Source of the DNA: Herpetosiphon giganteus
GTDB taxonomy: Bacteria > Chloroflexota > Chloroflexia > Chloroflexales > Herpetosiphonaceae
NCBI RefSeq assembly: GCF_016907925.1
Contig: NZ_JAFBCZ010000003.1
Coordinates: 124,001-188,000, forward strand
Reading direction: 5' to 3'
Length of the DNA stretch: 64,000 nucleotides
Shown here one piece after another: positions 1-64,000 of the stretch (position 1 is its first letter; the number at the start of each line of letters is the position of its first letter). Both the position numbers and the translations under genes were made by a program. The notes under the pieces were generated by a model. The model made no database searches, was not told the DNA's origin, and was given only the letters and a program-made list of their open reading frames with translations.

Positions 1-128
1 AAGCTTTGTCGGGGTAAACCAACCAAGTCTCCCAATAGCGAATACGTTAGGGTTTGGCGGTTATGGGCAAGACTAATCAACACTTGATAAATTTGCAGTG
101 CTCGTTCGTAGGTTGTCATCTCTGGCAT
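1..128 (-). CDS. Partial hypothetical protein (N-terminus only)
   Basis: An open frame runs leftward from ATG at 128 off the window edge. The visible 42 residues start MPEMTTYERALQIYQVLISL. AGGAG lies about 7 nt upstream of the ATG, which supports a real start. The segment looks helical, of winged-helix-like character, but no family can be named from this much. The gene is cut by the window boundary rather than visibly broken. Confidence 0.55.
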   Translation of the reverse strand, partial: MPEMTTYERALQIYQVLISLAHNRQTLTYSLLGDLVGLPRQS

Positions 129-184
129 AATGGCTCCTTGCTTTACTCTTGAATCCAATACCGATTATCAAGTATTTGCAGCTT

Positions 185-357
185 AATCGTCAATAGTGGC
201 GATAGGCTATTGGCTCTAGGCTTCAGGCTAGCGCAATAGATTTACAATTTTCAATAATCTCTTATCCCAAAAGCCCATAGCCCATAGCCATATCCTTCGC
301 GCTCTTCGCGTCCTTCGTGGTTACACTGATCCCCGATCTCCAACAACTGATCCCCAG
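185..357. repeat. Degenerate heptamer/nonamer tandem repeats
   Basis: The gap between the two leftmost genes is built of short periodic units. Period-7 runs are GATAGGC-TATTGGC-TCTAGGC near 200, AGCCCAT twice near 270, and GATCCCC-GATCTCC-AACAACT-GATCCCC near 332. Between them is a period-9 run of the type TCCTTCGCG-CTCTTCGCG-TCCTTCGTG. The same modules recur in at least seven other gaps of this window. No coding signal is apparent. Confidence 0.7.
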
Positions 358-360
358 AAC

Positions 361-978
361 CTACATCCGTTCGATACAGGCAGCTAGCGCAAACACTGGT
401 GGCCCAACCCGATTGAGAAATTCGGCTGGATGCAAGGCCAGAATACGCCAACCATGCTCAGCAGTAAAACGGCTGCGAATTTCATCCTCGCTGATGGCGC
501 GGGGCACGTTGACGCTAGCAAATTCAACCCCAAACGCCAAGAGATAATAGCGGCCTTGCGGTTGCAACGCTTGCGCTAAATCAGCAATAAATGGCTCGCT
601 ATCAGCCTCATTGAACAAATGATAAAAGCCAGTATCGACGATTGCGCCAAATTTGCTTGGCAATAACGAAGGCTTGAGGCCATCGCCAACTTCAAAGCTC
701 AGCCGTTGGGCAACCTCGGCAGGCAGTGCCGCAATTTTTTCGCGTGCTTGCTCAATCGCGCTTGGCACAAAATCGACTCCGACAACGCTATAGCCAAGTT
801 GGGCGAGGCCAATTGCCAAATCGCCCGAACCACAACCAACATCAAGCAACGGATTTTGCGGTGGAAAAGCCTTGATCAAGTCGATCAGCGCTGGTTGCGG
901 GGCCGCAACATCCCATGGCGGCACAGCAGTATAGACATTGGTAAAAAAATCCAGCGGTTCTTCGCCAAATCGGCCCAT
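361..978 (-). CDS. Class I SAM-dependent methyltransferase
   Basis: A 205-residue single-domain methyltransferase. The SAM-binding motif I LLDVGCGSGDLA lies near residues 45-56, followed by an acidic strand end (VVGVDF) and a motif near residue 98 (FEVGDGL) typical of the Rossmann-like fold. The spacing resembles the thiopurine S-methyltransferase/TehB-like branch that acts on small molecules, but the substrate cannot be told. I chose ATG 978 because AGGAGG lies 6 nt upstream (985-990); an in-frame GTG directly before it is less likely. The gene stands alone, divergent from the aldolase cluster. Confidence 0.8.
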   Translation of the reverse strand: MGRFGEEPLDFFTNVYTAVPPWDVAAPQPALIDLIKAFPPQNPLLDVGCGSGDLAIGLAQLGYSVVGVDFVPSAIEQAREKIAALPAEVAQRLSFEVGDGLKPSLLPSKFGAIVDTGFYHLFNEADSEPFIADLAQALQPQGRYYLLAFGVEFASVNVPRAISEDEIRSRFTAEHGWRILALHPAEFLNRVGPPVFALAACIERM

Positions 979-1086
979 CACACACCTCCTACAATTAACG
1001 CTTTGGTTGACTATAACAAAGTAGCGTAGGCCAAAACTCAGCCCTGATACCGAATTTATAAACCAAAGAATAGCAACTACCTAGTT

Positions 1087-1116
1087 ATAATGCAGCGCAT
1101 TATGCTGCTATAATGC
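1087..1116. promoter_or_regulatory. Triple alternating inverted repeat (candidate operator)
   Basis: ATAATGC (1087-1093), GCATTAT (1097-1103) and ATAATGC (1110-1116) alternate in orientation with 3- and 6-nt spacers, so either neighbouring pair can form a palindrome. Two TATAAT-like hexamers are embedded (1086-1091 and 1109-1114). The block lies 55 nt before the aldolase start in the divergent gap, a natural place for a promoter with an overlapping operator. The binding protein is unknown. Confidence 0.5.
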
Positions 1117-1171
1117 AAGTGGAAGTCTGAGAGGCATAGGTTCTAACCAGGGCAATCAAAGGAGCAACTGG

Positions 1172-1837
1172 ATGAAAATCTTTTTGGATACTGCTGATGT
1201 AGAAGAAATTCGCCAAGGTGTGGCGATGGGCGTGGTTGATGGTGTGACCACCAACCCTTCATTAGCAGCAAAAGCAGGCCGCAACTTCCGTGATGTAGTT
1301 TTAGAAATTGTTGAAATTTGCCCCGGCCCAGTCAGTGCCGAAACCGTGGCATTGCAAGCCGATGAAATAGTCCGCGAAGGCCGCATTTTGGCCAAATGGG
1401 CACCTAATATTGTCGTTAAAGTACCCTTAATGGCCGAAGGCTTGAAAGCAGTCAAGCAATTGACCAGCGAAGGCATCAAAACTAACGTAACTTTGGTGTT
1501 TTCGGCCTCACAAGCCTTGTTGGCAGCCAAAGCTGGCGCAACCTTCGTTAGCCCATTCCTTGGGCGGCTCGACGATATTGGCCAAGATGGCATGATTTTG
1601 ATTCGCGATATTGTCCAGATTTTCAAAAATTACAATATCCAAACCGAAGTTTTGGCCGCCTCAATTCGTCACCCAGTACACGTGCTGCAATCGGCATTGG
1701 CTGGCTCGCATGTTGCTACTATGCCGTTCAAAGTGCTGCAACAATTGGTCAAGCACCCGTTAACCGACAAAGGCATCGAAACCTTCTTAGTTGATTGGAA
1801 ACAAGTTCCCGATGCCGCAACTGTGTTTGCTGAGTAA
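1172..1837 (+). CDS. Transaldolase / fructose-6-phosphate aldolase family protein
   Basis: A 221-residue TIM-barrel aldolase of the short FSA/TalC type, which acts on sugar phosphates through a Schiff base. Family hallmarks are the N-terminal [10 protein letters not shown], the TTNPSL loop (residues 26-31), the Schiff-base lysine K83 in NIVVKVP, and TNVTLVFS. The length matches the short family (about 215-220) rather than classical transaldolases (over 310). Whether it works as a transaldolase or a fructose-6-phosphate aldolase cannot be decided here. AGGAG precedes ATG 1172. pgsA follows 3 nt after the stop, so the two are probably co-transcribed. Confidence 0.9.
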
Positions 1838-1840
1838 TCA

Positions 1841-2551
1841 ATGAGTAATGCACCTTCATCAGGGCAATCACCGGCTCCGCGTTTTCAACGCAGTAAACGC
1901 CCCCCGCTGCTTCGAAGGAAGGAGCGGGCTGGGCGTAAGCCTTGGGTGAACCCATGGAACTGGGCCAACATTCTAAGTTCGATTCGGATCATCGCAACGA
2001 TTCCGTTGTTGATGTTGTTGCTTAACGACACTGCGGTCAGCTATTTTTGGGCATTTTGGTTTTATGCGATCGTCGCAATCACCGATTTGCTCGATGGCCA
2101 ATTGGCTCGCAAATATGGCTGGGTCAGCAACTTAGGCATCTTCCTTGATCTCACCGCCGATAAAATTTATACTGCCGGCATTCTGATCTGTTTGGTTGCA
2201 ACTAATCTGCTTGCGCCTTGGGCGGCGATTATTATTTTGGTGCGCGAATTTGTGGTTACTGGTTTGCGCTCACTGGCAGCAGCAGAAGGCGTGGTTATTC
2301 CATCTGGGCGTTGGGGCAAACTCAAAATGATTGTCACAATCCTAGCGCTTGGCTGGATTATGGTTCGCGCCAATATCGACCGCGCTGGCTGGTTTAATGC
2401 AATTGATGTTGGTGGCGGCTTGACGTGGCTCAGCCATTTATCATCAATTGTCTTGTGGCTGGCTGTGTTGCTTACCATCATGTCGGGTGTCGAATATATC
2501 TGGGCTGCTCGCGAAATTTTCCGCCAACCACCACGCCAAAACCAAGACTAA
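1841..2551 (+). CDS. pgsA: CDP-diacylglycerol--glycerol-3-phosphate 3-phosphatidyltransferase
   Basis: An integral membrane CDP-alcohol phosphatidyltransferase that makes phosphatidylglycerol phosphate, the committed step to acidic phospholipids. The signature DG-x2-AR-x8-G-x3-D-x3-D is seen in DGQLARKYGWVSNLGIFLDL followed by TADK. Residues 1-45 form a basic cytosolic tail, longer than usual. Four to six hydrophobic segments follow. The gene starts 3 nt after the aldolase stop and lies 9 nt before plsY, giving a phospholipid-synthesis pair. Confidence 0.92.
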   Translation: MSNAPSSGQSPAPRFQRSKRPPLLRRKERAGRKPWVNPWNWANILSSIRIIATIPLLMLLLNDTAVSYFWAFWFYAIVAITDLLDGQLARKYGWVSNLGIFLDLTADKIYTAGILICLVATNLLAPWAAIIILVREFVVTGLRSLAAAEGVVIPSGRWGKLKMIVTILALGWIMVRANIDRAGWFNAIDVGGGLTWLSHLSSIVLWLAVLLTIMSGVEYIWAAREIFRQPPRQNQD

Positions 2552-2560
2552 GGAGGCTGC

Positions 2561-3175
2561 GTGAATTACCTGCTGATTGCTGTAATCAGTTATTTGCTCG
2601 GTTCGATTCCCTTTGGGTTGCTGATTGGGCGCATGGTTGGTGGGATTGATGTTCGGTCGTTTGGTTCCAAGCGCACTGGCGCAACCAATGTGCTGCGCAC
2701 CATGGGGCCGCGCTATGGCGGGTTGGTGTTTGTGCTCGATGCGCTTAAAGGCATCGTGGCAATTTGGGTCGCGCGGTGGCTCTTGCCCGATAATGCTTGG
2801 GCCATGGTGCTGGCAGCAATAATTGCCGTCGTTGGGCATATCTACCCAATTTTTGCAGGCTTTCATGGCGGGCGCGGCGTGGCCACTGGCTTGGGCGGTG
2901 TTTTAGGCCTGTTCCCTTGGGGATTTGTGGCAGCAGCCATAGTTTGGTGGCTGGTTGTTTGGTTGACCCGCTATGTTTCGTTGGCCTCAATTTTGGCGAG
3001 CATTGCGGCAGCAGCAACCGCTGGTGTATTTTTTGCGCTCGATCAAACCCATATCGCAATTGTGACCTACTGCGGCTTGATTGCCTTGGCGGTGGTTGTT
3101 TCGCACCGCGATAATATTACCCGCCTCCGCAACGGCACCGAAAGCAAATTTGGTCAGCGAGTGAGCGTCAAATAG
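2561..3175 (+). CDS. plsY: Acyl-phosphate:glycerol-3-phosphate acyltransferase PlsY
   Basis: A 204-residue polytopic membrane enzyme that transfers acyl groups from acyl-phosphate to glycerol-3-phosphate, the first acylation in phospholipid synthesis. PlsY motifs are visible: SIPFGLLIG near the N-terminus, then SGKRTGATN-like SFGSKRTGATNVLR, then GHIYPIFAGFHGGRGVATGLG. It starts with GTG at 2561, supported by AGGAGG at 2551-2556. It is the last gene of the aldolase-pgsA-plsY run. With pgsA it covers two early steps of glycerophospholipid synthesis. Confidence 0.94.
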   Translation: MNYLLIAVISYLLGSIPFGLLIGRMVGGIDVRSFGSKRTGATNVLRTMGPRYGGLVFVLDALKGIVAIWVARWLLPDNAWAMVLAAIIAVVGHIYPIFAGFHGGRGVATGLGGVLGLFPWGFVAAAIVWWLVVWLTRYVSLASILASIAAAATAGVFFALDQTHIAIVTYCGLIALAVVVSHRDNITRLRNGTESKFGQRVSVK

Positions 3176-3274
3176 CTATCCAGAATCAGACAAGCTTAAA
3201 TTCGTGTACAATATCAAAACATGCAAACCATGCTTGATTAAGGTTTTGAGCAACTCTGGGTTTAAATTGCGCCT

Positions 3275-3928
3275 ATGACCGATGCAGCAGCAACCTTGGC
3301 ACTGATTGCTGAAGAAGTCGCCCACTGCACTGCTTGCCCACTTTGTCGCACCCGAACCAATGCAGTGCCGGGCGAAGGCCCAGCCGATGCCGAAATTTTG
3401 TTAATTGGTGAGGGGCCTGGCCAACGTGAAGATGCGCTTGGTCGGCCTTTCGTTGGGCCTTCGGGCGACTTACTCGAACAATGGTTGGCCGAAATTGGCC
3501 TTGCCCGTGAACAGGTGTTTATTGCCAATGTGGTCAAATGTCGGCCACCTGGCAACCGCGACCCTGAGCCAAGCGAAATTGCCGCTTGTGCCCAATTTTT
3601 AGATCGCCAAATTGCGGCCTTGGCTCCCAAGTTGATTGCGACCCTTGGGCGGCATTCGATGAACAAATTTTTCCCAGGTGGCAAAATTACTAAAATTCAT
3701 GGCATTCGGGGCGTGAAACGGGTTGGTCAAACGGTATTTTTACCCTTGTTTCATCCAGCCTATGTGCTACGCAACATGAACGCCATGCCCGATGCAATCG
3801 CCGATATTCGGCTGGTTCCACGGCTAATTGCGCGGCTCAACCAGCGCTTGCACGAAGAAGCAAGCCAGCCAAGCGAGCCTGAAATCGACGAGTCAACAGC
3901 GCCACCACAACAAACATCAATGTTTTAA
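3275..3928 (+). CDS. Family 4 uracil-DNA glycosylase (iron-sulfur type)
   Basis: A 217-residue UDG of the thermostable-type family 4, which removes uracil from DNA. Four cysteines expected to ligate a 4Fe-4S cluster are C18 and C21 (CTAC), then C89 (VVKC) and C105. The active-site motif GEGPGQREDALGRPFVG begins near residue 47. The C-terminal motif FHPAYVLRN is present. The Glu/Gln/Pro-rich tail after about residue 195 is probably disordered. It appears monocistronic, and no clear Shine-Dalgarno is seen. Confidence 0.92.
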   Translation: MTDAAATLALIAEEVAHCTACPLCRTRTNAVPGEGPADAEILLIGEGPGQREDALGRPFVGPSGDLLEQWLAEIGLAREQVFIANVVKCRPPGNRDPEPSEIAACAQFLDRQIAALAPKLIATLGRHSMNKFFPGGKITKIHGIRGVKRVGQTVFLPLFHPAYVLRNMNAMPDAIADIRLVPRLIARLNQRLHEEASQPSEPEIDESTAPPQQTSMF

Positions 3929-3987
3929 GGTCTCAGCGCCGAAACCACAGAACATCCGATTGGTTGATTTCGCGAAGAGGATTATGC

Positions 3988-4509
3988 ATGAGCTTTTTTC
4001 GGCAACGCAGATCATTAATTGGGCTGGGGTTGCTGAACACTGGCTTATTAATCGCCACTTGGTGGCTGTTGTTTAATCTGTTGGGCTTAGAATTCACGTC
4101 CTTGTTTCGTTCGTGGCAACAGCAAGCCCCAACCTGGACTGATGGCCAAAAAACGACTGCCTTTCTTTTGCTGAGTTTGGGTTTGAGCTTGCCACGCATG
4201 CTTTGGCAATTGCTCTTGGAATGGCAAACCAGCTATCAATTTGAAGCTGATGGCTTGACGATTCGCACGTTGGGCTTGCTGCAATTTTATCCGTGGCAGG
4301 CAGTTGAGCAATTGCGGCCAGCCTATAGCTACGACGATTATGTGCAGCGCATCGATGTGCTGATGACAAACGAACTCGGCAAAGCGCCATGGTATCGGCG
4401 CTGGTTTTATCGCCATTATTGCAATAAAGTGCCGTTGTATGCCACATCGGGCCAATTAACCAGCTTGTTAAGCCAAATCAAGCAGCATTGGCCCACTAAT
4501 GCAGTTTAG
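3988..4509 (+). CDS. Hypothetical membrane protein with PH-like C-terminal half
   Basis: 173 residues. Two hydrophobic segments (about 13-35 and 55-78, the second followed by MLWQLLLEW) precede a soluble half beginning FEADGLTIRTLGLLQFYPW. A strand-rich start followed by a YPW motif is typical of small bacterial PH-like membrane proteins. No specific family is recognised. ATG 3988 has AGAGG upstream; a TTG eight codons earlier (3964) is unlikely. A perfect 16-bp palindrome (4507-4522) overlaps the stop codon. Confidence 0.6.
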   Translation: MSFFRQRRSLIGLGLLNTGLLIATWWLLFNLLGLEFTSLFRSWQQQAPTWTDGQKTTAFLLLSLGLSLPRMLWQLLLEWQTSYQFEADGLTIRTLGLLQFYPWQAVEQLRPAYSYDDYVQRIDVLMTNELGKAPWYRRWFYRHYCNKVPLYATSGQLTSLLSQIKQHWPTNAV

Positions 4510-4633
4510 GCCAGCTGGCCTACGCTGTGATCTGAAGAACTGCTACTCATCGTTATGTGGAGTGGTACGACCAAGAAGCTTTATTTAACAACTATCTCAG
4601 CCAATGGGGTTGGGATTATCCATGAAAGGAGCC

Positions 4634-4684
4634 ATGACGACAGTGCGAGCCTGCTTGCACTGTGGTTTGTATTCGTATGACTAA
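4634..4684 (+). CDS. 16-residue leader peptide overlapping rnj start
   Basis: A short ORF too small for ordinary gene calling, encoding MTTVRACLHCGLYSYD. AAAGGAG (4625-4631) sits just before its ATG. Its TAA stop (4682-4684) lies 5 nt past the first base of the rnj ATG (4677), in another frame (tATGACtaa). The rnj start itself has no Shine-Dalgarno. This arrangement fits translational coupling: ribosomes ending the leader would re-initiate at rnj. The CxxC pair could be incidental. Confidence 0.55.
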   Translation: MTTVRACLHCGLYSYD

Positions 4685-6386
4685 AAACAAATTACGGGTT
4701 ATCCCACTTGGGGGCGCATCGGAAGTTGGCCGCAACATGTGGGTTTTTGAGTATGAAGAAGATATTATCATCTGCGATATGGGCGTGATGTTTCCCGAAA
4801 GCGAGATGATGGGCGTTGATTTGGTGTTGCCCGACATCACCTACTTGCGCGATAAGGTTGCCAATATTCGCGGCGTGTTGCTGACCCACGGCCACGAAGA
4901 CCACATTGGGGCAGTGCCTTGGTTGATTGGCGATTTGGGCTTTCCCACGGTTTATGGCACAACCTTGACCTTGGGCTTGCTCTCGAATAAGCTCAAAGAA
5001 CATCGCTTGACCGATAAAGTTTCGACCAAAACGATTGCTCCAGGCGATAAATTCCAGCTTGGTTGCTTCACGATTGAGCCATTCCACATTGCCCACTCCA
5101 TCCCCGATTCGGTGGGCTTTGGCTTGACATCGCCCGCTGGCTTGGCCTTGTACATTACCGACTGGAAGCTTGACCATACGCCGGTTGATAACTGGCCAAC
5201 CGAAATCGATCGCTTGGTTGATTTTGGCCGCCGCAACCCGATCGTTTTAGTGACCGACTGTGTGCGGGTGGAATCGAAGGGCTACACGCCGTCGGAGCGC
5301 GTGGTTGGCGATGCCTTTGATCAAATTTTTGCCACTGCACCAGGTCGAGTGATTATGGCCACCTTTGCCTCGAATATTTCGCGGGTGCAAATGGCGATTA
5401 ATGCAGCGATTGATTATGGCCGCAAGGTCGTGCCTGTTGGCCGCTCGATGGAAAATAACACCTCGATTGCGCGCGAATTGGGCTATTTGGAAGTACCCGA
5501 TGGCGTGTTGATTCGGCCAGGCGATATGAAAAACCTGCCTGATGACCAAATTGCCATTGTCTGTACTGGCAGCCAAGGCGAGCCGATGGCGGCGCTTTCG
5601 CGCATGGCCAACCGCGATCATCGCCAAATTTCGATTCAGCGTGGCGATACCGTCGTGATTTCAGCCTCGCCAATTCCAGGCAACGAAGTTTCGGTCTACA
5701 AAGTGATCGACAACTTATATAAACTTGGCGCGAATGTGATTTATGGTTCAGATTTGCCAGTTCACGTTTCGGGGCACGCAGCCCAAGAAGAGCTGAAAAT
5801 GTTGCTCAACTTAGTGCAGCCGCAATATGTCATCCCCTTCCACGGCGATTATCGCCACCTTGCGCGTTACAAGCAATTGGCTGAGGGCATGGGCTTTAAT
5901 GGCGACAATGTGCTGATTGCCGAGGGTGGCTCGATTATGGAATTCAGCCAAAACTATGGCAAACTGGTCAGCCGTGCGCCAGTTGGCCATGTCTTTGTTG
6001 ATGGCGTTTCAGTTGGCGATATTGGTGGCGCAGTCGTTCGCGACCGCCAAATGTTGGCCAAAGATGGCATTTTGATGGTGGTTGTTTCAGTCGAATTGCA
6101 AACTGGCAATTTGGTTGCTGGGCCAGATATTGTTAGCCGTGGCTTTGTATCAACCCGCGACTCAACCGATTTGATTGAGGGAGCCAAGGAAGCAGTGCGA
6201 GCCTCGTTTAGCGAAAGCTATGTTGTGCCAGCGCGCGCCTTCAGCGATGGTGAAGAAACTGCCGAGGGCAACTCACCAGCAGTTTCATCGCCAGCAGCTC
6301 GCAAAATCAAAGAAGTGGTTGGGCGTTATCTCTACGAGCGCACCCGCCGCCGCCCAATGGTTATTCCGGTGGTGATGGAAGTCTAA
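4677..6386 (+). CDS. rnj: Ribonuclease J
   Basis: 569 residues from ATG 4677. A cytoplasmic metallo-beta-lactamase/beta-CASP nuclease with endo- and 5'-exoribonuclease activity in RNA processing and decay. It opens with the family start LRVIPLGGASEVGRNM. The zinc motif HGHEDH (LLTHGHEDHIGAVP) lies near residue 70, HIAHSIPDS follows, and beta-CASP segments include CTGSQGEPM and FHGDYRHL. The C-terminal domain ends in RRRPMVIPVVMEV. GTG 4662 is an alternative start, but neither has a ribosome site, whereas the leader ORF upstream does. Confidence 0.95.
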   Translation: MTKNKLRVIPLGGASEVGRNMWVFEYEEDIIICDMGVMFPESEMMGVDLVLPDITYLRDKVANIRGVLLTHGHEDHIGAVPWLIGDLGFPTVYGTTLTLGLLSNKLKEHRLTDKVSTKTIAPGDKFQLGCFTIEPFHIAHSIPDSVGFGLTSPAGLALYITDWKLDHTPVDNWPTEIDRLVDFGRRNPIVLVTDCVRVESKGYTPSERVVGDAFDQIFATAPGRVIMATFASNISRVQMAINAAIDYGRKVVPVGRSMENNTSIARELGYLEVPDGVLIRPGDMKNLPDDQIAIVCTGSQGEPMAALSRMANRDHRQISIQRGDTVVISASPIPGNEVSVYKVIDNLYKLGANVIYGSDLPVHVSGHAAQEELKMLLNLVQPQYVIPFHGDYRHLARYKQLAEGMGFNGDNVLIAEGGSIMEFSQNYGKLVSRAPVGHVFVDGVSVGDIGGAVVRDRQMLAKDGILMVVVSVELQTGNLVAGPDIVSRGFVSTRDSTDLIEGAKEAVRASFSESYVVPARAFSDGEETAEGNSPAVSSPAARKIKEVVGRYLYERTRRRPMVIPVVMEV

Positions 6387-6399
6387 ACAATAAGCAACG

Positions 6400-6436
6400 A
6401 AAGGCCGCCTTGGAAGTGCTCCAAGGCGGCCTTTTT
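6400..6436 (+). terminator. Rho-independent terminator after rnj
   Basis: A perfect 15-bp stem (6400-6414 with 6420-6434, arms AAAGGCCGCCTTGGA and its complement) and a 5-nt loop, ending in a short T run. It lies 13 nt after the rnj stop. The mirror strand also carries a T-rich end, so it may stop transcription from both sides of this convergent junction. Confidence 0.9.
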
Positions 6437-6451
6437 GATTAACCAAAGCCG

Positions 6452-6485
6452 TTGGCGGCTCCTGAGCAAACCCAGGAGCCGCCAA
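6452..6485 (-). terminator. Hairpin after the giant protease gene
   Basis: A perfect 13-bp GC-rich stem (TTGGCGGCTCCTG, 6452-6464, with 6473-6485) and an 8-nt loop, 5 nt beyond the protease stop. No immediate T tract follows on the minus strand. It probably acts together with the neighbouring 6400-6436 hairpin. Confidence 0.6.
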
Positions 6486-6490
6486 GAATT

Positions 6491-9400
6491 TTAGTTCTTG
6501 TTTACCCAAGGCAAGTAGACCTTGCGGGTTGGGTCAACATTCTCAGAGACGTTGATCGTCACTGGAATTTGAACGTTTGGCTTGGTTGTGTCGTTCGATT
6601 GAATACACAGGTTGACTGTGTGGAGACCAGCGGCCAAGCCGTTGGTGTTGAATTCAAGCGCCACATTGGTCACGCCATCGGCTGCGATTGTGCCGCTATT
6701 TGGCACTGCGCGAACCCATGAAGCTACGTCTGGGGTACATGAAGCAACAGCACCACCAATATCGAGCGAAACATCGTCGATAAAGAAGTTGGTGTTACCA
6801 GTTGCATCGACGAACGAGTCAAACAGCAATGTATGGCTAGTTGTATCAGCCAAGACTGCCGCAGTAATTGGCACTTCAATCAAGGTATAACCTGTGAAGT
6901 TACCAGCTTCGGCGTTGGTTACCGTATAAACAGTTGTACCATCGATCTTGACCTTGAGGTAGTCACTGGCGTTACCACCGTCGTCAACGACATTTAACCA
7001 GAACGATAAGGTACCAGAAGCATTACCATTAGCGGTAAAGGTTTGTGACAAGGTACCAACTTCATCGTCTGGGAAATCGGTTGGAGTAAGTCCACCGAAC
7101 CAAGCGTACCACGTTCCGGTATGTGGAATATCGCCACTACCAGTTGAACAACTGGTTGTACACAATACTACGCCGAAGTTGGTTGAGCTTTGGGTCCAGA
7201 ACTCATTGGTATTGCCATTACCAACCACAACCGTGGCCTCGAAGCTACCATCCTGAACCACTTCTTCAGCAGGAGCGGTTTGGTTGCTAGCAACAGGCCG
7301 TTGGTTTGCTGCGACTGGGGTGCGGCTTTGGGCACCTTCAGCACGTGGGGCTGGGCGGCCACTTGCAGCCAATTCACCAATCGTCCAGGTCAATGGTGCA
7401 GCACCTTGGTTTTCCAAGGTGAGGGTTTGGGTCGTGATGGTGTTGATGCCAACGGTTTCGCTGATTGGTGTGGTATCCACAGCCAAACATGGCGCGTTCA
7501 AGCGCAATTCGGCATTTTGGGTCACAGCCCCACTTGTCGGAACCGTCACGGTGAAGGTTTGGGTCACATAGCCAGCTTTAGCAATCGTAACCGTATAGGT
7601 ACCAGCAGCCAAGCTATAGTTATATGCGCCAGCAGCATTCGTTGTTAAGACGGTTGGGGTTGCAGTGTTGATTGTCACAGTTGCGCCACTTAATGGAGCT
7701 GGTGAAACATCACATGCAGCCAAGCCTTGAACCGTACCGCTAATCGTGCCGAAGTTGGCAGGAGTGGTAACCGTCAAGGTAACCGGAATGGTTACTGCTG
7801 GTTGAGGGCTGTTGTGGGTCAAGGTCAAGCTGCCAGTGTAGACCCCAGCTTGGGTCAAGCCAGCGGTTGAGAAGACCACGTTGACAACTTGGTTGCTTGG
7901 TGGCGTACCAGCCAAGCCAGTAATCGTGGTTGGCGATTCGCTCAACCATGGAAGACTGTCACAGGTTGCCGAGACACACAAAGCCATTTGACTGCGCAAG
8001 CGGGCTTGGTTGAAGCTGAATTGAGCAGCTTGCGCCGTGGTTGCACCACGAACGCCGACAGTTGCGCTCGCACCATTGTTGAATGCAGGATCGCCGTAAT
8101 CGAGATCCTTATATTGGTAAACAATTCCACCTTGTTCTTTGATCACAACTTGGAAGGTTGCGTTACCAATACCATTATAGTGTGGGCGATTTTCCCATTG
8201 AACAACCAATGAGCGGGTTGGAGCGCTACCGACAACTTTCCAGAAGACTGCGCCGGATTCGTCATCAACGTCATCCCAGAATGGAGCAATGAGATTATTG
8301 ACGGTAGCAGTCAGCAACGATTCGTTGCTTGGAACAATATCGCCAGTCGTTGCACCGACCAAGATCGCACCATTATTGCCAACCCGTAAGGTACGGCTGC
8401 TGGTATTGAAGATGGTCACGGTGAATGGGCTGGTGATATTAGCTTCCAAATCGTCGGTCAAAGCCAAGTTGGTTCCATCGTTGGCTTCGATCCAGCTATA
8501 TGGAACTTCAGCGATGGTATAGCCAGCTTGGGTAACAACATTGGCGCTTTCCGTAATGGTTGCGTTGAGTGGCGCTGCACCCTTGCTGGTTACAACCAAG
8601 GTTTGGGTTACTGGAGCAGCACCCAAGACCAATGAAGCGCTCAATGAACTTGGGCTAACCGTCACACAAGGCTTGTTCAAGCGCAAGGTGAAGTTTTGGG
8701 TCGCAGTACCACCGTTAGCTACCGTCACACTTTGTGATTGGCTAAGGTGGTCAAGGGCACTAGCAGCAACCGTGTAGGTGCCACCTTCTGGGACGAACAA
8801 GCTATATTGACCAGCTGCATTCGTCGTCGTAGTTGCGGTCAGGCCATTAGTGTAGGTAATGATGATCTTCGCGCCGCTTGCTGGAGCAGGCACAGTATCA
8901 CAAACACCAGACGAAACAACCGTACCCGAGATTTGGGCTTGAGTTGCTGATGGATTGACGACCATCGTCACTGGAACATTAAAGGTTTGGCTAATCACCG
9001 ATGAATAGCTAAGGCTCAAACTGCCAGTGTAGGTACCTGGCTGAGTTACCGCCGATGGATACCAACCAATGGCAACATTGGTCGTAGCACCACCAGCAAT
9101 CACACCAGTTACTGGTACTTCATTCAGCCACGCTAAACCATCGCCACTACCAAGGGCTTGCAAGACGCGCCCGAGCACTGTGCGCTCGATCGTTTCGCCA
9201 GCAGCAGTTGTGCCAAGGTTAACGAAGTCGGTTGCAAGGTAAACAGCTTTGTAGCTATTGCGTTGGATGAAGCTACCGCCAACTGCGTTATTCACATAGC
9301 GGAAGATCACGGTTGATGAGCTACCTGGGGTGTAGTAGTCAGGGAAGCTATCGCCTGATGCTGTATTGACCCCAGCCATGAAACCAGCGCCAGTCAAGGC

Positions 9401-12400
9401 CCGGTTAGCAGCGCCTGGATCATCGCCACCATAGGTTGAGTCAAGCATGGTCTTGTAGAACACGCCAGGGTTGGTGTAGTAACCAAGGTCATTATCGGCG
9501 ATGAACAACCGACCGCCAGCGTTCAAGTATTCGGTCAACTTGTTTTCGCTTGGGTTCGGGCTGCTGCCGGTACCGCCGGTTGCACCAAGGTAGATCACTA
9601 CATCAAAGGTTCGCAGGTTTGCCAAGCTACGGGCTTCGAAGGCAACGTTATCGATTGACTCGAAGGTATAGCCAAGCGCGGTCAAAGCAGTCGTTGCCGC
9701 CGTAGCCGATGTGGCCGAAGAGCGTTGGACAACCAAGATTTTACCGGTCGAACCACCAACGCGTTCACGGATGGTGTAGGTAAATGGTTGGGTGTCATTG
9801 TTGGTCAAGGCCAAGCCAACCGTATCGGTGAATGGCGCATCACCAAAGTTAAAGGTGCGGCTCAAGCTTGCTGGGGTATAGCCAAACGCTGGGGTAATTG
9901 CCAGATTTTGGGTTGCAGTAACCCCATTCGTAATCGTTAAGCTTTCGCTATCAGCAGCAAAGCCAATTTTCGAAGCCGTCAGGGTATAGCTGCCTGGCTC
10001 CAAGCGAATTGCAAAGCTACCATCAGCTTTGGTCTTCACATATTGGTTGCTAATTGCCACGGTTGCATCAGCCACCGGAGCACCGTTGGCGCTGTTGGTC
10101 ACAATCCCTGCGACCGCACCAGCGGCTAAGCTGAAGTCTTGGGTAGCGTTGGTTGCATCGGCTACCGTCACAGTTTGTGATTGGGTAACATACTTTGGAG
10201 CGCTAACCGTAACGGTGGTTGAGCCAACATTTGCCACTGGAATGGTGTATTGACCAGCAGCGTTGGTGATGGTGCTATACCCAGGTACCGAAACACTTGC
10301 ACCAGCAATTGGACTGCTTGGGGTAAAGGCATCACGCACCGTCCCACTGATTGAGCCATAGCTCAAAGTGAAGTTTTGGGTCGTGGTGACATTTTGGGTA
10401 ATCGTTACGCTTGGTACAGCTTGGAAAGCACCTTGCAAGCTGGCGGTTACTGCATAGGTACCAACTGGCACAACCATGCTGTAGTTACCGCTGGCGTTGG
10501 TCAAAGCGCTTGCGCCACCGCTGGTGCGCACGGTTGCCCCAGCAACTGGGTTGTTGTTGCTTTGAGCAACACGGCCAGTCAAGGTACCGGTTGGGCCAAC
10601 TGAGCCGTTGTAAACATACAAGGCAAAGTCTTGGTCGGTGGTATCGGCATTGCCAGGAATTGCATCGCCAGCAATGTTGCGAGCAATAACTTTAACTTGG
10701 ATAGTGCCGGTAGTGCCTGCTGGCAAGTACACGCCTTCGATGTTGTTTTTGGTATCGGCGGTGCCACCAGTGGTCGAAAGTGCACCGTTGAAGACGTTAC
10801 CTTTGTAGGTTTGGCCACCAGCGGTTACTTCGAGATCAAGGTTGTTGACATAGCTGTTACCAGTTGTGCTGCCAGCTGCGTCAGTCCAGGCCAAGGTAAT
10901 CCGCACAGGCTTGGTTGATTCAGCAATTTGACCAACTTGGCTGAATTCTTCACCAGTTGCGCCAAAAGTGCGAGTTTGGTCAACCAAAATCCGTTGAGTG
11001 CTATCCAAGGCTGGTGCCAAGTTCACATCGCCCCAACCTTGTTGGTTCGATGGCAAGGTGCCGCCGGTGCCCGTGCCGTTGAGATAACGGGTTGAAGCCA
11101 ACAAATAGGCTTTCAACATAGCTGGGCTTGGAGCAACCCCACCGCCGAAGCTGGTGCGATATTTGGTGTAGAGCAATGAAGCCGAGCCTGCAACCGCTGG
11201 AGTTGAGTGGCTGGTACCGCTCGACCAAGTGTAGAGGGTTTGGCCGGTTGGGTAGTAGGCACTCCCAGCAATGGCACAAACACTATCGCCACTAAAGTCA
11301 GCTTGTTGTGAAGCTGGCCCCATCACGTGAGTCCCAGGAGCCATAATGTCGGGTTTCACCCGCGCATCATCGGTTGGTCCAAGGCTTGAGAAGGCAGCAA
11401 TATCATCAGCATTATCGGCATTTGGTTCGTTACAACCGTCAATCACGCCTTGATCGCGCACGTTTTCGGTTGCACCAACGGTGATAACGTTTTTGGCAGT
11501 CCCAGGTGCGCCAACCGTGTTAGCGCCACCGCGACCAGCGTTACCAGCAGCGATAATGTGGGTCATTTCTTGGTTGCCAGCAGTCGTGCTGCTTGCATCA
11601 CGGGTACCTTGGTCGAAGGCTTGTGATGAAGCGGTATATGCACCACCGCTATCTGCACCCCAACTGTTCGATGAGATTGCAGCGCCATGGCTATAAGCCA
11701 TTTCGATAATCCCAAAGTAGTTGCTACCGCCACCACAGTTGGTTAGGTTGAAGCTACCAGCGTTATTGAAGATTTTGGTGCTGGACATCCGACCGAATGG
11801 TGAGATGCCTAAGCCAACCCGATAGCCACCAGCAATGCCTGAGCTAGCACCGTCAACGTGTGGCGAGCCAGTCAAGTTGTTGTAGCTACCGACGATCCCC
11901 ACATTAAGGTGACCGTGGCCATCTTGGTTTGCGCCAGTCGCATCGGCAGTACAGTTGCCAACTGCGGCAATCCGCGAGGTACCAGGCTTCACCCCATTGA
12001 CATAGAAGTCAGGATGAATCGGCGAGGTCGTGCCGTTATCCAAACCATCATCGACAATATCGACAATTGGATATTGGGTTGGATCAGTTGGCACGCCTTG
12101 GCTTTGCAACCATTGGAGGTAGCCTGGGGCATTTGGCACAACTTTGCCACCAGCGGTGGTAATGTTGCCAGCCAAAATTTGGCCTTGGCGCTCGTCCATC
12201 AGCTTGGGAGCTTGCCACGACTCAACGTTGTAGACATTGGCGCGCCGCGCAATTGGCCCCAAAGCGTCTTCGCTCACTTGCACCGAAATCGTGGTGAAGT
12301 TGAGCACTTGCCATGGCGTTGCATAAACTTGAGCGCTGGCTTTCAGCACTTCGTTTACATCTTGCTCAACTGTGGCACTGTTGTAGAACTGAATCGTGAC

Positions 12401-13027
12401 ATCGACCAGGCCCTTTGCATCGGGATTGCTGGCTTTTTGGCGCAATTCAGGTGCCAAGCGATATTCTGGGTGGTAAGCACCAGCCCATTGAATCGCTACA
12501 TTGCTCTTGCTAAGCGAATCGAGTTTGGCCAAGGTTTGGCCATTTGCCCAAACGAGGTAGGCGTTGTTGGGCATATAGATGACACGTTCGGCCCCAGCTT
12601 TGGTGATTTCATCCAACCAAGCATCCTTGAGCGGCCCCGCAAATTGCACCAACCACAGTTGTGGGTCGGCAGTTGGGCTTTGGCTCAAGCTTGATTGCAC
12701 CGTGGGAACGTTCTTTAAAGGATTAAAGCTAATCCCGCGCAAACCAATCGTATCCAGATCGGCGGCTTGGGCACCAGCTAATTTGTTAAGGCTGTTGACG
12801 TTACTATCGGCAACTTGCCAAACAGAAAAAGAACCATAATCGGCAATTAACGTGCCATTTGTGCGGACAAATTTATTAGCTGGGCTGTTGGGTTCGACGA
12901 GGAATTTGGTCGTCGCAGTCGGAGCACGCAATACTTCTGCACGGGCTGGTTGCGCCGCACCTTGAAGTCCCAATGAGAGCGTCATTGCAATGAGGGCTGC
13001 TTGCCGAATGAAGGGGAATTTGGCCAT
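6491..13027 (-). CDS. Giant secreted subtilisin-like serine protease with repeated adhesion-like domains
   Basis: 2178 residues. A Sec signal peptide (MAKFPFIRQ then a hydrophobic run to QPARA) precedes an S8 peptidase domain. The triad is visible as Asp near 324 (VDIVDDGLDNG), His near 371 (DGHGHLNVG) and Ser near 605 (SGTSHSTPAVAG). Downstream are about five carboxypeptidase-regulatory-like beta-sandwich units (patterns GTVxxxxxxxPVAGATV and TNAAGxYxxxVxxGTYxVT), interleaved with Ig-like linkers. One internal segment of about 200 residues contains LVVQRSS and an AYLNAGGRLFI-like stretch. It ends DPTRKVYLPWVNKN. Start chosen at ATG 13027, with GGAGG 5 nt upstream, over TTG 13045. Probably an exported predatory or degradative enzyme. 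Confidence 0.9.
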   Translation of the reverse strand: MAKFPFIRQAALIAMTLSLGLQGAAQPARAEVLRAPTATTKFLVEPNSPANKFVRTNGTLIADYGSFSVWQVADSNVNSLNKLAGAQAADLDTIGLRGISFNPLKNVPTVQSSLSQSPTADPQLWLVQFAGPLKDAWLDEITKAGAERVIYMPNNAYLVWANGQTLAKLDSLSKSNVAIQWAGAYHPEYRLAPELRQKASNPDAKGLVDVTIQFYNSATVEQDVNEVLKASAQVYATPWQVLNFTTISVQVSEDALGPIARRANVYNVESWQAPKLMDERQGQILAGNITTAGGKVVPNAPGYLQWLQSQGVPTDPTQYPIVDIVDDGLDNGTTSPIHPDFYVNGVKPGTSRIAAVGNCTADATGANQDGHGHLNVGIVGSYNNLTGSPHVDGASSGIAGGYRVGLGISPFGRMSSTKIFNNAGSFNLTNCGGGSNYFGIIEMAYSHGAAISSNSWGADSGGAYTASSQAFDQGTRDASSTTAGNQEMTHIIAAGNAGRGGANTVGAPGTAKNVITVGATENVRDQGVIDGCNEPNADNADDIAAFSSLGPTDDARVKPDIMAPGTHVMGPASQQADFSGDSVCAIAGSAYYPTGQTLYTWSSGTSHSTPAVAGSASLLYTKYRTSFGGGVAPSPAMLKAYLLASTRYLNGTGTGGTLPSNQQGWGDVNLAPALDSTQRILVDQTRTFGATGEEFSQVGQIAESTKPVRITLAWTDAAGSTTGNSYVNNLDLEVTAGGQTYKGNVFNGALSTTGGTADTKNNIEGVYLPAGTTGTIQVKVIARNIAGDAIPGNADTTDQDFALYVYNGSVGPTGTLTGRVAQSNNNPVAGATVRTSGGASALTNASGNYSMVVPVGTYAVTASLQGAFQAVPSVTITQNVTTTQNFTLSYGSISGTVRDAFTPSSPIAGASVSVPGYSTITNAAGQYTIPVANVGSTTVTVSAPKYVTQSQTVTVADATNATQDFSLAAGAVAGIVTNSANGAPVADATVAISNQYVKTKADGSFAIRLEPGSYTLTASKIGFAADSESLTITNGVTATQNLAITPAFGYTPASLSRTFNFGDAPFTDTVGLALTNNDTQPFTYTIRERVGGSTGKILVVQRSSATSATAATTALTALGYTFESIDNVAFEARSLANLRTFDVVIYLGATGGTGSSPNPSENKLTEYLNAGGRLFIADNDLGYYTNPGVFYKTMLDSTYGGDDPGAANRALTGAGFMAGVNTASGDSFPDYYTPGSSSTVIFRYVNNAVGGSFIQRNSYKAVYLATDFVNLGTTAAGETIERTVLGRVLQALGSGDGLAWLNEVPVTGVIAGGATTNVAIGWYPSAVTQPGTYTGSLSLSYSSVISQTFNVPVTMVVNPSATQAQISGTVVSSGVCDTVPAPASGAKIIITYTNGLTATTTTNAAGQYSLFVPEGGTYTVAASALDHLSQSQSVTVANGGTATQNFTLRLNKPCVTVSPSSLSASLVLGAAPVTQTLVVTSKGAAPLNATITESANVVTQAGYTIAEVPYSWIEANDGTNLALTDDLEANITSPFTVTIFNTSSRTLRVGNNGAILVGATTGDIVPSNESLLTATVNNLIAPFWDDVDDESGAVFWKVVGSAPTRSLVVQWENRPHYNGIGNATFQVVIKEQGGIVYQYKDLDYGDPAFNNGASATVGVRGATTAQAAQFSFNQARLRSQMALCVSATCDSLPWLSESPTTITGLAGTPPSNQVVNVVFSTAGLTQAGVYTGSLTLTHNSPQPAVTIPVTLTVTTPANFGTISGTVQGLAACDVSPAPLSGATVTINTATPTVLTTNAAGAYNYSLAAGTYTVTIAKAGYVTQTFTVTVPTSGAVTQNAELRLNAPCLAVDTTPISETVGINTITTQTLTLENQGAAPLTWTIGELAASGRPAPRAEGAQSRTPVAANQRPVASNQTAPAEEVVQDGSFEATVVVGNGNTNEFWTQSSTNFGVVLCTTSCSTGSGDIPHTGTWYAWFGGLTPTDFPDDEVGTLSQTFTANGNASGTLSFWLNVVDDGGNASDYLKVKIDGTTVYTVTNAEAGNFTGYTLIEVPITAAVLADTTSHTLLFDSFVDATGNTNFFIDDVSLDIGGAVASCTPDVASWVRAVPNSGTIAADGVTNVALEFNTNGLAAGLHTVNLCIQSNDTTKPNVQIPVTINVSENVDPTRKVYLPWVNKN

Positions 13028-13567
13028 GCCATCCTCCACACACAAGTGTGTATGTAATACCAGTCAATTTCCAAGCGGTACGATGGTGAGCAAGTGGCTA
13101 AAATGTCAAAATACGAATACTAAACTGCATCCCTCCTTTCATCAAAAGGGGATTGTCGCAAATTTGGTGAGAGTTATAGCTTAAAGAAGCCCGTTCACTG
13201 GTTATGGGCGTATGGTAACGCTTCAGTTTGAGGCGCTATGGGGCAACAATCGCTTAAATTCGTATCCCGTTGGGGATAGGACTATTGTACTAGCAAGCAT
13301 TTCTTTATGCAAATTTAACCTAATTGCTCATTCTAATCAGCAAAAGCTTAGTTTTGCTTAACTTAAATGGCGCGCAAATGCACATTTTTAGCGATCTTAG
13401 ACCAATGAGTTTCAAAAGCGAGGTATGTAGTTAGTTATGACCACAGCGAAACAGCGAATCTTGACTGAGGCTAGTACTTTCGTTACGCTTAAGCAGTGCC
13501 ATCTTCACAATCACAGCGTTGTTAAAGAGTTCAATCTTTAGATTGATGGCGGCTGATCAAGCCGTGG
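13028..13567. other. Intergenic region upstream of the protease and T-box
   Basis: About 540 nt between divergent transcription units with no supportable gene. It must contain the protease promoter (minus strand, near 13050-13300). I see no strong palindrome or repeat. Confidence 0.5.
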
Positions 13568-13573
13568 TATAAT
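13568..13573 (+). promoter_or_regulatory. Probable -10 element of the leuS leader
   Basis: A TATAAT hexamer directly upstream of the T-box stem I. TTGATG about 19 nt upstream is a weak -35 candidate. Transcription would begin near 13580, just before the conserved leader structure. Confidence 0.5.
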
Positions 13574-13579
13574 CGCAAT

Positions 13580-13825
13580 TAATTGATAACACTTGGTTCG
13601 CGGGAGTATTAAGCGCGTTTTTGCAGAGAGTAGCTGGTTGGTGCAAAGCTACACCAAGCGCCCAACTCGCCCGTTTATTGCCCCACCAGCGAATAGCCTC
13701 GGCTGCGTAGTTGGTGGCGGGTGCGCCCGTTATCGCGCCTACAAGTGATGTGCTTCGGCTCATAAGCAGGGTGGTACCACGGGGTTTTGCTCCGTCCCTC
13801 GCATGAGTTCGGGGTTTTTTGTTTT
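13580..13825 (+). ncRNA. T-box riboswitch leader, leucine specific
   Basis: The T-box sequence AGGGTGGTACCACG is at 13768-13781. It is followed by CCGTCCCT, the complementary side of the antiterminator, then GGGG and a T run (13811-13824). Upstream, stem I has a lower stem CGGG (13601-13604)/CCCG (13670-13673). An AGTA turn (13605-13608) lies opposite a loop containing codon CTC (13666-13668). The upper stem is GCGC/GCGC, with distal GAGAG and GGTTGGTG segments. CTC is a leucine codon, matching downstream leuS. Uncharged tRNA-Leu would stabilise the antiterminator and switch expression on. The pairings are my hand fold. Confidence 0.9.
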
Positions 13826-14117
13826 AGATTTTTGCCAATTCCACCCTCCTATAGCGATGGGAGATGGTCACGTACATGGATTGGCTTGAATAGTGTTCCG
13901 CTTAGAACCACTAATCCTGTGGTTTATCAATAGCTAACTGACACCAATAATTACCCTTGAGGGGGTGCAGGGGGCTTTAATCCCCCTGCGTCTCCCGCCT
14001 TGAGGCGGGACGGAAGGGTGGTGAAATGATGATTGTTAATCATTGGAGTAAGGGGTTGGGTTGAGGAAGAAGGGTTAGGTCTTGCTAATTTAGATATGGT
14101 TAACCAAGGAGTAGACT
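13826..14117 (+). other. Long leuS 5' segment with hairpin pair
   Basis: About 290 nt between the T-box terminator and the leuS start. No gene is seen. Two adjacent hairpins stand out near 13966-14012: GCAGGGGG-ctttaat-CCCCCTGC and TCCCGCC-ttga-GGCGGGA. They look like an inserted intergenic repeat rather than part of the T-box. Confidence 0.5.
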
Positions 14118-16562
14118 ATGGCCACTCGTTATGACAGTAGCGTTACTGAGCCAAAATGGCGCGAACGCTGGGAACGTGATGGAATTTATCGCTTCGAGCC
14201 AGACAGTGATAAACCAAAACATTATGCAGTCACCATGTTGCCCTATCCATCGGGCAATTTGCACATTGGCCACTGGTATGCCATGTCGCCCAGCGATGTG
14301 CATGCCCGCTATATGCGCATGCAGGGCTACAACGTCTTTTTCCCAATGGGCTTCGATGCCTTTGGCTTGCCCGCCGAAAACGCTGCCATCAAAAATAATT
14401 TAGATCCACGCAAATGGACGTATTCGAACATCGAATATATGCGCGGTCAGTTGCAATCAATGGGCATGATGGTCGATTGGCATCAACAGATTATTAGTGC
14501 TGACCCTGAATATTATCGCTGGAACCAGTGGTTTTTTATTCAGTTTTTCAAACGTGGCTTGGCCTATAAAAAATTCTCAGCTGTCGATTGGTGTCCCAAG
14601 TGTAATACAACCTTGGCCCGCGAACAGGTTATTGGCGACGAACGGCGCTGCGAACGCTGCGATAGCTTAGTCACCAAGCGCGATTTGGATCAATGGTATT
14701 TCAAAATTACTTCCTACGCCGATGAATTGCTGGATTTCTCAGGCTTGGATTGGCCAGAACGCATTACATCGATGCAACGCAATTGGATCGGGCGCTCGGA
14801 AGGTGCCGAAATTACCTTTAAATCTGAGGCCGGCGATCCAATCACGGTCTTTTCAACCCGCCCCGATACCTTGTGGGGCGCAACCTTTATGGTCTTGGCT
14901 CCTGAACATCCCTTAGTTGCCAAATTGACCAGCGCCGAGCAAAAAGCCAGCGTCGATGCCTATGTCGCCGAAGCAATTCGCAAAACCGAAGTTGAGCGCC
15001 AATCCACCGACGACGAAAAACCCAAAACTGGCGTGTGGATCGGAGCCTATGCGATCAATCCGGCCAGCCAAGAGCGCGTGCCAATTTGGATTGCCGACTA
15101 TGTGCTGATGACCTATGGCACTGGCGCGATTATGGCCGTGCCTGGCCACGACGAACGTGATTTTGCCTTTGCCACAACCTTTGGATTGCCAATCAAGCGG
15201 GTGGTTGTGCAAGCAGAGCAAACTGCCGACACGCCCTTGGAAGCAGCAGAAGCAGCCTATGGTACGGTGGTTAATTCGGGCCAGATCGATGGCTTAAGCT
15301 CCGCCGAGGCCAAAGAAGCAGTCATTAAATGGTTGGAAGCAGAACAATTGGGCAAGCGCGCAATTAACTATCGTTTGCGCGATTGGTTGGTCAGCCGCCA
15401 ACGCTATTGGGGCACACCGATCCCAATGATCTATTGCCCAACATGTGGTACTGTACCCGTGCCAGAAGATCAATTGCCCTTGCTGTTGCCCGATGAGGTC
15501 GATTTCAAGCCAACTGGCGAATCGCCATTGAAATTGCACCCAACGTGGCGCTTTACCACCTGCCCCAATTGTGGCGGCGCAGCTGAGCGCGATACCGACA
15601 CCATGGATACCTTTGTCGATTCATCGTGGTATCAAGCACGCTACTTAAGCCCTCACGATGCCAATGCGCCATTTACCAAAGCTATCGCCGACAAATGGTT
15701 GCCAGTTGATCAATATACTGGTGGGCGCGAGCATGCAGTGATGCACTTGTTGTATACGCGCTTTTGGTGGAAGGCCATGCGCGATTTGGGCTTGGTCAGC
15801 GCCAATGAACCAATGACCCGATTGATCAACCAAGGGGTGATTTTAGGCGAAGATAGTAATAAAATGTCCAAATCACGCGGCAACGTGATTGACCCCGATA
15901 TGCTGGTAGCCCAATATGGGGCCGACACCGTGCGCACCTTTTTAATGTTCATCGGCCCGTGGGAGCAAGGCGGCCCGTGGAACAATCGCGGCATCGAGGG
16001 TTGTGTGCGTTTCTTAGATCGGGCTTGGCGCGTCGTGACCGATACGCCGCAACGCCACGATGCAGCGGGCGATGCTAGCACTTTGGAGCGCCAAACCCAT
16101 CGCATCATCAAAAAAGTTGGTGACGATATTCAACGCTTTGCCTTTAACACCGCGATTGCTGGCTTGATGGAATTCGTCAACGAATTGATGAAAGCCCGCG
16201 AAACCGATGTCTATGGCAGCGAACAATGGCGCAAAGCCAGCGAGGCCTTAACCTTGTTGTTAGCGCCAATCGCGCCGCATATTGCTGAAGAATTGTGGGA
16301 ATTCTTGGGCCAGAGCGCAAGCGTGCACCTGCAAGCTTGGCCAACCTACGACGAAGCCTTATTAATCGACGAATCAATTGAATTGCCGGTGCAAATCAAT
16401 GGTAAAGTTCGCGGTAAAATACAGGTAGCCGCCAGCGCCGATGAAGCAACAATTATTGCAGCCGCGTTGGCCGATGAAAAAATTGCACCGTTGGTCGAGG
16501 GCAAGACCATCGTCAAGCAAATTGTTGTGCCAAATCGCTTGGTCAACATCGTCATCAAATAG
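14118..16562 (+). CDS. leuS: Leucyl-tRNA synthetase
   Basis: 814 residues, the usual bacterial LeuRS length. This cytoplasmic enzyme charges tRNA-Leu. The class I signatures are HIGH at 49-52 (GNLHIGHWYA) and KMSKS at 582-586 (NKMSKSRGNV). A CPKC...CERC zinc-type insert lies near 160-190. The CP1 editing domain contains STRPDTLWGATFMVLAPEHP. The C-terminal anticodon-binding region and LeuRS tail end at KQIVVPNRLVNIVIK. AAGGAG precedes ATG 14118. Expression is expected to follow leucyl-tRNA charging through the upstream T-box. Confidence 0.97.
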   Translation: MATRYDSSVTEPKWRERWERDGIYRFEPDSDKPKHYAVTMLPYPSGNLHIGHWYAMSPSDVHARYMRMQGYNVFFPMGFDAFGLPAENAAIKNNLDPRKWTYSNIEYMRGQLQSMGMMVDWHQQIISADPEYYRWNQWFFIQFFKRGLAYKKFSAVDWCPKCNTTLAREQVIGDERRCERCDSLVTKRDLDQWYFKITSYADELLDFSGLDWPERITSMQRNWIGRSEGAEITFKSEAGDPITVFSTRPDTLWGATFMVLAPEHPLVAKLTSAEQKASVDAYVAEAIRKTEVERQSTDDEKPKTGVWIGAYAINPASQERVPIWIADYVLMTYGTGAIMAVPGHDERDFAFATTFGLPIKRVVVQAEQTADTPLEAAEAAYGTVVNSGQIDGLSSAEAKEAVIKWLEAEQLGKRAINYRLRDWLVSRQRYWGTPIPMIYCPTCGTVPVPEDQLPLLLPDEVDFKPTGESPLKLHPTWRFTTCPNCGGAAERDTDTMDTFVDSSWYQARYLSPHDANAPFTKAIADKWLPVDQYTGGREHAVMHLLYTRFWWKAMRDLGLVSANEPMTRLINQGVILGEDSNKMSKSRGNVIDPDMLVAQYGADTVRTFLMFIGPWEQGGPWNNRGIEGCVRFLDRAWRVVTDTPQRHDAAGDASTLERQTHRIIKKVGDDIQRFAFNTAIAGLMEFVNELMKARETDVYGSEQWRKASEALTLLLAPIAPHIAEELWEFLGQSASVHLQAWPTYDEALLIDESIELPVQINGKVRGKIQVAASADEATIIAAALADEKIAPLVEGKTIVKQIVVPNRLVNIVIK

Positions 16563-16574
16563 TGTTTGGAGTTG

Positions 16575-16607
16575 CAACGGAAGGGTCGTAGAGAAACCCT
16601 TCCGTTG
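16575..16607 (+). terminator. Hairpin after leuS
   Basis: A perfect 12-bp stem (CAACGGAAGGGT with ACCCTTCCGTTG) and a 9-nt loop, starting 12 nt after the leuS stop. No T run follows, so it may be a processing or partial termination site rather than a classical terminator. Confidence 0.5.
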
Positions 16608-16669
16608 ACCAAACCAGAAGCGAGATACCTTGGCAATCGGGAAACCTTGCCAGCATTCAAGGAGCCTGC

Positions 16670-17485
16670 ATGACCAGCTATTATCAAATGTTCAAGCAGC
16701 ACGAAGAAGTTATTGTCGATCGCGTTATCAACGCTTTACAAACGCAAATTCCCACCTACGGTTCAATGCCCAGAGATGATGTGCGCAAACGGGTAATAGC
16801 TGGGCTTGATCCATATGCCCGCGATCTCGATAACGACAAGCCGCAAGCTTTCCCTGATTATTGGCGACAAACCAGTTATGTCCGCGCCCAACAAGGCATT
16901 CCGATCGGCGCATTCTTAGAGGTATTGCTCGTTTCCACCGATATTATGATTAAAAGCTTGAGAACAGCCTACGCCGACAGCCCTGCCGATCAAATTAATG
17001 TGATTGAAAAAGGTCATCAAATTACCACCGCCGCAATCGCCGCAGTCTACGAGGGCTTTCAGCAGCACAAAGATGAAATTATTTCATCGCAAACCTATGC
17101 CCTCGCCGAAGTTTCATCGCCAATCGTGCCAGTCTATGAAGGGGTGTTAGTCTTACCATTAATTGGCTCGATCGATTCGATGCGCGCAGGCCAAATTATG
17201 GAATCACTGCTTGAATCGATCAATACTTATAGCGCCGATGTGGTCATTTTAGATATTACTGGCGTGCCAGTTATCGACACTGGCGTTGCCAATTATCTCT
17301 TACAAGCCGCCCGTGCCGCGCGCTTACTTGGCTCAACCGTCGTTTTGGTGGGCATTGGGGCCGAAATTGCCCAAACAATCGTTCAATTAGGCATCGATTT
17401 AACGGGCATTATTACCCGCGCCAACTTACAATCGGGCATTGAATATGCCTTAGATTTACAAGGCTTGGCAATTCGCCCACGCTAG
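16670..17485 (+). CDS. RsbR-type STAS-domain stress regulator (copy 1)
   Basis: 271 residues. An N-terminal helical RsbR-like sensor half (about 1-140) precedes a C-terminal STAS domain. The STAS signature DITGVPVIDTGVANYL and VGIGAEIAQTIVQLGIDLTGI closely match Bacillus RsbR co-antagonists of the stressosome. The phosphorylatable threonine context IDT (T204) and the second threonine AQT (T236) are both kept. AAGGAG precedes ATG 16670. No RsbS or RsbT is in the window, so its kinase partner lies elsewhere. It is the first of three STAS genes in a row. Confidence 0.88.
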   Translation: MTSYYQMFKQHEEVIVDRVINALQTQIPTYGSMPRDDVRKRVIAGLDPYARDLDNDKPQAFPDYWRQTSYVRAQQGIPIGAFLEVLLVSTDIMIKSLRTAYADSPADQINVIEKGHQITTAAIAAVYEGFQQHKDEIISSQTYALAEVSSPIVPVYEGVLVLPLIGSIDSMRAGQIMESLLESINTYSADVVILDITGVPVIDTGVANYLLQAARAARLLGSTVVLVGIGAEIAQTIVQLGIDLTGIITRANLQSGIEYALDLQGLAIRPR

Positions 17486-17594
17486 TCAAGCCAAAACGCT
17501 GTTAAATCAGCATAGTTAGAGACTCGGCAGATCGCAGTAGGTTGGTATCTTTTATCGCAATCCAAAAAACCTAACTTTAGGAGGGCTCGCAACT

Positions 17595-18410
17595 GTGGCA
17601 GATTTAGCAGCTTTTTACACCAAACACTTCGATGAAATTATCGAAGCCACGATCGGGGTCATTCAAGCTAATGTGGTTGAATATAGCAAAATGGCGCGCG
17701 AGGAACTTAAAAAACGCACAGTTGCCTCAATGGATGCATTAATTCAAGATTTGCGCGATCCACAGAAGCATGCCTACCAACAGCATATGCGCGACATTAG
17801 CTACGATCGCTTTCGCCAAAATATTCCTTTAAATAGCGTTCAACAAGTGTTGCGCAGCGCCAACCAAGCCACTGCTAGCGTGTTGCGCAACTATTATGCA
17901 GATGATCCGGTCTTCTTGCTCGAAATGCTCGATCGCTTACATGAACTCACTGCCGAAGGCATGATGGGAATGTTCAACGGCTATGAAGATGCGCAAGTCG
18001 AAATTATTTCCAACCAAGAATCAGCCTTAGCCGAGGTTTCATCGCCAATTGTGCCAGTCTATGGCGGCATTTTGGTGCTACCTCTGATTGGCTCGGTTGA
18101 TTCGCGGCGTGCAGGCCAAATTATGGAAGCCTTGCTCGAAGCAATCAATACCTATAGCGCCGATGTTGTTATTTTGGATATTACCGGCGTGCCAGTCATT
18201 GATACTGGGGTTGCCAACTATCTCTTGCAAGCAGCCCGCGCCGCCCGTTTGCTTGGCTCAACCGTCGTTTTGGTCGGCATCGGGGCCGAAATTGCCCAAA
18301 CGATCGTCCAATTAGGCATTGATCTAACGGGCATCGTGACCCGCGCCAACTTGCAAGCAGGGGTTGAATATGCGCTCGAATTGCAGGGCTTGGCAATTCG
18401 TCCACGCTAA
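17595..18410 (+). CDS. RsbR-type STAS-domain stress regulator (copy 2)
   Basis: 271 residues with a GTG start at 17595 behind TAGGAGGG. The layout matches copy 1. The sensor halves have diverged widely, but from about residue 130 the STAS domains are nearly identical (same IDT and AQT threonines). The DNA of the shared part has many third-position differences, so the identity is held by selection rather than being a fresh duplication. Probably different inputs feeding the same stressosome interface. A strong terminator follows. Confidence 0.88.
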   Translation: MADLAAFYTKHFDEIIEATIGVIQANVVEYSKMAREELKKRTVASMDALIQDLRDPQKHAYQQHMRDISYDRFRQNIPLNSVQQVLRSANQATASVLRNYYADDPVFLLEMLDRLHELTAEGMMGMFNGYEDAQVEIISNQESALAEVSSPIVPVYGGILVLPLIGSVDSRRAGQIMEALLEAINTYSADVVILDITGVPVIDTGVANYLLQAARAARLLGSTVVLVGIGAEIAQTIVQLGIDLTGIVTRANLQAGVEYALELQGLAIRPR

Positions 18411-18423
18411 TCGCAACTCATAC

Positions 18424-18468
18424 GAGCCACATCAGCGAGTTTTTAGCGCTTGATGTGGCTCTTTTTTT
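18424..18468 (+). terminator. Terminator after the RsbR pair
   Basis: Stem GAGCCACATCA (18424-18434) with TGATGTGGCTC (18451-18461), followed by seven T residues. The structure overlaps the last codons of the convergent minus-strand gene. Confidence 0.85.
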
Positions 18469-19937
18469 GCAATAATTTGGCCAATTGCTGCTTGCAAGGT
18501 TGCTGCTGTCGCCACAGCGTTCAAATCGGTTCCCATACTTACCAATGTTTGAGCAACATCGGGCCGCACCCCAATTAAGGTTGTTTCTGCTCCCAGCAAG
18601 TAGGCTGCCCGCAACATCCGTTGCATCCCATTTGCACCCTCATCATCAATCAACTGAACCCCAGTCAAATCAATTAATAAGCGTTGCACCGCTTGCTGAT
18701 TGAGTGATTCCATCAATACCCGCTGGCATTCAGCAATTCGCTGCTGATCAAGCACGCCAATCAACGGCATAACTAACACGCCAGGCAAAACCGGAATCGT
18801 CGGAAACGAAAGTGCTTGCACCGCCTGCGCCAATTGATTACGCTGGGCTTGCTCTTGCTCAAGCTGCTCTACCGTGGTACTCAGCCGCCACCGTTCCTGC
18901 TCAAGTAGTGCCGTACGCCGTTCCAATTCAGTAATATCGCGAATAAACAACATCGTGCCTTGAATTTGCCCAGCACTATCCAACACTGGCGAGACCGTAT
19001 TTTCCAGCAAGCGCAATGGCTCGCCTAAAGCCAGCGTTTGGCTAAAAGGCTGGAATGGATCTTGAGCTAAGGCACGCTGCAATGCTGCAATATCATCAGC
19101 AGCAACCCCAATTGTGGCTAAATTGGGCTGAAGTGGTTGTTGATTCTGCAAGCCAAGCTGTTGAGCAGCATAATTGAGATACACCAACATGCCTTCGCGA
19201 TCAACCACAACCATGGCCTCGCTCATCGTTTGCAGCGCCTGCTGCACCGCCACTTGTTTGGTTTGAAATAAACTCCCACGCAGCACAATATAGGTCAAAC
19301 TCAGCACTAAGGGCACGGTTTGCAAAATGCTCGCGAGCTGCCCACTTGAATCCAACTTAATAAATCCCAAGACCGAGTTGGTAAGCGCTGTAAATAAAAT
19401 GGCGAACATGAGCCAGCTAATCGAGCGCCGCGTTGCCGGATTACGCCAAAATGCCGTTGCCAACAAACCAAGCTGAACCAACCAACCAATGCTGAATAAG
19501 CTCAACATCAAACCAGCTGCCGCGCCAGCAATTGGCCGATAAATCCCTTTAGATAGCTCAATGCCTGCCGTAAACCAACCAAATTGGCCAATCAGATCAA
19601 GTGCTACGAGGCCAATCGCACCACCATAAACCAGACTAATCCAGCGAATTGGGCGCTGGCCTTCCCACCACTGGGGCATAAACAGCGCTGCAAACAGCAG
19701 CAGCATTAATAAACACAAGAGGCCTAAGCTAATTAGCGCAACACAAACCAACATATAGGCGATCGTCGGATCAGTGGTTAAGTTACGGGCCAGCGCCGTG
19801 CTATTGATCACGACCAAGCATAGCGTTAAGCAAAAGAAAATTCGGGCAGGCCGATATTGGCTTGCCCGCGCCAGAATAAACGTACCTAAAGCAGTTTCAA
19901 GCACCACGAATAGCAGATTAATCCAATAAGCAAGCAT
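18432..19937 (-). CDS. Seven/eight-TM sensor with PAS and STAS domains
   Basis: 501 residues. The N-terminal 230 residues hold seven or eight membrane helices resembling 7TM sensor regions. A PAS domain follows (about 240-340, from MSEAMVVVDREGMLVYLNYAA, ending in the PAC-like FIRDITELERR). Then come a short coiled coil (EQERWRLSTTVEQLEQEQAQ) and a C-terminal STAS domain (PVLPGVLVMPLIG...IDLTGVQLIDDEGANGM). The STAS site that is IDT in the neighbouring RsbR proteins reads IDD here, an acidic residue in place of the phospho-threonine. The later AQT is kept. Convergent with the RsbR pair and probably part of the same signalling module. Confidence 0.82.
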   Translation of the reverse strand: MLAYWINLLFVVLETALGTFILARASQYRPARIFFCLTLCLVVINSTALARNLTTDPTIAYMLVCVALISLGLLCLLMLLLFAALFMPQWWEGQRPIRWISLVYGGAIGLVALDLIGQFGWFTAGIELSKGIYRPIAGAAAGLMLSLFSIGWLVQLGLLATAFWRNPATRRSISWLMFAILFTALTNSVLGFIKLDSSGQLASILQTVPLVLSLTYIVLRGSLFQTKQVAVQQALQTMSEAMVVVDREGMLVYLNYAAQQLGLQNQQPLQPNLATIGVAADDIAALQRALAQDPFQPFSQTLALGEPLRLLENTVSPVLDSAGQIQGTMLFIRDITELERRTALLEQERWRLSTTVEQLEQEQAQRNQLAQAVQALSFPTIPVLPGVLVMPLIGVLDQQRIAECQRVLMESLNQQAVQRLLIDLTGVQLIDDEGANGMQRMLRAAYLLGAETTLIGVRPDVAQTLVSMGTDLNAVATAATLQAAIGQIIAKKEPHQALKTR

Positions 19938-20114
19938 CTAAGTTGTATCCTAGGTTGATTGGTATAACCATGCTATGATAGCTGATCGCCGAGCGCTTGC
20001 ACAGCTTTACAAGCCAAGAGTTAGGCTCAATCTTGCTAATTGTAATCGTTTGCTCATCCAGACATTTACCTACCAACGAATGCTTCTTTGCACTGCGTGG
20101 TTCGACCAGCGAGC

Positions 20115-20537
20115 TTATGTTCGTTTCTGCAATTTGCGCCATGGCCTAGCTCGGTAACATGCATACCACGCGAACATCGCCGAAAGCAGCGTTACCACAG
20201 CCCAACCAAGTTGATCTGCGTCACTAACGTCGACCTGCATAAAGCCAAACATAAATCCATTTATCAGGATCAAAAGCCCCGTAAGAATTCCTAAACTTGT
20301 TGGCGTATACTTCTGTTGCCAAATTAATGGATTTAGCAGCAACAAACCAATCGGAAACCAAATAAATGATGCAAAATTCAAGTCATAACGAGGATCATCA
20401 AGCCACCAACCAACGATATTTTCAGCCGTAAAAATCGAGAGATAGATTGCTAAAGAATACAGCCCAATATTGATGAGATAAAGATATTGTTGGATACGAA
20501 CCTGTTGCAAACGGCGTGCTTTTGGAACTTGATACAT
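20115..20537 (-). CDS. Hypothetical four-TM membrane protein
   Basis: 140 residues with four predicted membrane segments (about 20-38, 55-75, 82-100 and 108-125) and a basic C-terminus (RARPWRKLQKRT). No family is recognised. It starts 11 nt after the stop of the upstream 210-residue gene, so the two are probably co-expressed. Confidence 0.6.
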   Translation of the reverse strand: MYQVPKARRLQQVRIQQYLYLINIGLYSLAIYLSIFTAENIVGWWLDDPRYDLNFASFIWFPIGLLLLNPLIWQQKYTPTSLGILTGLLILINGFMFGFMQVDVSDADQLGWAVVTLLSAMFAWYACYRARPWRKLQKRT

Positions 20538-20548
20538 AACTGCTTCTC

Positions 20549-21181
20549 CTATTTACAAGAATCTTGATACTGCTCTTCTCGAAGCCTAATCGACTCTTTA
20601 GCTTCAACATCGTTGATCGTGCCACACCAATCTACTATTGCCTGATGAATTTCGCTAATGTTTCCTTTTTGGAGCATAGGTTCAGGTATTTTTTCAGTAA
20701 AAGTTGTAATATCATTATATAATTGTTGAATTCGATCACGACTTACTGCACTTACCGATCCTTCCTCTTTAATAGTACTTTTAATATGGCCTATTTGGAC
20801 TGAGTAATAATCAAATAATTGCACAAATCCAATCACATTGCCTGAGCCTAAACTTAAATTCCACCATGGTTTAACGGGCCACTTCAGAGCAGCATTGTAG
20901 TTATAGATAAATTGCGAAGATGCTTCACAATGAAGCTGTACATTGGAAAGATATTCTAAAACCTCTGCTTGAGCATCACGATCACTAGCTCTTAAAACCC
21001 AGGTTAGTTTGTCAGCACAATTATGCCAACTAAACCATAACGATTGTCCTGTTGTAGCAATTTGACCACGTTGGCGTGCTTCGATAACCTTTAAATTATG
21101 ATTGATTGTATAACTATAAAAACTAATAACCAAACAGCTAATCAGCGAGGCTGCCAGCAACCAACGTTGAAATGTGTTCAT
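20549..21181 (-). CDS. Hypothetical membrane-anchored protein
   Basis: 210 residues. One N-terminal hydrophobic segment (about 8-27), probably an uncleaved anchor, is followed by an extracytoplasmic domain rich in aromatics (KWPVKPWWNL) with several cysteines. No known family is recognised. GGAG lies 5 nt before ATG 21181. Two same-strand neighbours flank it closely, suggesting an operon with the giant secreted protein upstream. Confidence 0.6.
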   Translation of the reverse strand: MNTFQRWLLAASLISCLVISFYSYTINHNLKVIEARQRGQIATTGQSLWFSWHNCADKLTWVLRASDRDAQAEVLEYLSNVQLHCEASSQFIYNYNAALKWPVKPWWNLSLGSGNVIGFVQLFDYYSVQIGHIKSTIKEEGSVSAVSRDRIQQLYNDITTFTEKIPEPMLQKGNISEIHQAIVDWCGTINDVEAKESIRLREEQYQDSCK

Positions 21182-21201
21182 AGTTACTCCTTTGCTACTA
21201 A

Positions 21202-21240
21202 GTTGAAATTAGCCTACCTTTTGGGTAAGCTAATTTCAAC
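21202..21240 (-). terminator. Intercistronic hairpin
   Basis: Arms GTTGAAATTAGC (21202-21213) and GCTAATTTCAAC (21229-21240) pair perfectly, and an inner TACC/GGTA extends the stem. It lies between the giant secreted protein gene and the 210-residue gene. There is no clear T run, so it may be an attenuator or an mRNA-stability element. Confidence 0.5.
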
Positions 21241-21254
21241 GCTATTCAAATTAG

Positions 21255-24200
21255 CTAATTTTTACAGGGGCCACTCTTATAATCAACCAAAAAGCTTCTA
21301 TTGTATAAATTAACATTCAACTCTTTTCTGGAAACATTATCATAAAGTGGAATTTCCCAATATATTCTTAACAGCATATCTCGATTACTATGTTGTTTCT
21401 TGCATGCAACAGTAGCAGAAACCATAAAATAATCTCGTTGCTTAACTAGTACAGATTGCTGAAATGGTACGCGTAAGACTTTTATTTTCGTATTAGGATT
21501 ATCATCCCAATCATTTAATATCATAGTATTTACTAAAGATGGTTTATCTCCCATATCTGGTGTACTTTCAGGGAATAACTGTGCTACATCACCAACAGTA
21601 ATTGGGATTGAAAAGAGTTTTGAAGCCATATCAACCGATTTAATCAAATCGCCAATAAATTGATCAAACCAAAGTTGATTACCTTTAAAGCGAGTAGCAT
21701 CACCTCCAAAGGTTGCATCACTCAAATAATCACCTTGGGCCTCATTCCCAGTTAAACCGTTACCTGAGGACACAAACTTAACAGTGACTGGATCGTCTTT
21801 GGAGCCTAAAGTAACGCCAGCATTATCAACATCATAGATATCACATGAATCTGCTGGCCAAGATTGGCCAGGTGTTACATAACCATTAGAGATTGATCCA
21901 AGTATTTCCAGTTGGCTTCCAAATTTGCCACTATTTTCACCAATATTCCCATCTGGAACTGCAACTACGACACCAAAGTCAAGCCGTTGTAATAATGAGC
22001 AATCTTTGCCAATCGTCGTGCGTTTCCATGTCCACTTCTTTTCATCAGGGTCGCCTAATGCTTCAAAAGTGGAGTGTGGTTCGAGAAGTTTGCCAAACCA
22101 GTAATCATCAGCATAACGAGCATTCGTAAGCGTTGATAGCTCGAATAGTGGGCTTAGCAATGTACTAAGTGAATCATCTAAGCCAAGATCGACTAATGTA
22201 GCTTCTCGGGTTGCATGGCGTTGGAGATATAACGAAAGATTTTGATCAACGATTGAAGGATTGGCTTGAGGCCCAAATGGGTGTTGGCGCAGGGCAAAAT
22301 ACAGGGCTTCAAATGTTCCGGTGGTGTCTTGAAGATCAGCCACAATATCGCCAGGCGTACCCAAGCTAGAGTGATATAAATCACCAGACAAGGCAAATGG
22401 ATAAGTCATATTGCTATAATGCACTTGACCTGCTACATCCATATAGTCATCATACATAACCAAGGAGTTTATGGTCATTGTTGTTGGGGTAGTAGTTCCA
22501 GCTAATTCAGCAAGTGGTACATTCAAATATGTCACACCAGGCACATCGATTGGGCCGGTAATACTTGCTCGCGGGCTGAGTAAGGCAACCTTATCAATTC
22601 GGGCGATTGGGGCAGAAACCCAACCTGGCGCAACAAAGCGAATTTTGATCGTTTGATTTTGGAATTGCTGAATTGGTAATTGGGCGATCTTCCAGCCATC
22701 GTTAAGCGAACGATAGAGTTGATTCTGATCGATTCGGGTAATGATTGTAAAATCAACTCCTGAAAGCACTTCAACAGCCAAATGATGTTGCGCATTGCCA
22801 TGATCTTTATTGCCAACTTGATAGACAAAGCGCAAGAATTGGCTATCATTGGCAACTTCAAAACCAGAACTTGTAACATGCTGCCAAGTCTGTGACATTT
22901 CGATAAATGCATGATCAGGGGCATGATAGGCTGCTTGTTTTGCCCGTGTTTCACCAGCGATCAGCTGAAGATTATCTAGCCAAGAAGTGGAATCGCCATG
23001 GCCTTGATGCCTAAATTGGAGCTTAATCGTTTGGCCTTGAAATTGAGCCAAGCCTAAGCGCGCTTCATGCCAACCATTATTTGGGTCATTGCCATGACCA
23101 TAGACCGAACCTGCATCAATCGGTGTAACGATTTCAAAGCCAGCGCCACTCAACACATAAACCTCAATCACCGAACGCAACCACGCATCAGGGTGTTGGG
23201 TTTTATAGTTGAATTGGAGGGCTTCAGTATCGTATAGCACAGTCCAGGCATCGCTGGTAAAGTGTGCGTTATTCCCAGCAAAGCGCACAACCTGGCGATT
23301 CGAATCACTTGTTTCGAGCACAAATGGTGTATGCTCGCTGCTCGACCAGCCAGTTAATACGTGGCCTACTTGAACATTATCTAAACGTAAATAGGCAGTA
23401 TTATGGGCTTCTAAGGTGAATTGAAGCTTAATTTTTTGGTCTTGGAATCGCTGCAAATCAAGCGCTAAAGCTTGCCAGCCTTGATCGGTTGAGCCAAGCA
23501 AAGAATTGGCAGGAAGTGGATAGATGATTTCAAAGTTACGCCCACTCAAGATACTGATTGCAACCCGCTGGCGTGCAGCAGGATTGTCGCTAAAGCCAGC
23601 TTGATAATCGAAGCGCACCTGTTGAGCAGTCAGCGGAACAGTAAAATCGAGCGAGGTTAGCTGCATTGCATGGCCATGCAGATAGCCATGATTGCCTTGG
23701 GTTGGATTCTGATCAATGCTAAGCGCTTGATGATTTTGGGATTGCCAAGCAGGCACATCTTGGACAAGCTTTAACGCTCTAATTTGGCTGATTGGGCGGC
23801 CATAGGCATCATTAATCAACTGGAGCTTGATGGTTTTCCCGCGATAGCCAACCAGATCAAGTCGACCTTGTTGCCAGCCTGCTTGGCTCGAACCCACAAA
23901 GCTATGGCCTTGGGGGAACTCAAGAATTTCAAAGTTTTCGCCACTTAATATCGTTATCAGGAGTCGTCGAGTAGCAGAAGGATCATCAAGATCGCCGAGC
24001 AGATATTCAAAATGAATGCTGGTTGCCGCAGGTGGCACAGCAAAATCAACACTACTGGCCCTCGTTTGCAGGCCTTCAAGATTGATCAGCGGCTGTTGCG
24101 GTTCAGCTAGCACGAGCTGAGTTTGTTCAAAATCAGCATTTTCAATCACATCAAAGGCCATAAAATCTTGCTCAAAATCAACGTTTAATGGAGTTCCTGA

Positions 24201-25697
24201 GGGTTGTGCTGCGGTATTGGTTCGCACAAACCTTGCATTTGAAATATCCCAACCTGGCACAGCCCTATTTAAAGTAAACCTATCAATCGAGGTAACTTGA
24301 GGATGGTGTGGCCACCAATCGTTGATGATTTTGATTTTGATCGTTTGACCACGAAATGCCTGAATATCAAGCACCGCTTCATGCCAACCATCAGTTAAGC
24401 GACCTTTCAAACTCCATTGATCAATGTTGGTTATCCTTGCAAATGATGCGCCACTCAAAATCTCAACAAAAAGCGGCGCACTCCCATCGTGCTGCCAACG
24501 TCCAGTACGATAGCGAAACGAAAGGCTTTGAACTTGTTGATTTAGATTGATTGGGGCGGAAATAAGACTGGCACTTGCTCCAGTAATTACCGCATATGCA
24601 CCAATCAAATGATCATTGTGAATTGCAAATTCGCCAAAATTCGATAATTCCCAATCAGGAATTTCTTGCGTTAAGCGCAGATCGCGCACTTGGGCTGATG
24701 GCTGATCAATCCACCACCAATCATTAATAAAGCGAAGCTTAATCGTTTGGCCACGAAAGGCTTGAATATTTAATCGGCCTGTTTGCCAGCCAAGCCGATA
24801 TTGGCCCTTAATGCGCCAATTGCTAATGTTGGTAACAGCCTCAAAGTTTGCCCCACTCAATACCTCTACATGCAGCGGGGTTATGCTATCAGCGGTTTTG
24901 CGCCCAACCATGTATTCAAACACCAGCATTTGGCTAGCATCGGGCACAACCAATGCTTCGGTTGTAAAGGCTTGACTGGCATTTTCGATGCTGAATGCTT
25001 CAGGGCTAAACGTTGCCAAAATTTCTCGATCACGGGCAAACTCGCAGTTCAACGGGTAGTTTGTAGGTGGTAAAGCCTGGTTGGTATGCTTGACCGAGGC
25101 ATTTTGCGGCTGATTCGGTGATGGCTCTAACTCAGGTAAATCAATGCTAACAGCAGCCTCAGGGCATGGATCTGGTTCTAAATCAAAGGTTGAATATTCA
25201 GTAGCGGCAACCAATGGTTCGCTTACGGTTGCAGTAAGTTGGTAACTTCCAGTACGCGTGCCTGCATGGTCGCGTACCCAAATCGCATAGCGGCCTGTGG
25301 TTGGCGCAAGCGTCGGGCCGATCTGCGGATTGCCAGCGTTGCCACTATTATCGTCGCTGGCAATTAATCGGCCAGCTGGATCAAACAACGATAATTCGCC
25401 ATTTAACATTACTTCATCGGCGGAGCGCTGCATATTAACGCTAATTTCTTGCTGCGCAACAACATCAATATAAAAGACATCTTGATCGGTTTTGGGCAAA
25501 ATGGTCGCAACATTCGAGGTCTGGCCGCTACTCAGCACTTGATAATCATCGGCATCAAGCAGAATATCGTTTAATGCGGCATGCTTGGCGACGGGCTGAA
25601 CGGTGGACGCGGTTGATTGAACAGCTTTTGAAGGGACGATACCAATCATCATACTACTTACAATCAACATACTCATAACACGGCGTATTGGAATCAT
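21255..25697 (-). CDS. Giant secreted protein with PPC domain and six tandem repeats
   Basis: 1480 residues from ATG 25697 (GGAAGG upstream; a 50-codon longer frame lacks a signal peptide at its start). A signal peptide (MIPIRRVMSMLIVSSMMIG) precedes a bacterial pre-peptidase C-terminal-like domain (about 60-150, FYIDVVAQQEISV...GRYAIWVRD). Six repeats of roughly 150 residues follow, each with the pattern LSGxxFxI...GW...Q-F-x-x-Q-x-IKL-x-F. They resemble jelly-roll carbohydrate- or surface-binding modules. The last 400 residues are unique and cysteine-containing, ending DYKSGPCKN. No catalytic motif is seen. Probably cell-surface or extracellular. Confidence 0.75.
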   Translation of the reverse strand: MIPIRRVMSMLIVSSMMIGIVPSKAVQSTASTVQPVAKHAALNDILLDADDYQVLSSGQTSNVATILPKTDQDVFYIDVVAQQEISVNMQRSADEVMLNGELSLFDPAGRLIASDDNSGNAGNPQIGPTLAPTTGRYAIWVRDHAGTRTGSYQLTATVSEPLVAATEYSTFDLEPDPCPEAAVSIDLPELEPSPNQPQNASVKHTNQALPPTNYPLNCEFARDREILATFSPEAFSIENASQAFTTEALVVPDASQMLVFEYMVGRKTADSITPLHVEVLSGANFEAVTNISNWRIKGQYRLGWQTGRLNIQAFRGQTIKLRFINDWWWIDQPSAQVRDLRLTQEIPDWELSNFGEFAIHNDHLIGAYAVITGASASLISAPINLNQQVQSLSFRYRTGRWQHDGSAPLFVEILSGASFARITNIDQWSLKGRLTDGWHEAVLDIQAFRGQTIKIKIINDWWPHHPQVTSIDRFTLNRAVPGWDISNARFVRTNTAAQPSGTPLNVDFEQDFMAFDVIENADFEQTQLVLAEPQQPLINLEGLQTRASSVDFAVPPAATSIHFEYLLGDLDDPSATRRLLITILSGENFEILEFPQGHSFVGSSQAGWQQGRLDLVGYRGKTIKLQLINDAYGRPISQIRALKLVQDVPAWQSQNHQALSIDQNPTQGNHGYLHGHAMQLTSLDFTVPLTAQQVRFDYQAGFSDNPAARQRVAISILSGRNFEIIYPLPANSLLGSTDQGWQALALDLQRFQDQKIKLQFTLEAHNTAYLRLDNVQVGHVLTGWSSSEHTPFVLETSDSNRQVVRFAGNNAHFTSDAWTVLYDTEALQFNYKTQHPDAWLRSVIEVYVLSGAGFEIVTPIDAGSVYGHGNDPNNGWHEARLGLAQFQGQTIKLQFRHQGHGDSTSWLDNLQLIAGETRAKQAAYHAPDHAFIEMSQTWQHVTSSGFEVANDSQFLRFVYQVGNKDHGNAQHHLAVEVLSGVDFTIITRIDQNQLYRSLNDGWKIAQLPIQQFQNQTIKIRFVAPGWVSAPIARIDKVALLSPRASITGPIDVPGVTYLNVPLAELAGTTTPTTMTINSLVMYDDYMDVAGQVHYSNMTYPFALSGDLYHSSLGTPGDIVADLQDTTGTFEALYFALRQHPFGPQANPSIVDQNLSLYLQRHATREATLVDLGLDDSLSTLLSPLFELSTLTNARYADDYWFGKLLEPHSTFEALGDPDEKKWTWKRTTIGKDCSLLQRLDFGVVVAVPDGNIGENSGKFGSQLEILGSISNGYVTPGQSWPADSCDIYDVDNAGVTLGSKDDPVTVKFVSSGNGLTGNEAQGDYLSDATFGGDATRFKGNQLWFDQFIGDLIKSVDMASKLFSIPITVGDVAQLFPESTPDMGDKPSLVNTMILNDWDDNPNTKIKVLRVPFQQSVLVKQRDYFMVSATVACKKQHSNRDMLLRIYWEIPLYDNVSRKELNVNLYNRSFLVDYKSGPCKN

Positions 25698-25847
25698 CGC
25701 AGCCTTCCTTGTGATGTAGAAACAAACTGACAATCGTAGCGCTACAACCAATCCTAGATACACAAACCACAGATTTTTGGCATCACAGCTACAGCAATTT
25801 GCTAAATTGGCTAAAATGAGCGTAACTTGGCTCGGATGAGGTGACAT

Positions 25848-26750
25848 ATGGCACGCTATAAAAAGTGGTTTTGGGGAATTGTGGGCAGTTCGATTGTTAT
25901 AGCAATCGTTTGCATTGTTGGGCTGAAATTCACCGCTGGTAAACGCAGCAGTTATGATTTTGATCCTGCGTATCCATTGGAATTTAGCTATGCGCAGCCT
26001 GGTAGCTTAGCAATTAGCCAAAATGAGCTAACATTAGAAAATCAGCAAAAAGCAATTATTTATTATCCAAATGATTTGTCACGCACATATCCAGCAATTA
26101 TTTGGGGCAATGGCACGATTGCTTCGCCAGCAAAATATGCTGGTTTATTCGAACATCTGGCAAGTTGGGGCTTTATTGTGATTGACAGTTATAGTGAAAC
26201 TACTGGCGATGGTGCGGCAATTATTCAAACTCTTGATTATTTAATTGCTGCCAATGCAGACCCAGCTAATCGTTTATTCCAAAAAATTCAACTTGATCAG
26301 ATTGGCGCAGTTGGTACATCGCAAGGCGCAACTGGAATAATCAATGCCTTCAATCGCTATCCACAAGGCCAGATGATCAAAACCTTGGTCACCAATGCGC
26401 TGCCACAACAACGCTGGACAGACGAAGCACACATCTATGAGCCAAGTTTAATCACCGTTCCGTGGCTGATTCTGAGTGGAACCCGCGATCTAATTGTCTC
26501 GCCTGCTGCGGCCAACCAAGCCAGTTTAGAACAATCAAGCGCGAAGAAGCGCTTTTTGGCAATGTCGGTTGGCGCTGGCCATACCGAAATCGAAGCCGAT
26601 GGCGGCAGTTATCGCGGCTATTTAACTGCGTGGCTGCTGGGTTTGCTGGCTGATGATCAACAGGCATTAAGCATATTTGAGCCAACTCATGGCGAAATTT
26701 GGGCTAATCCACATTGGACGCATGGTGTGGAGTATTCAGGCCCCAAATAA
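25848..26750 (+). CDS. Membrane-anchored alpha/beta hydrolase
   Basis: 300 residues. An N-terminal hydrophobic anchor (about 8-28) precedes an alpha/beta hydrolase fold of the dienelactone hydrolase/polyester-hydrolase type. The nucleophile elbow GTSQG (VGTSQGATGII) is near residue 160, an acid candidate lies in LSGTRDLIV, and the catalytic His is in GAGHTEIEADGG. An oxyanion strand IIWGNGT is seen. Substrate unknown; an extracellular ester is likely. GAGGTG precedes ATG 25848. Divergent from the giant secreted repeat protein, with about 150 nt between. Confidence 0.8.
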   Translation: MARYKKWFWGIVGSSIVIAIVCIVGLKFTAGKRSSYDFDPAYPLEFSYAQPGSLAISQNELTLENQQKAIIYYPNDLSRTYPAIIWGNGTIASPAKYAGLFEHLASWGFIVIDSYSETTGDGAAIIQTLDYLIAANADPANRLFQKIQLDQIGAVGTSQGATGIINAFNRYPQGQMIKTLVTNALPQQRWTDEAHIYEPSLITVPWLILSGTRDLIVSPAAANQASLEQSSAKKRFLAMSVGAGHTEIEADGGSYRGYLTAWLLGLLADDQQALSIFEPTHGEIWANPHWTHGVEYSGPK

Positions 26751-26810
26751 GCAAAATTGGCCTTACGACAACCAATCAAAGAGTTAGCGAGCAAAAAGGC
26801 TGCTTTTCGC

Positions 26811-26839
26811 TTGACACAGAACGCATGTTCTACTATACT
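26811..26839 (+). promoter_or_regulatory. Sigma70-type promoter with LexA-like box
   Basis: TTGACA (26811-26816), a 17-nt spacer and TATACT (26834-26839). The spacer holds GAACGCATGTTC (26819-26830), which fits the Gram-positive-type LexA/DinR box GAAC-N4-GTTC exactly. Binding there would block polymerase, so the downstream gene is probably DNA-damage inducible. LexA control is inferred from the motif alone. Confidence 0.75.
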
Positions 26840-26888
26840 CACAGCCAGCATATTTGTTCTCAAATGGTTGACTCACAGGAGGTTCGCT

Positions 26889-27461
26889 ATGGCCATTACA
26901 AGTCGCGATCTACGTTCAGCGGAGGTTGTGCGCCGCACGAGACCTATCACCGTCATTACTCTTCCGCAAACGCGGCAGCGTTATGCGAGTCGCTCGGTAT
27001 CGTTTGGTGTGCACAACAAGTTTGCCTATGCCATCACCATTATCTTGGCGTTGATTTTGGCCAACGCGATGTTCAGCCCAATTGTCTCGTGGTTCAAAGT
27101 TAAGTACGACGATGTAAAATATGGCCGCCCGCGCACCATGCAAACCACCGCCTTTGTTGGCCACGACGAAACCAACGGTTTGCCTTCGCACTTTGTCGCA
27201 ATGAATATGGAACGCCGGATCGTGATTGTCGAAATGCCTGGTGGCGACCCAGCCAAGGCCCGCACCATTGTTGGCCCATACCTCTTTGGGTCAGGCGAAG
27301 ACTTAACGCCTGTCAGCCTGCGCTTTACTGATGTCAATGCTGACCAACGTCTGGATATGTTGGTCAGCGTCAAGCAAGAAGAGATGGTGTATATCAACGA
27401 TGCCAGCAGCAACCAATTTCGCATGATTACCAGCGAAGAGCTTGCCAAACTGCAACAATAA
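26889..27461 (+). CDS. Hypothetical single-TM protein under a LexA-like promoter
   Basis: 190 residues from ATG 26889, which has CAGGAGG just upstream and lies 50 nt past the -10. Longer frames from 26757 would begin before the promoter. A basic cytosolic N-terminus (RSAEVVRRTRP) is followed by one membrane helix (about 47-65) and an outer domain. That domain contains RFTDVNADQRLDMLVSV, which resembles an FG-GAP/VCBS-type calcium-binding loop. No family is recognised. Its promoter suggests induction by DNA damage, perhaps as an envelope or cell-division response protein; that role is inference. Confidence 0.7.
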   Translation: MAITSRDLRSAEVVRRTRPITVITLPQTRQRYASRSVSFGVHNKFAYAITIILALILANAMFSPIVSWFKVKYDDVKYGRPRTMQTTAFVGHDETNGLPSHFVAMNMERRIVIVEMPGGDPAKARTIVGPYLFGSGEDLTPVSLRFTDVNADQRLDMLVSVKQEEMVYINDASSNQFRMITSEELAKLQQ

Positions 27462-27519
27462 TTTTGAACATTTCAGGGCAACCGAGAGTCAACAGCAAAT
27501 ATGTGAGTATCTACACCAC

Positions 27520-27552
27520 TTCAGAGTCGCAACTGCGGCTCTGAGGTTTTTT
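27520..27552 (+). terminator. Terminator before tRNA-Leu
   Basis: Stem TCAGAGTCGC (27521-27530) and GCGGCTCTGA (27535-27544), loop AACT, then GG and a T6 run. It closes the LexA-promoter gene. Confidence 0.85.
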
Positions 27553-27561
27553 AGCCCCAAC

Positions 27562-27590
27562 TTGCACAATCGTTGAAGATTTGCTATACT
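27562..27590 (+). promoter_or_regulatory. tRNA-Leu promoter
   Basis: TTGCAC (27562-27567), a 17-nt spacer, TATACT (27585-27590), with the mature tRNA beginning 32 nt downstream. Good sigma70-type spacing. Confidence 0.75.
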
Positions 27591-27621
27591 TGATGACGTT
27601 GCTTTAGCAGCAAATCCCTTA

Positions 27622-27708
27622 GCCGATGTGGCGGAATTGGCAGACGCGCTACGTTCAGGGCGTAGTTCTCGCAAGGGAGTGTGGGTTCGACTCCCACCCT
27701 CGGCACCA
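27622..27708 (+). tRNA. tRNA-Leu(CAG)
   Basis: An 87-nt class II tRNA including encoded CCA. The anticodon stem CTACG/CGTAG closes the loop TTCAGGG, giving anticodon CAG for leucine codon CUG. A long variable arm (GTTCTCGCAAGGGAGT region) and T arm GTGGG-TTCGACT-CCCAC are present. The acceptor stem GCCGATG/CCTCGGC has one T-C mismatch at the sixth pair. A terminator hairpin follows directly. Confidence 0.95.
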
Positions 27709-27711
27709 AAA

Positions 27712-27744
27712 AACAATCGCGAATATTCGCGGTTGTTTTGTTTT
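27712..27744 (+). terminator. tRNA-Leu terminator
   Basis: AACAATCGCGAA pairs with TTCGCGGTTGTT around a very short loop, then TTGTTTT. It lies 3 nt past the tRNA CCA end. Confidence 0.85.
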
Positions 27745-27817
27745 AAACACGCTACATCAGCATGAAACTGCTGTGATAAGATAATGCATATTATTTGTTT
27801 AATGCCGAGGTATAGGG

Positions 27818-28492
27818 ATGAAACCACTTAACCTCATTCTTTTTGGCCCCCCAGGTGCGGGGAAATCGACCCAAGCGGCCTATTTGGATAAATTAGCAGC
27901 AATCGATTCAATTTCGACTGGTCAACGTTTGCGCCAAACTGTCGAAACTGGCTCGGAATTAGGCCAAGAGGTTGCCCAAGTGATGGCCGCTGGCCGCTTG
28001 GTCGATGATACATTGATGAACAAGCTCTTGAATGAATGGCTGCTGACCATTCCCAGCGACGTTGGCGTGCTGCTCGATGGCTATCCGCGCACGTTGAGCC
28101 AAGCCCAAAGCCTTGATCAATTGATGCAAGCGATTAATCGCCCGCTTGAAGTGGTGATTGCGCTCACCCTCTCTGATGAAGAGGCAATTCGGCGCTTAAG
28201 TGGCCGCCGTATCTGCCGCATCAAGGGCCAGCCCGACCAAATTTTGCATATCAGCGACCAAGCAGCCTTAGACCAATGTCGCGCCAGCGGCGGCCAACTG
28301 ATCGAGCGCGATGATGATAAGCCAGAAACGATTAAACGCCGTTTAGCTGAATACAATGCCAAAACTGAGCCATTACTTCAATTCTACGGCGAACGCGATT
28401 TACTGATTTTGATCGATGCTGATGGCACACCAAATGAAGTTTCTGAGGCAATTGAGCAAGCCTTGCAACAACGCTTTAATGGCGCAGAGTAG
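27818..28492 (+). CDS. adk: Adenylate kinase
   Basis: 224 residues. A cytosolic enzyme interconverting AMP, ADP and ATP. The P-loop GPPGAGKST is at residues 10-18, followed by STGQRLRQ in the AMP-binding region and LLDGYPRTLSQAQSLD. The lid (about 125-160) begins RLSGRRICRIKGQP and lacks the four-cysteine zinc site of many Gram-positive forms. The middle of the lid is unusual (ILHISDQAALDQC). The final RRLAEYNAKTEPLLQFY is canonical. GAGG upstream supports ATG 27818. Confidence 0.95.
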   Translation: MKPLNLILFGPPGAGKSTQAAYLDKLAAIDSISTGQRLRQTVETGSELGQEVAQVMAAGRLVDDTLMNKLLNEWLLTIPSDVGVLLDGYPRTLSQAQSLDQLMQAINRPLEVVIALTLSDEEAIRRLSGRRICRIKGQPDQILHISDQAALDQCRASGGQLIERDDDKPETIKRRLAEYNAKTEPLLQFYGERDLLILIDADGTPNEVSEAIEQALQQRFNGAE

Positions 28493-28589
28493 CACCTAAA
28501 CATTAATATAACGCTTATTAGCTTTTATCAAAAACGTGCTACACTACATGCAGGTGCAGCAATGCACAAGCTATCAAGGAGGACTTTCA

Positions 28590-28931
28590 ATGGCCAAGCC
28601 ATTAGCAGTTAGCGATGCCGAATTTGAATCAGCAGTGATTAATTCCGATATTCCCGTTTTGGTTGATTTCTGGGCACCATGGTGTGGGCCTTGCCGCTCA
28701 ATCGCCCCAGTGCTCGAAGAATTGGCCGATGAATACCAAGGTAAATTGTTAATTGCCAAGGTAAACACCGATGAAGATAGTGGCAACGCCATGAAATTTG
28801 GGGTTCAAGGGATTCCTACCTTGATCTTCTTCCAAGGTGGTCAAGAGGTCGATCGGATTGTTGGCGCAGGCCCCAAGAAGATCTACCAAGAACGGATCGA
28901 AGCGATTCTTAACCCAGCAACCGAAGCCTAA
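28590..28931 (+). CDS. trxA: Thioredoxin
   Basis: 113 residues from ATG 28590, with AGGAGG upstream; a longer frame from 28536 would add a non-thioredoxin extension. The cytosolic disulfide reductase motif WAPWCGPC holds C32 and C35. The cis-proline loop GIPTLIFF is present. The GrdB-family selenoprotein gene downstream has its own promoter but is an obvious candidate partner, since glycine-reductase-type B proteins take part in thioredoxin-dependent chemistry. Confidence 0.95.
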   Translation: MAKPLAVSDAEFESAVINSDIPVLVDFWAPWCGPCRSIAPVLEELADEYQGKLLIAKVNTDEDSGNAMKFGVQGIPTLIFFQGGQEVDRIVGAGPKKIYQERIEAILNPATEA

Positions 28932-28952
28932 TTAGGCTTGCTCGTAAGCGAA

Positions 28953-28987
28953 AACAGTACCAATCACAACGATTGGTGCTGTTTTTT
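28953..28987 (+). terminator. trxA terminator
   Basis: A 13-bp stem (28953-28965 with 28971-28983, one G-T pair), loop ACAAC, ending in TTTTTT. It separates trxA transcription from the next gene. Confidence 0.9.
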
Positions 28988-28988
28988 A

Positions 28989-29017
28989 TTGCCCAACAAT
29001 TTTTGCCATGCTACACT
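28989..29017 (+). promoter_or_regulatory. Promoter of the GrdB-family gene
   Basis: TTGCCC (28989-28994), 17 nt, TACACT (29012-29017), placed just after the trxA terminator and 43 nt before the ATG. Confidence 0.6.
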
Positions 29018-29059
29018 GCCAACAGCACGATTACGCATTTTGATGCTTGGAGTTTGCCA

Positions 29060-29896
29060 ATGCGGCGAGCATTCAATCAACTTGGGGCTTGGTTATATCG
29101 GGCGCTGCCTGGGCTTGGCCAGCGTTGGGCCAAACGCTTTGAGGTCCAAACAGTTGAGGCCCAGATTCCATGGACGGCGCTGCATGGAACGCTGGCGCAA
29201 CAACGAATTAGTTTAATTACCACTGGCGGCGTGCATCTGCGCAGTGATCCAGCGTTTGATATGCACGATCCGCACGGCGACCCCAGCTTTCGTTTAATTC
29301 CTGCCAATGCTAAGCCCAGCGATTTGATGATTACCCACGATTATTACGATCATCGTGATGCTGATCGTGATGTGAATATCGTGCTGCCAATCAGCCATTT
29401 TCAACAGCTGGCAGTGCAGGGCACAATTCAGCACCTTGGGCCATGCTATAGCTTTATGGGTCATATTACCGACGAGCACATCGACACGTTAATCAAGCAA
29501 ACCGCGCCAACCGTTGCCCGCAATTTACGCGCTGCTGGAATTACGGCGGCAGTGCTGACCCCTGCCTGAGGCATTTGCAACCAGTCCGTGGGACTGATCG
29601 CGCGGGTTTTAGAAGCAGCTGGAATTAGTACGGTCAGCTTTTTTCTGCTGGCTGAGATCGCCCAACAGCTTGGCGTACCCCGTGGCCTAAGCGTCAAGTT
29701 TCCCTTTGGCCATGTGTTAGGCGAGCCGCATAACGTTGTTCAGCAACAACTGTTGATTAAGCATGGTTTGGATCTCTTGCTGCAGGCCAGTCAAGCGGGC
29801 ACATTCGTGCAATTGCCCTATCGTTGGAAGCGCGAAGATTGGGCTGGTTTGGCCCAAGCGCAACAGGCTGATTTAGCGCAATCAGACGCACAATAA
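29060..29896 (+). CDS. GrdB-family selenoprotein (in-frame UGA read as selenocysteine)
   Basis: 278 residues when the UGA at 29567-29569 is read as Sec170; otherwise the frame looks like two ORFs. The sequence before it (LITTGGVHLRSDPAFD, THDYYDHRDADRDVNIVLP, YSFMGHI, ITAAVLTPA) and after it (GICNQSVGLIARVLEAAGI) form one uninterrupted protein. It belongs to the glycine/sarcosine/betaine reductase selenoprotein B-like family. The redox motif becomes U-G-I-C, where relatives, as I recall, have CxxC or UxxC. A small hairpin suited to be a bacterial SECIS follows the UGA. The frame ends at TAA 29894-29896. Start ATG 29060 has GGAG 7 nt upstream. Probably a thioredoxin-linked reductase of unknown substrate. 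Confidence 0.82.
29570..29596 (+). promoter_or_regulatory. Candidate bacterial SECIS element
   Basis: After the UGA, a 12-nt linker leads to stem CAGTCC (29582-29587), loop GTG and GGACTG (29591-29596). The loop begins 18 nt after UGA and starts with G, within the usual spacing for SelB-bound SECIS hairpins. The stem also lies within the coding frame, as expected for bacteria. Folding was done by eye. Confidence 0.6.
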
Positions 29897-29955
29897 TTAC
29901 AAAAACATGGTATGATTTTGAGCCATAATCAAGCTTTTGCAACCTAATTAAATTA

Positions 29956-31473
29956 ATGCAACTGAACGGTGGCCCCACGATGGAAGAACGCGATCAAATT
30001 GATGCCAGCCTTCAGGAAAATCTCCTATCGTTTCGGATCGACACACTCACGATTTTGGTCTATTTGTGCTTGGGCTTTGGGGTATTTTGGTTTGCCATGT
30101 TGCTCACCCAAGTTACTGGCAACCCAAGTAATTATGCGCGCAGCGGCCCGCCATGGGCCTTGTTTGCGGTTGGCACAGGCGTGGCATTTTTGGGCTTGCG
30201 CTACAACAAAATTCGCTTAGCCCGTGGTGCATTCTTCTTCTCGATTGTCGGCACGCCAACCATTAGTTTATTTTTGCTGCCTGGCACAACCGCATTTATG
30301 GCCTACTCGCTGGTGCTTGCGGTCATTGTGGCTGGGATTTTGTATTCGCCACGCGCACCGTTTACCGTAGTTTGCTTAGTTATCATCATCTTTTTATCTG
30401 TCGGCTTTGCTTCAGCCACCAATGTTACCAATCATTATGGCTCGATTACCCAATTTATTACCACATTTACGCCTCCAATTGTAATCTTAATTTTGGCAGC
30501 TCTTACCAGTTGGCTCGCCACCCGCGACTTAGTGGCAACCGTCGAATGGGCCATGGAAAGCCATCGCTTGGCCGAGCGCCGCGCCGAACGCTTGCGAGTG
30601 AGCGAGGCTCGCGTAGCCCGCACGCTCTTGGAGCTTGAAGGCGCGTATGAGATGCAATCGCGCTTGAATAGCCAACTCCAAGTGTTGAATAAAGAGCTAG
30701 AAGTTGCCCGGACTGTTGCCGACGAAGCCAACACCTTGAAAACTCGCTTCTTGGCCAATATGTCGCATGAATTGCGCACCCCGCTCAATGCAATCATCAA
30801 CTTTACCCAGTTTTTGGGCAAACCCCGCTATGGCGAGCTGACGGCGCGCCAAATTGAGCTGCAAGAACGGGTGCTGGTCAATAGCGAACATCTGCTCGGG
30901 TTGATCAACGACATCTTAGACCTTTCGAAAATTGAAGCGGGACGGATGGAATTGCAGCTCGAATTGCTTGATTTACAGCCGATTTTCAATGGGGTAATGG
31001 CCACTGCGGTTGGATTGACCAAAAGCAAGGGGCTGAATCTCGAAGCAGATGTCGAGGAAGAAATTCCGCCAGTACGCGGTGATAAAGTGCGGGTACGCCA
31101 GATTTTGCTGAATTTGCTCTCCAACGCGGCCAAATTTACCGATAGCGGGGGCATTACGCTGCGCGCCTTCGAAAGTGATGGCATGGTGCAAATTTCAGTG
31201 ATTGATACCGGTGCAGGGATTCCTGCCCACGAATTGCCCTTGGTTTTTGAAGAATTTCACCAAGTTGAGCAAGCTGCTTCGGCGCAACGCCAGCAAGGCA
31301 CTGGTTTGGGCTTGCCAATTAGTCGCCACTTGGTAGAATTACAAGGCGGCACGATGTGGGCCGAAAGCCAATTTGGCAGCGGTTCGAGCTTTAGCTTTAC
31401 CCTGCCGATTGCCGAAAATCTTACGCCAGAAGTTGTGATTTTTGACCCACAGACGAAACAGACAGCGCTATGA
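29956..31473 (+). CDS. Membrane sensor histidine kinase
   Basis: 505 residues. Six hydrophobic helices (about 25-205) form a membrane sensor without a large outer domain. A coiled coil (about 205-265, ESHRLAERRAERLRV to ELEVARTVADEANT) precedes HisKA, with the phospho-accepting His in FLANMSHELRTPLNAI. The HATPase domain has N box QILLNLLSNAAKF, G1 DTGAGI and G2 GTGLGLPIS. The receiver-like gene overlaps the stop by 4 nt. The start is ATG 29956 or ATG 29980; neither has a strong ribosome site. Confidence 0.9.
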   Translation: MQLNGGPTMEERDQIDASLQENLLSFRIDTLTILVYLCLGFGVFWFAMLLTQVTGNPSNYARSGPPWALFAVGTGVAFLGLRYNKIRLARGAFFFSIVGTPTISLFLLPGTTAFMAYSLVLAVIVAGILYSPRAPFTVVCLVIIIFLSVGFASATNVTNHYGSITQFITTFTPPIVILILAALTSWLATRDLVATVEWAMESHRLAERRAERLRVSEARVARTLLELEGAYEMQSRLNSQLQVLNKELEVARTVADEANTLKTRFLANMSHELRTPLNAIINFTQFLGKPRYGELTARQIELQERVLVNSEHLLGLINDILDLSKIEAGRMELQLELLDLQPIFNGVMATAVGLTKSKGLNLEADVEEEIPPVRGDKVRVRQILLNLLSNAAKFTDSGGITLRAFESDGMVQISVIDTGAGIPAHELPLVFEEFHQVEQAASAQRQQGTGLGLPISRHLVELQGGTMWAESQFGSGSSFSFTLPIAENLTPEVVIFDPQTKQTAL

Positions 31474-31886
31474 TAGACCCAAGATTTGCCCATGTGCTGG
31501 TCGTTGAAGATCGCGATGATACGTTTTTTGTGGTGCAAGATCTGTTGCTTGCTGAAGTTGGCGTGCGTTCGTGTGTGCGGTGTCGCGATGGTCGCTCATT
31601 AATTACGATGCTTGATGCACCGACATCAGGTTTGTTTGACTTAATTTTGTATGATATTAAACGGCCTTTACGGGCAGCATTTGCCCAATTGCCCATATTA
31701 AGAGTGCATCCAAAATTAATTGGCACGCGAATTGTCGCTTTAACCGCCAATATTATGATCGATGATGTAGAACGAACGCGGAATGCTGGTTTCGATGGTT
31801 TTATTGGCATTCCGATCAATCAAGATCGTTTTCCCAACCAAATTTGGCGCATTCTACACGATGAATGGGTTTGGGAACCACGCTAG
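31470..31886 (+). CDS. Atypical response-regulator receiver protein
   Basis: 138 residues, a single CheY-like receiver without an output domain. The acidic pocket is in VVEDRDD and the phospho-acceptor candidate is the Asp in LILYDIKRP. The position normally filled by the invariant lysine before proline reads IGIPIN instead of a KP pair, so signalling chemistry may be altered. ATG overlaps the kinase stop (ATGA), indicating translational coupling and a cognate pair. Confidence 0.82.
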   Translation: MIDPRFAHVLVVEDRDDTFFVVQDLLLAEVGVRSCVRCRDGRSLITMLDAPTSGLFDLILYDIKRPLRAAFAQLPILRVHPKLIGTRIVALTANIMIDDVERTRNAGFDGFIGIPINQDRFPNQIWRILHDEWVWEPR

Positions 31887-31912
31887 CCAACCCAATAATC
31901 AGGAGCGCTTTT

Positions 31913-32656
31913 ATGCAAACAATGTGGATGCTCGCCGCAGGCGATTTGCTTACCTTTTTATTAACTTCAGCCGCGTTGTGGTGGATCACCAGCATGATTG
32001 GCTTGATGGATGAGGAAAGTGGCTATTTAGCAAGGCTTGGAGCACTGATGATCACCATTGGCGGTGCATTATCGTCGTTCAACCGCTTTAGCAAATTAAG
32101 CTCTGGGCAAAGTCTGTTTGGTTGGTCGATTGATCTGTTTCAATTTTTAACTCCAGGTTTTGTGTGTTTGGCCTACGCGCTTTGGCATGGCCAGCAAGCC
32201 TTGCAGCTACGGCGTTCGGCCCAAATTTGGCTCGCGCCAATCCTCACGATTGTTGGCATTCAGGGTTTTACGGCATTGATGCTTGGCCGCCAAGCAGGCC
32301 CAAGCAAATTTATTTTGCTGCTGAGTTTCACCAGCATTGCCACCTTTATCGTAATTGGTTTATGCATTCGCCAAGCTCGTTGGCAACGCTTGCGCACGGT
32401 CGTTTTGTTCTCAACTGCTTATCTGACGATGATTAGCAGCATGAACATTATTGCGCATAGTTTCAGCGCGCCATCTGAACTCATGGTTTCGATGGTTTTG
32501 ACCACGAATATGCTGGCGGCGCTCTTTTTTGCTGGGGCTGGCTGGATTTTGTATCAAACCACCAAACGGCGGCAACATCTGCACCGCACAATCGCCATGC
32601 TTGATGATACATTGGCCCAACCCTTATTAAATGGTCGGGCTGGGCCAATTCATTAA
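31913..32656 (+). CDS. Hypothetical seven-TM membrane protein
   Basis: 247 residues from ATG 31913, which has AGGAG upstream; a longer frame from 31865 would overlap the receiver gene. About seven membrane helices are spread through the chain, with a basic C-terminal tail (YQTTKRRQHLHRT). The topology resembles the membrane sensor half of the STAS protein at 18432-19937, but there is no signalling domain. It follows the kinase-receiver pair on the same strand and may serve the same pathway. It abuts the convergent hydrolase gene with no gap. Confidence 0.65.
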   Translation: MQTMWMLAAGDLLTFLLTSAALWWITSMIGLMDEESGYLARLGALMITIGGALSSFNRFSKLSSGQSLFGWSIDLFQFLTPGFVCLAYALWHGQQALQLRRSAQIWLAPILTIVGIQGFTALMLGRQAGPSKFILLLSFTSIATFIVIGLCIRQARWQRLRTVVLFSTAYLTMISSMNIIAHSFSAPSELMVSMVLTTNMLAALFFAGAGWILYQTTKRRQHLHRTIAMLDDTLAQPLLNGRAGPIH

Positions 32657-33484
32657 TTATAAGTGATTGCGGTCGATAAATTCGTCAATAATCCGATTAA
32701 ATTCTTGGGGCTTTTCGAGGCTGACCATATGCGCCACGTCAGGGAAGGCCACATATTGGGCATTGGTCACATGCTCGGCCAGATATTTCGCTGCTTCAAC
32801 ACAATCTGCTTCATCAAGTAGGCCAATAAAAATCAACAATGGCACTCGAATTTCGGCCAAACGGCCCATTGCTGGCGGATCTAATGGTTCGGCATCTGCC
32901 TCAACTGGTTGATTAATAAAATTCTCGTAGGTCATTGAGCGCACAGCTTCATAAACAGCATTATCGGCGCGACCTGCTGGCTGATTTGGCCCATCGGCCC
33001 AAAAGCGGGCTTCTAATTCAGCTAATAAAGCCCAATCTTTGGCTTCTTGGGCGGCTTGCATTTTGCCAATTGGCTCCACCAAATCTGGGGGAATTTCTTC
33101 TGAGCCAAAGCCACCCAAGCCGGAGCCAAGCACCACCAAGCCCTTGACACGATCGGGAAAGCTCAAGGTTGAATCAATCGCGATACTGCCACCGCGTGAA
33201 TTCCCAATCAAAATCGCCTGATCAACCTTACAATGATCAAGCACAGCCAAAAGATCTTGGCGATTGGAAAAACTGACGGCTTCGGTTTTCGAGCGGCCAA
33301 AGCCACGGGTATCATAGCGAATCACCCGATATTTGGGCGAAAAATGAGCAACTTGGGCATCCCACATACGCGAATCGGCTACCCCAGCGTGGATAAAAAC
33401 TAACGGCAAGCCACTGCCCACCGCTTCATAATACAATTCACCACCATCAACAGCGACATAGCCTGTTTCAAGCGTCTGACTCAT
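32657..33484 (-). CDS. Alpha/beta hydrolase
   Basis: 275 residues from ATG 33484 (GGAGG at 33491-33495); a start eight codons upstream is less likely. A cytosolic alpha/beta hydrolase: oxyanion motif LVFIHAG, nucleophile elbow GNSRGG (unusual Arg after Ser), acid in LDEADCVE and His in FPDVAHMVSLEKP. It resembles 3-oxoadipate enol-lactonase-type or epoxide hydrolase-like enzymes, but the substrate cannot be inferred. Convergent with the membrane protein, whose stop immediately adjoins its own. Confidence 0.82.
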   Translation of the reverse strand: MSQTLETGYVAVDGGELYYEAVGSGLPLVFIHAGVADSRMWDAQVAHFSPKYRVIRYDTRGFGRSKTEAVSFSNRQDLLAVLDHCKVDQAILIGNSRGGSIAIDSTLSFPDRVKGLVVLGSGLGGFGSEEIPPDLVEPIGKMQAAQEAKDWALLAELEARFWADGPNQPAGRADNAVYEAVRSMTYENFINQPVEADAEPLDPPAMGRLAEIRVPLLIFIGLLDEADCVEAAKYLAEHVTNAQYVAFPDVAHMVSLEKPQEFNRIIDEFIDRNHL

Positions 33485-33627
33485 CAAGAGTCCTCCACAT
33501 ACAATCAATATTAAGTTTAGTATAGCCGCACAATTGTTCGTTTTCTAGCGCCAAAAGACTGATATTTCAACCAATTTGCTAAGTTTATGGTACGATCAAG
33601 CTAGAACATTTTAGAACAGAAAGAGCT

Positions 33628-34599
33628 ATGAACGAGACAAGCGCATTGCAAACCGATCTGTTGGCGTGGTTTCAGGCCAATGGGCGCGATTTACCGTGGC
33701 GACGCACCCGCAACCCCTACTATATTTTGGTGTCGGAAACGATGCTGCAACAAACCCAAGTTGATCGGGTTATTCCCAAATATGAGGCTTTTTTGGCGCT
33801 GTTTCCCACCGTCGAAGCCTTGGCTAGCGCCTCAACCGCCGATGTCATTCGTTCGTGGCAAGGCTTGGGCTACAATCGGCGGGCGGTTAATTTGCAACGT
33901 GCAGCCCAAGCGATTGTTGCTGCTGGCTATCCCGCCGAGCCTGCTGGCTTCCCCGATACGCCCGAGGGCTTGCGCAATTTGCCAGGCATCGGCGCGTACA
34001 CCTCGGGGGCGGTGGCATGTTTTGCCTTCGAGCGTGATGTGGCGTTTCTTGATACCAATATTCGGCGCGTCGTGCGGCGCTTGTTGGTTGGCCCCGAAGA
34101 TGCGCCGCCTGAGACCAACGAACAAACATTAATTGATTATGCCAAACAACTGATTCCGCCAGGCCAAGGTTGGGCTTGGAACCAAGCAATTATGGAGTTG
34201 GGAGCTTTGATTTGCAGCGCAGCCAAGCCCCAATGTTGGCGCTGCCCGCTCAATCAGCATTGTCGGGCCTATGCGATTTGGCGCGAGGCTAATACCCAGC
34301 TCGATATGTGGCAACCGCCAGTCATCAAGCCCCGCAAAAAGGCTGCCGAACAACCATTTCATAGCTCCAACCGCTATTTTCGCGGGCGCATTATCGATGC
34401 GCTGCGGGCGCTTGAAGCGCAACAAAGCCTCGATTTGGCAAACTTGGGGCCGCAAGTAAAGCCAGATTGGCTGGGCAACGAGGCTGATCTTACCTGGCTC
34501 GCCAAGTTGGTGAGTGGCTTGGCCCAAGATGGCTTGTTAATTTGGCAACACCAGCCTGAGCATGATTTAGCGGGTTGGAGCGTGCGGCTGCCAGCCTAA
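33628..34599 (+). CDS. mutY: A/G-specific adenine glycosylase, short form
   Basis: 323 residues. A helix-hairpin-helix base-excision glycosylase with DLPWRRTRNPY at the start, catalytic Glu in SETMLQQTQVDRV, the HhH motif LPGIGAYTSGAV and Asp in FLDTN. The 4Fe-4S ligands fit C-x6-C-x2-C-x5-C (ICSAAKPQCWRCPLNQHC). After about 235 it lacks the usual NUDIX-like domain that reads 8-oxoguanine. A short winged-helix-like tail (IIDALRALEAQ...LVSGLAQDGLLIW) takes its place. It removes A opposite 8-oxoG, possibly with altered specificity. Confidence 0.9.
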   Translation: MNETSALQTDLLAWFQANGRDLPWRRTRNPYYILVSETMLQQTQVDRVIPKYEAFLALFPTVEALASASTADVIRSWQGLGYNRRAVNLQRAAQAIVAAGYPAEPAGFPDTPEGLRNLPGIGAYTSGAVACFAFERDVAFLDTNIRRVVRRLLVGPEDAPPETNEQTLIDYAKQLIPPGQGWAWNQAIMELGALICSAAKPQCWRCPLNQHCRAYAIWREANTQLDMWQPPVIKPRKKAAEQPFHSSNRYFRGRIIDALRALEAQQSLDLANLGPQVKPDWLGNEADLTWLAKLVSGLAQDGLLIWQHQPEHDLAGWSVRLPA

Positions 34600-35222
34600 G
34601 CAGGTGAAGGAGTCGCTACGATACGTTGCGAAAGTATTTCATTGATTATGGCGAAGCAGGAGTATCCTAAACCCATAAACAAACGAGGCCACGTGAAGCA
34701 CCATCACTGCTGGACACAATCGTCAGAGCAATTCTGCTCAACGAAGATGCGACGCTTCACAACCTAGTTTCAGCAAAGCCTTCACCGAAGGCAAGCAGCG
34801 TCCAAATATCGCCGTTGGTACGATTCAGCCAGTGGTTAATGCTAGGCCATTTCAACCACCTGAATCAACAACAAAGCTTGAGGGTTAGCCGTCGCAATGC
34901 CTGAACCGAGTATTCACCAGCGCTCAACTGGTTCACAAACCTGAAGCTGGGCTTACTCATTCGGTTAACTCAAGGACTTGATAGTTGCAGCGCAGTTGCT
35001 ACCAACCTTGGTAGCGTGTTGAGCTAGGATTCTCTGATTGCCGGTCTGCGGCCAAGGCCCTCCTTTCCACGATCGCTATCGTGGTGCTATTGGCCAATAT
35101 GGTGCCGGATGTTCTGGCCTTGATCGTTGACTGTTGCCGTGACTTGGCACCCCATGGATGGCGCATATTCCACCGCGCCGCCTGCTAAGCCAGCAACGGT
35201 GTAGACACCTCCTTCCGCCGCA
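34600..35222. other. Orphan intergenic region, candidate structured RNA or decayed element
   Basis: About 620 nt without a convincing gene. Hairpins include GCCTTC-acc-GAAGGC near 34785, GCTACCAA-cc-TTGGTAGC near 35000 and CCACGAT-cgct-ATCGTGG near 35070. A plus-strand terminator closes the region. A minus-strand open stretch of about 60 codons starts at the hairpin but has no start codon. I looked for RNase P RNA, tmRNA and SRP RNA signatures on both strands and saw none. Confidence 0.4.
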
Positions 35223-35261
35223 CCTTTGCCCAGCGTCCCCCTCGCTGGGCAAAGGATTTTT
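35223..35261 (+). terminator. Strong plus-strand terminator
   Basis: A perfect 13-bp stem CCTTTGCCCAGCG (35223-35235) with 35243-35255, a 7-nt loop and ATTTTT. It points rightward although the next gene is on the minus strand, implying a rightward transcript from 34600-35222 or read-through from mutY. Its T run touches the jetD stop codon. Confidence 0.85.
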
Positions 35262-36465
35262 AGCCGCCTAAAAGATCAAGTTGCTCTTGTTCAAGTTTTA
35301 TATTCTGGGTCAGCATTGCAGCAATCAAGGCTTGGCAATCGGCAAGCAATGGGTGTTGTTGGAGTTCAGTGAGGTTTTGGCGTTCTTTTTGATTCAACGC
35401 TTGTGTCGCATTGGGCATACGCTCAAAAATAGCTGGATCAGGTTGCCATAACTGAATTTGCGCAACGTGTTGGCGTAAATGAGCCAAGATGCGCAAGCCA
35501 CCTACGTCGTAATCCCCCCAATGATACCAACCGACGCTTGGCAATGCGGTTGCTAGCTTGACCAGAAATTGGCAAAGGCTTGGACTCGCAAAGCCACCTG
35601 TATAGATCAGCATCGCTTGGGGCTGACGAGCAAGCATACTATGGAAACTGGTTAAATTTTCGATTGTAATAATTTCGCTACAGCTTGAATCGAGCACCGT
35701 AGCCTGACGCAAAATTGAGCTAGGCAAACCCAAACTTGGCCGAAAATCACCCAATTCGAGGATTTTTTGATTCAAACTCAACCGGACATCACCAGCAATT
35801 AACACATATTCTGGTACTTTTTCAAGCCCAAATGCTTGTAACAAAGCGCGGTCGTCATCGCCAAACTGCTTGGCTTGGGGCGCAAATTGGCGCAAAACCC
35901 GCAAAACTGCGCTTTCTAGCTCGCTAAATCGTTTGCTCTGGCGAAGCCAACGAACACTAAATAAGCGTTCTAGCATTGGCGTTTCTAATTGAGTTAGCCC
36001 ATAAACTGCCCGTAGCAGATCGCGATTCCAAGTGAGGTCGGTTAAATCAAGTGGTTGGATTGAGCGTTGTTGAATTAATTGCTGTTCGAGCCACGCCAAC
36101 CACTCAGCAAACCACGCCTGTGGATGCTCATATTCGGCCAACAATGCGTGCAACGCCTGCTCTTGCTCAGCCAAAGGCTGGCGTTTCAATAAATGATAAA
36201 GCGGCACAGCCTCAAGCAAATCGACAGCTTCAAGCCAATTATGCTCTTCCCATTTGCGCCAATGGAGTTTAATGACCTGCGTTCGAGCCAATTCAAGCAA
36301 ACAACTATTGGTTTGTTGGCGTTCATCAACCTGCTTAGGGTCAAAATAACGCTGAAATTTAGCAGCTTTGATCTGAACGCGATTAACTCGCTGGCGATCG
36401 CGTTGCTCATGTTGGTCAAGCAATTGCTGCAAAATAGCGGTGCTAGTTTTGTTCAGATTCAGCAT
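35260..36465 (-). CDS. jetD: Wadjet nuclease subunit JetD
   Basis: 401 residues. The C-terminal half is a toprim-like domain related to the topoisomerase VI/Spo11 family, the DNA-cleaving part of Wadjet. Candidate metal ligands are Glu in IITIENLTSF (about 268) and the D-x-D in WGDYDVGGLRI (about 315). The N-terminal half is a helical arm region (DUF3322-like). Its start overlaps jetC by 23 nt. Last gene of jetABCD; it cuts circular DNA once the SMC complex has extruded it. Confidence 0.88.
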   Translation of the reverse strand: MLNLNKTSTAILQQLLDQHEQRDRQRVNRVQIKAAKFQRYFDPKQVDERQQTNSCLLELARTQVIKLHWRKWEEHNWLEAVDLLEAVPLYHLLKRQPLAEQEQALHALLAEYEHPQAWFAEWLAWLEQQLIQQRSIQPLDLTDLTWNRDLLRAVYGLTQLETPMLERLFSVRWLRQSKRFSELESAVLRVLRQFAPQAKQFGDDDRALLQAFGLEKVPEYVLIAGDVRLSLNQKILELGDFRPSLGLPSSILRQATVLDSSCSEIITIENLTSFHSMLARQPQAMLIYTGGFASPSLCQFLVKLATALPSVGWYHWGDYDVGGLRILAHLRQHVAQIQLWQPDPAIFERMPNATQALNQKERQNLTELQQHPLLADCQALIAAMLTQNIKLEQEQLDLLGG

Positions 36466-39400
36466 TCAGCGCCTCTAGACGTGCTGCATAATTCCGATAT
36501 GGCTCAACCAAAACTCGCTGTTGCTGATCTTTCAAGCTCGTTAAAACCAAGGTTGTGCACATTTTTGGCACCAGATATTCACAGCGTTCAATCGGTGTAG
36601 CAGTGATAATCTGCAAGCCAAAATGATGGAAGAGATCGAGAGTCGAGCCAATCCGATCTTGATCCATTTTTGAAAATGCCTCGTCGAAGGCCACAATTCT
36701 GATGGTTGAGCGTTTGCTGCGTTCGCTAATTTTATACAGTTGCACAAACGATGCAGCGATTGTCACATAAAATGGCGTTTGAGTTTCGCCACCTGAAGTT
36801 TGACCCATAATCTTGCTCAAACGAGAGCGTGTACCATCACGATCAATCACATCAATGTCGTAGCTTAAATAGCGTCGATAGTCGGTAATTTGAGCTTGTT
36901 CAAGCTTTTCTTGGTCGGTTAATCCAGGCTGAATCAACAATTGAAAAAAGCGATCAAAGGTCGCCTTATGTTGTTGATAAAACTCACTATCTTGAATAAT
37001 TTCACTGGTCACATTCGCTGATTGCTCGATTAGTTGATAAAAATCACGGAGTGAATCGGCAACTTCATAGCGAAAATGATAACGCTGGCCATTAAAATCT
37101 AAGCCTTGTAAAGCATCGTTAATTCGATCGAGTTCAGCTTTAGCGCGGCCAATATTTTCGCGTAACTTGTGTAAAACATGTTCACGTAGCTCTGTTTCAG
37201 TTTCATGTTTTGCTTCAGCAATTTTCTGCCCGAAATTGGGCAAATCTGTAGCTTCTAATTCAGCTTTTCTGGTTTGGAAGCTCGTTTGCTCAATATCGGC
37301 CAGCTCACGCGCCCCAAAATCGCGATTATAGAGCAGAACTTGTTCACGCAAAGCTTCTTGGCGATTATTGAAGCGCGTATGATAGCCGCGACTCTGTTGC
37401 TCAGCGGTTTCTTGCAAACGGCTAAATTGCGCAGCTTCAGTATTTTCACGCTGAAAATCGGCGCTTGCATCCTCAATTTGATTGGGATATTGCTGCTGCG
37501 TATGATCAAACAGGCTTTGAGCATTCAATAATTGATGGTTATCTTGTTGAAGTTGTTGTTCAAGTTGGTTGATTTTAGTTTTAAAAGCACCATTTAGCTC
37601 ATTAAAGCGGCTAATATTTTTAGAATATTCATCATACATTGTTTGTAAACGCTTAACTTCTGCTTCAAGTGCTGCTACGCCGCTGGTATCAATACTATCG
37701 TGATCTTGTTGTAATTCAGCAAGCGTTCGTTGTAATTCACTTGCATCAAGTTCTTCCGCAAAATATGAATCTAAGCCTAATAAGATTTGTTGTAATTTTT
37801 CAAGTTGCTCAGAATATTGACGTTGACGTTGTTGTTCAGGACGTAATATCGCTAACTCAGCTTGGATTTCGGTTAATTGCTGGCGGCGACTTTCGATTTG
37901 CGAGCGTTGTGCACGTTCGCCGATAAACCAAGGCCGAAATTTGCGTGGATCGATTGAACGAGCCGTCCATTCTTGATACACCATCACTTCAGCGGTAATT
38001 GCTCGCCGATGTTGGCGCAAATCTTGAACTCGTTCGCATGTGATAATATCGCCTAAAATCGCTACAATATATTTATCAATTAAACCTGTTTTGGCTTTAA
38101 CTTTCGTTGCCAATGATAATGGCCTTGCTGGGCGAGTTTCGGCGCTTGCTTGCTGCAAATCAACCAAGCCCACATCATAGAGGCGTTGTTTATCACGTAA
38201 CTGATCAAGCAAATCGAGTGCTTGGCTATAATATTTAGGTTCAACAATAATATTGAATCGGCGCTGACCAAGCATTGCTTCAACAGCATCTTGCCAATGT
38301 TGATCAGGAATTTCTAAAAGCTCACAAAGCAAAAACAGTTCAATCTTTAATTCTTGTTTTAAGTAGTTACGCACATTTTCCACATTTTGTGGATAATGAT
38401 TTTGGCGATTTGATTGTTCAAGGCTCGCAATTTCCTTTTTTAAGCTGCTTTCTTGTTCAACTAAGCGCGCAATCGTATCATCAGTTCTCGTCAGCGCTTG
38501 GATTTGCAGTTTTAAAGCAGATCCGGTAGCCACGTTTTGTTGCTGGAGTAAAGGAACAATTTGCTGCGCTTGGGGAATATACTCAGGCTGCTGCAATAGA
38601 TTAACTAAATCTTGCTCAGCAATTGCTGGTAATGTATTCAATGATTGAGCAATTTGGGTTAATTTTGCTTGGAGTTGCCGCCAGCGTTGGTTAATTTTTT
38701 GAATTTGCTGCTGCAATTGCTGAATTTCGTTGGCAAGTTGTTGTTTACGGCGCACAACATCCGATTGATTTAATTGAACTTGGGCTTCAACTAAGGCAAT
38801 TTGCGCATTGTGCTGCAAGCCAATTTGCTGTTCAAGGTCAGCTTGATTCAATTCATAATCACGGCGGGTATCGATTAATCGTTGTTGGTTTTGATTAATC
38901 TGTTGTTGAATTGCCGCAACGTTGTAATACGCCGCGAGAATTTCAAATTTCCCTTGCAAATCACGAAATCGTTTCGCTTCATCTTGGGTTTTGATAATTG
39001 CATTGAGGCTTTTTAATTGATCTTCGACTTGTTTGGCTTTGCGTTCCAAATCGCGTAGGCGTTCAACAACATTTTGCAAGGTATGCACATCAAGCGAATT
39101 CGGCTCCAACAACCATTGTTCAACAAACTCACGAATATTACGAATTGGCTGGAAGGTCAAGGCGCGCAGAAATAAATCGAAGAAGCGCTGGTTGAGGCCA
39201 CCAAGCCGATTCAATAGCTCCGCCTGATATTCGCCAGTTTGGTCAAAGCTGTTAAAGCTTGTGCGATTACGAGCCAGCGCTTTGATTTCACGGCGGGTGC
39301 GTGGCTTCCCTTGATCAATAAACAGATCAGGGTCAAGCTGGCCATCGCCGATGAAGAAGGTTTTTTCGACGCTTTGGGTGGCAGCACGAGCTTCGAGGCA

Positions 39401-39724
39401 AACGCCGCTGATAAAGGCTTGGTGCTTCAGATCGTCAGTCCATTCCAACACTACATAGCCAATCGTATCCCCAGGTCGCAGCCAATGTTGCTCACCAATT
39501 TTGCCACGCACATAGCTATCGAGCGAACGCTGCGAGCGATCTTGAGCGGCGCTGTTAAACCGTACTCGCCCCAAATCGGCCACGAGCACAAGTTGCAACG
39601 CATCAAGGATTGACGATTTGCCAGAGCCATTATGCCCAGCCAAATACAAACTATCTTGGACATCTAAGACATGCCGATCGAAGCGATGCCAATGATATAA
39701 AAAAATTCGACTCAGCTTAATCAT
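36443..39724 (-). CDS. jetC: Wadjet SMC-like ATPase JetC
   Basis: 1093 residues. The N-terminal Walker A GHNGSGKSS is at 31-39, and the ABC signature SGGETQTPFYV lies near 975. Walker B IRIVAFDEAFSKMD is near 1010. Between them are long coiled coils (about 230-480 and 610-900), Gln-rich and interrupted by a hinge-like domain near 480-610. This is the MukB/SMC-type motor that extrudes DNA loops in the anti-plasmid complex. Its ATG overlaps the jetB stop by 4 nt. Confidence 0.92.
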   Translation of the reverse strand: MIKLSRIFLYHWHRFDRHVLDVQDSLYLAGHNGSGKSSILDALQLVLVADLGRVRFNSAAQDRSQRSLDSYVRGKIGEQHWLRPGDTIGYVVLEWTDDLKHQAFISGVCLEARAATQSVEKTFFIGDGQLDPDLFIDQGKPRTRREIKALARNRTSFNSFDQTGEYQAELLNRLGGLNQRFFDLFLRALTFQPIRNIREFVEQWLLEPNSLDVHTLQNVVERLRDLERKAKQVEDQLKSLNAIIKTQDEAKRFRDLQGKFEILAAYYNVAAIQQQINQNQQRLIDTRRDYELNQADLEQQIGLQHNAQIALVEAQVQLNQSDVVRRKQQLANEIQQLQQQIQKINQRWRQLQAKLTQIAQSLNTLPAIAEQDLVNLLQQPEYIPQAQQIVPLLQQQNVATGSALKLQIQALTRTDDTIARLVEQESSLKKEIASLEQSNRQNHYPQNVENVRNYLKQELKIELFLLCELLEIPDQHWQDAVEAMLGQRRFNIIVEPKYYSQALDLLDQLRDKQRLYDVGLVDLQQASAETRPARPLSLATKVKAKTGLIDKYIVAILGDIITCERVQDLRQHRRAITAEVMVYQEWTARSIDPRKFRPWFIGERAQRSQIESRRQQLTEIQAELAILRPEQQRQRQYSEQLEKLQQILLGLDSYFAEELDASELQRTLAELQQDHDSIDTSGVAALEAEVKRLQTMYDEYSKNISRFNELNGAFKTKINQLEQQLQQDNHQLLNAQSLFDHTQQQYPNQIEDASADFQRENTEAAQFSRLQETAEQQSRGYHTRFNNRQEALREQVLLYNRDFGARELADIEQTSFQTRKAELEATDLPNFGQKIAEAKHETETELREHVLHKLRENIGRAKAELDRINDALQGLDFNGQRYHFRYEVADSLRDFYQLIEQSANVTSEIIQDSEFYQQHKATFDRFFQLLIQPGLTDQEKLEQAQITDYRRYLSYDIDVIDRDGTRSRLSKIMGQTSGGETQTPFYVTIAASFVQLYKISERSKRSTIRIVAFDEAFSKMDQDRIGSTLDLFHHFGLQIITATPIERCEYLVPKMCTTLVLTSLKDQQQRVLVEPYRNYAARLEALNAESEQN

Positions 39725-40353
39725 GCTTGCTCCTCGTCTGAATTGCTCGGGCGTTGATATTCGGCTAGGCGTTCGGCCAAAGCGGCGATGCCACTAGCAG
39801 GAACAATCACCTCAAGGGCTGGCAATAATTCAATCACGGTCTCAGGATCATTGGCTCTCAGCACCGTACTCTGCGGGGCACGAATTAATTTAAGTCCATT
39901 GAATAGACGTAAAGCACTATCAAAGACACCTTTTTTGCGAATAGCTCGATTAGGGAAAAACTCACTATAACGGTTATAGAGATCACTTACCGTCGTAGTA
40001 GGATAGCGCGTCAAACTTGGATTAAGGGATTCATATTGTTCAGCGTAAATCAGGCGCAATAACAGCAACCAGAGGGTTTCCTCTTTATCAAAGCGGCGGC
40101 GATGGCTGCCATCACGATGAAAGACATGAAAAATATGCAAATTTTCGGCGTAATGCAGTTCCCAGCCTGCAACTGCTAAATAATCACGCACCAAATCGAT
40201 GCGGCGCACTAACCATGCAAAAATTCGCCGATCCTGCTCATCTTCACGCCAAATCAGACCATCGCTGAGCAAACGCCGCACGCTATCGGCAAATAATTGC
40301 TGTTCGGTTGATGAAAGTTGGCTATATTCTTCAGCAAAATTAACTAAACTCAT
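39721..40353 (-). CDS. jetB: Wadjet kite subunit JetB
   Basis: 210 residues, DUF4194-type. Tandem winged-helix character (RRLLSDGLIWREDEQDRRIFAWLVRRIDLVRDYL) and RRRFDKEETLWLLLLRLIYAEQ agree with MukE-like kite proteins that bridge the motor heads. Four-nt overlaps with jetA and jetC show tight translational coupling. Confidence 0.85.
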   Translation of the reverse strand: MSLVNFAEEYSQLSSTEQQLFADSVRRLLSDGLIWREDEQDRRIFAWLVRRIDLVRDYLAVAGWELHYAENLHIFHVFHRDGSHRRRFDKEETLWLLLLRLIYAEQYESLNPSLTRYPTTTVSDLYNRYSEFFPNRAIRKKGVFDSALRLFNGLKLIRAPQSTVLRANDPETVIELLPALEVIVPASGIAALAERLAEYQRPSNSDEEQA

Positions 40354-41762
40354 GCTGGTTGCTCCGTTGAAACCCGCCGCACCAAGAAATCGCGAAAGCC
40401 CACGCCATCACGCTCAACCCACACACCATCATCAATTGGCTCAACTTTATAGCCCAGCGAGCCATCGCCATACGAGCGCAAATAGATAATTAATGATAAA
40501 TCGTCAATACTTTCAAGCTCTATCTCTGAGCCACGCCGCTGCTCAGCATCGCCCAATAGTTGTAAGGCATAACGGCGCACCCGATCGCGGCTGATCGAAC
40601 GGCGCAATTGGCGCAGGGTAGCCGCCTGTGCTTGTTCAATGTCGGCCTCGCTAATTGGTATATAGCTATCAGCCTGACTTTCAAAAGGCACAGCCGCACG
40701 CGTTGGCGCAGTTAACGATTGCTGATCAGTTAGTTGAACCTCGTAAATATTCAATAGTTCGTTAATTTCTGGGCTGGCTTGGGCATAGGCTTCAGGATTA
40801 GGTAAGATGTGGCTCAAAATACTGTGGAGTTGACCGCTGGTGCTGGTGCTAGCACTGAGAAATAATTCAATATTGCGCACTGCCGAATCAACAAATTGGC
40901 TATGACGAAGATCAATCACCCTAATTAATTGATCAAGTTGCTCAAAATGACTACGAATTGTTTCAATTTGCTCGCTTAATCGATTGTAGGCTAGTTCAAA
41001 ACTAGCCGCCTCACCGCGACTAACCAAATGCTGCGCCGATAGATCGATGAGATTTGTGCGCTCGATTTTGTGCAAAAATTGTAAAATTGCAGGCCGATAG
41101 CGCGAAAGGTGGTCGGAGGTGCGCAACTGATGATAGGCTTGATCAACAATATCTTTGCGATAGCTGCCAAACACATGTTCAAGCACATCTTTGGTTTTGA
41201 GGGTTTTGAGTACAGTTTGAATGTGCAAACCAATATTGTGTTGCAATTCTTTGAGTGCTTGAGTCAGAAAAAGCGTCTGGTCATAGGCATTCGAAAGCCG
41301 ATCGTGCGGCGCATCGCCAGTGCAGGCTTTTTCGAGCACATCGTGAATGCCACAAATCATGCCACGCAAATGTTGGCGCTGTTTGGTCGCAAGGTCTTCA
41401 AAGAGTTGCAACAGCCGAAAGGCATAATCGGGCAAAATAATCGCCGAGGAATAATCACTTTGTTGCTCGAAGCGCAGCCAACCCCAAGCCCGCAGCGAGC
41501 GTAAAATCGCCGAAGCATGGTTATTTTGCTCAAGCTCCGATTCTTCTTCGTGGGCATCGCTGGTCAGCACTTCAGCGTTCGGTTGCTCTAATTGTTGTTC
41601 GACGAGGCTTAATGCTCGTTCACGGCTGAGCGGTTGTGATTGTTGTTTGGTGGCGGCGAATAGTGCTAGCAACACTTGGGTATAAATTGCAGCCCCAGGG
41701 CTAGCGAGTGGGCGAAAAAGGTTGGCAGGAACGGTCTCGAACAAACTCATGGTAGCACGCAT
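40350..41762 (-). CDS. jetA: Wadjet kleisin-like subunit JetA
   Basis: 470 residues. The N-terminus SLFETVPANLFRPLASPGAAIYTQVLL resembles what I recall of the JetA family of type II Wadjet (kleisin/MukF-like) rather than the DUF3375 form. An acidic linker (ESELEQNNH) and helices follow. The type assignment is tentative. First gene of the operon on the minus strand. Its start may be ATG 41762 or ATG 41750; neither has an obvious ribosome site. Confidence 0.82.
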   Translation of the reverse strand: MRATMSLFETVPANLFRPLASPGAAIYTQVLLALFAATKQQSQPLSRERALSLVEQQLEQPNAEVLTSDAHEEESELEQNNHASAILRSLRAWGWLRFEQQSDYSSAIILPDYAFRLLQLFEDLATKQRQHLRGMICGIHDVLEKACTGDAPHDRLSNAYDQTLFLTQALKELQHNIGLHIQTVLKTLKTKDVLEHVFGSYRKDIVDQAYHQLRTSDHLSRYRPAILQFLHKIERTNLIDLSAQHLVSRGEAASFELAYNRLSEQIETIRSHFEQLDQLIRVIDLRHSQFVDSAVRNIELFLSASTSTSGQLHSILSHILPNPEAYAQASPEINELLNIYEVQLTDQQSLTAPTRAAVPFESQADSYIPISEADIEQAQAATLRQLRRSISRDRVRRYALQLLGDAEQRRGSEIELESIDDLSLIIYLRSYGDGSLGYKVEPIDDGVWVERDGVGFRDFLVRRVSTEQPA

Positions 41763-41929
41763 TTCTTTGGCGGATGCATGGTGAATCCATGACCAAGTGA
41801 GGATTAACTAATCATAACAAGCTTTCCTCACTCCCGCAAGCAGCCACTTCGTAGCAAAATTCTCAATCTTGACAAAGCATAACGCACTGCGTATAGTTAG
41901 TTTGTGTACGGACTATTTGTACACGAGGG

Positions 41930-42062
41930 ATTGAAGAGCAGAGAGCAAAGAACATAGAACATAGCGAAATTATGAAGGATGAAGAATGAAGGCAAAAGCC
42001 TAGAGCCTATAGCCTATAGCCTCGTATTTCGTGCGCTTCGTGTCCTTCGTGGTTAAAAATTA
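41930..42062. repeat. Composite heptamer repeat block
   Basis: Adjacent period-7 modules: AGAGCAG-AGAGCAA-AGAACAT-AGAACAT, then ATGAAGG/ATGAAGA units, then AGCCTAT/TATAGCC units. The block ends in nonamers CTTCGTG. The same module order recurs at 53316-53380. It lies between the Wadjet promoter side and marR. Confidence 0.7.
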
Positions 42063-42105
42063 ATCGATTCGCTGTTCTTCATCAAGCTTACAAGGACGTA
42101 GCATT

Positions 42106-42525
42106 GTGGAAGCGCACTATCATTTGTGTTTTCAAGTTGGGCGCGTAGCCCGCCAATTGATCAGCCACTACAATCGGGTGTTAGCTCCCTTGGGGCTGAC
42201 CACCGCCCAATACTTCGTTCTCGTAGCCATGAAGCCCGATGAAGCTCCAACCATGGGCGAACTTTCCAGCCGCACCTATCTCGATAATTCAACCCTAACG
42301 CCAATCATCGACCGCCTTGAGCGCGATGGCTGGCTCGAACGCATGCCCGACCCCAACGATCGGCGCACAACTCGCATCCAATTAACCAGCAGTGGTTTAG
42401 AGCGTTTGCCCGATGCTCGCCAACGTGGCGATGCGGTCGAAAACGCTATGCGTGAGCAATTAGGCGATTCATTGGTCGATTTGTTGACCGATGGCTTGCG
42501 TAAGGTTGCCCGAATCGAACTTTAA
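42106..42525 (+). CDS. MarR-family transcriptional regulator
   Basis: 139 residues with a GTG start (42106) behind AAGGA. A winged-helix MarR protein: recognition region MGELSSRTYLDNSTLTPIIDRLERDGWLER, wing with DPNDRRTTRIQLTSSG. Its position just before the beta-oxidation genes suggests control of fatty-acid degradation, perhaps with an acyl-CoA or aromatic ligand, but that is inference from context. No clear palindromic operator was found in the gap. Confidence 0.9.
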   Translation: MEAHYHLCFQVGRVARQLISHYNRVLAPLGLTTAQYFVLVAMKPDEAPTMGELSSRTYLDNSTLTPIIDRLERDGWLERMPDPNDRRTTRIQLTSSGLERLPDARQRGDAVENAMREQLGDSLVDLLTDGLRKVARIEL

Positions 42526-42629
42526 TTGTTTTTCCAAACCTGCAATCAGCCCCAAAGAGCTGCAAAACCCTCGCTGATTACAGTTGATCGTTTATTAAAT
42601 TGCTTCCAACCAGAAAGAAAGGTGGTTCA

Positions 42630-45044
42630 ATGACGTACCGCATTCAACGGGCAGTGGTAATTGGCTCAGGCACCATGGGCGGTGGCATCGCCGCGCATCT
42701 GGCCAATGCTGGCGTTCGCACCATGTTGTTGGATATTGTGCCAAACAGTTTAACGCCTGAAGAAGAGGCCAAAGGGCTTTCGTTACAAAGCAAAGCTGTG
42801 CGCAATCGGGTTGTGCAAACTGGATGGGATCGCGTGGTCAAGAGCAGCCCCGCCGCGCTGATGAATAAAAAAGCTGGCGAGTTGGTGCAACTTGGCAATC
42901 TCGAAGATGATTTTGCCGTGATCAGCGAAGCCGATTGGGTGATTGAAGTTATCGTTGAGAAGCTCGAACCCAAGCAACAACTTATGGCCCGAATTGACGA
43001 AATTCGCAAAGCTGGCAGCATTATTTCATCAAATACCAGCGGGATTCCGATTCACAAAATTGCTGAAGGCCGCTCGGACGATTTCAAAAAGCACTTCCTT
43101 GGAACTCACTTCTTCAATCCACCACGCTACCTCAAATTGCTCGAAGTGATTCCAACCCCCGATACCGATCCAGCGATTATTGACTATATTCGCAGCTTTG
43201 GACAAGAACGCTTGGGCAAAGGCGTGGTTATCGCCAAAGATACGCCCAACTTTATTGCCAACCGCATCGGCACGTTTGGCGGCGCATATGCCATGAAATA
43301 TATCGTCGATAACGGCTACACAATCGAAGAAGTCGATGCTTTAACTGGCACCTTGATTGGTAATCCCAAATCGGGAACCTTCCGGCTTGGCGATTTGGTC
43401 GGGATCGATGTAATGGTTGGGGTTGCCCACAACCTCTACAATCTCGTGCCCGATGATGAATCACGCGATGCGTTGCTGGCTCCTGCGCCGGTTCAAGGCT
43501 TGATGGAACGCGGCTGGCTCGGCCAAAAATCTGGCCAAGGCTTCTACAAAACCGTCAAAGGTGCGAATGGCAAGGAATTTTGGGTGCTCGATTGGGAAAC
43601 TGGCGAGCATCGCGCCCCGCGTGAAGTTGATTTGCCAATCATCAAGCAAGCTAAAAAGCAAGGCAATTTGGCTGCGCGCTTGCGCTTCTTAGTCAACCAA
43701 AGCCAAGATCGGGGCAGTAAGTTGATTGCCGACACCTTGCTGCCATCATTGGCCTATGCTGCGCGCCGCGTGCCAGAAATTAGCGACCATCTCTACGATG
43801 TTGATAATGCCTTGCGCTGGGGCTTTGCCAAAGAGATGGGACCATTTGAAATGTGGGATGCAATTGGCCTCGCCGATGGCGTGAAGTTGATGCAAGAACG
43901 CGATATTCAAGTGGCCGATTGGGTGTTGGCGTTGCTTGAAAAAGGTCATACCTCATTCTATCAAACGGTCGATGGCGCTAAACAAGCCTACAGCCCAGTC
44001 ACTGGCGAATATGAAGCAGTACCAAGCTCCGACTTGAAGCTTGACCTTGATGAATTGCGCAACGCTGGCAAAGAAGTCGCGCGCAACGATTCAGCCAGCT
44101 TAATCGATTTGGGCGATGGCGTATTGTGCTTCGAATTCCATTCCAAGATGAACGCGCTGGATAGCGAAATCACCGAAATGGGCTTCAAAGCCTTGGAATT
44201 GCTCAAAGACGATCGCTGGACGGGCATGGTCGTTGGCAACCAAGGCTCAGATTTCTGCATCGGAGCCAACATCTTTATGTTGATGATGGCAGCTCAAAAC
44301 GATCAATTTGATCAGCTTGAGCAAATGTTGAAAACCTCGCACGACCTGATGCAAGGCATGCGCTTCTCGCCCAAGCCAATTGTGACCGCGCCTTTCGGAC
44401 GGGTGCTTGGTGGTGGCGCTGAAGTTTCGATGCACGGCTCGCGCATGTGTATCGCCGCCGAAACCTACATGGGCTTGGTCGAAGTTGGGGTTGGCTTGAT
44501 TCCTGGGGCTGGCGGGGTCAAAGAATTTGTGCGCCGCGTCATCTCTCCTGCAATCAAACTAGCTCCCGAAAGCGACCCAACGCCATATCTACAACGAGTG
44601 TTCGAGCAAATCGGCATGGCCAAGGTTGGCACCAGCGCCTTCGAAGCCCGCGACCAAGGCTTTGTCACCGAAGCCGATCGGATTGTTATGAACAGCGATG
44701 AGTTGCTTGGCCGCGCTAAGCAATTTGTACTCGATTTGGCTGCTGCTGGCTTTACCCCACCAGCCCGCGAAAAGCTCTATGCCGCTGGCCGCGATGGCTT
44801 GGCAGCAATGCGCGTTGGCGTGTGGATGATGCAACAAGGCGGTTATATTTCCGAATACGATGCCTTTATCGGCAACAAACTAGCCTATGCCATCGCTGGC
44901 GGCGACCTCAGCAGCCCACAATGGGTTGATGAAGAGCATTTCTTGGCGATGGAGCGCGAAGTGTTCTTGGCACTTTGTCACGAACCAAAAACCATGGAAC
45001 GCATCATGTTTATGTTGCAAAACAACAAGCCATTGCGGAATTAG
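42630..45044 (+). CDS. fadN: 3-hydroxyacyl-CoA dehydrogenase / enoyl-CoA hydratase fusion (FadN type)
   Basis: 804 residues from ATG 42630 (AAAGGTGG upstream); a TTG ten codons earlier is unlikely. NAD-binding domain first (IGSGTMGGGIAAHLANAG at the N-terminus, SSNTSGIPI, FLGTHFFNPPRYLKLLEV). The 3-hydroxyacyl-CoA dehydrogenase C domains follow. A crotonase-type hydratase domain (about 490-690, GSDFCIGANIFM, FGRVLGGGAEVSMHG) lies at the C-terminal side. This order matches Bacillus FadN rather than FadB. With FadA and the acyl-CoA dehydrogenase it completes a beta-oxidation cycle. Confidence 0.93.
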   Translation: MTYRIQRAVVIGSGTMGGGIAAHLANAGVRTMLLDIVPNSLTPEEEAKGLSLQSKAVRNRVVQTGWDRVVKSSPAALMNKKAGELVQLGNLEDDFAVISEADWVIEVIVEKLEPKQQLMARIDEIRKAGSIISSNTSGIPIHKIAEGRSDDFKKHFLGTHFFNPPRYLKLLEVIPTPDTDPAIIDYIRSFGQERLGKGVVIAKDTPNFIANRIGTFGGAYAMKYIVDNGYTIEEVDALTGTLIGNPKSGTFRLGDLVGIDVMVGVAHNLYNLVPDDESRDALLAPAPVQGLMERGWLGQKSGQGFYKTVKGANGKEFWVLDWETGEHRAPREVDLPIIKQAKKQGNLAARLRFLVNQSQDRGSKLIADTLLPSLAYAARRVPEISDHLYDVDNALRWGFAKEMGPFEMWDAIGLADGVKLMQERDIQVADWVLALLEKGHTSFYQTVDGAKQAYSPVTGEYEAVPSSDLKLDLDELRNAGKEVARNDSASLIDLGDGVLCFEFHSKMNALDSEITEMGFKALELLKDDRWTGMVVGNQGSDFCIGANIFMLMMAAQNDQFDQLEQMLKTSHDLMQGMRFSPKPIVTAPFGRVLGGGAEVSMHGSRMCIAAETYMGLVEVGVGLIPGAGGVKEFVRRVISPAIKLAPESDPTPYLQRVFEQIGMAKVGTSAFEARDQGFVTEADRIVMNSDELLGRAKQFVLDLAAAGFTPPAREKLYAAGRDGLAAMRVGVWMMQQGGYISEYDAFIGNKLAYAIAGGDLSSPQWVDEEHFLAMEREVFLALCHEPKTMERIMFMLQNNKPLRN

Positions 45045-45048
45045 TAAA

Positions 45049-45082
45049 GACTGGGGGCTGGTTGTTGGGGGTTGGGGATCGG
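45049..45082. repeat. Heptamer repeat after fadN
   Basis: Read on the minus strand: GATCCCC-AACCCCC-AACAACC-AGCCCCC. It is the same family as the copies at 332-357 and 45621-45655, here in opposite orientation. Confidence 0.65.
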
Positions 45083-45215
45083 TAGATTAACATTCTAGTA
45101 AAGACCAACCCGTTGCGATTCGCGAATTGGGAATGAGCTGTTGGGTGGCAGGGTTCGAATACGCGCTAGATTCATTGTACTTTCAAGCGACAAGCGATTT
45201 GGATTGAGGTGCTAA

Positions 45216-45680
45216 ATGGCAATCCGCAGTTTCAAAGATTTGGAAGTTTGGCAAAAAGCAATGGATCTAGCAGCAAATGTCTATGCTGTGACTCAAACAA
45301 TGCCGCCCGAAGAGCGATTTGGACTAACCAATCAAGTACGTCGAGCAGTTGTCTCAATTCCGGCCAATATTGCCGAAGGTCACGGTCGGCTCTATCAAGC
45401 CGAATACATTCGATTTTTATCAATTGCCCGTGGCTCGCTGATGGAAGTTGAAACTCATATTCTGCTTGCAGAACGTTTGGGATTTCTTCAACCAGACCAA
45501 CTATCTGAAACTAAAGGATTAATCGGTCAAGTGGGGCGTTTAATCAATGGCTTGTTACGCTCGCTTCGGGCAAATCAAGCCACTGGTCGGATCAGTGAAA
45601 CTGGTAGTGATTACCAATCCGATCCCCAGCACCCAACACCCGATCCCCATATCCATAAAGGAGTATTCAACGATGAATGA
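45216..45680 (+). CDS. Four-helix-bundle protein (23S rRNA intervening-sequence family)
   Basis: 154 residues. The first 125 match the four-helix-bundle IVS/S23-like family ([57 protein letters not shown]). The molecular role is uncertain; relatives act as pentameric or accessory nucleic-acid-binding proteins. The last 24 residues ([15 protein letters not shown]...) are encoded by period-7 DNA repeats, so the C-terminus has grown into an intergenic repeat. It sits between fadN and fadA and overlaps the fadA start by 8 nt. Confidence 0.8.
45621..45655 (+). repeat. Heptamer repeat inside a coding frame
   Basis: Five consecutive 7-nt units: GATCCCC-AGCACCC-AACACCC-GATCCCC-ATATCCA. They lie within the 3' end of the four-helix-bundle gene. 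Confidence 0.75.
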
Positions 45681-46851
45681 AGCAGTGATTGTTGCTGGTG
45701 CGCGAACCGCCGTCGGCAAATCCAAGCGCGGGATGTTTCGCAATAGTCGGCCTGATGATTTGGCAGCGGCAGCGATTAAAGCTGTAGTTGAACAAGCTCC
45801 CGGCCTCGACCCACGCGAAATCGAAGATTTGATTTTGGGTTGTGCGATGCCTGAGGGCGAGCAAGGCCTGAATATTGCGCGGATTGCCGCGCTGCGCGCT
45901 GGCTTGCCAATCGATGTGCCAGCCCAAACCGTCAATCGTTTTTGTGCTTCGGGCTTGCAAACGATTGCCCTCGGCGCAGAACGGATTATGGCAGGCGGCG
46001 CTGATGTTATCATCGCTGGCGGCGCTGAATCGATGAGTATGGTTCCAATGTCGGGCAATAAATTTGCCCCCAACCCATGGATGGCCGAGCACTATCCAGA
46101 AATTTACATCAACATGGGCCTGACCGCTGAAAACGTCGCCCGTAAATTCAACATCAGCCGCGAAGATGCCGATGCTTTTTCGTATCGCTCGCACATGAAA
46201 GCGATCGACGCAATTCAAGCAGGTCGCTTTGCTGATGAAATCGTGCCGGTTGATGTTGAGTTTGCCGAAGCTGAAGCAGGCGGCGAAATCAAACGGAGCA
46301 ATGCGACGGTCAAGGTCGATGAAGGCCCACGCCGCGACACCAGCTTGGAAGGCTTGGCCAAATTGCGGCCTGTATTCCATGTCAAAGGCACGGTAACCGC
46401 TGGCAATTCATCGCAAACCAGCGATGGTGCAGCCGCAGTGCTGTTGATGAATCGCCAAAAAGCTGATGAACTTGGACTCAAACCCTTGGCGCGCTTCATT
46501 GGCTTTGCAGTTGGTGGCGTTGGCCCAGAAGTCATGGGCATCGGCCCAGTCGTGGCGATTCCGAAGGTTTTGAAAAAGACCGGCTTGAATCTGAGCGACA
46601 TCGACTTGATCGAATTGAACGAAGCGTTTGGCGCACAAGCCTTGGCCGTGATTCGCGAGCTTGGCATTGACGAAAGCAAAACCAATGTTAATGGTGGCGC
46701 AATCGCCTTAGGCCATCCACTCGGCTGTACCGGCGCAAAACTGACCGTCCAAATCATCAATGAACTTCGTCGCCGCAATGGACGCTATGGCATGGTAACG
46801 ATGTGTGTTGGCGGCGGCATGGGCGCTGCGGGCATTTTCGAGTTGTTGTAG
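45673..46851 (+). CDS. fadA: Acetyl-CoA C-acyltransferase (thiolase)
   Basis: 392 residues from ATG 45673, with AAGGAG upstream; the longer frame would start inside the previous gene. A thiolytic beta-oxidation enzyme: nucleophile C91 in [23 protein letters not shown], the [14 protein letters not shown] motif with active-site His, and the second Cys in [14 protein letters not shown]. It pairs with FadN as the beta-oxidation multienzyme system. Its start is coupled to the four-helix-bundle gene stop. Confidence 0.95.
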
Positions 46852-46863
46852 GAATTGAAACCA

Positions 46864-46934
46864 CGAAGAACACGAAGAGCACTAAGCACGATTAACCAAA
46901 TCTTCGTGAAACTTCGTGACCTTCGTGGTTAAAA
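46864..46934. repeat. Nonamer repeats forming an inverted pair
   Basis: ACCACGAAG-AACACGAAG-AGCACTAAG, then later CTTCGTGAA-ACTTCGTGA-CCTTCGTGG. The two runs are complementary and could fold as a hairpin between convergent fadA and the C45-type hydrolase gene. Confidence 0.65.
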
Positions 46935-46939
46935 CAAGC

Positions 46940-47908
46940 CTAAAACTCCAACTCTCGATAGCCGACTTGACAGGGTGCGCCAAAACTATAGGCCACTCGC
47001 TGCTGCGTCAATTCATACAAACCAGACCAAAGGGTGCTCGAAAACTCTTTATGGCAACAAAGCGGAATCTGATGATCGCTCATGGCTTGGGCGGTTTGCA
47101 ACCAAGGATCGCCCTGTTCATGGCCGACCGCAGCACATAAAAAAGCTTCGCGCGCCTTGGAATCAATCAGCGGGCGACGGCCTTGCAACGGCATCAAATC
47201 AGGGTAATTGAAGTGGTTGGTGGTTGCCAGCAGCGTATCCGATTCTAAAACGCCGATTGGTTGACCAGGATAGCACTCTAAACGGGCAAAATGGCCATGG
47301 CGATCGGCGACAGTATAATTAAAGGATGAAAGCTGAGGCAATTCGCGAAACAAGCTGATTACTTCGGCGGTGCTGGTGCATAAATCTAAGGCCAAACGCG
47401 GCAGCAGATGAAACGGAACGCCTGGCTGCAAATGCTCCTGCCGATCGGCCATAACTTTGTGCAATCCAACAAATAAGCCATGTTCGTTGATGCCATCGTA
47501 GCGACCACCAACCAAGCCACCGTTCATGCCAATATGCTTATAGCCGTAGCTGCTACTCGTGGCGAGCAAATCGCGGGTTGGCATATTGATATAAAAATCA
47601 TAATTGCGCCCAACGAATATTTGACCGCTGGAATGTTGCCAAGCCACTGCTGAACAGGCTTGAGGCAAGGCCGCAGCTCGCAAAAACAAACTGCGTTCTG
47701 CTGGTGCATCAAAGGCAGCAGCAAACGTCGCCAACTCATCCCATAAGGCCGAATGGGTATGCCGAATAATCGCCGCACATTCAGCCAAAAAAGCCAAATC
47801 ATGCTCCCACGAGCTTGAGCGAAACGGCGATTTAACCCGTTGGAGCATACTCGCCAAATAGCGCCCAATCTCGCTTGGCGAGCCAATTAATTGCAGAAAA
47901 CGATACAT
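46940..47908 (-). CDS. C45/Ntn-type acyltransferase-hydrolase
   Basis: 322 residues resembling the C45 autoproteolytic family (acyl-CoA:isopenicillin N acyltransferase-like). The candidate nucleophile Cys lies in PQACSAVAW (near 84), which would become N-terminal after self-cleavage. GRNYDFYIN, GMNGGLVGGRYDGINEHGLFVGLH and ATTNHFNY follow as in Ntn hydrolases. It may hydrolyse amide or acyl bonds of small molecules, possibly linked to neighbouring acyl-CoA metabolism. The start ATG 47908 has no clear ribosome site. Confidence 0.78.
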   Translation of the reverse strand: MYRFLQLIGSPSEIGRYLASMLQRVKSPFRSSSWEHDLAFLAECAAIIRHTHSALWDELATFAAAFDAPAERSLFLRAAALPQACSAVAWQHSSGQIFVGRNYDFYINMPTRDLLATSSSYGYKHIGMNGGLVGGRYDGINEHGLFVGLHKVMADRQEHLQPGVPFHLLPRLALDLCTSTAEVISLFRELPQLSSFNYTVADRHGHFARLECYPGQPIGVLESDTLLATTNHFNYPDLMPLQGRRPLIDSKAREAFLCAAVGHEQGDPWLQTAQAMSDHQIPLCCHKEFSSTLWSGLYELTQQRVAYSFGAPCQVGYRELEF

Positions 47909-48060
47909 AGCAAGTATGAAGGATGAATTATGAAGGATGAATCAACACTGGACACATAAATATCTTAGCATGAAACTGATAACGTATCAGATACCATTCA
48001 TCCCTCATCCTTCATAATTCATCCTTATTTCATCCTTCATCCCTCATAATTCATCCTTTA
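47909..48060. repeat. ATGAAGG-type heptamer repeats, inverted clusters
   Basis: ATGAAGG/ATGAATT units at 47921-47942 and their complements (TTCATCC/CTCATCC/TTCATAA) at 47996-48058 flank a unique core. The two clusters face each other and could pair. They separate the divergent C45-type hydrolase and acyl-CoA dehydrogenase genes, so promoters must lie within or between them. Confidence 0.7.
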
Positions 48061-48078
48061 CATTAGGAGGTTTCCCCA

Positions 48079-49239
48079 ATGGAACTCAACGAAGAGCTAC
48101 GCATGTTGCGTGAAACCGTTCGCGATTTCGCCGTTAAGGAAATTAAGCCGATCGCCCGTGAGGTCGACGAAGCAGAGCGTGTGCCATTCGAGACGATTCG
48201 CAAAGCAGGCAGTTTGGGCTTGCTCGGCATTCCATTTCCCGAGGAATTTGGCGGCGCTGACGCTGGAATCGTCGGTTATTGTATTTTGCAAGAAGAAATT
48301 AACCGCTATTGCGCCTCAACTGGCACGATTATCGGCGCACACGCTCAGCTTTGTGGGATGTCGATTTTTCTTTCGGGCAACGATGAGCAAAAATCACGCT
48401 ACCTCAGCAAACTCAATGAAGGCAAATTATTGGGTGCTTGGGCGCTCACCGAGCCAAATGCAGGCTCCGACGCTGCCAGCATTACCACCACCGCAACCCA
48501 AGATGGCGACGATTGGGTCATCAACGGCGGCAAAATGTGGATCACTAATGGCTCGTTTGCCGATGTGATTGTCGTGTTTGCATCGACTAATCGCGAGCGC
48601 GGCGCACGCGGCGGCATCACCGCTTTTATTGTCGAAAAAGATTTCGTAGGCTTCAAAGTTGGCAAAGTCGAAGAAAAAATGGGCTTGCGCGCTTCGCATA
48701 CTGCCTCGATTTTCTTTGAAAATTGCCGCGTACCAGCCAAAAACGTGCTTGGCGAAGTTGGGGCAGGCTTTGGCGTTGCAATGAAAACGCTCGATATTGG
48801 GCGCTGTGGCTTGGGTGCAAGCGCACTTGGCTCGGCCAAAGAAGCCTACGATTTGGCCTTGCACTATAGCGTTGAACGCCAACAATTTGGCCGACCAATC
48901 GCCGATTTCCAAGCAATTCAGATTAAGTTGGCTGAAATGCGTACCAAAATCTATGCGATGGAGCAAATGGTCTATCACTGCGCGGCCTTGGTTGATGCCA
49001 AAAAACCAGCTACGCTTGAATCATCGATGGTCAAGTTGTTCTGCACCGAAGCAGCTTCGCAAATTATCGACGAAGCAATTCAAATTTACGGCGGGATGGG
49101 CTTTAGCCGTGAAGTGCCGCTCGAACGCATGTATCGCGATGCGCGGGTAACGCGGATTTTTGAAGGCACCAACGAAATTCAAAAATATGTGATTGCTGGC
49201 GAAGAACTCAAAAAACTGGGCCATAAAATCAAAATGTAG
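48079..49239 (+). CDS. Acyl-CoA dehydrogenase
   Basis: 386 residues, full length for the FAD-dependent family that introduces the alpha-beta double bond in acyl-CoA. Family motifs are WALTEPNAGSDAAS (FAD/substrate), KMWITNGSFAD, and the C-terminal IYGGMGFSREVPLERMYRDARVTRIFEGTNEIQ. The catalytic Glu is the one in FEGTNE (about 361). AGGAGG precedes ATG 48079. It supplies the first step for FadN and FadA upstream. Short-chain specificity is possible but not determinable. Confidence 0.94.
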   Translation: MELNEELRMLRETVRDFAVKEIKPIAREVDEAERVPFETIRKAGSLGLLGIPFPEEFGGADAGIVGYCILQEEINRYCASTGTIIGAHAQLCGMSIFLSGNDEQKSRYLSKLNEGKLLGAWALTEPNAGSDAASITTTATQDGDDWVINGGKMWITNGSFADVIVVFASTNRERGARGGITAFIVEKDFVGFKVGKVEEKMGLRASHTASIFFENCRVPAKNVLGEVGAGFGVAMKTLDIGRCGLGASALGSAKEAYDLALHYSVERQQFGRPIADFQAIQIKLAEMRTKIYAMEQMVYHCAALVDAKKPATLESSMVKLFCTEAASQIIDEAIQIYGGMGFSREVPLERMYRDARVTRIFEGTNEIQKYVIAGEELKKLGHKIKM

Positions 49240-49324
49240 GTAGCGTTCAACAGAAGTACCGTTAGAATGACACTGTGGGCATGGCTCATGGTGTCATTTT
49301 GCATTTAAACAAGTGAGCATAAGT

Positions 49325-49756
49325 ATGCGTCAAAGATGGCAGTTGGGCTATGGATTGCTATTTGTGCTGTTAGTTGGCTGTGGCGAAACTGCCAGCGTTG
49401 CATTTGGCGATCTTTGCCAGCAAGCTAATAATGGCAAACTCATCAAAACGGAAGGCTATCTAGTGGTTGGTTCGTCTATCTTTTGCTCGAATATAGGCAG
49501 CAGCCACGTCCAATGCGAGCTTGAGTTTGTTGATGATCTGCGCAACGCCAAGCAGATTGCAGTGCTGATTAACGAAGGGACTGGCAAGAATCAAATCGTA
49601 GTGCCAGAGAATTATAGCGCGGAGACCATTGTCATTCACGATGATTCGGGAGCGGTCGTCAAGCTCGGCGAAAAAGTGCAGCTTGCTGGCGAAATAGTGA
49701 TTAGTAAAACAAATGTTTGCTTAATCAATACGAAAACGATCAAACGCTTACCATAA
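49325..49756 (+). CDS. Hypothetical lipoprotein
   Basis: 143 residues from ATG 49325 (GTG 49313 possible). A type II signal with lipobox LLVGC is followed by a small beta-rich domain with several cysteines (DLCQQAN, IFCSN, VQCELEF, NVCLIN). The pattern 'GKLIKTEGYLVVG...' to 'KLGEKVQLAGEI' looks like an OB-fold. Exported and membrane-anchored; function unknown. Confidence 0.65.
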   Translation: MRQRWQLGYGLLFVLLVGCGETASVAFGDLCQQANNGKLIKTEGYLVVGSSIFCSNIGSSHVQCELEFVDDLRNAKQIAVLINEGTGKNQIVVPENYSAETIVIHDDSGAVVKLGEKVQLAGEIVISKTNVCLINTKTIKRLP

Positions 49757-49901
49757 TCAACGAACCAAAGCCCAAATGAGCTGTTTATTGCAATCATAGC
49801 TTGAAAAGTTATGGTTTTTTGAGTTTGCTGCAACATTTGCTAACAAAGTCCGTAGATATATCCGAGCAGAAGCGAGTTCAGCAATGAATTTTCGCACTTA
49901 C

Positions 49902-49924
49902 CCGCGCCATGGTTTTTGGCGCGG
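49902..49924 (-). terminator. Possible hairpin after cobS
   Basis: CCGCGCC and GGCGCGG pair across a 9-nt loop just downstream of the cobS stop. No T run follows on the minus strand, so this is a weak call. Confidence 0.35.
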
Positions 49925-49931
49925 TAGTATT

Positions 49932-50681
49932 TTAAAGCACGTGATGATTAACTAAGGCTGCAACTACGGCCAAAACCAGCATTTCGGCAATTTCGCAGAG
50001 CGCACCATAGGTATCGCCAGTGAGGCCACCGAGCGAGCGCACCATCCAGCGGGCAATAATGATCGTTGCCACAATCACCACGCCAAAAATCAAGCCAGCC
50101 CACCACCAGAGCAAGCCAGCAGCAACCAAACCAGCGCAGATCGTCGCCCACCAAAAATCGCTGCGCCGCGTATGATCGTGAAATGTGCGTCCAAGCCCAC
50201 CTTCAGCAGCAGGCGGAAACCAAAAAATACCAATAATATCGACCCAACGGCCAAGCGTTGGTGCAACAATCAACGCCCGCCACGCAAGATCGCCACAGCC
50301 AAGCACAAACAGCCATTTCAGTAGCAAAATACTGATCAGTGCAATTGCCCCCATTGTGCCAATACGGCTATCTTTCATAATTTCGAGCTTGCGCTCACGC
50401 GAACGCCAGCTAAACAGCGCATCGGCACTATCGGCAATGCCATCTAAATGTAAAGCGCTGGTAATTGCACCCCAGGTTAAAATTGCACACAAACTGCCAA
50501 TTGTTGCGCCCCATAGCCATGTCGCGCCAAACCATGTTGCCGCCACCAAGCCACCAATCAGCATGCCTGCCAAAGGAAAAGCCACCATCGAACGCACAAG
50601 CGCTTGTTCGCTCATGGCTGGTTTGCCCGGCACAGGCAAGATGGTGAGAAAGCGCAAGGCTTCGGCAAGATGCTTGAGCAC
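49932..50681 (-). CDS. cobS: Adenosylcobinamide-GDP ribazoletransferase
   Basis: 249 residues from GTG 50681 (AAGGAG 6 nt upstream). A membrane enzyme that joins the nucleotide loop to adenosylcobinamide-GDP in late cobalamin synthesis. Family hallmarks: FLTILPVPG at the start, TSALHLDGIADSADALFS, KLEIMKDSRIGTMGAIAL and a polytopic C-terminal half. No other cobalamin gene is in the window and no B12 riboswitch is visible. It follows topA on the same strand, with a hairpin between them. Confidence 0.93.
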   Translation of the reverse strand: MLKHLAEALRFLTILPVPGKPAMSEQALVRSMVAFPLAGMLIGGLVAATWFGATWLWGATIGSLCAILTWGAITSALHLDGIADSADALFSWRSRERKLEIMKDSRIGTMGAIALISILLLKWLFVLGCGDLAWRALIVAPTLGRWVDIIGIFWFPPAAEGGLGRTFHDHTRRSDFWWATICAGLVAAGLLWWWAGLIFGVVIVATIIIARWMVRSLGGLTGDTYGALCEIAEMLVLAVVAALVNHHVL

Positions 50682-50705
50682 CGTATCTCCTTGGTTAAAC
50701 AGCAA

Positions 50706-50740
50706 CGCAAGGCTTTATCGAACAACGATAAAACCCTGCG
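50706..50740 (-). promoter_or_regulatory. Fifteen-pair hairpin between topA and cobS
   Basis: Arms 50706-50720 (CGCAAGGCTTTATCG) and 50726-50740 pair along the whole length, with two G-T wobbles on the RNA, around a 5-nt loop. It begins 14 nt after the topA stop and ends about 25 nt before the cobS start. It could be a topA terminator that allows partial read-through. Confidence 0.55.
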
Positions 50741-50753
50741 TCAAACAAAAACC

Positions 50754-53135
50754 TTAGGCTACTTCTTCGGAAACTGCCACTGGCAATGCATTGCTGGCAT
50801 AGGTACAATCGGGGTAGCGGGTGCACGAATAGAATGTGCGGCCACCACGAGCACGTTTGGCAACCACTTTGCCCTCGCCACATTGCGGGCAAGTCGGCGC
50901 ATCGTTGGGCGTTAAGCGCACAATCGAGCGGCAGGTTGGGTAGCCAGTACACGACAAGAATGGCCCGAATTTGCCCTCTTTTTGCACCATTGGACGATTA
51001 CATTTGGGGCATTTTTCTTCGGTGGGCTTGGGCGGCGGAATTACCACAAAATCCTTGCCCTGAGCGCGCACCTTGCGAATGCCTTTGCAGGTTGGGTAGT
51101 TATTGCAGGCCAAGAACGGGCCAAAGCGGCCTTTTTTGAGGCTCATTGGGTTGCCACATTCTGGGCAGGTGGTGTTGCCGAAGATTTCGGGCTGGGTGGC
51201 AATGTGAATTCCACCTTCGCCATCACGCTCCAAATCGCCAGTCCAGCTACATTCTGGATATTGCGAACAAGCCAAGAACTCGCCATTGCGGCCCCATTTG
51301 ATCACCAAATGATTGCTACATAACGGACATGGCAGCTCGGTTTTGATTTCTTCGCGCTTGACATTGCGCATCTCGGTTTCGGCAGCATGCAAGCGCAGAG
51401 CAAACGGATCGTAGAATTCGCGCAGCACAGGCACCCAACGGCGCTGGCCTTCAGCAATATCATCAAGCCGCTGTTCCATATCCGAGGTAAAGTTGTAATC
51501 GACAATATCTTTGAAGTGCTCAACCAGCAAGTCGGTAACTACGCGGCCCAAGGTCGTTGGCATCAATTTCTTTTCAACCAACTCAACATACTCGCGAGCA
51601 ACAATCGTCGAAATTGTTGGCGCATAGGTTGATGGGCGGCCAATGCCTTCGCTTTCCATCTGCTTGACCAAGGTTGCCTCGGTATAGCGTGGTGGTGGCG
51701 TAGTAAAGTGTTGCTCGCCAAACAAATCGTGCAAATCGAGGGCTTGGCCTTCGTTGAGTTGCGGCAACAAAGCCTCTTTGTCTTCGTCCTCGTCGCCTTC
51801 ATCAAGGCTCACGTTATAGACGGCCAAAAAGCCATTAAATTTGAGCACCGAGCCAGTTGCGCGAAAGGTAAAGGGCGCGCCAGCAGCGGTTTTGATGCCA
51901 ACTCCAGCGCCAATATCGATGCTTGTGCTATCAAAAATTGCCGCTGCCATCTGCGAAGCCATAAAGCGCTTCCAGATCAAATCGTATAAGCGTAGCTCAT
52001 CGCGGCCAATCGTGGCTTTTAATTGATCAGGGCGGCGCATAACGCTGGTTGGGCGAATTGCTTCGTGAGCTTCTTGTGCGCCTTTGGCCTTGGTTTTGTA
52101 GATATTGGGTTTAGCTGGCGCATATTCTTTGCCATACAGCTCGGTTATTAAGCTGCGAGCCTCGTTTTGCGCATCGACAGCAACATTGGTCGAGTCGGTA
52201 CGCATATAGGTAATCAAGCCAACTGTGCCATCTTTGCCGCCAACATCAACCCCTTCATACAATTTTTGGGCCACTTGCATGGTGCGTTTGGAGCTAAAGC
52301 CCAGCTTGCGGCTGGCTTCTTGTTGCAAGGTACTGGTGATAAATGGTGGCGAAGGCGAGCGGCGTTTATCCTTGCGCGTAATCGCCCCGACAATATAATT
52401 TGCTCCTTCCAAGGCACTCAACACAGCATCGGCATCGTCTTTGCTGGGAATCGCAAATTTATCGAGTTTTTTGCCATTGCGGGCATGGAGAATTGCGCGA
52501 AAAATATCGTTTTTGGCTAGTTTTTTCAAGCCAGTTGGCGATAAATCAGCTTCAATCGTCCAATATTCTTTGGGTTCGAAGCTTTCGATTTCGCGTTCGC
52601 GCTCGACGACCATGCGCACAGCAACCGATTGAACGCGGCCTGCTGAAAGCCCACGCCGTACTTTGGCCCATAAAATCGGCGAAATTTTGTAGCCGACTAA
52701 GCGGTCGAGTACCCGCCGCGCTTGTTGGGCATCGACCAAGTTCGCATCGATTTCGCGCGGATTGCGAATTGCGCTTTGAATCGCTTCCTTGGTAATTTCA
52801 TTAAAGGTAATTCGATAGACTGGCTTGCGTTTGCCAATATTGGCTGCTTGCAAAATATGCCAAGCAATTGCTTCGCCTTCGCGGTCGTGGTCGGTTGCGA
52901 GGTAAATTGCAGAAGCAGCTTTGATTTCGCGTTTCAAGTCGGCAATGAGCTTATCTTTGCCCGCGCTAATTTCATAGACCGGGGTAAAATCATTGTCAAT
53001 ATCAATGCCAATTTTACTCTTGGGCAAATCGCGCACATGGCCCATGCTCGCGGTGACGCGATAGCCAGCGCCCAGATATTTTTGAATCGTTTTTGCTTTA
53101 GCTGGCGACTCAACAATCACCAATTTAGTATCCAT
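50754..53135 (-). CDS. topA: DNA topoisomerase I
   Basis: 793 residues from ATG 53135 (AAGGAA upstream). A type IA topoisomerase relaxing negative supercoils. The toprim domain has KLVIVESPAKAKTI and YLATDHDREGEAIAW. The catalytic Tyr is in VGLITYMRTDSTNV (about 309). Four C-terminal zinc ribbons follow: CPLCSNHL...C, CPECGNPM...C, CPKCNRPM...C and CPQCGEG...C. Ordinary housekeeping copy; the long gap upstream carries repeats. Confidence 0.96.
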   Translation of the reverse strand: MDTKLVIVESPAKAKTIQKYLGAGYRVTASMGHVRDLPKSKIGIDIDNDFTPVYEISAGKDKLIADLKREIKAASAIYLATDHDREGEAIAWHILQAANIGKRKPVYRITFNEITKEAIQSAIRNPREIDANLVDAQQARRVLDRLVGYKISPILWAKVRRGLSAGRVQSVAVRMVVEREREIESFEPKEYWTIEADLSPTGLKKLAKNDIFRAILHARNGKKLDKFAIPSKDDADAVLSALEGANYIVGAITRKDKRRSPSPPFITSTLQQEASRKLGFSSKRTMQVAQKLYEGVDVGGKDGTVGLITYMRTDSTNVAVDAQNEARSLITELYGKEYAPAKPNIYKTKAKGAQEAHEAIRPTSVMRRPDQLKATIGRDELRLYDLIWKRFMASQMAAAIFDSTSIDIGAGVGIKTAAGAPFTFRATGSVLKFNGFLAVYNVSLDEGDEDEDKEALLPQLNEGQALDLHDLFGEQHFTTPPPRYTEATLVKQMESEGIGRPSTYAPTISTIVAREYVELVEKKLMPTTLGRVVTDLLVEHFKDIVDYNFTSDMEQRLDDIAEGQRRWVPVLREFYDPFALRLHAAETEMRNVKREEIKTELPCPLCSNHLVIKWGRNGEFLACSQYPECSWTGDLERDGEGGIHIATQPEIFGNTTCPECGNPMSLKKGRFGPFLACNNYPTCKGIRKVRAQGKDFVVIPPPKPTEEKCPKCNRPMVQKEGKFGPFLSCTGYPTCRSIVRLTPNDAPTCPQCGEGKVVAKRARGGRTFYSCTRYPDCTYASNALPVAVSEEVA

Positions 53136-53315
53136 AGGGTTTTTCCTTAAAAGTTCACACTGTGCCACCAACCGACGCATTCAAAACGCGGCGAATCAGT
53201 TCAAAGTTGACGTGTACTGGAGCAGCGTCGCTTAGGTGGCCTCGTTGAGGCACGAGCGGGAATTCGTGCGGCGTGAAGTACAGTGCCACAACTATCCACT
53301 TCTGTCAATATAGCG

Positions 53316-53640
53316 CAGAGCATAAAGCATAGCGAAATTATGAAGGATGAGGGATGAAGGATGAAAGCCCATAGCCCATAGCTGTACTGGTTCATTGGGT
53401 TGGCAACCATGGTTCATGCCCTCACCCCCAGCCCCTCTCCCACTGAACGCGGGCGAGGGGAGCAGTGAAATCGCGGTTCCCCCTCGCCCGTTCGACGGGA
53501 GAGGGGGCTAGGGGGTGAGGGGGCAAACCGCCGTTAACGCAATGTACCAGTACACCTCACCTCTAGCCTCTGAATCCTGACCCCTGAACCCTAACGCCTT
53601 ATTTCATATTTCATCCTTCATCCTTCATAATTTCAGTTTC
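53316..53640. repeat. Heptamer repeat blocks flanking a palindromic element
   Basis: Left block: AGAGCAT-AAAGCAT, ATGAAGG/ATGAGGG, and AGCCCAT twice. Right block (53568-53630): CTGAATC-CTGACCC-CTGAACC-CTAACGC and TTCATCC-TTCATCC-TTCATAA. Together they fill much of the 590-nt gap between topA and the 691-residue gene. No gene is seen here. Confidence 0.7.
53383..53554. mobile_element. MITE-like palindromic element
   Basis: About 172 nt bounded by inverted termini of the form TGTACTGGTWCATTGSGTT (left 53383 on, right ending 53554). Inside lies an imperfect inverted repeat of about 43 nt (53418-53460 with 53479-53524) rich in CCCTCACCCCC and CCCCTCTCCC. It has no coding capacity. No target-site duplication is evident. 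It lies inside a heptamer repeat field. Confidence 0.5.
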
Positions 53641-53772
53641 CATTGCCTTGACATGCAATAATCGGCTATAATCGATGTAGAAACATTGCTGTACTTCGCT
53701 ATGCTCACTCCCTAAATCTCAAGCGCGATCGATCCAACCTCCGATTCGCTAGGCTTGCAATGAGGATTCATT

Positions 53773-55848
53773 ATGAAAGAAGTAGTCTGTATCACGCTCG
53801 GTCGTTCGCGGCGTGACTTTAGCTTTACAACAACGCTGTTGGGCGAAGAAATACGGGTGCGCCGCATTGGAGCCGATGGCGATGTCGAACGGGTCAAACA
53901 GTTGATTCGCGAGCACGATGGCAAGGTCGATGCAATTGCGCTTGGCGGGGTGATTGCTAATTTTCGGGTTGGCAAGGCCAGCTATCAACACAACCAAGCC
54001 TATACAATCGTCAACCAAGCTCGCACTACGCCAACCGCCGACGGCGTGTTGCTCAAATCGACGCTCGAACGCTGGACGGTTGCTCAAGCAGTGGCCCGCG
54101 AACCTGGCCGCTTCAACTATCGGCGGGTTTTGGTCTTTTCAGGCATCGAACGCTATTCGTTGGCCGAATCGCTGAGCAACTATAACGTCGATTTGCGCTT
54201 TGCCGACCCCAAGGTGCATTATGGTTTGCCGTTTACGCTTAGCTCGCTGAGCCAATTGGAGCGCTACGCTAAATTTGCCATGCCCGATTTGGCCAAAAAG
54301 CCCTATCGGCGGATTCACCCGATTGGCAAGGGCGCAACCCACGATAGCCGCCTCGAAAAAGATTGTGCTTGGGCCGATGTGTTGGCTGGCGATTTTGCCT
54401 TCATTCGGCGCTACGCGCCCCAAGATCTGCGTGGCCGCACGATTTTGACTGACGATCCCTCGCCTGCTGAGATTGAAGATTTGCGCCAACGCGGAGCGCA
54501 TACCTTAATTACGCTTACGCCAAAAATTAGCGAAGAGCATCCGTTTGTTTCGGCAGATGTGCTTGAGGCCATGATTTTGGCGGTGACGGGCAAGCGCGAG
54601 CTTGATGAAGCCACCGTTTTGCAAATTACCGCCGATGCCAATTGGGAGCCGCACATTCAGCGCCTGACCAACGAAGAAGAATTAGAAAAATTTGCCTTTG
54701 TGATTCACCCGCTCTCGACCAAATTTATCTATAAAGATCCGCGCTTCAAAGTGCTCAAATATGTGCCGCAGCGCTTGGTCGAACGCGCTATGGCTCATTT
54801 GCCACCAATGTATCTTTCGAAGATGAAGGGCATCAAATCGACGGGTACGGGCAAAGAGATTGAGGGCATTTTGCTGACCTTGGGCGCTACGCCACGCGAA
54901 TTAATGCGCCGCCCAACTGCATTTACCTATCGGCGCTTGATCAAAGCAGCGCGCATGGCCGAACGCATGGGCGCAAAGCTCATGGGCTTGGGCGCGTTTA
55001 CCTCGGTGGTTGGCGATGCTGGCATCACAGTGGCCCAAAAATCCGATATTGGGATTACCTCAGGCAACTCGCTGACCGTCGCTGCAACCCTTGAAGCCGC
55101 CAAACAAGCAGTTATTCTGATGGGCGGGCGGGTTGATCAAGGCACCGCTGTCGTAATTGGGGCAACTGGCTCGATTGGCGCGGTTTGCTCGCGCTTGCTA
55201 GCCCAAGCTATTGGCGATGTGGTATTGATTGCGCCCCGACCTGAGCGCTTGATTGCCTTGAAAAAGCAAATTGAGGCCGAAACGCCCAATGCCAAAGTGA
55301 CGATTGCCACCAAGGCCGATGATTATGTTGGCAGCGCCGACCTAATTGTTACGACCACGACCGCGCTCAATACCAAAATTGTCGATATTGAACGCCTAAA
55401 ACCAGGTGCGGTGGTCTGCGACGTGGCCCGCCCACCAGACATCAAAGAAGAAGATGCTGCCAAACGCCCAGATGTGTTGGTGATCGAATCGGGCGAAATT
55501 ACTTTGCCCGGCGAGGTCGATTTTGGCTTTGATATTGGCTTGCCAGCAGGCACAGCCTATGCTTGCCTCTCCGAGACAGCCCTCTTGGCGCTTGATGGCA
55601 AGTTCGACGATTACACCCTTGGCCGCAATATCGAAATGGATCGAGTCAAGGAAATGTATCGTTTATTCAAAAAGCATGGGCTGAAATTAGCTGGTTTGCG
55701 CACCTTCGATGAGTATGTAACGCCCGAAATGGTGGCTGAAAAACGCCGCTTAGCCGATCAGCGGCGCAGAGATTTGGGTTTGCCAGTAACCACCGAGGCC
55801 GAAACCCTAACCAGCGAAATGCCGCTCGAAGTTGGTGGCAGCAGATAA
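53773..55848 (+). CDS. Two-part dehydrogenase-like protein with acyl-ACP reductase-like C-terminal half
   Basis: 691 residues, cytosolic. The N-terminal 310 residues begin VVCITLGRSRRDFSF and include KVDAIALGGVIANF. They resemble proteins often annotated as quinate 5-dehydrogenase-like (recalled, uncertain). From about 350 the sequence resembles cyanobacterial long-chain acyl-ACP reductase: YLSKMKGIKSTGTG, AERMGAKLMGLGAFTSVVGDAG, ITSGNSLTVAATLEA, then the nucleotide-binding VVIGATGSIGAVCSRLLAQ and LIAPRPERL. A Cys in GTAYACLSETALLAL matches the reactive region of that family. The C-terminus is charged. GAGG precedes ATG 53773. Possible reduction of acyl thioesters; unproven. Confidence 0.6.
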   Translation: MKEVVCITLGRSRRDFSFTTTLLGEEIRVRRIGADGDVERVKQLIREHDGKVDAIALGGVIANFRVGKASYQHNQAYTIVNQARTTPTADGVLLKSTLERWTVAQAVAREPGRFNYRRVLVFSGIERYSLAESLSNYNVDLRFADPKVHYGLPFTLSSLSQLERYAKFAMPDLAKKPYRRIHPIGKGATHDSRLEKDCAWADVLAGDFAFIRRYAPQDLRGRTILTDDPSPAEIEDLRQRGAHTLITLTPKISEEHPFVSADVLEAMILAVTGKRELDEATVLQITADANWEPHIQRLTNEEELEKFAFVIHPLSTKFIYKDPRFKVLKYVPQRLVERAMAHLPPMYLSKMKGIKSTGTGKEIEGILLTLGATPRELMRRPTAFTYRRLIKAARMAERMGAKLMGLGAFTSVVGDAGITVAQKSDIGITSGNSLTVAATLEAAKQAVILMGGRVDQGTAVVIGATGSIGAVCSRLLAQAIGDVVLIAPRPERLIALKKQIEAETPNAKVTIATKADDYVGSADLIVTTTTALNTKIVDIERLKPGAVVCDVARPPDIKEEDAAKRPDVLVIESGEITLPGEVDFGFDIGLPAGTAYACLSETALLALDGKFDDYTLGRNIEMDRVKEMYRLFKKHGLKLAGLRTFDEYVTPEMVAEKRRLADQRRRDLGLPVTTEAETLTSEMPLEVGGSR

Positions 55849-55962
55849 CGACCGTCAACGGCGTAGGCATTGAGCTTGCGCCGTTGCTTTTTTCGCTGCA
55901 ACACTCGCTGGCTAACAGCGTATGGTTTTTGCTTGAAACAAGCATCTACTAGCGAGAGATTG

Positions 55963-56385
55963 ATGATGCAAGCATGTACCTATTGTGGCGGCGATGTTCC
56001 CGACGATTGGGAAGAATGTACAACGTGTGGCTGGCTGCGCGATGGTTCGTTGGCGTTGCCGCTTGAGCCTGCCAAATGCCCCTATTGCGGCGATGAAGTA
56101 CCAGAGGATTGGGAAGAATGCCCAAGTTGTGGCTGGTTGCGTGATGGCTCGCTGGGCATTGCCTCGCCAGAACCGCCACCGCCAAGCGTGCGCCAATTAA
56201 TCTGCTTGCGCTGTCAGGCCCAAATGACCTTTTTGGGCTTCAAGCAATTTCGCGAAAGCTCGAACTCGCTGGATATTTTGCAAGGTCGCTTTGGCTCGTT
56301 TCGCCACGATTTTCAAATTTTGGAATTACACGGCTGTGGCTATTGTGGTTATGCAGAATTGGCCTTGCCGCATATCGGTAGTTAG
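55963..56385 (+). CDS. Triple zinc-ribbon protein (copy 1)
   Basis: 140 residues from ATG 55963. Two near-identical zinc ribbons in tandem (TYCGGDVPDDWEECTTCGWLRDGS, then PYCGDEVPEDWEECPSCGWLRDGS) precede a third C-x2-C pair (LRCQ with GCGYCG) in a distinct C-terminal domain. The unit DDWEEC-x2-CGWLRDGSL is shared with the next gene. Probably a metal-bound adaptor; partner unknown. Longer upstream starts lack the Cys-rich pattern and a ribosome site. Confidence 0.75.
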   Translation: MMQACTYCGGDVPDDWEECTTCGWLRDGSLALPLEPAKCPYCGDEVPEDWEECPSCGWLRDGSLGIASPEPPPPSVRQLICLRCQAQMTFLGFKQFRESSNSLDILQGRFGSFRHDFQILELHGCGYCGYAELALPHIGS

Positions 56386-56389
56386 TTGT

Positions 56390-56440
56390 TAATTAGAAAC
56401 CGCAAAGAACGCGAAGGCCACGAAGGCGATCCATCGTGGT
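56390..56440. repeat. Nonamer repeats between zinc-ribbon genes
   Basis: AACCGCAAA-GAACGCGAA-GGCCACGAA-GGCG, a period-9 run of the same type as at 46864. Confidence 0.55.
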
Positions 56441-56511
56441 GAAAAGCTATCTTTCTAAATAATACCAAATAGCGATTCGCAAGAATTTAATGAAGTTGAA
56501 GGGAGTTGAGG

Positions 56512-56814
56512 ATGCAACAGTGTAGTTATTGTGGCGCTGATGTCGCCGACGACTGGGAAGAATGCGCAACGTGTGGCTGGCTGCGCGATGGCTCGTTGGC
56601 CTTAGCTAGCCCAATTGGCGAGCGCCAAGTCGCTTGTTTACGCTGCGATACGGCGCTCGAATTTCGTGGCGTAAAGTATTTCCACGAAGGCATGTCCTTA
56701 ACTGGAGCCTTGGTGGGCGCAGTTGGCAACTTCATCAAGCGCGAACGGCTTGAAATGTATGTTTGCCCGCAGTGTGGCCGCTGCGAATTATTCGAGCCTG
56801 AGCTAGGCCGCTAA
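56512..56814 (+). CDS. Zinc-ribbon protein (copy 2)
   Basis: 100 residues, GGGAG upstream of ATG 56512. One N-terminal ribbon (CSYCGADVADDWEECATCGWLRDGS) and a C-terminal domain with CLRCDT and CPQCGRCELF. It is a shorter paralogue of the previous gene, lacking the internal duplication. The middle (GMSLTGALVGAVGNFIK) is mildly hydrophobic. Probably arose by tandem duplication; function unknown. The next gene, a PH-domain protein, is 61 nt away. Confidence 0.75.
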   Translation: MQQCSYCGADVADDWEECATCGWLRDGSLALASPIGERQVACLRCDTALEFRGVKYFHEGMSLTGALVGAVGNFIKRERLEMYVCPQCGRCELFEPELGR

Positions 56815-56875
56815 CGCAACAATCGCCAGCTTGCGGCGTATAAACCCATAGCGAACCACAACAGGAGGAACTACT

Positions 56876-57253
56876 ATGGGCTTATTTGATGGATTAATGG
56901 GCAACGCTTCGGAAGTCGATCCGCAAGTAGCGCAACGCGATTTTGCCCAACTACTGGCGTGGGGCGAACAAGTTCAACGAGCCTATCAACTCATTCGCGA
57001 TTTTTTTATTTTTACCGATAAACGCTTGATTTTGGTCGATAAACAAGGCATTACTGGCAGCAAAGTCGAATATCATTCGATTCCATACCGCAGTATTACC
57101 CACTTTAGCATCGAAACCGCTGGCCATTTTGATCTCGATGCCGAGTTGAAAATTTGGATTTCGGGCAATCCTGTGCCGATTCAAAAACAATTCAATAGCC
57201 GGATCAATATTTATCAGTTGCAAGCTGTTTTGGCTGCCTTTGTTGCTCGTTAA
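56876..57253 (+). CDS. Bacterial PH-domain protein (DUF1696-like)
   Basis: 125 residues, a bPH_1-type single domain: MGLFDGLMGNASEV at the start, FIFTDKRLILVDKQGITGSKVEYHSIPYRSITHFSIET in the core and LKIWISGN near the end. AGGAGG precedes ATG 56876. These proteins are small cytosolic beta-sandwiches of unknown function, often stress related. It ends the zinc-ribbon cluster. Confidence 0.85.
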   Translation: MGLFDGLMGNASEVDPQVAQRDFAQLLAWGEQVQRAYQLIRDFFIFTDKRLILVDKQGITGSKVEYHSIPYRSITHFSIETAGHFDLDAELKIWISGNPVPIQKQFNSRINIYQLQAVLAAFVAR

Positions 57254-57259
57254 ATAAAA

Positions 57260-57294
57260 ACAGCTCGCATGAAAAAATCATGCGAGCTGTATTT
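57260..57294 (+). terminator. Bidirectional terminator
   Basis: A perfect 13-bp stem ACAGCTCGCATGA (57260-57272) with 57278-57290 and loop AAAAA. ATTTTA follows on the plus strand, and T-rich sequence follows on the minus strand (TTTTTATTTAA). It serves the PH gene and the convergent lipoprotein gene. Confidence 0.9.
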
Positions 57295-57298
57295 TAAT

Positions 57299-59050
57299 TT
57301 ATTCGGCGTGAAACTCCAACACATATAAACCATAGCTAAAATCGCTGACATATACATATTGATCGCGCACTTGCACGCCCCACAAATTGACACTTGGCGA
57401 GTTGCCGTTTGGCCATGCTGCAACCTCTTTGGGCTGGCTGGGATCACTAATATCGAGCATACGCAAGCCATCGCGATACCACGAAGCATACAGATATTGG
57501 CCTTGAATCTCGGAATTATGCACAGTTGGGTTGGTAGCGCGCTTCGCATCAATCGAATTTGGCGTGTTATAACGACCAATTTCAACTGGCTTGCTCGGAT
57601 CGCTCAGATCAAAGAATTGAATTGCTCCACCACCATCAAAATACTGTTCGATTGTTGCCTTGGCCTCAGGTTGGCTCAGCAAGGCCGCAGCGGTCGTACT
57701 GCTCAGCAAATACATCGGCAAATTAAAATCAGTGATTAAATCAACATCATCGCCAAATGGTAGCTCTTGGTAAGGCTTGTTGGCATAGAGCAACAAACCT
57801 GCTGCCTTGCCATTTTGAGCCACGATAAACTTACGCTCAATCGAACAGCCCGCCATTTCGATCAACACAAAGTGGCCAGCAAAATCGGGATATTCGGCCT
57901 TGGGATCGCAGGCTTGCTCAAGCACCACAAACTCGATACTCAAGGGCGCATCAAGCTTTTCGCCAAAAGGCAGTTTACGGGCATACGCAGGCTCGGCAAG
58001 TGCGGGGTGGCTAATTTTGACTTGGGCATTGCTAAAATCTTCATTATTCAAGGCCAACAATTGCCCGTCATTCCAATCGACAACCGAGTGCGCATCGCCC
58101 TCAGCAAGCGCAGGATAGGGCGTTTGGCCAAGGTAGATTGGCTGCGCAGGGTCTTGAATATCCAAGATAATCACGCCTGCATCCCAATAAGAGAGATAGG
58201 CGCGTTGGCTATTGCTGCTGGCCCGAACGCTATGCAAAAAGACTCCAGGGAAGTTACCACGTGTCTGATCAGCATAATCAAGCATTTGCCAACCGGGCTT
58301 TTGATCAATACCCCAGCGGCTGAGCTTGGTTGGTTTGCTCGGCGTGCTCAAATCAACAATCCACAATTCAGCCCGATGCTCAGCCATAGGTGTTGAGCCA
58401 AACAAGTTGTTGGTTGGTGCTGCAAGCAAGGCCAAGGCTTGGCCACTTGCGTTGACGGTCAGATCAAGCTCATGCACGCCGAGGGTGGTTGCAAAACGAG
58501 CCAATTCGACAGGCTTGCTTGGATCGGTAATATCCAAAATTTGAATACCTGGCTTGGTTTCGCTGGTGCACGGCTGCATGCCCACAATTGCAATATCCTG
58601 ATCGCCAATCCGCGCCACATCCATATCTTCGAGCGACACATTTTTGACCACCGGCGAGTAGCCAGCAACTTCTGGCTGGCGTGGATCGCTCACATCAATT
58701 AATGTGATGCGATTTTCGAGTTGGCATGAACCTGGCTGCATGCCCAGCAAAACCAAATCGTTGTAAAGGGTAAGATCGGCGTGACGACCCTCGATCGGCG
58801 GCTTGAGCCGCAATCCGCCAACTTGCTCAAAGTGCGGGCCGCTGATAATTGGTGTTGCGGTGGCAGCTGGACGCGGCGTTTTAGTCGGGTTTTGATTTGG
58901 ACTATCTTTATCGCTGCGCGTTGGCAGCGCAGTTGGATTTTGGGCAAGCTCGGTCGCCGGTACAGGAGTGGCATTTTGGCTGGCGCAGGCAGTAATCAAG
59001 CTTAGGCAGATTGCCAAACCAAAGCAGCGTGATAGACGTTGAAACAACAT
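57299..59050 (-). CDS. LVIVD-repeat beta-propeller lipoprotein with PA-type insert
   Basis: 583 residues from ATG 59050 (GAGGAG upstream). Lipobox LITAC, then a Thr/Pro-rich linker. A series of LVIVD-type propeller blades follows, each with the pattern ITLIDVSDPRQPE or IQILDITDPSKPV. Between two blades (about 350-450) lies a PA-like segment (FAGHFVLIEMAGCSIERKFIVAQ-x5-GLLLYAN). Exposed on the outer face of the membrane; probably binds peptides or other proteins. It starts 24 nt after the hydrolase stop in the same operon. Confidence 0.8.
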   Translation of the reverse strand: MLFQRLSRCFGLAICLSLITACASQNATPVPATELAQNPTALPTRSDKDSPNQNPTKTPRPAATATPIISGPHFEQVGGLRLKPPIEGRHADLTLYNDLVLLGMQPGSCQLENRITLIDVSDPRQPEVAGYSPVVKNVSLEDMDVARIGDQDIAIVGMQPCTSETKPGIQILDITDPSKPVELARFATTLGVHELDLTVNASGQALALLAAPTNNLFGSTPMAEHRAELWIVDLSTPSKPTKLSRWGIDQKPGWQMLDYADQTRGNFPGVFLHSVRASSNSQRAYLSYWDAGVIILDIQDPAQPIYLGQTPYPALAEGDAHSVVDWNDGQLLALNNEDFSNAQVKISHPALAEPAYARKLPFGEKLDAPLSIEFVVLEQACDPKAEYPDFAGHFVLIEMAGCSIERKFIVAQNGKAAGLLLYANKPYQELPFGDDVDLITDFNLPMYLLSSTTAAALLSQPEAKATIEQYFDGGGAIQFFDLSDPSKPVEIGRYNTPNSIDAKRATNPTVHNSEIQGQYLYASWYRDGLRMLDISDPSQPKEVAAWPNGNSPSVNLWGVQVRDQYVYVSDFSYGLYVLEFHAE

Positions 59051-59073
59051 TTGTTCTCCTCTCAGCATAGTGT

Positions 59074-59907
59074 TTATGCGTGGCTTGCTGGTTGTTGGCG
59101 CATAAATTGAAAAATCGTGCGAATGAATTTAACTGGTTCCTCGAACGGTGGGCAATGGCCGCTGCGTTCGAAGTGAATCAAGGTGGATTGCGGCAAGTGT
59201 TCGTGCAAATATTCGCCAACTTTGCCTGGGTAAAGCCAGCTTTGCGCGCCATAGCACAACAGAATTGGCACATCCATCGTTGCCAACAAATCACGATAAT
59301 CACGATCAGCCATATCTTCGGCCAAGGGCAAAAGCGCTTTGGGATCGTAGTTGCGACGATAGGGCGAAGTGAACCAAGTGGCAAAGCGCAACAGCGCGCG
59401 ATTGGGATGCACAACGCCCATCGCAAAACGGCGCAACACTCGGCGTTGTTGGCTTTCAAACAATTGGCGCATGCTGGTGATATGGTCGGCGGTGTAAGCC
59501 CCGAACAAACCCATGGTCCATTCTGTGCTGGTTTGCATACACGGGGTCTGATCAACTAAAACAATACTTTTGAGGTTATCGACCCCGAATTGGCGCACAT
59601 ATTCAAAGGTGGTCAAACCACCCATCGACCAACCAACGATTGTTGGTTTTTCAAGTTTGAGGTGCTCGATTAATTGATGCAAATCTTGGGCTAGGCGCGC
59701 AATGGTCAGCGAGCCTTGGCCTGGAGTTCGGCCATGGCCTCGCAGGTCGATGGCGATACAGCGATACCAACGGCGCAGCGCTGTGGTGATGCCAACCCAG
59801 TGCGAGCCTGCGCTCGTCCAGCCATGAATAAAGATAATTGCTGGCTTTTGGCCGCCAGTGTCAGTGTAAAAGATCGGGTTTTGATCATCGGCTAAGAAGC
59901 TTGACAT
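59074..59907 (-). CDS. Alpha/beta hydrolase (chloroperoxidase/esterase-like)
   Basis: 277 residues from ATG 59907 (GGAGG 5 nt upstream). The fold has oxyanion motif IIFIHGWTSAGSHW, DLRGHGRTPGQGS, nucleophile elbow GWSMGG (about 98) and a C-terminal His in RSGHCPPFEEP. The cofactor-free haloperoxidase/esterase type fits best; substrate unknown. No signal peptide, so cytosolic. First gene of a two-gene unit with the propeller lipoprotein. Confidence 0.85.
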   Translation of the reverse strand: MSSFLADDQNPIFYTDTGGQKPAIIFIHGWTSAGSHWVGITTALRRWYRCIAIDLRGHGRTPGQGSLTIARLAQDLHQLIEHLKLEKPTIVGWSMGGLTTFEYVRQFGVDNLKSIVLVDQTPCMQTSTEWTMGLFGAYTADHITSMRQLFESQQRRVLRRFAMGVVHPNRALLRFATWFTSPYRRNYDPKALLPLAEDMADRDYRDLLATMDVPILLCYGAQSWLYPGKVGEYLHEHLPQSTLIHFERSGHCPPFEEPVKFIRTIFQFMRQQPASHA

Positions 59908-59966
59908 AGCATCCTCCATAGTTTAGGGGTGTTTCGCGGCCAGCAAGATCGATTTGTGACGTTATT

Positions 59967-59988
59967 TGACACAACTGTCAGCTATACT
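59967..59988 (+). promoter_or_regulatory. Inverted repeat with TATACT -10 element
   Basis: TGACA-caac-TGTCA (59967-59980) stands directly before TATACT (59983-59988), upstream of the 226-residue gene and ssb. It looks like an operator overlapping a promoter; the -35 is poor, hinting at an activator or alternative factor. Confidence 0.5.
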
Positions 59989-60060
59989 CATCTCAAAACC
60001 AAGCGGGTCGTGATAGTAAACGCTGGGATGAGTATTAACGATTGAACTGGAGTACAAACG

Positions 60061-60741
60061 ATGGAACAGGAAGCTTTAGTAACCCGCACCTACCGCGCTG
60101 CAATTCGCTCAGGAGATGATTATATAACGATTGAAGAGACAATTGCACTCCCTCCAACGGCTGATGATGCAGCAATCAGTCAAGCTGTCGAAACCGGCTG
60201 GCGCATCTTTCGCGCTCAACAAGCAGCGGTCGAGGCCCAAATTAATGCCTTGCGTGATGCTCACCCTGCGATCAATACGCCACGCATCGCCGACCCCGAT
60301 TCGCCTGCGAGCGAAAAACAACGCTCGTACTTAGAGTATTTGATCAATACATTGGCAATTAACGATGGTCAGATGCAGGCAACCTTGCAAGAACACAATG
60401 CAAGCTACGAAACCCTGACCAAAGGCCAAGCTTCGGAAATTATCGATGGCTTGAAGCAGCAATTAGATCAAAAGCCAGCAACCAGCCAAGCGAGCGCTGC
60501 GGCTGCGGTCGCTTCTAGCCCAAGTGCCAACAGCACCAGCAACATGCTCGAATCGACGGCGAGCGAACCACCAGCCAGCACCCGCCAATTGGCAGCGCTG
60601 CAACGGGTCGCCGGTCAACAAGGCGTTGATCTGAACGCTGAAATTCGCCAACGCTTCGGCGCGCAGCAGCTCGACGATCTTTCGGTCAACGAAGCAGGTG
60701 CATTGTTGCAAGAACTGCAACAACGCAGCTTACGCCGCTAA
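60061..60741 (+). CDS. Hypothetical protein adjoining ssb, with two related C-terminal motifs
   Basis: 226 residues. The N-terminal 80 residues are alpha/beta. A helical motif (PASEKQRSYLEYLINTL...YETLTKGQASEIIDGLK, about 80-135) is separated by an Ala/Ser-rich linker from a similar C-terminal one (PASTRQLAALQRVAG...LDDLSVNEAGALLQELQ, about 176-222). Such motifs are seen, from memory, at the ends of ssDNA-binding or recombination proteins. With ssb 125 nt downstream, a role in single-strand DNA metabolism is plausible but inferred. Confidence 0.6.
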   Translation: MEQEALVTRTYRAAIRSGDDYITIEETIALPPTADDAAISQAVETGWRIFRAQQAAVEAQINALRDAHPAINTPRIADPDSPASEKQRSYLEYLINTLAINDGQMQATLQEHNASYETLTKGQASEIIDGLKQQLDQKPATSQASAAAAVASSPSANSTSNMLESTASEPPASTRQLAALQRVAGQQGVDLNAEIRQRFGAQQLDDLSVNEAGALLQELQQRSLRR

Positions 60742-60865
60742 AAGTCCTATCGCTGGCTAGCCCATACGCAAGCAAAAATAATGACTATTGGCTAGCCAAA
60801 AATTCACAATCTGCGTCTCTAACTATGGGCAACTGAGTAAGTACACTAAACCAGAGGAGTTTCAA

Positions 60866-61225
60866 ATGAACGTTAAAGGAACCGTAAATCGAGTTGAATT
60901 GATCGGCTGGCTGGGCGGCGAACCAACCCAACGCTTTTTGCCATCGGGAGTTGGGGTTTGCGATTTCAATGTGGCGACCAAGCGCTTTGGCAGCAAAGAC
61001 GAACAAGGCGAGCAAACCTTCGATACCGAATGGACGACGATCGAAGCCTGGAATGGGCTTGGCGATATTTGCCAAGATCGTTTGCACAAAGGTAGTCGGG
61101 TTCGAGTAGTTGGCAGCTTGCACACCCGCTCGTGGGAAGACAAAGACAGCGGTCAGCGCCGCTCTAAAACCGTCGTCCGCGCCGATGAAGTTTTGTTTCT
61201 CGATAGCTACGGCAACGACGAATAA
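60866..61225 (+). CDS. ssb: Single-stranded DNA-binding protein
   Basis: 119 residues from ATG 60866 (GAGGAG upstream). OB-fold SSB: VNRVELIGWLGGEPTQRFLPSGVGVCDFNVATKRF, TEWTTIEAWNGLGDICQDRLHKGSRVRVVGSLHTRSWED. It lacks the long glycine-rich linker and the acidic DDDIPF-type tip used to bind partners, ending DSYGNDE. It may be a secondary SSB rather than the replicative one. Confidence 0.9.
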   Translation: MNVKGTVNRVELIGWLGGEPTQRFLPSGVGVCDFNVATKRFGSKDEQGEQTFDTEWTTIEAWNGLGDICQDRLHKGSRVRVVGSLHTRSWEDKDSGQRRSKTVVRADEVLFLDSYGNDE

Positions 61226-61240
61226 GCCTAAAAGACAAAA

Positions 61241-61262
61241 CCCTCAGCAGATTTGCTGAGGG
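61241..61262. terminator. Terminator between ssb and tRNA-Thr
   Basis: CCCTCAGCA (61241-61249) with TGCTGAGGG (61254-61262), loop GATT. T-rich sequence follows on both strands, better on the minus strand (TTTTGTCTTTT), so it terminates the convergent tRNA as well as ssb. Confidence 0.8.
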
Positions 61263-61272
61263 CTTTGTTGGT

Positions 61273-61348
61273 TGGAGCCGCATGTCGGACTTGAACCGAC
61301 GACCTACCACTTACAAGGCGGTTGCTCTACCAACTGAGCTAATGCGGC
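61273..61348 (-). tRNA. tRNA-Thr(TGT)
   Basis: A 76-nt tRNA with encoded CCA. Acceptor GCCGCAT pairs perfectly with ATGCGGC. D arm GCTC/GAGC is present. Anticodon stem ACCGC/GTGGT closes loop CTTGTAA, giving anticodon TGT. The T arm is GTCGG-TTCAAGT-CCGAC. Confidence 0.97.
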
Positions 61349-61390
61349 TTAACGCGAATTATTATACGCATGAATCGTGGTTTGGTCAAG

Positions 61391-61490
61391 ATACCACAAA
61401 AGAACATAGAACATAGAGCATAGAGCATATGTCCTTAGAAGATTGAAGGTTTTAGCTCTGAATCCTAGCCCCTGCGCACTGGCCCCTCGA
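61391..61490. repeat. Heptamer repeat block
   Basis: AGAACAT twice, AGAGCAT twice, then CTGAATC-CTAGCCC-CTGCGCA-CTGGCCC-CTCGACC. The two module types are the same as at 41930 and 53570. Confidence 0.7.
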
Positions 61491-61563
61491 CCCTTGAGCC
61501 AGTAGCCAAACTGCTAGAAACTTTATACAATCAGCCAACTAGCGTGTTTAGCGGAGGCAGGGT

Positions 61564-61779
61564 ATGAAACGAACTCCTGTTGATTCATCAAATTTGGCTT
61601 CGGTTGGCTATGATGCGACAAACCAGACCTTAGAGATCGAATTTCAAAACCGCTCAATCTATCAGTATTTTGAAGTACCCGAGGATATTTATAACGAGTT
61701 GATGCAGGCCGATTCTCATGGCAGTTATTTCAACGGCTATATCCGAGGCGCTTTTATGTATCGGAAAGTTTCGCGCTAA
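61564..61779 (+). CDS. KTSC-domain protein
   Basis: 71 residues consisting only of a KTSC domain: PVDSSNLASVGYDATNQTLEIEF, then YQYFEVPEDIYNELMQADSHGSYFN and IRGAFMYRKV. Found often fused to lysyl-tRNA synthetase-like or nucleic-acid-linked proteins; by itself the role is unknown. A terminator follows. Confidence 0.88.
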   Translation: MKRTPVDSSNLASVGYDATNQTLEIEFQNRSIYQYFEVPEDIYNELMQADSHGSYFNGYIRGAFMYRKVSR

Positions 61780-61786
61780 ACAGCAA

Positions 61787-61819
61787 CAGGGCTGGCAATT
61801 GCCAGCCCTGCTTTGTTTT
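61787..61819 (+). terminator. Terminator after the KTSC gene
   Basis: CAGGGCTGGC-aatt-GCCAGCCCTG (61787-61810), then CTTTGTTTT. Confidence 0.85.
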
Positions 61820-61837
61820 GGTTGACTATTTGTAGGG

Positions 61838-61959
61838 GTGCAGACGGATTGATCCAAACCTAGCCGTAAGCCCACCTCTTATTCACACACGATTTGATCT
61901 ATTAGTGCAGACAGATTGATCCAAACCTGTCGCTATGGACAGACGGATTAATCCAAACC
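61838..61959. repeat. Three direct repeats with palindromic core
   Basis: A unit CAGACRGATTRATCCAAACC occurs at 61841-61860, 61908-61927 and 61940-61959. The left-hand trinucleotides GTG, GTG and GGA precede it. The core GGATTRATCC is palindromic or nearly so. Spacing is unequal (67 and 32 nt), so it is not a CRISPR array. It lies at the border of the AT-rich right-hand segment. Confidence 0.7.
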
Positions 61960-62022
61960 AAACGAAGATATTAAACATCAACTAAGCCTTTGAAAGTTGA
62001 GACTTTGGCAATGTTATCTTCT

Positions 62023-62925
62023 TTAGTCACGTATTCCCATGCAACAAAATTGATCATCACCAGGTAAGTGAAGTAGAGAAAGAACTTGCCATTCATTGCC
62101 TACCATAAAAGGCCAATTCTCACAACGATAATATCCTCCTACCTTCCCTAAGTACAAATATTCATACTTCTCAGTAAAAACTCCTGTTGTTGCTGCCTCA
62201 CAGATCGATGATTCATCTGATGCAGATTTATCACGAGGAATAAAAATATCCTTACTTTTAGTCATAACCCATTCAACTCGAAGCCGTTTGGGAACATTTC
62301 TCTTTACTCCGGGAAATAGTGAAAGTTGTTCATCACATGACTTGTTGGAAATTTCCGAAGGCTTATTCTTCCAACTCCATAAAACAACAGCATGCTTGCC
62401 AGATCCTACTAATACCATATTTACTAATGCTGCTGCCACTGATACGTTATATTTTTTTGCTAGATTCAATGCTGTTTTATAACAAATACCATAAGTTTTC
62501 AGTTCTGGCAGGAATGTAGATTGTGGCATGAGAAGTTCCGCACCACCTAGATTACAGAGAGTTTCTTTTTCCTCTAAAGAGAAATTCCCATACCAACGTT
62601 GCCCTCCTATAAACTTTCTTGGTATAGCATCAAAGAGAATTTCCATAAGCTCATGTGCAGCGGTAAAACGTTGCCTTAGGACTGGATCTTCAGCATTAAC
62701 GATTATCTGTCCCTTTTTGGGAATTAGAAGACCTTGTTGTCCTGGCAAATCATCCACCTTTGGCATGGGCATGTTAAAATATTCATAGATTTTGTTTAGA
62801 TTAATTGGAGGAATATCGCTTAGTCCTGCCTTCTCTCGAAGAAATTGTGCATATTGGAGAACATCATCACGAGTTTTTATAATACCCTTTGTTTGGATAA
62901 ATAATTTCCCAGGATTCATGTACAT
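62023..62925 (-). CDS. ImmA/IrrE-like peptidase-fold protein with altered zinc motif
   Basis: 300 residues, AT-rich codons unlike the left of the window. The N-terminal region (about 20-140) resembles ImmA/IrrE: the motif FTAAHELMEILFD appears where HExxH is expected, but the second His is Glu. A following GGAELLMP gives the third ligand region. The extra C-terminal 150 residues are unlike ordinary ImmA. With the upstream XRE gene it forms a repressor/antirepressor-type pair, as on mobile elements; inference. Confidence 0.72.
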   Translation of the reverse strand: MYMNPGKLFIQTKGIIKTRDDVLQYAQFLREKAGLSDIPPINLNKIYEYFNMPMPKVDDLPGQQGLLIPKKGQIIVNAEDPVLRQRFTAAHELMEILFDAIPRKFIGGQRWYGNFSLEEKETLCNLGGAELLMPQSTFLPELKTYGICYKTALNLAKKYNVSVAAALVNMVLVGSGKHAVVLWSWKNKPSEISNKSCDEQLSLFPGVKRNVPKRLRVEWVMTKSKDIFIPRDKSASDESSICEAATTGVFTEKYEYLYLGKVGGYYRCENWPFMVGNEWQVLSLLHLPGDDQFCCMGIRD

Positions 62926-62997
62926 AGTTTCTTCTCCTAATAAAGAAGAATGAATATTATAATATATAATTCGAATATAAATAATTTAATTTATATA

Positions 62998-63390
62998 TTA
63001 TTCTTCATCATCTTCATCAAGATAATCTTTGACTTTATTATAAAGTTGTCGCCATTCATCAGATGTTTTTGGCTCTCTGCCTCTTCTAGGTATACTTAAT
63101 AACTTTTCAACTACTCCAAATCCAAGATTATCTTCTCGGGCAAATGTTCTTAATGAACTTGAAATTACAATACCTGAGTTTTCTATTTCTCCAGTTAATT
63201 CAGATGTGCTTGTTCCTAAGGCTTTTGCAAGGTTAGTAATAATTATTACTGACACATTAGAAGCTGCACCCCTCTCAATTAGTGAAATATAATTTCTAGA
63301 AATACCAACTTGTTTTGCGAGATTTTCTTGACTAATACCTAAATCTCTACGTCGTGAATGAACTTGGAACCCGAGTTCATGTGTATTCAT
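62998..63390 (-). CDS. XRE-family transcriptional regulator
   Basis: 130 residues. Helix-turn-helix at about 10-65 (VHSRRRDLGISQENLAKQVGISRNYISLIERG), then a short charged tail ending DYLDEDDEE. AAGGAGGG precedes ATG 63390. Gene order XRE then ImmA-like, 72 nt apart, is typical of element regulators in which the peptidase relieves repression. Confidence 0.88.
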   Translation of the reverse strand: MNTHELGFQVHSRRRDLGISQENLAKQVGISRNYISLIERGAASNVSVIIITNLAKALGTSTSELTGEIENSGIVISSSLRTFAREDNLGFGVVEKLLSIPRRGREPKTSDEWRQLYNKVKDYLDEDDEE

Positions 63391-63771
63391 TGGAACCCTC
63401 CTTGGGCCTGTGATCTTCTATAAAACCGAAGTTTACCAACAAAGATTGAAGTCTCTTGATGTGGATAACAATATTATTTCCCTATGCTAAGCCATGAATT
63501 ACCTCTTGTCAACTACAGTGTGCATTTTACTAACCAATTGACATTAAGAATGGCTCATGATAAATTCATGACCACTGAATGACAACTGTACTATGCAAAT
63601 GAATATTCAGTATAATCAAAATCTATCTCAAAATAATTTTAGAGATAATCCAAACTTTCCCGACGAAAAGGTATTTTGATTGACAAATAAGAACATATGT
63701 TCTATTTTTGTAGGTAGTATTTCTTGATAAAGGGTTCTAATTATTCTTCATTAGTATCTGAGGACTTACAG
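63391..63771. other. AT-rich divergent regulatory region
   Basis: About 380 nt between divergent XRE and right-end genes; no gene seen. It contains the LexA-like promoter at 63680-63708 and a TATAAT at 63611-63616 with no good -35. Confidence 0.6.
63680..63708 (+). promoter_or_regulatory. Promoter with LexA-like box
   Basis: TTGACA (63680-63685), 17 nt, TATTTT (63703-63708, weak -10). The spacer carries AGAACATATGTTCT (63690-63703), a perfect palindrome containing GAAC-N4-GTTC (63691-63702). It is arranged like the box at 26819-26830 and lies about 60 nt before the next gene. Confidence 0.7.
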
Positions 63772-64000
63772 ATGGGAATGAGCGAAAACGGTAAATCTAA
63801 GGATCGTCTAATCAAATCTCTCTATATTGCTGAGAAACATAAGCATCGGTTAAGTGTTACCTCACTTAGCCATAAACTTGGCCTCTCATCAAGCACCATC
63901 AGTGGACATCTCAGTGACCTTGCGAAAGTTGACCGAAACGCTGGTCGATTAGACCCACTTGTTCAAGAAACAGTAAAGCGAGGGTATTGGCTGTTAACAG
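63772..64000 (+). CDS. Partial winged-helix DNA-binding protein
   Basis: The 76 visible residues start MGMSENGKSKDRLIKSLYIA and run off the window. The section RLSVTSLSHKLGLSSSTISGHLSDL reads as a helix-turn-helix. GAGG lies 8 nt before ATG 63772; ATG 63778 is an alternative. Downstream of the LexA-like promoter, it may belong to the XRE/ImmA-like element. Confidence 0.65.
   Translation, partial: MGMSENGKSKDRLIKSLYIAEKHKHRLSVTSLSHKLGLSSSTISGHLSDLAKVDRNAGRLDPLVQETVKRGYWLLT

Follow-up and report, generated by a model that had tools for sequence, protein, structure and literature searches.

The 64 000-nucleotide stretch of the Herpetosiphon giganteus genome analysed here (contig NZ_JAFBCZ010000003.1; hereafter the window, in whose numbering all positions are given) carries, downstream of a thioredoxin gene and its terminator, a reading frame that continues through an in-frame TGA and predicts a PrdB-like protein with selenocysteine (Sec) as the first residue of a UxxC motif (table 1). 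An earlier, sequence-only reading of the same DNA had drawn one frame across a UGA at codon 170, with the motif U-G-I-C and 108 codons between the TGA and the terminal TAA, and its coordinates proved to be exact; the residues around the Sec are AVLTPA-U-GICNQSVGLIAR. It had also stated that an ordinary gene finder would break the gene, and mechanical ORF calling does indeed split it, one piece ending at 29569 and another beginning at 29588.

Of the signals that precede the frame, the ribosome binding site is inferred from the sequence, and the possible -10 box was read by eye and is weak; of the three further Herpetosiphon loci, two keep it (L052 has TAAACT), and it is absent from the list returned by a consensus promoter scan. 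The strong terminator after the thioredoxin gene is kept in locus L051, and in H. geysericola its stem is strengthened by the change of a G-U to a G-C pair. The idea of a functional tie between the thioredoxin gene and the PrdB-like gene finds no support, since this terminator separates them and no neighbouring gene is conserved outside the genus Herpetosiphon. Further upstream, a tRNA-Leu(CAG) gene occupies positions 27622-27708 of the plus strand, beneath a minus-strand ORF listed at 27489-27827, which is therefore probably spurious.

Table 1. Features at and around the PrdB-like gene, with positions in the window.
Feature	Positions	Strand	Remarks
Thioredoxin gene (WCGPC), upstream neighbour	28590..28931	+	adjacency kept only within Herpetosiphon
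Intrinsic terminator after thioredoxin gene	28950..28987	+	fold -21.3 kcal/mol, z -6.3
Possible -10 box TACACT	29013..29018	+	TTGCCC 17 nt upstream
Likely ribosome binding site GGAG	29049..29052	+	7 nt before ATG
Predicted CDS of PrdB-like selenoprotein	29060..29896	+	278 aa, Sec at residue 170; ATG 29060, TAA 29894-29896
In-frame TGA, predicted to be read as selenocysteine (U170)	29567..29569	+	codon 170; paired Cys is C173 (UxxC)
SECIS-like hairpin CAGUCC-GUG-GGACUG	29582..29596	+	6-bp stem, GUG loop, begins 12 nt after UGA

Family assignment and predicted structure

The protein gives one match to the profile TIGR04483 (PrdB), which is continuous across the UGA and close to full length (E=4e-48; residues 35-258 aligned to profile positions 17-236 of 238) and which, together with the UxxC motif, places it in a PrdB-like homology family; its score of 163.9 bits falls below the 300 bits that TIGR04483 sets as the cut-off for equivalogs. 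The GrdB/GrdH/GrdF-type profiles reach 34-47 bits only, and the Pfam family GRDB (PF07355) 22.7 bits, barely above its cut-off of 22. The label 'GrdB-family' given by the sequence-only reading therefore needs adjusting: on these profile scores PrdB-like fits better (164 versus 34-47 bits) and the protein is better called by that name.

The readthrough product, modelled with Cys in place of Sec, is predicted with confidence as a single domain extending across the UGA position (pLDDT 92.7, pTM 0.91), in which residue 170 is found in the loop between a strand (163-167) and a helix (173-186). A sequence search of the PDB returned no relative, and Foldseek gave no match in the PDB at E <= 0.001. 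Middling matches to common alpha/beta folds, the best being microcystinase C (Z 8.6, rmsd 4.1, 161 aligned), were set aside as giving no functional indication.

Membership of TIGR04483 and PF07355, along with the shared UxxC motif, could be taken as a sign of a true D-proline reductase, whose PrdAB complex would have this protein as its catalytic subunit PrdB, or of a glycine reductase in which it would have the same catalytic role. We consider this improbable, in the light of a score far under the equivalog cut-off, of the lack of a conserved partner gene nearby and of the results obtained for the partner proteins themselves. Indeed, GrdA had no match in this genome (G000) or in three other Herpetosiphon genomes, while the same search passed its cut-off in four other genomes; PrdA also had no match in these four Herpetosiphon genomes, in a search in which no genome exceeded the cut-off and which, therefore, had no strong positive control.

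The UGA codon and its decoding

The closest relatives lie within the genus, in H. llansteffanensis (94% identity), H. geysericola (93%) and H. aurantiacus (87%), and length, frame, TGA and TAA are kept in all three species. Against these species, dN/dS is 0.08-0.11 for the part upstream of the UGA and 0.05-0.08 for the part downstream; the low values after the codon argue that the downstream part is selected as protein, and purifying selection is, as judged from these ratios, acting on either side of the UGA. In a wider comparison of 76 aligned loci, in which the copy in the window is counted twice (as the window and as L019), the codon at the Sec position is TGA in 60 and a Cys codon (TGC or TGT) in 15, the single exception being L096, where the codon is unclear and the alignment poor. 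The aligned homologues come from many phyla, the TGA form occurring across phyla, and the earlier claim that the family includes natural Sec forms agrees with these counts and with what has long been known (PMC1088965, PMC2398784). Throughout an alignment of 55 sequences, position 170 is either Sec or Cys and C173 does not vary, and the same constancy is seen for G57, D74, R78, H93, Y96, D104, P110, M133, G134, E185, R208, G217 and G221.

The hairpin that follows the codon is maintained across this family of sequences. Standard pairs make up 94.3% of its pair cells (50 distinct sequences), and its covariation score is higher than in all 500 shuffles and in every slid register. Three of the pairs have changed on both sides (e.g. 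GC/AU/CG and UA/AU), a count that, taken alone, is not beyond the shuffles; cells with two-sided changes number 21 versus 4.1 in shuffles. The replacement of CAG..CTG by CAA..TTG, which is synonymous on both sides, is always concerted (25 and 5 sequences, 0 mixed), and perfect stems are observed in 38 of 56 sequences, as compared with a mean of 1.4 and a maximum of 7 in 2000 synonymous recodings. In the Cys forms (n=15) the hairpin is not kept, an average of 3.1 of the 6 stem pairs being found. The excess over synonymous recoding and the loss in the Cys forms set a signal at the nucleotide level apart from the constraint on the protein. All these counts come from related sequences and do not stand for independent events, but the changes fall in loci of different phyla. 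The fold predicted from the single sequence after the UGA has no exceptional stability (z -0.03 to -1.6) and, such folding being uninformative, the argument for a SECIS element rests on the comparison between sequences; an Rfam search of 2 kb matched no family. This comparison supports the assignment of the hairpin directly downstream of the UGA as a SECIS element, with SelB binding being putative.

The sequence-only reading had called for a search for selA, selB, selD and tRNA-Sec and had taken absence of selA/selB/selC as counting against it; all four were found in the same genome, the machinery being complete. The tRNA-Sec scores 60.9 bits, over the Rfam cut-off, and is called SeC(tca) by ARAGORN, and SelA, SelB (a 626-aa ORF) and SelD are matched with 532, 316 and 377 bits, respectively. 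Within the order, selA accompanies the TGA form in 23 of 23 genomes sampled, versus 7 of 15 that lack the PrdB-like gene (Fisher p=1.3e-4, uncorrected for relatedness). Elsewhere in the phylum, selA was found above the strict threshold in neither of two TGA-form genomes, G188 and G270, of which G188 is only 84% complete. Cys forms occur in large Chloroflexota genomes that bear selA (L023, L024, L026-L030, L033, L034, L045 and L047), which indicates that Sec and Cys replaced one another while the Sec machinery was retained.

As a separate observation, SelD has an in-frame TGA of its own (LASCAG-U-AAKMGAG; L017:1481-2526, corresponding to G000:C24, about 35068-36113) and is likely to be encoded by a selenoprotein gene itself, so that two or more selenoproteins are probably encoded in this genome.

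That a residue other than Sec, namely Trp, Cys or Arg, is inserted through near-cognate suppression or programmed readthrough would accord with the occurrence of Cys at the same site in 15 homologues, which shows that a standard residue is tolerated; nevertheless, a conserved and covarying hairpin at SECIS spacing, its loss from the Cys forms, and the occurrence of SelA, SelB, SelD and tRNA-Sec in the genome make such a reading very hard to uphold. Under the standard bacterial code TGA means stop, and decay of the frame beyond it is conceivable, but a truncated protein, or a pseudogene arising from a nonsense mutation or a sequencing error, is scarcely credible with the same TGA in four Herpetosiphon genomes and in 60 loci across phyla, with the low dN/dS after it, and with a hairpin that covaries in a genome endowed with the full Sec machinery. 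Insertion of Sec at the UGA, as predicted from the sequences, is supported by that machinery, by the covarying hairpin and by the alternation of TGA and Cys at one codon.

Proposed function and its implications

The locus very probably holds a single gene for a 278-residue PrdB-like selenoprotein, in which the UGA would be decoded as Sec and which would act as a stand-alone redox protein. In the proposed mechanism, the hairpin that closely follows the UGA would be bound by SelB carrying Sec-tRNA(UCA), and the ribosome would place selenocysteine at position 170, so that a helix would begin with the redox pair U170-x-x-C173. Analogy with PrdB and GrdB makes an attack of the selenolate on an electrophilic substrate probable; the Cys would resolve the product as a selenenylsulfide, and a dithiol donor such as thioredoxin may then re-reduce it. 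The substrate is probably neither D-proline nor glycine, because the protein appears to stand alone; a function as an independent redox selenoprotein seems most likely.

Judged from its genome sequence, Herpetosiphon has a full selenocysteine system and one or more genes that ordinary gene-finding programs would truncate. Annotation of selenoprotein genes is known to be poor, 195 of 298 known genes being correctly annotated in test genomes (PMC12013277). Furthermore, a very common family named after D-proline reductase is found here without recognizable partner proteins of that enzyme, so that its real reaction may be a different one. Whether PrdB-like selenoproteins that lack PrdA or GrdA form a separate enzyme class, misnamed proline reductase in the catalogues, is a matter on which our judgement is evenly divided; if they do, the Herpetosiphon gene would be an accessible member of the class in a culturable genus.

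Relation to known selenoproteins

The proteins B of glycine, betaine and sarcosine reductase (GrdB, GrdH and GrdF; PF07355) are homologous in their Sec-containing C-terminal half (profile positions about 220-410). Their models, however, have about 430 positions and the enzymes act with GrdE and GrdA, whereas the Herpetosiphon protein has 278 residues and no GrdA was found in the genome. PrdB of the D-proline reductase of Clostridium sticklandii and Clostridioides difficile is a homologous Sec subunit of about 26-30 kDa, from which the present case differs in that no PrdA proprotein (pyruvoyl subunit) was found in this genome and that the score lies under the equivalog cut-off.

A close parallel exists with the catalogued selenoproteins of the PrdB family. 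PrdB proteins with Sec in a UxxC motif have been on record since 2005 and are among the commonest bacterial selenoproteins (PMC1088965, PMC2398784): in the Sargasso Sea they ranked third among the families, with 42 genes (PMC1088965), and the GOS selenoproteome contains 235 PrdB family sequences (PMC2398784). A literature search, with candidate papers judged by title and abstract, found none describing a Herpetosiphon PrdB-like selenoprotein. The catalogued proteins and the one presented here share the family name, the UxxC motif with Sec in first position and the existence of both Sec and Cys forms, and differ in that the present gene comes from Herpetosiphon (Chloroflexota); it is, thus, a new member of an already known selenoprotein family, a sound but ordinary addition to the field.
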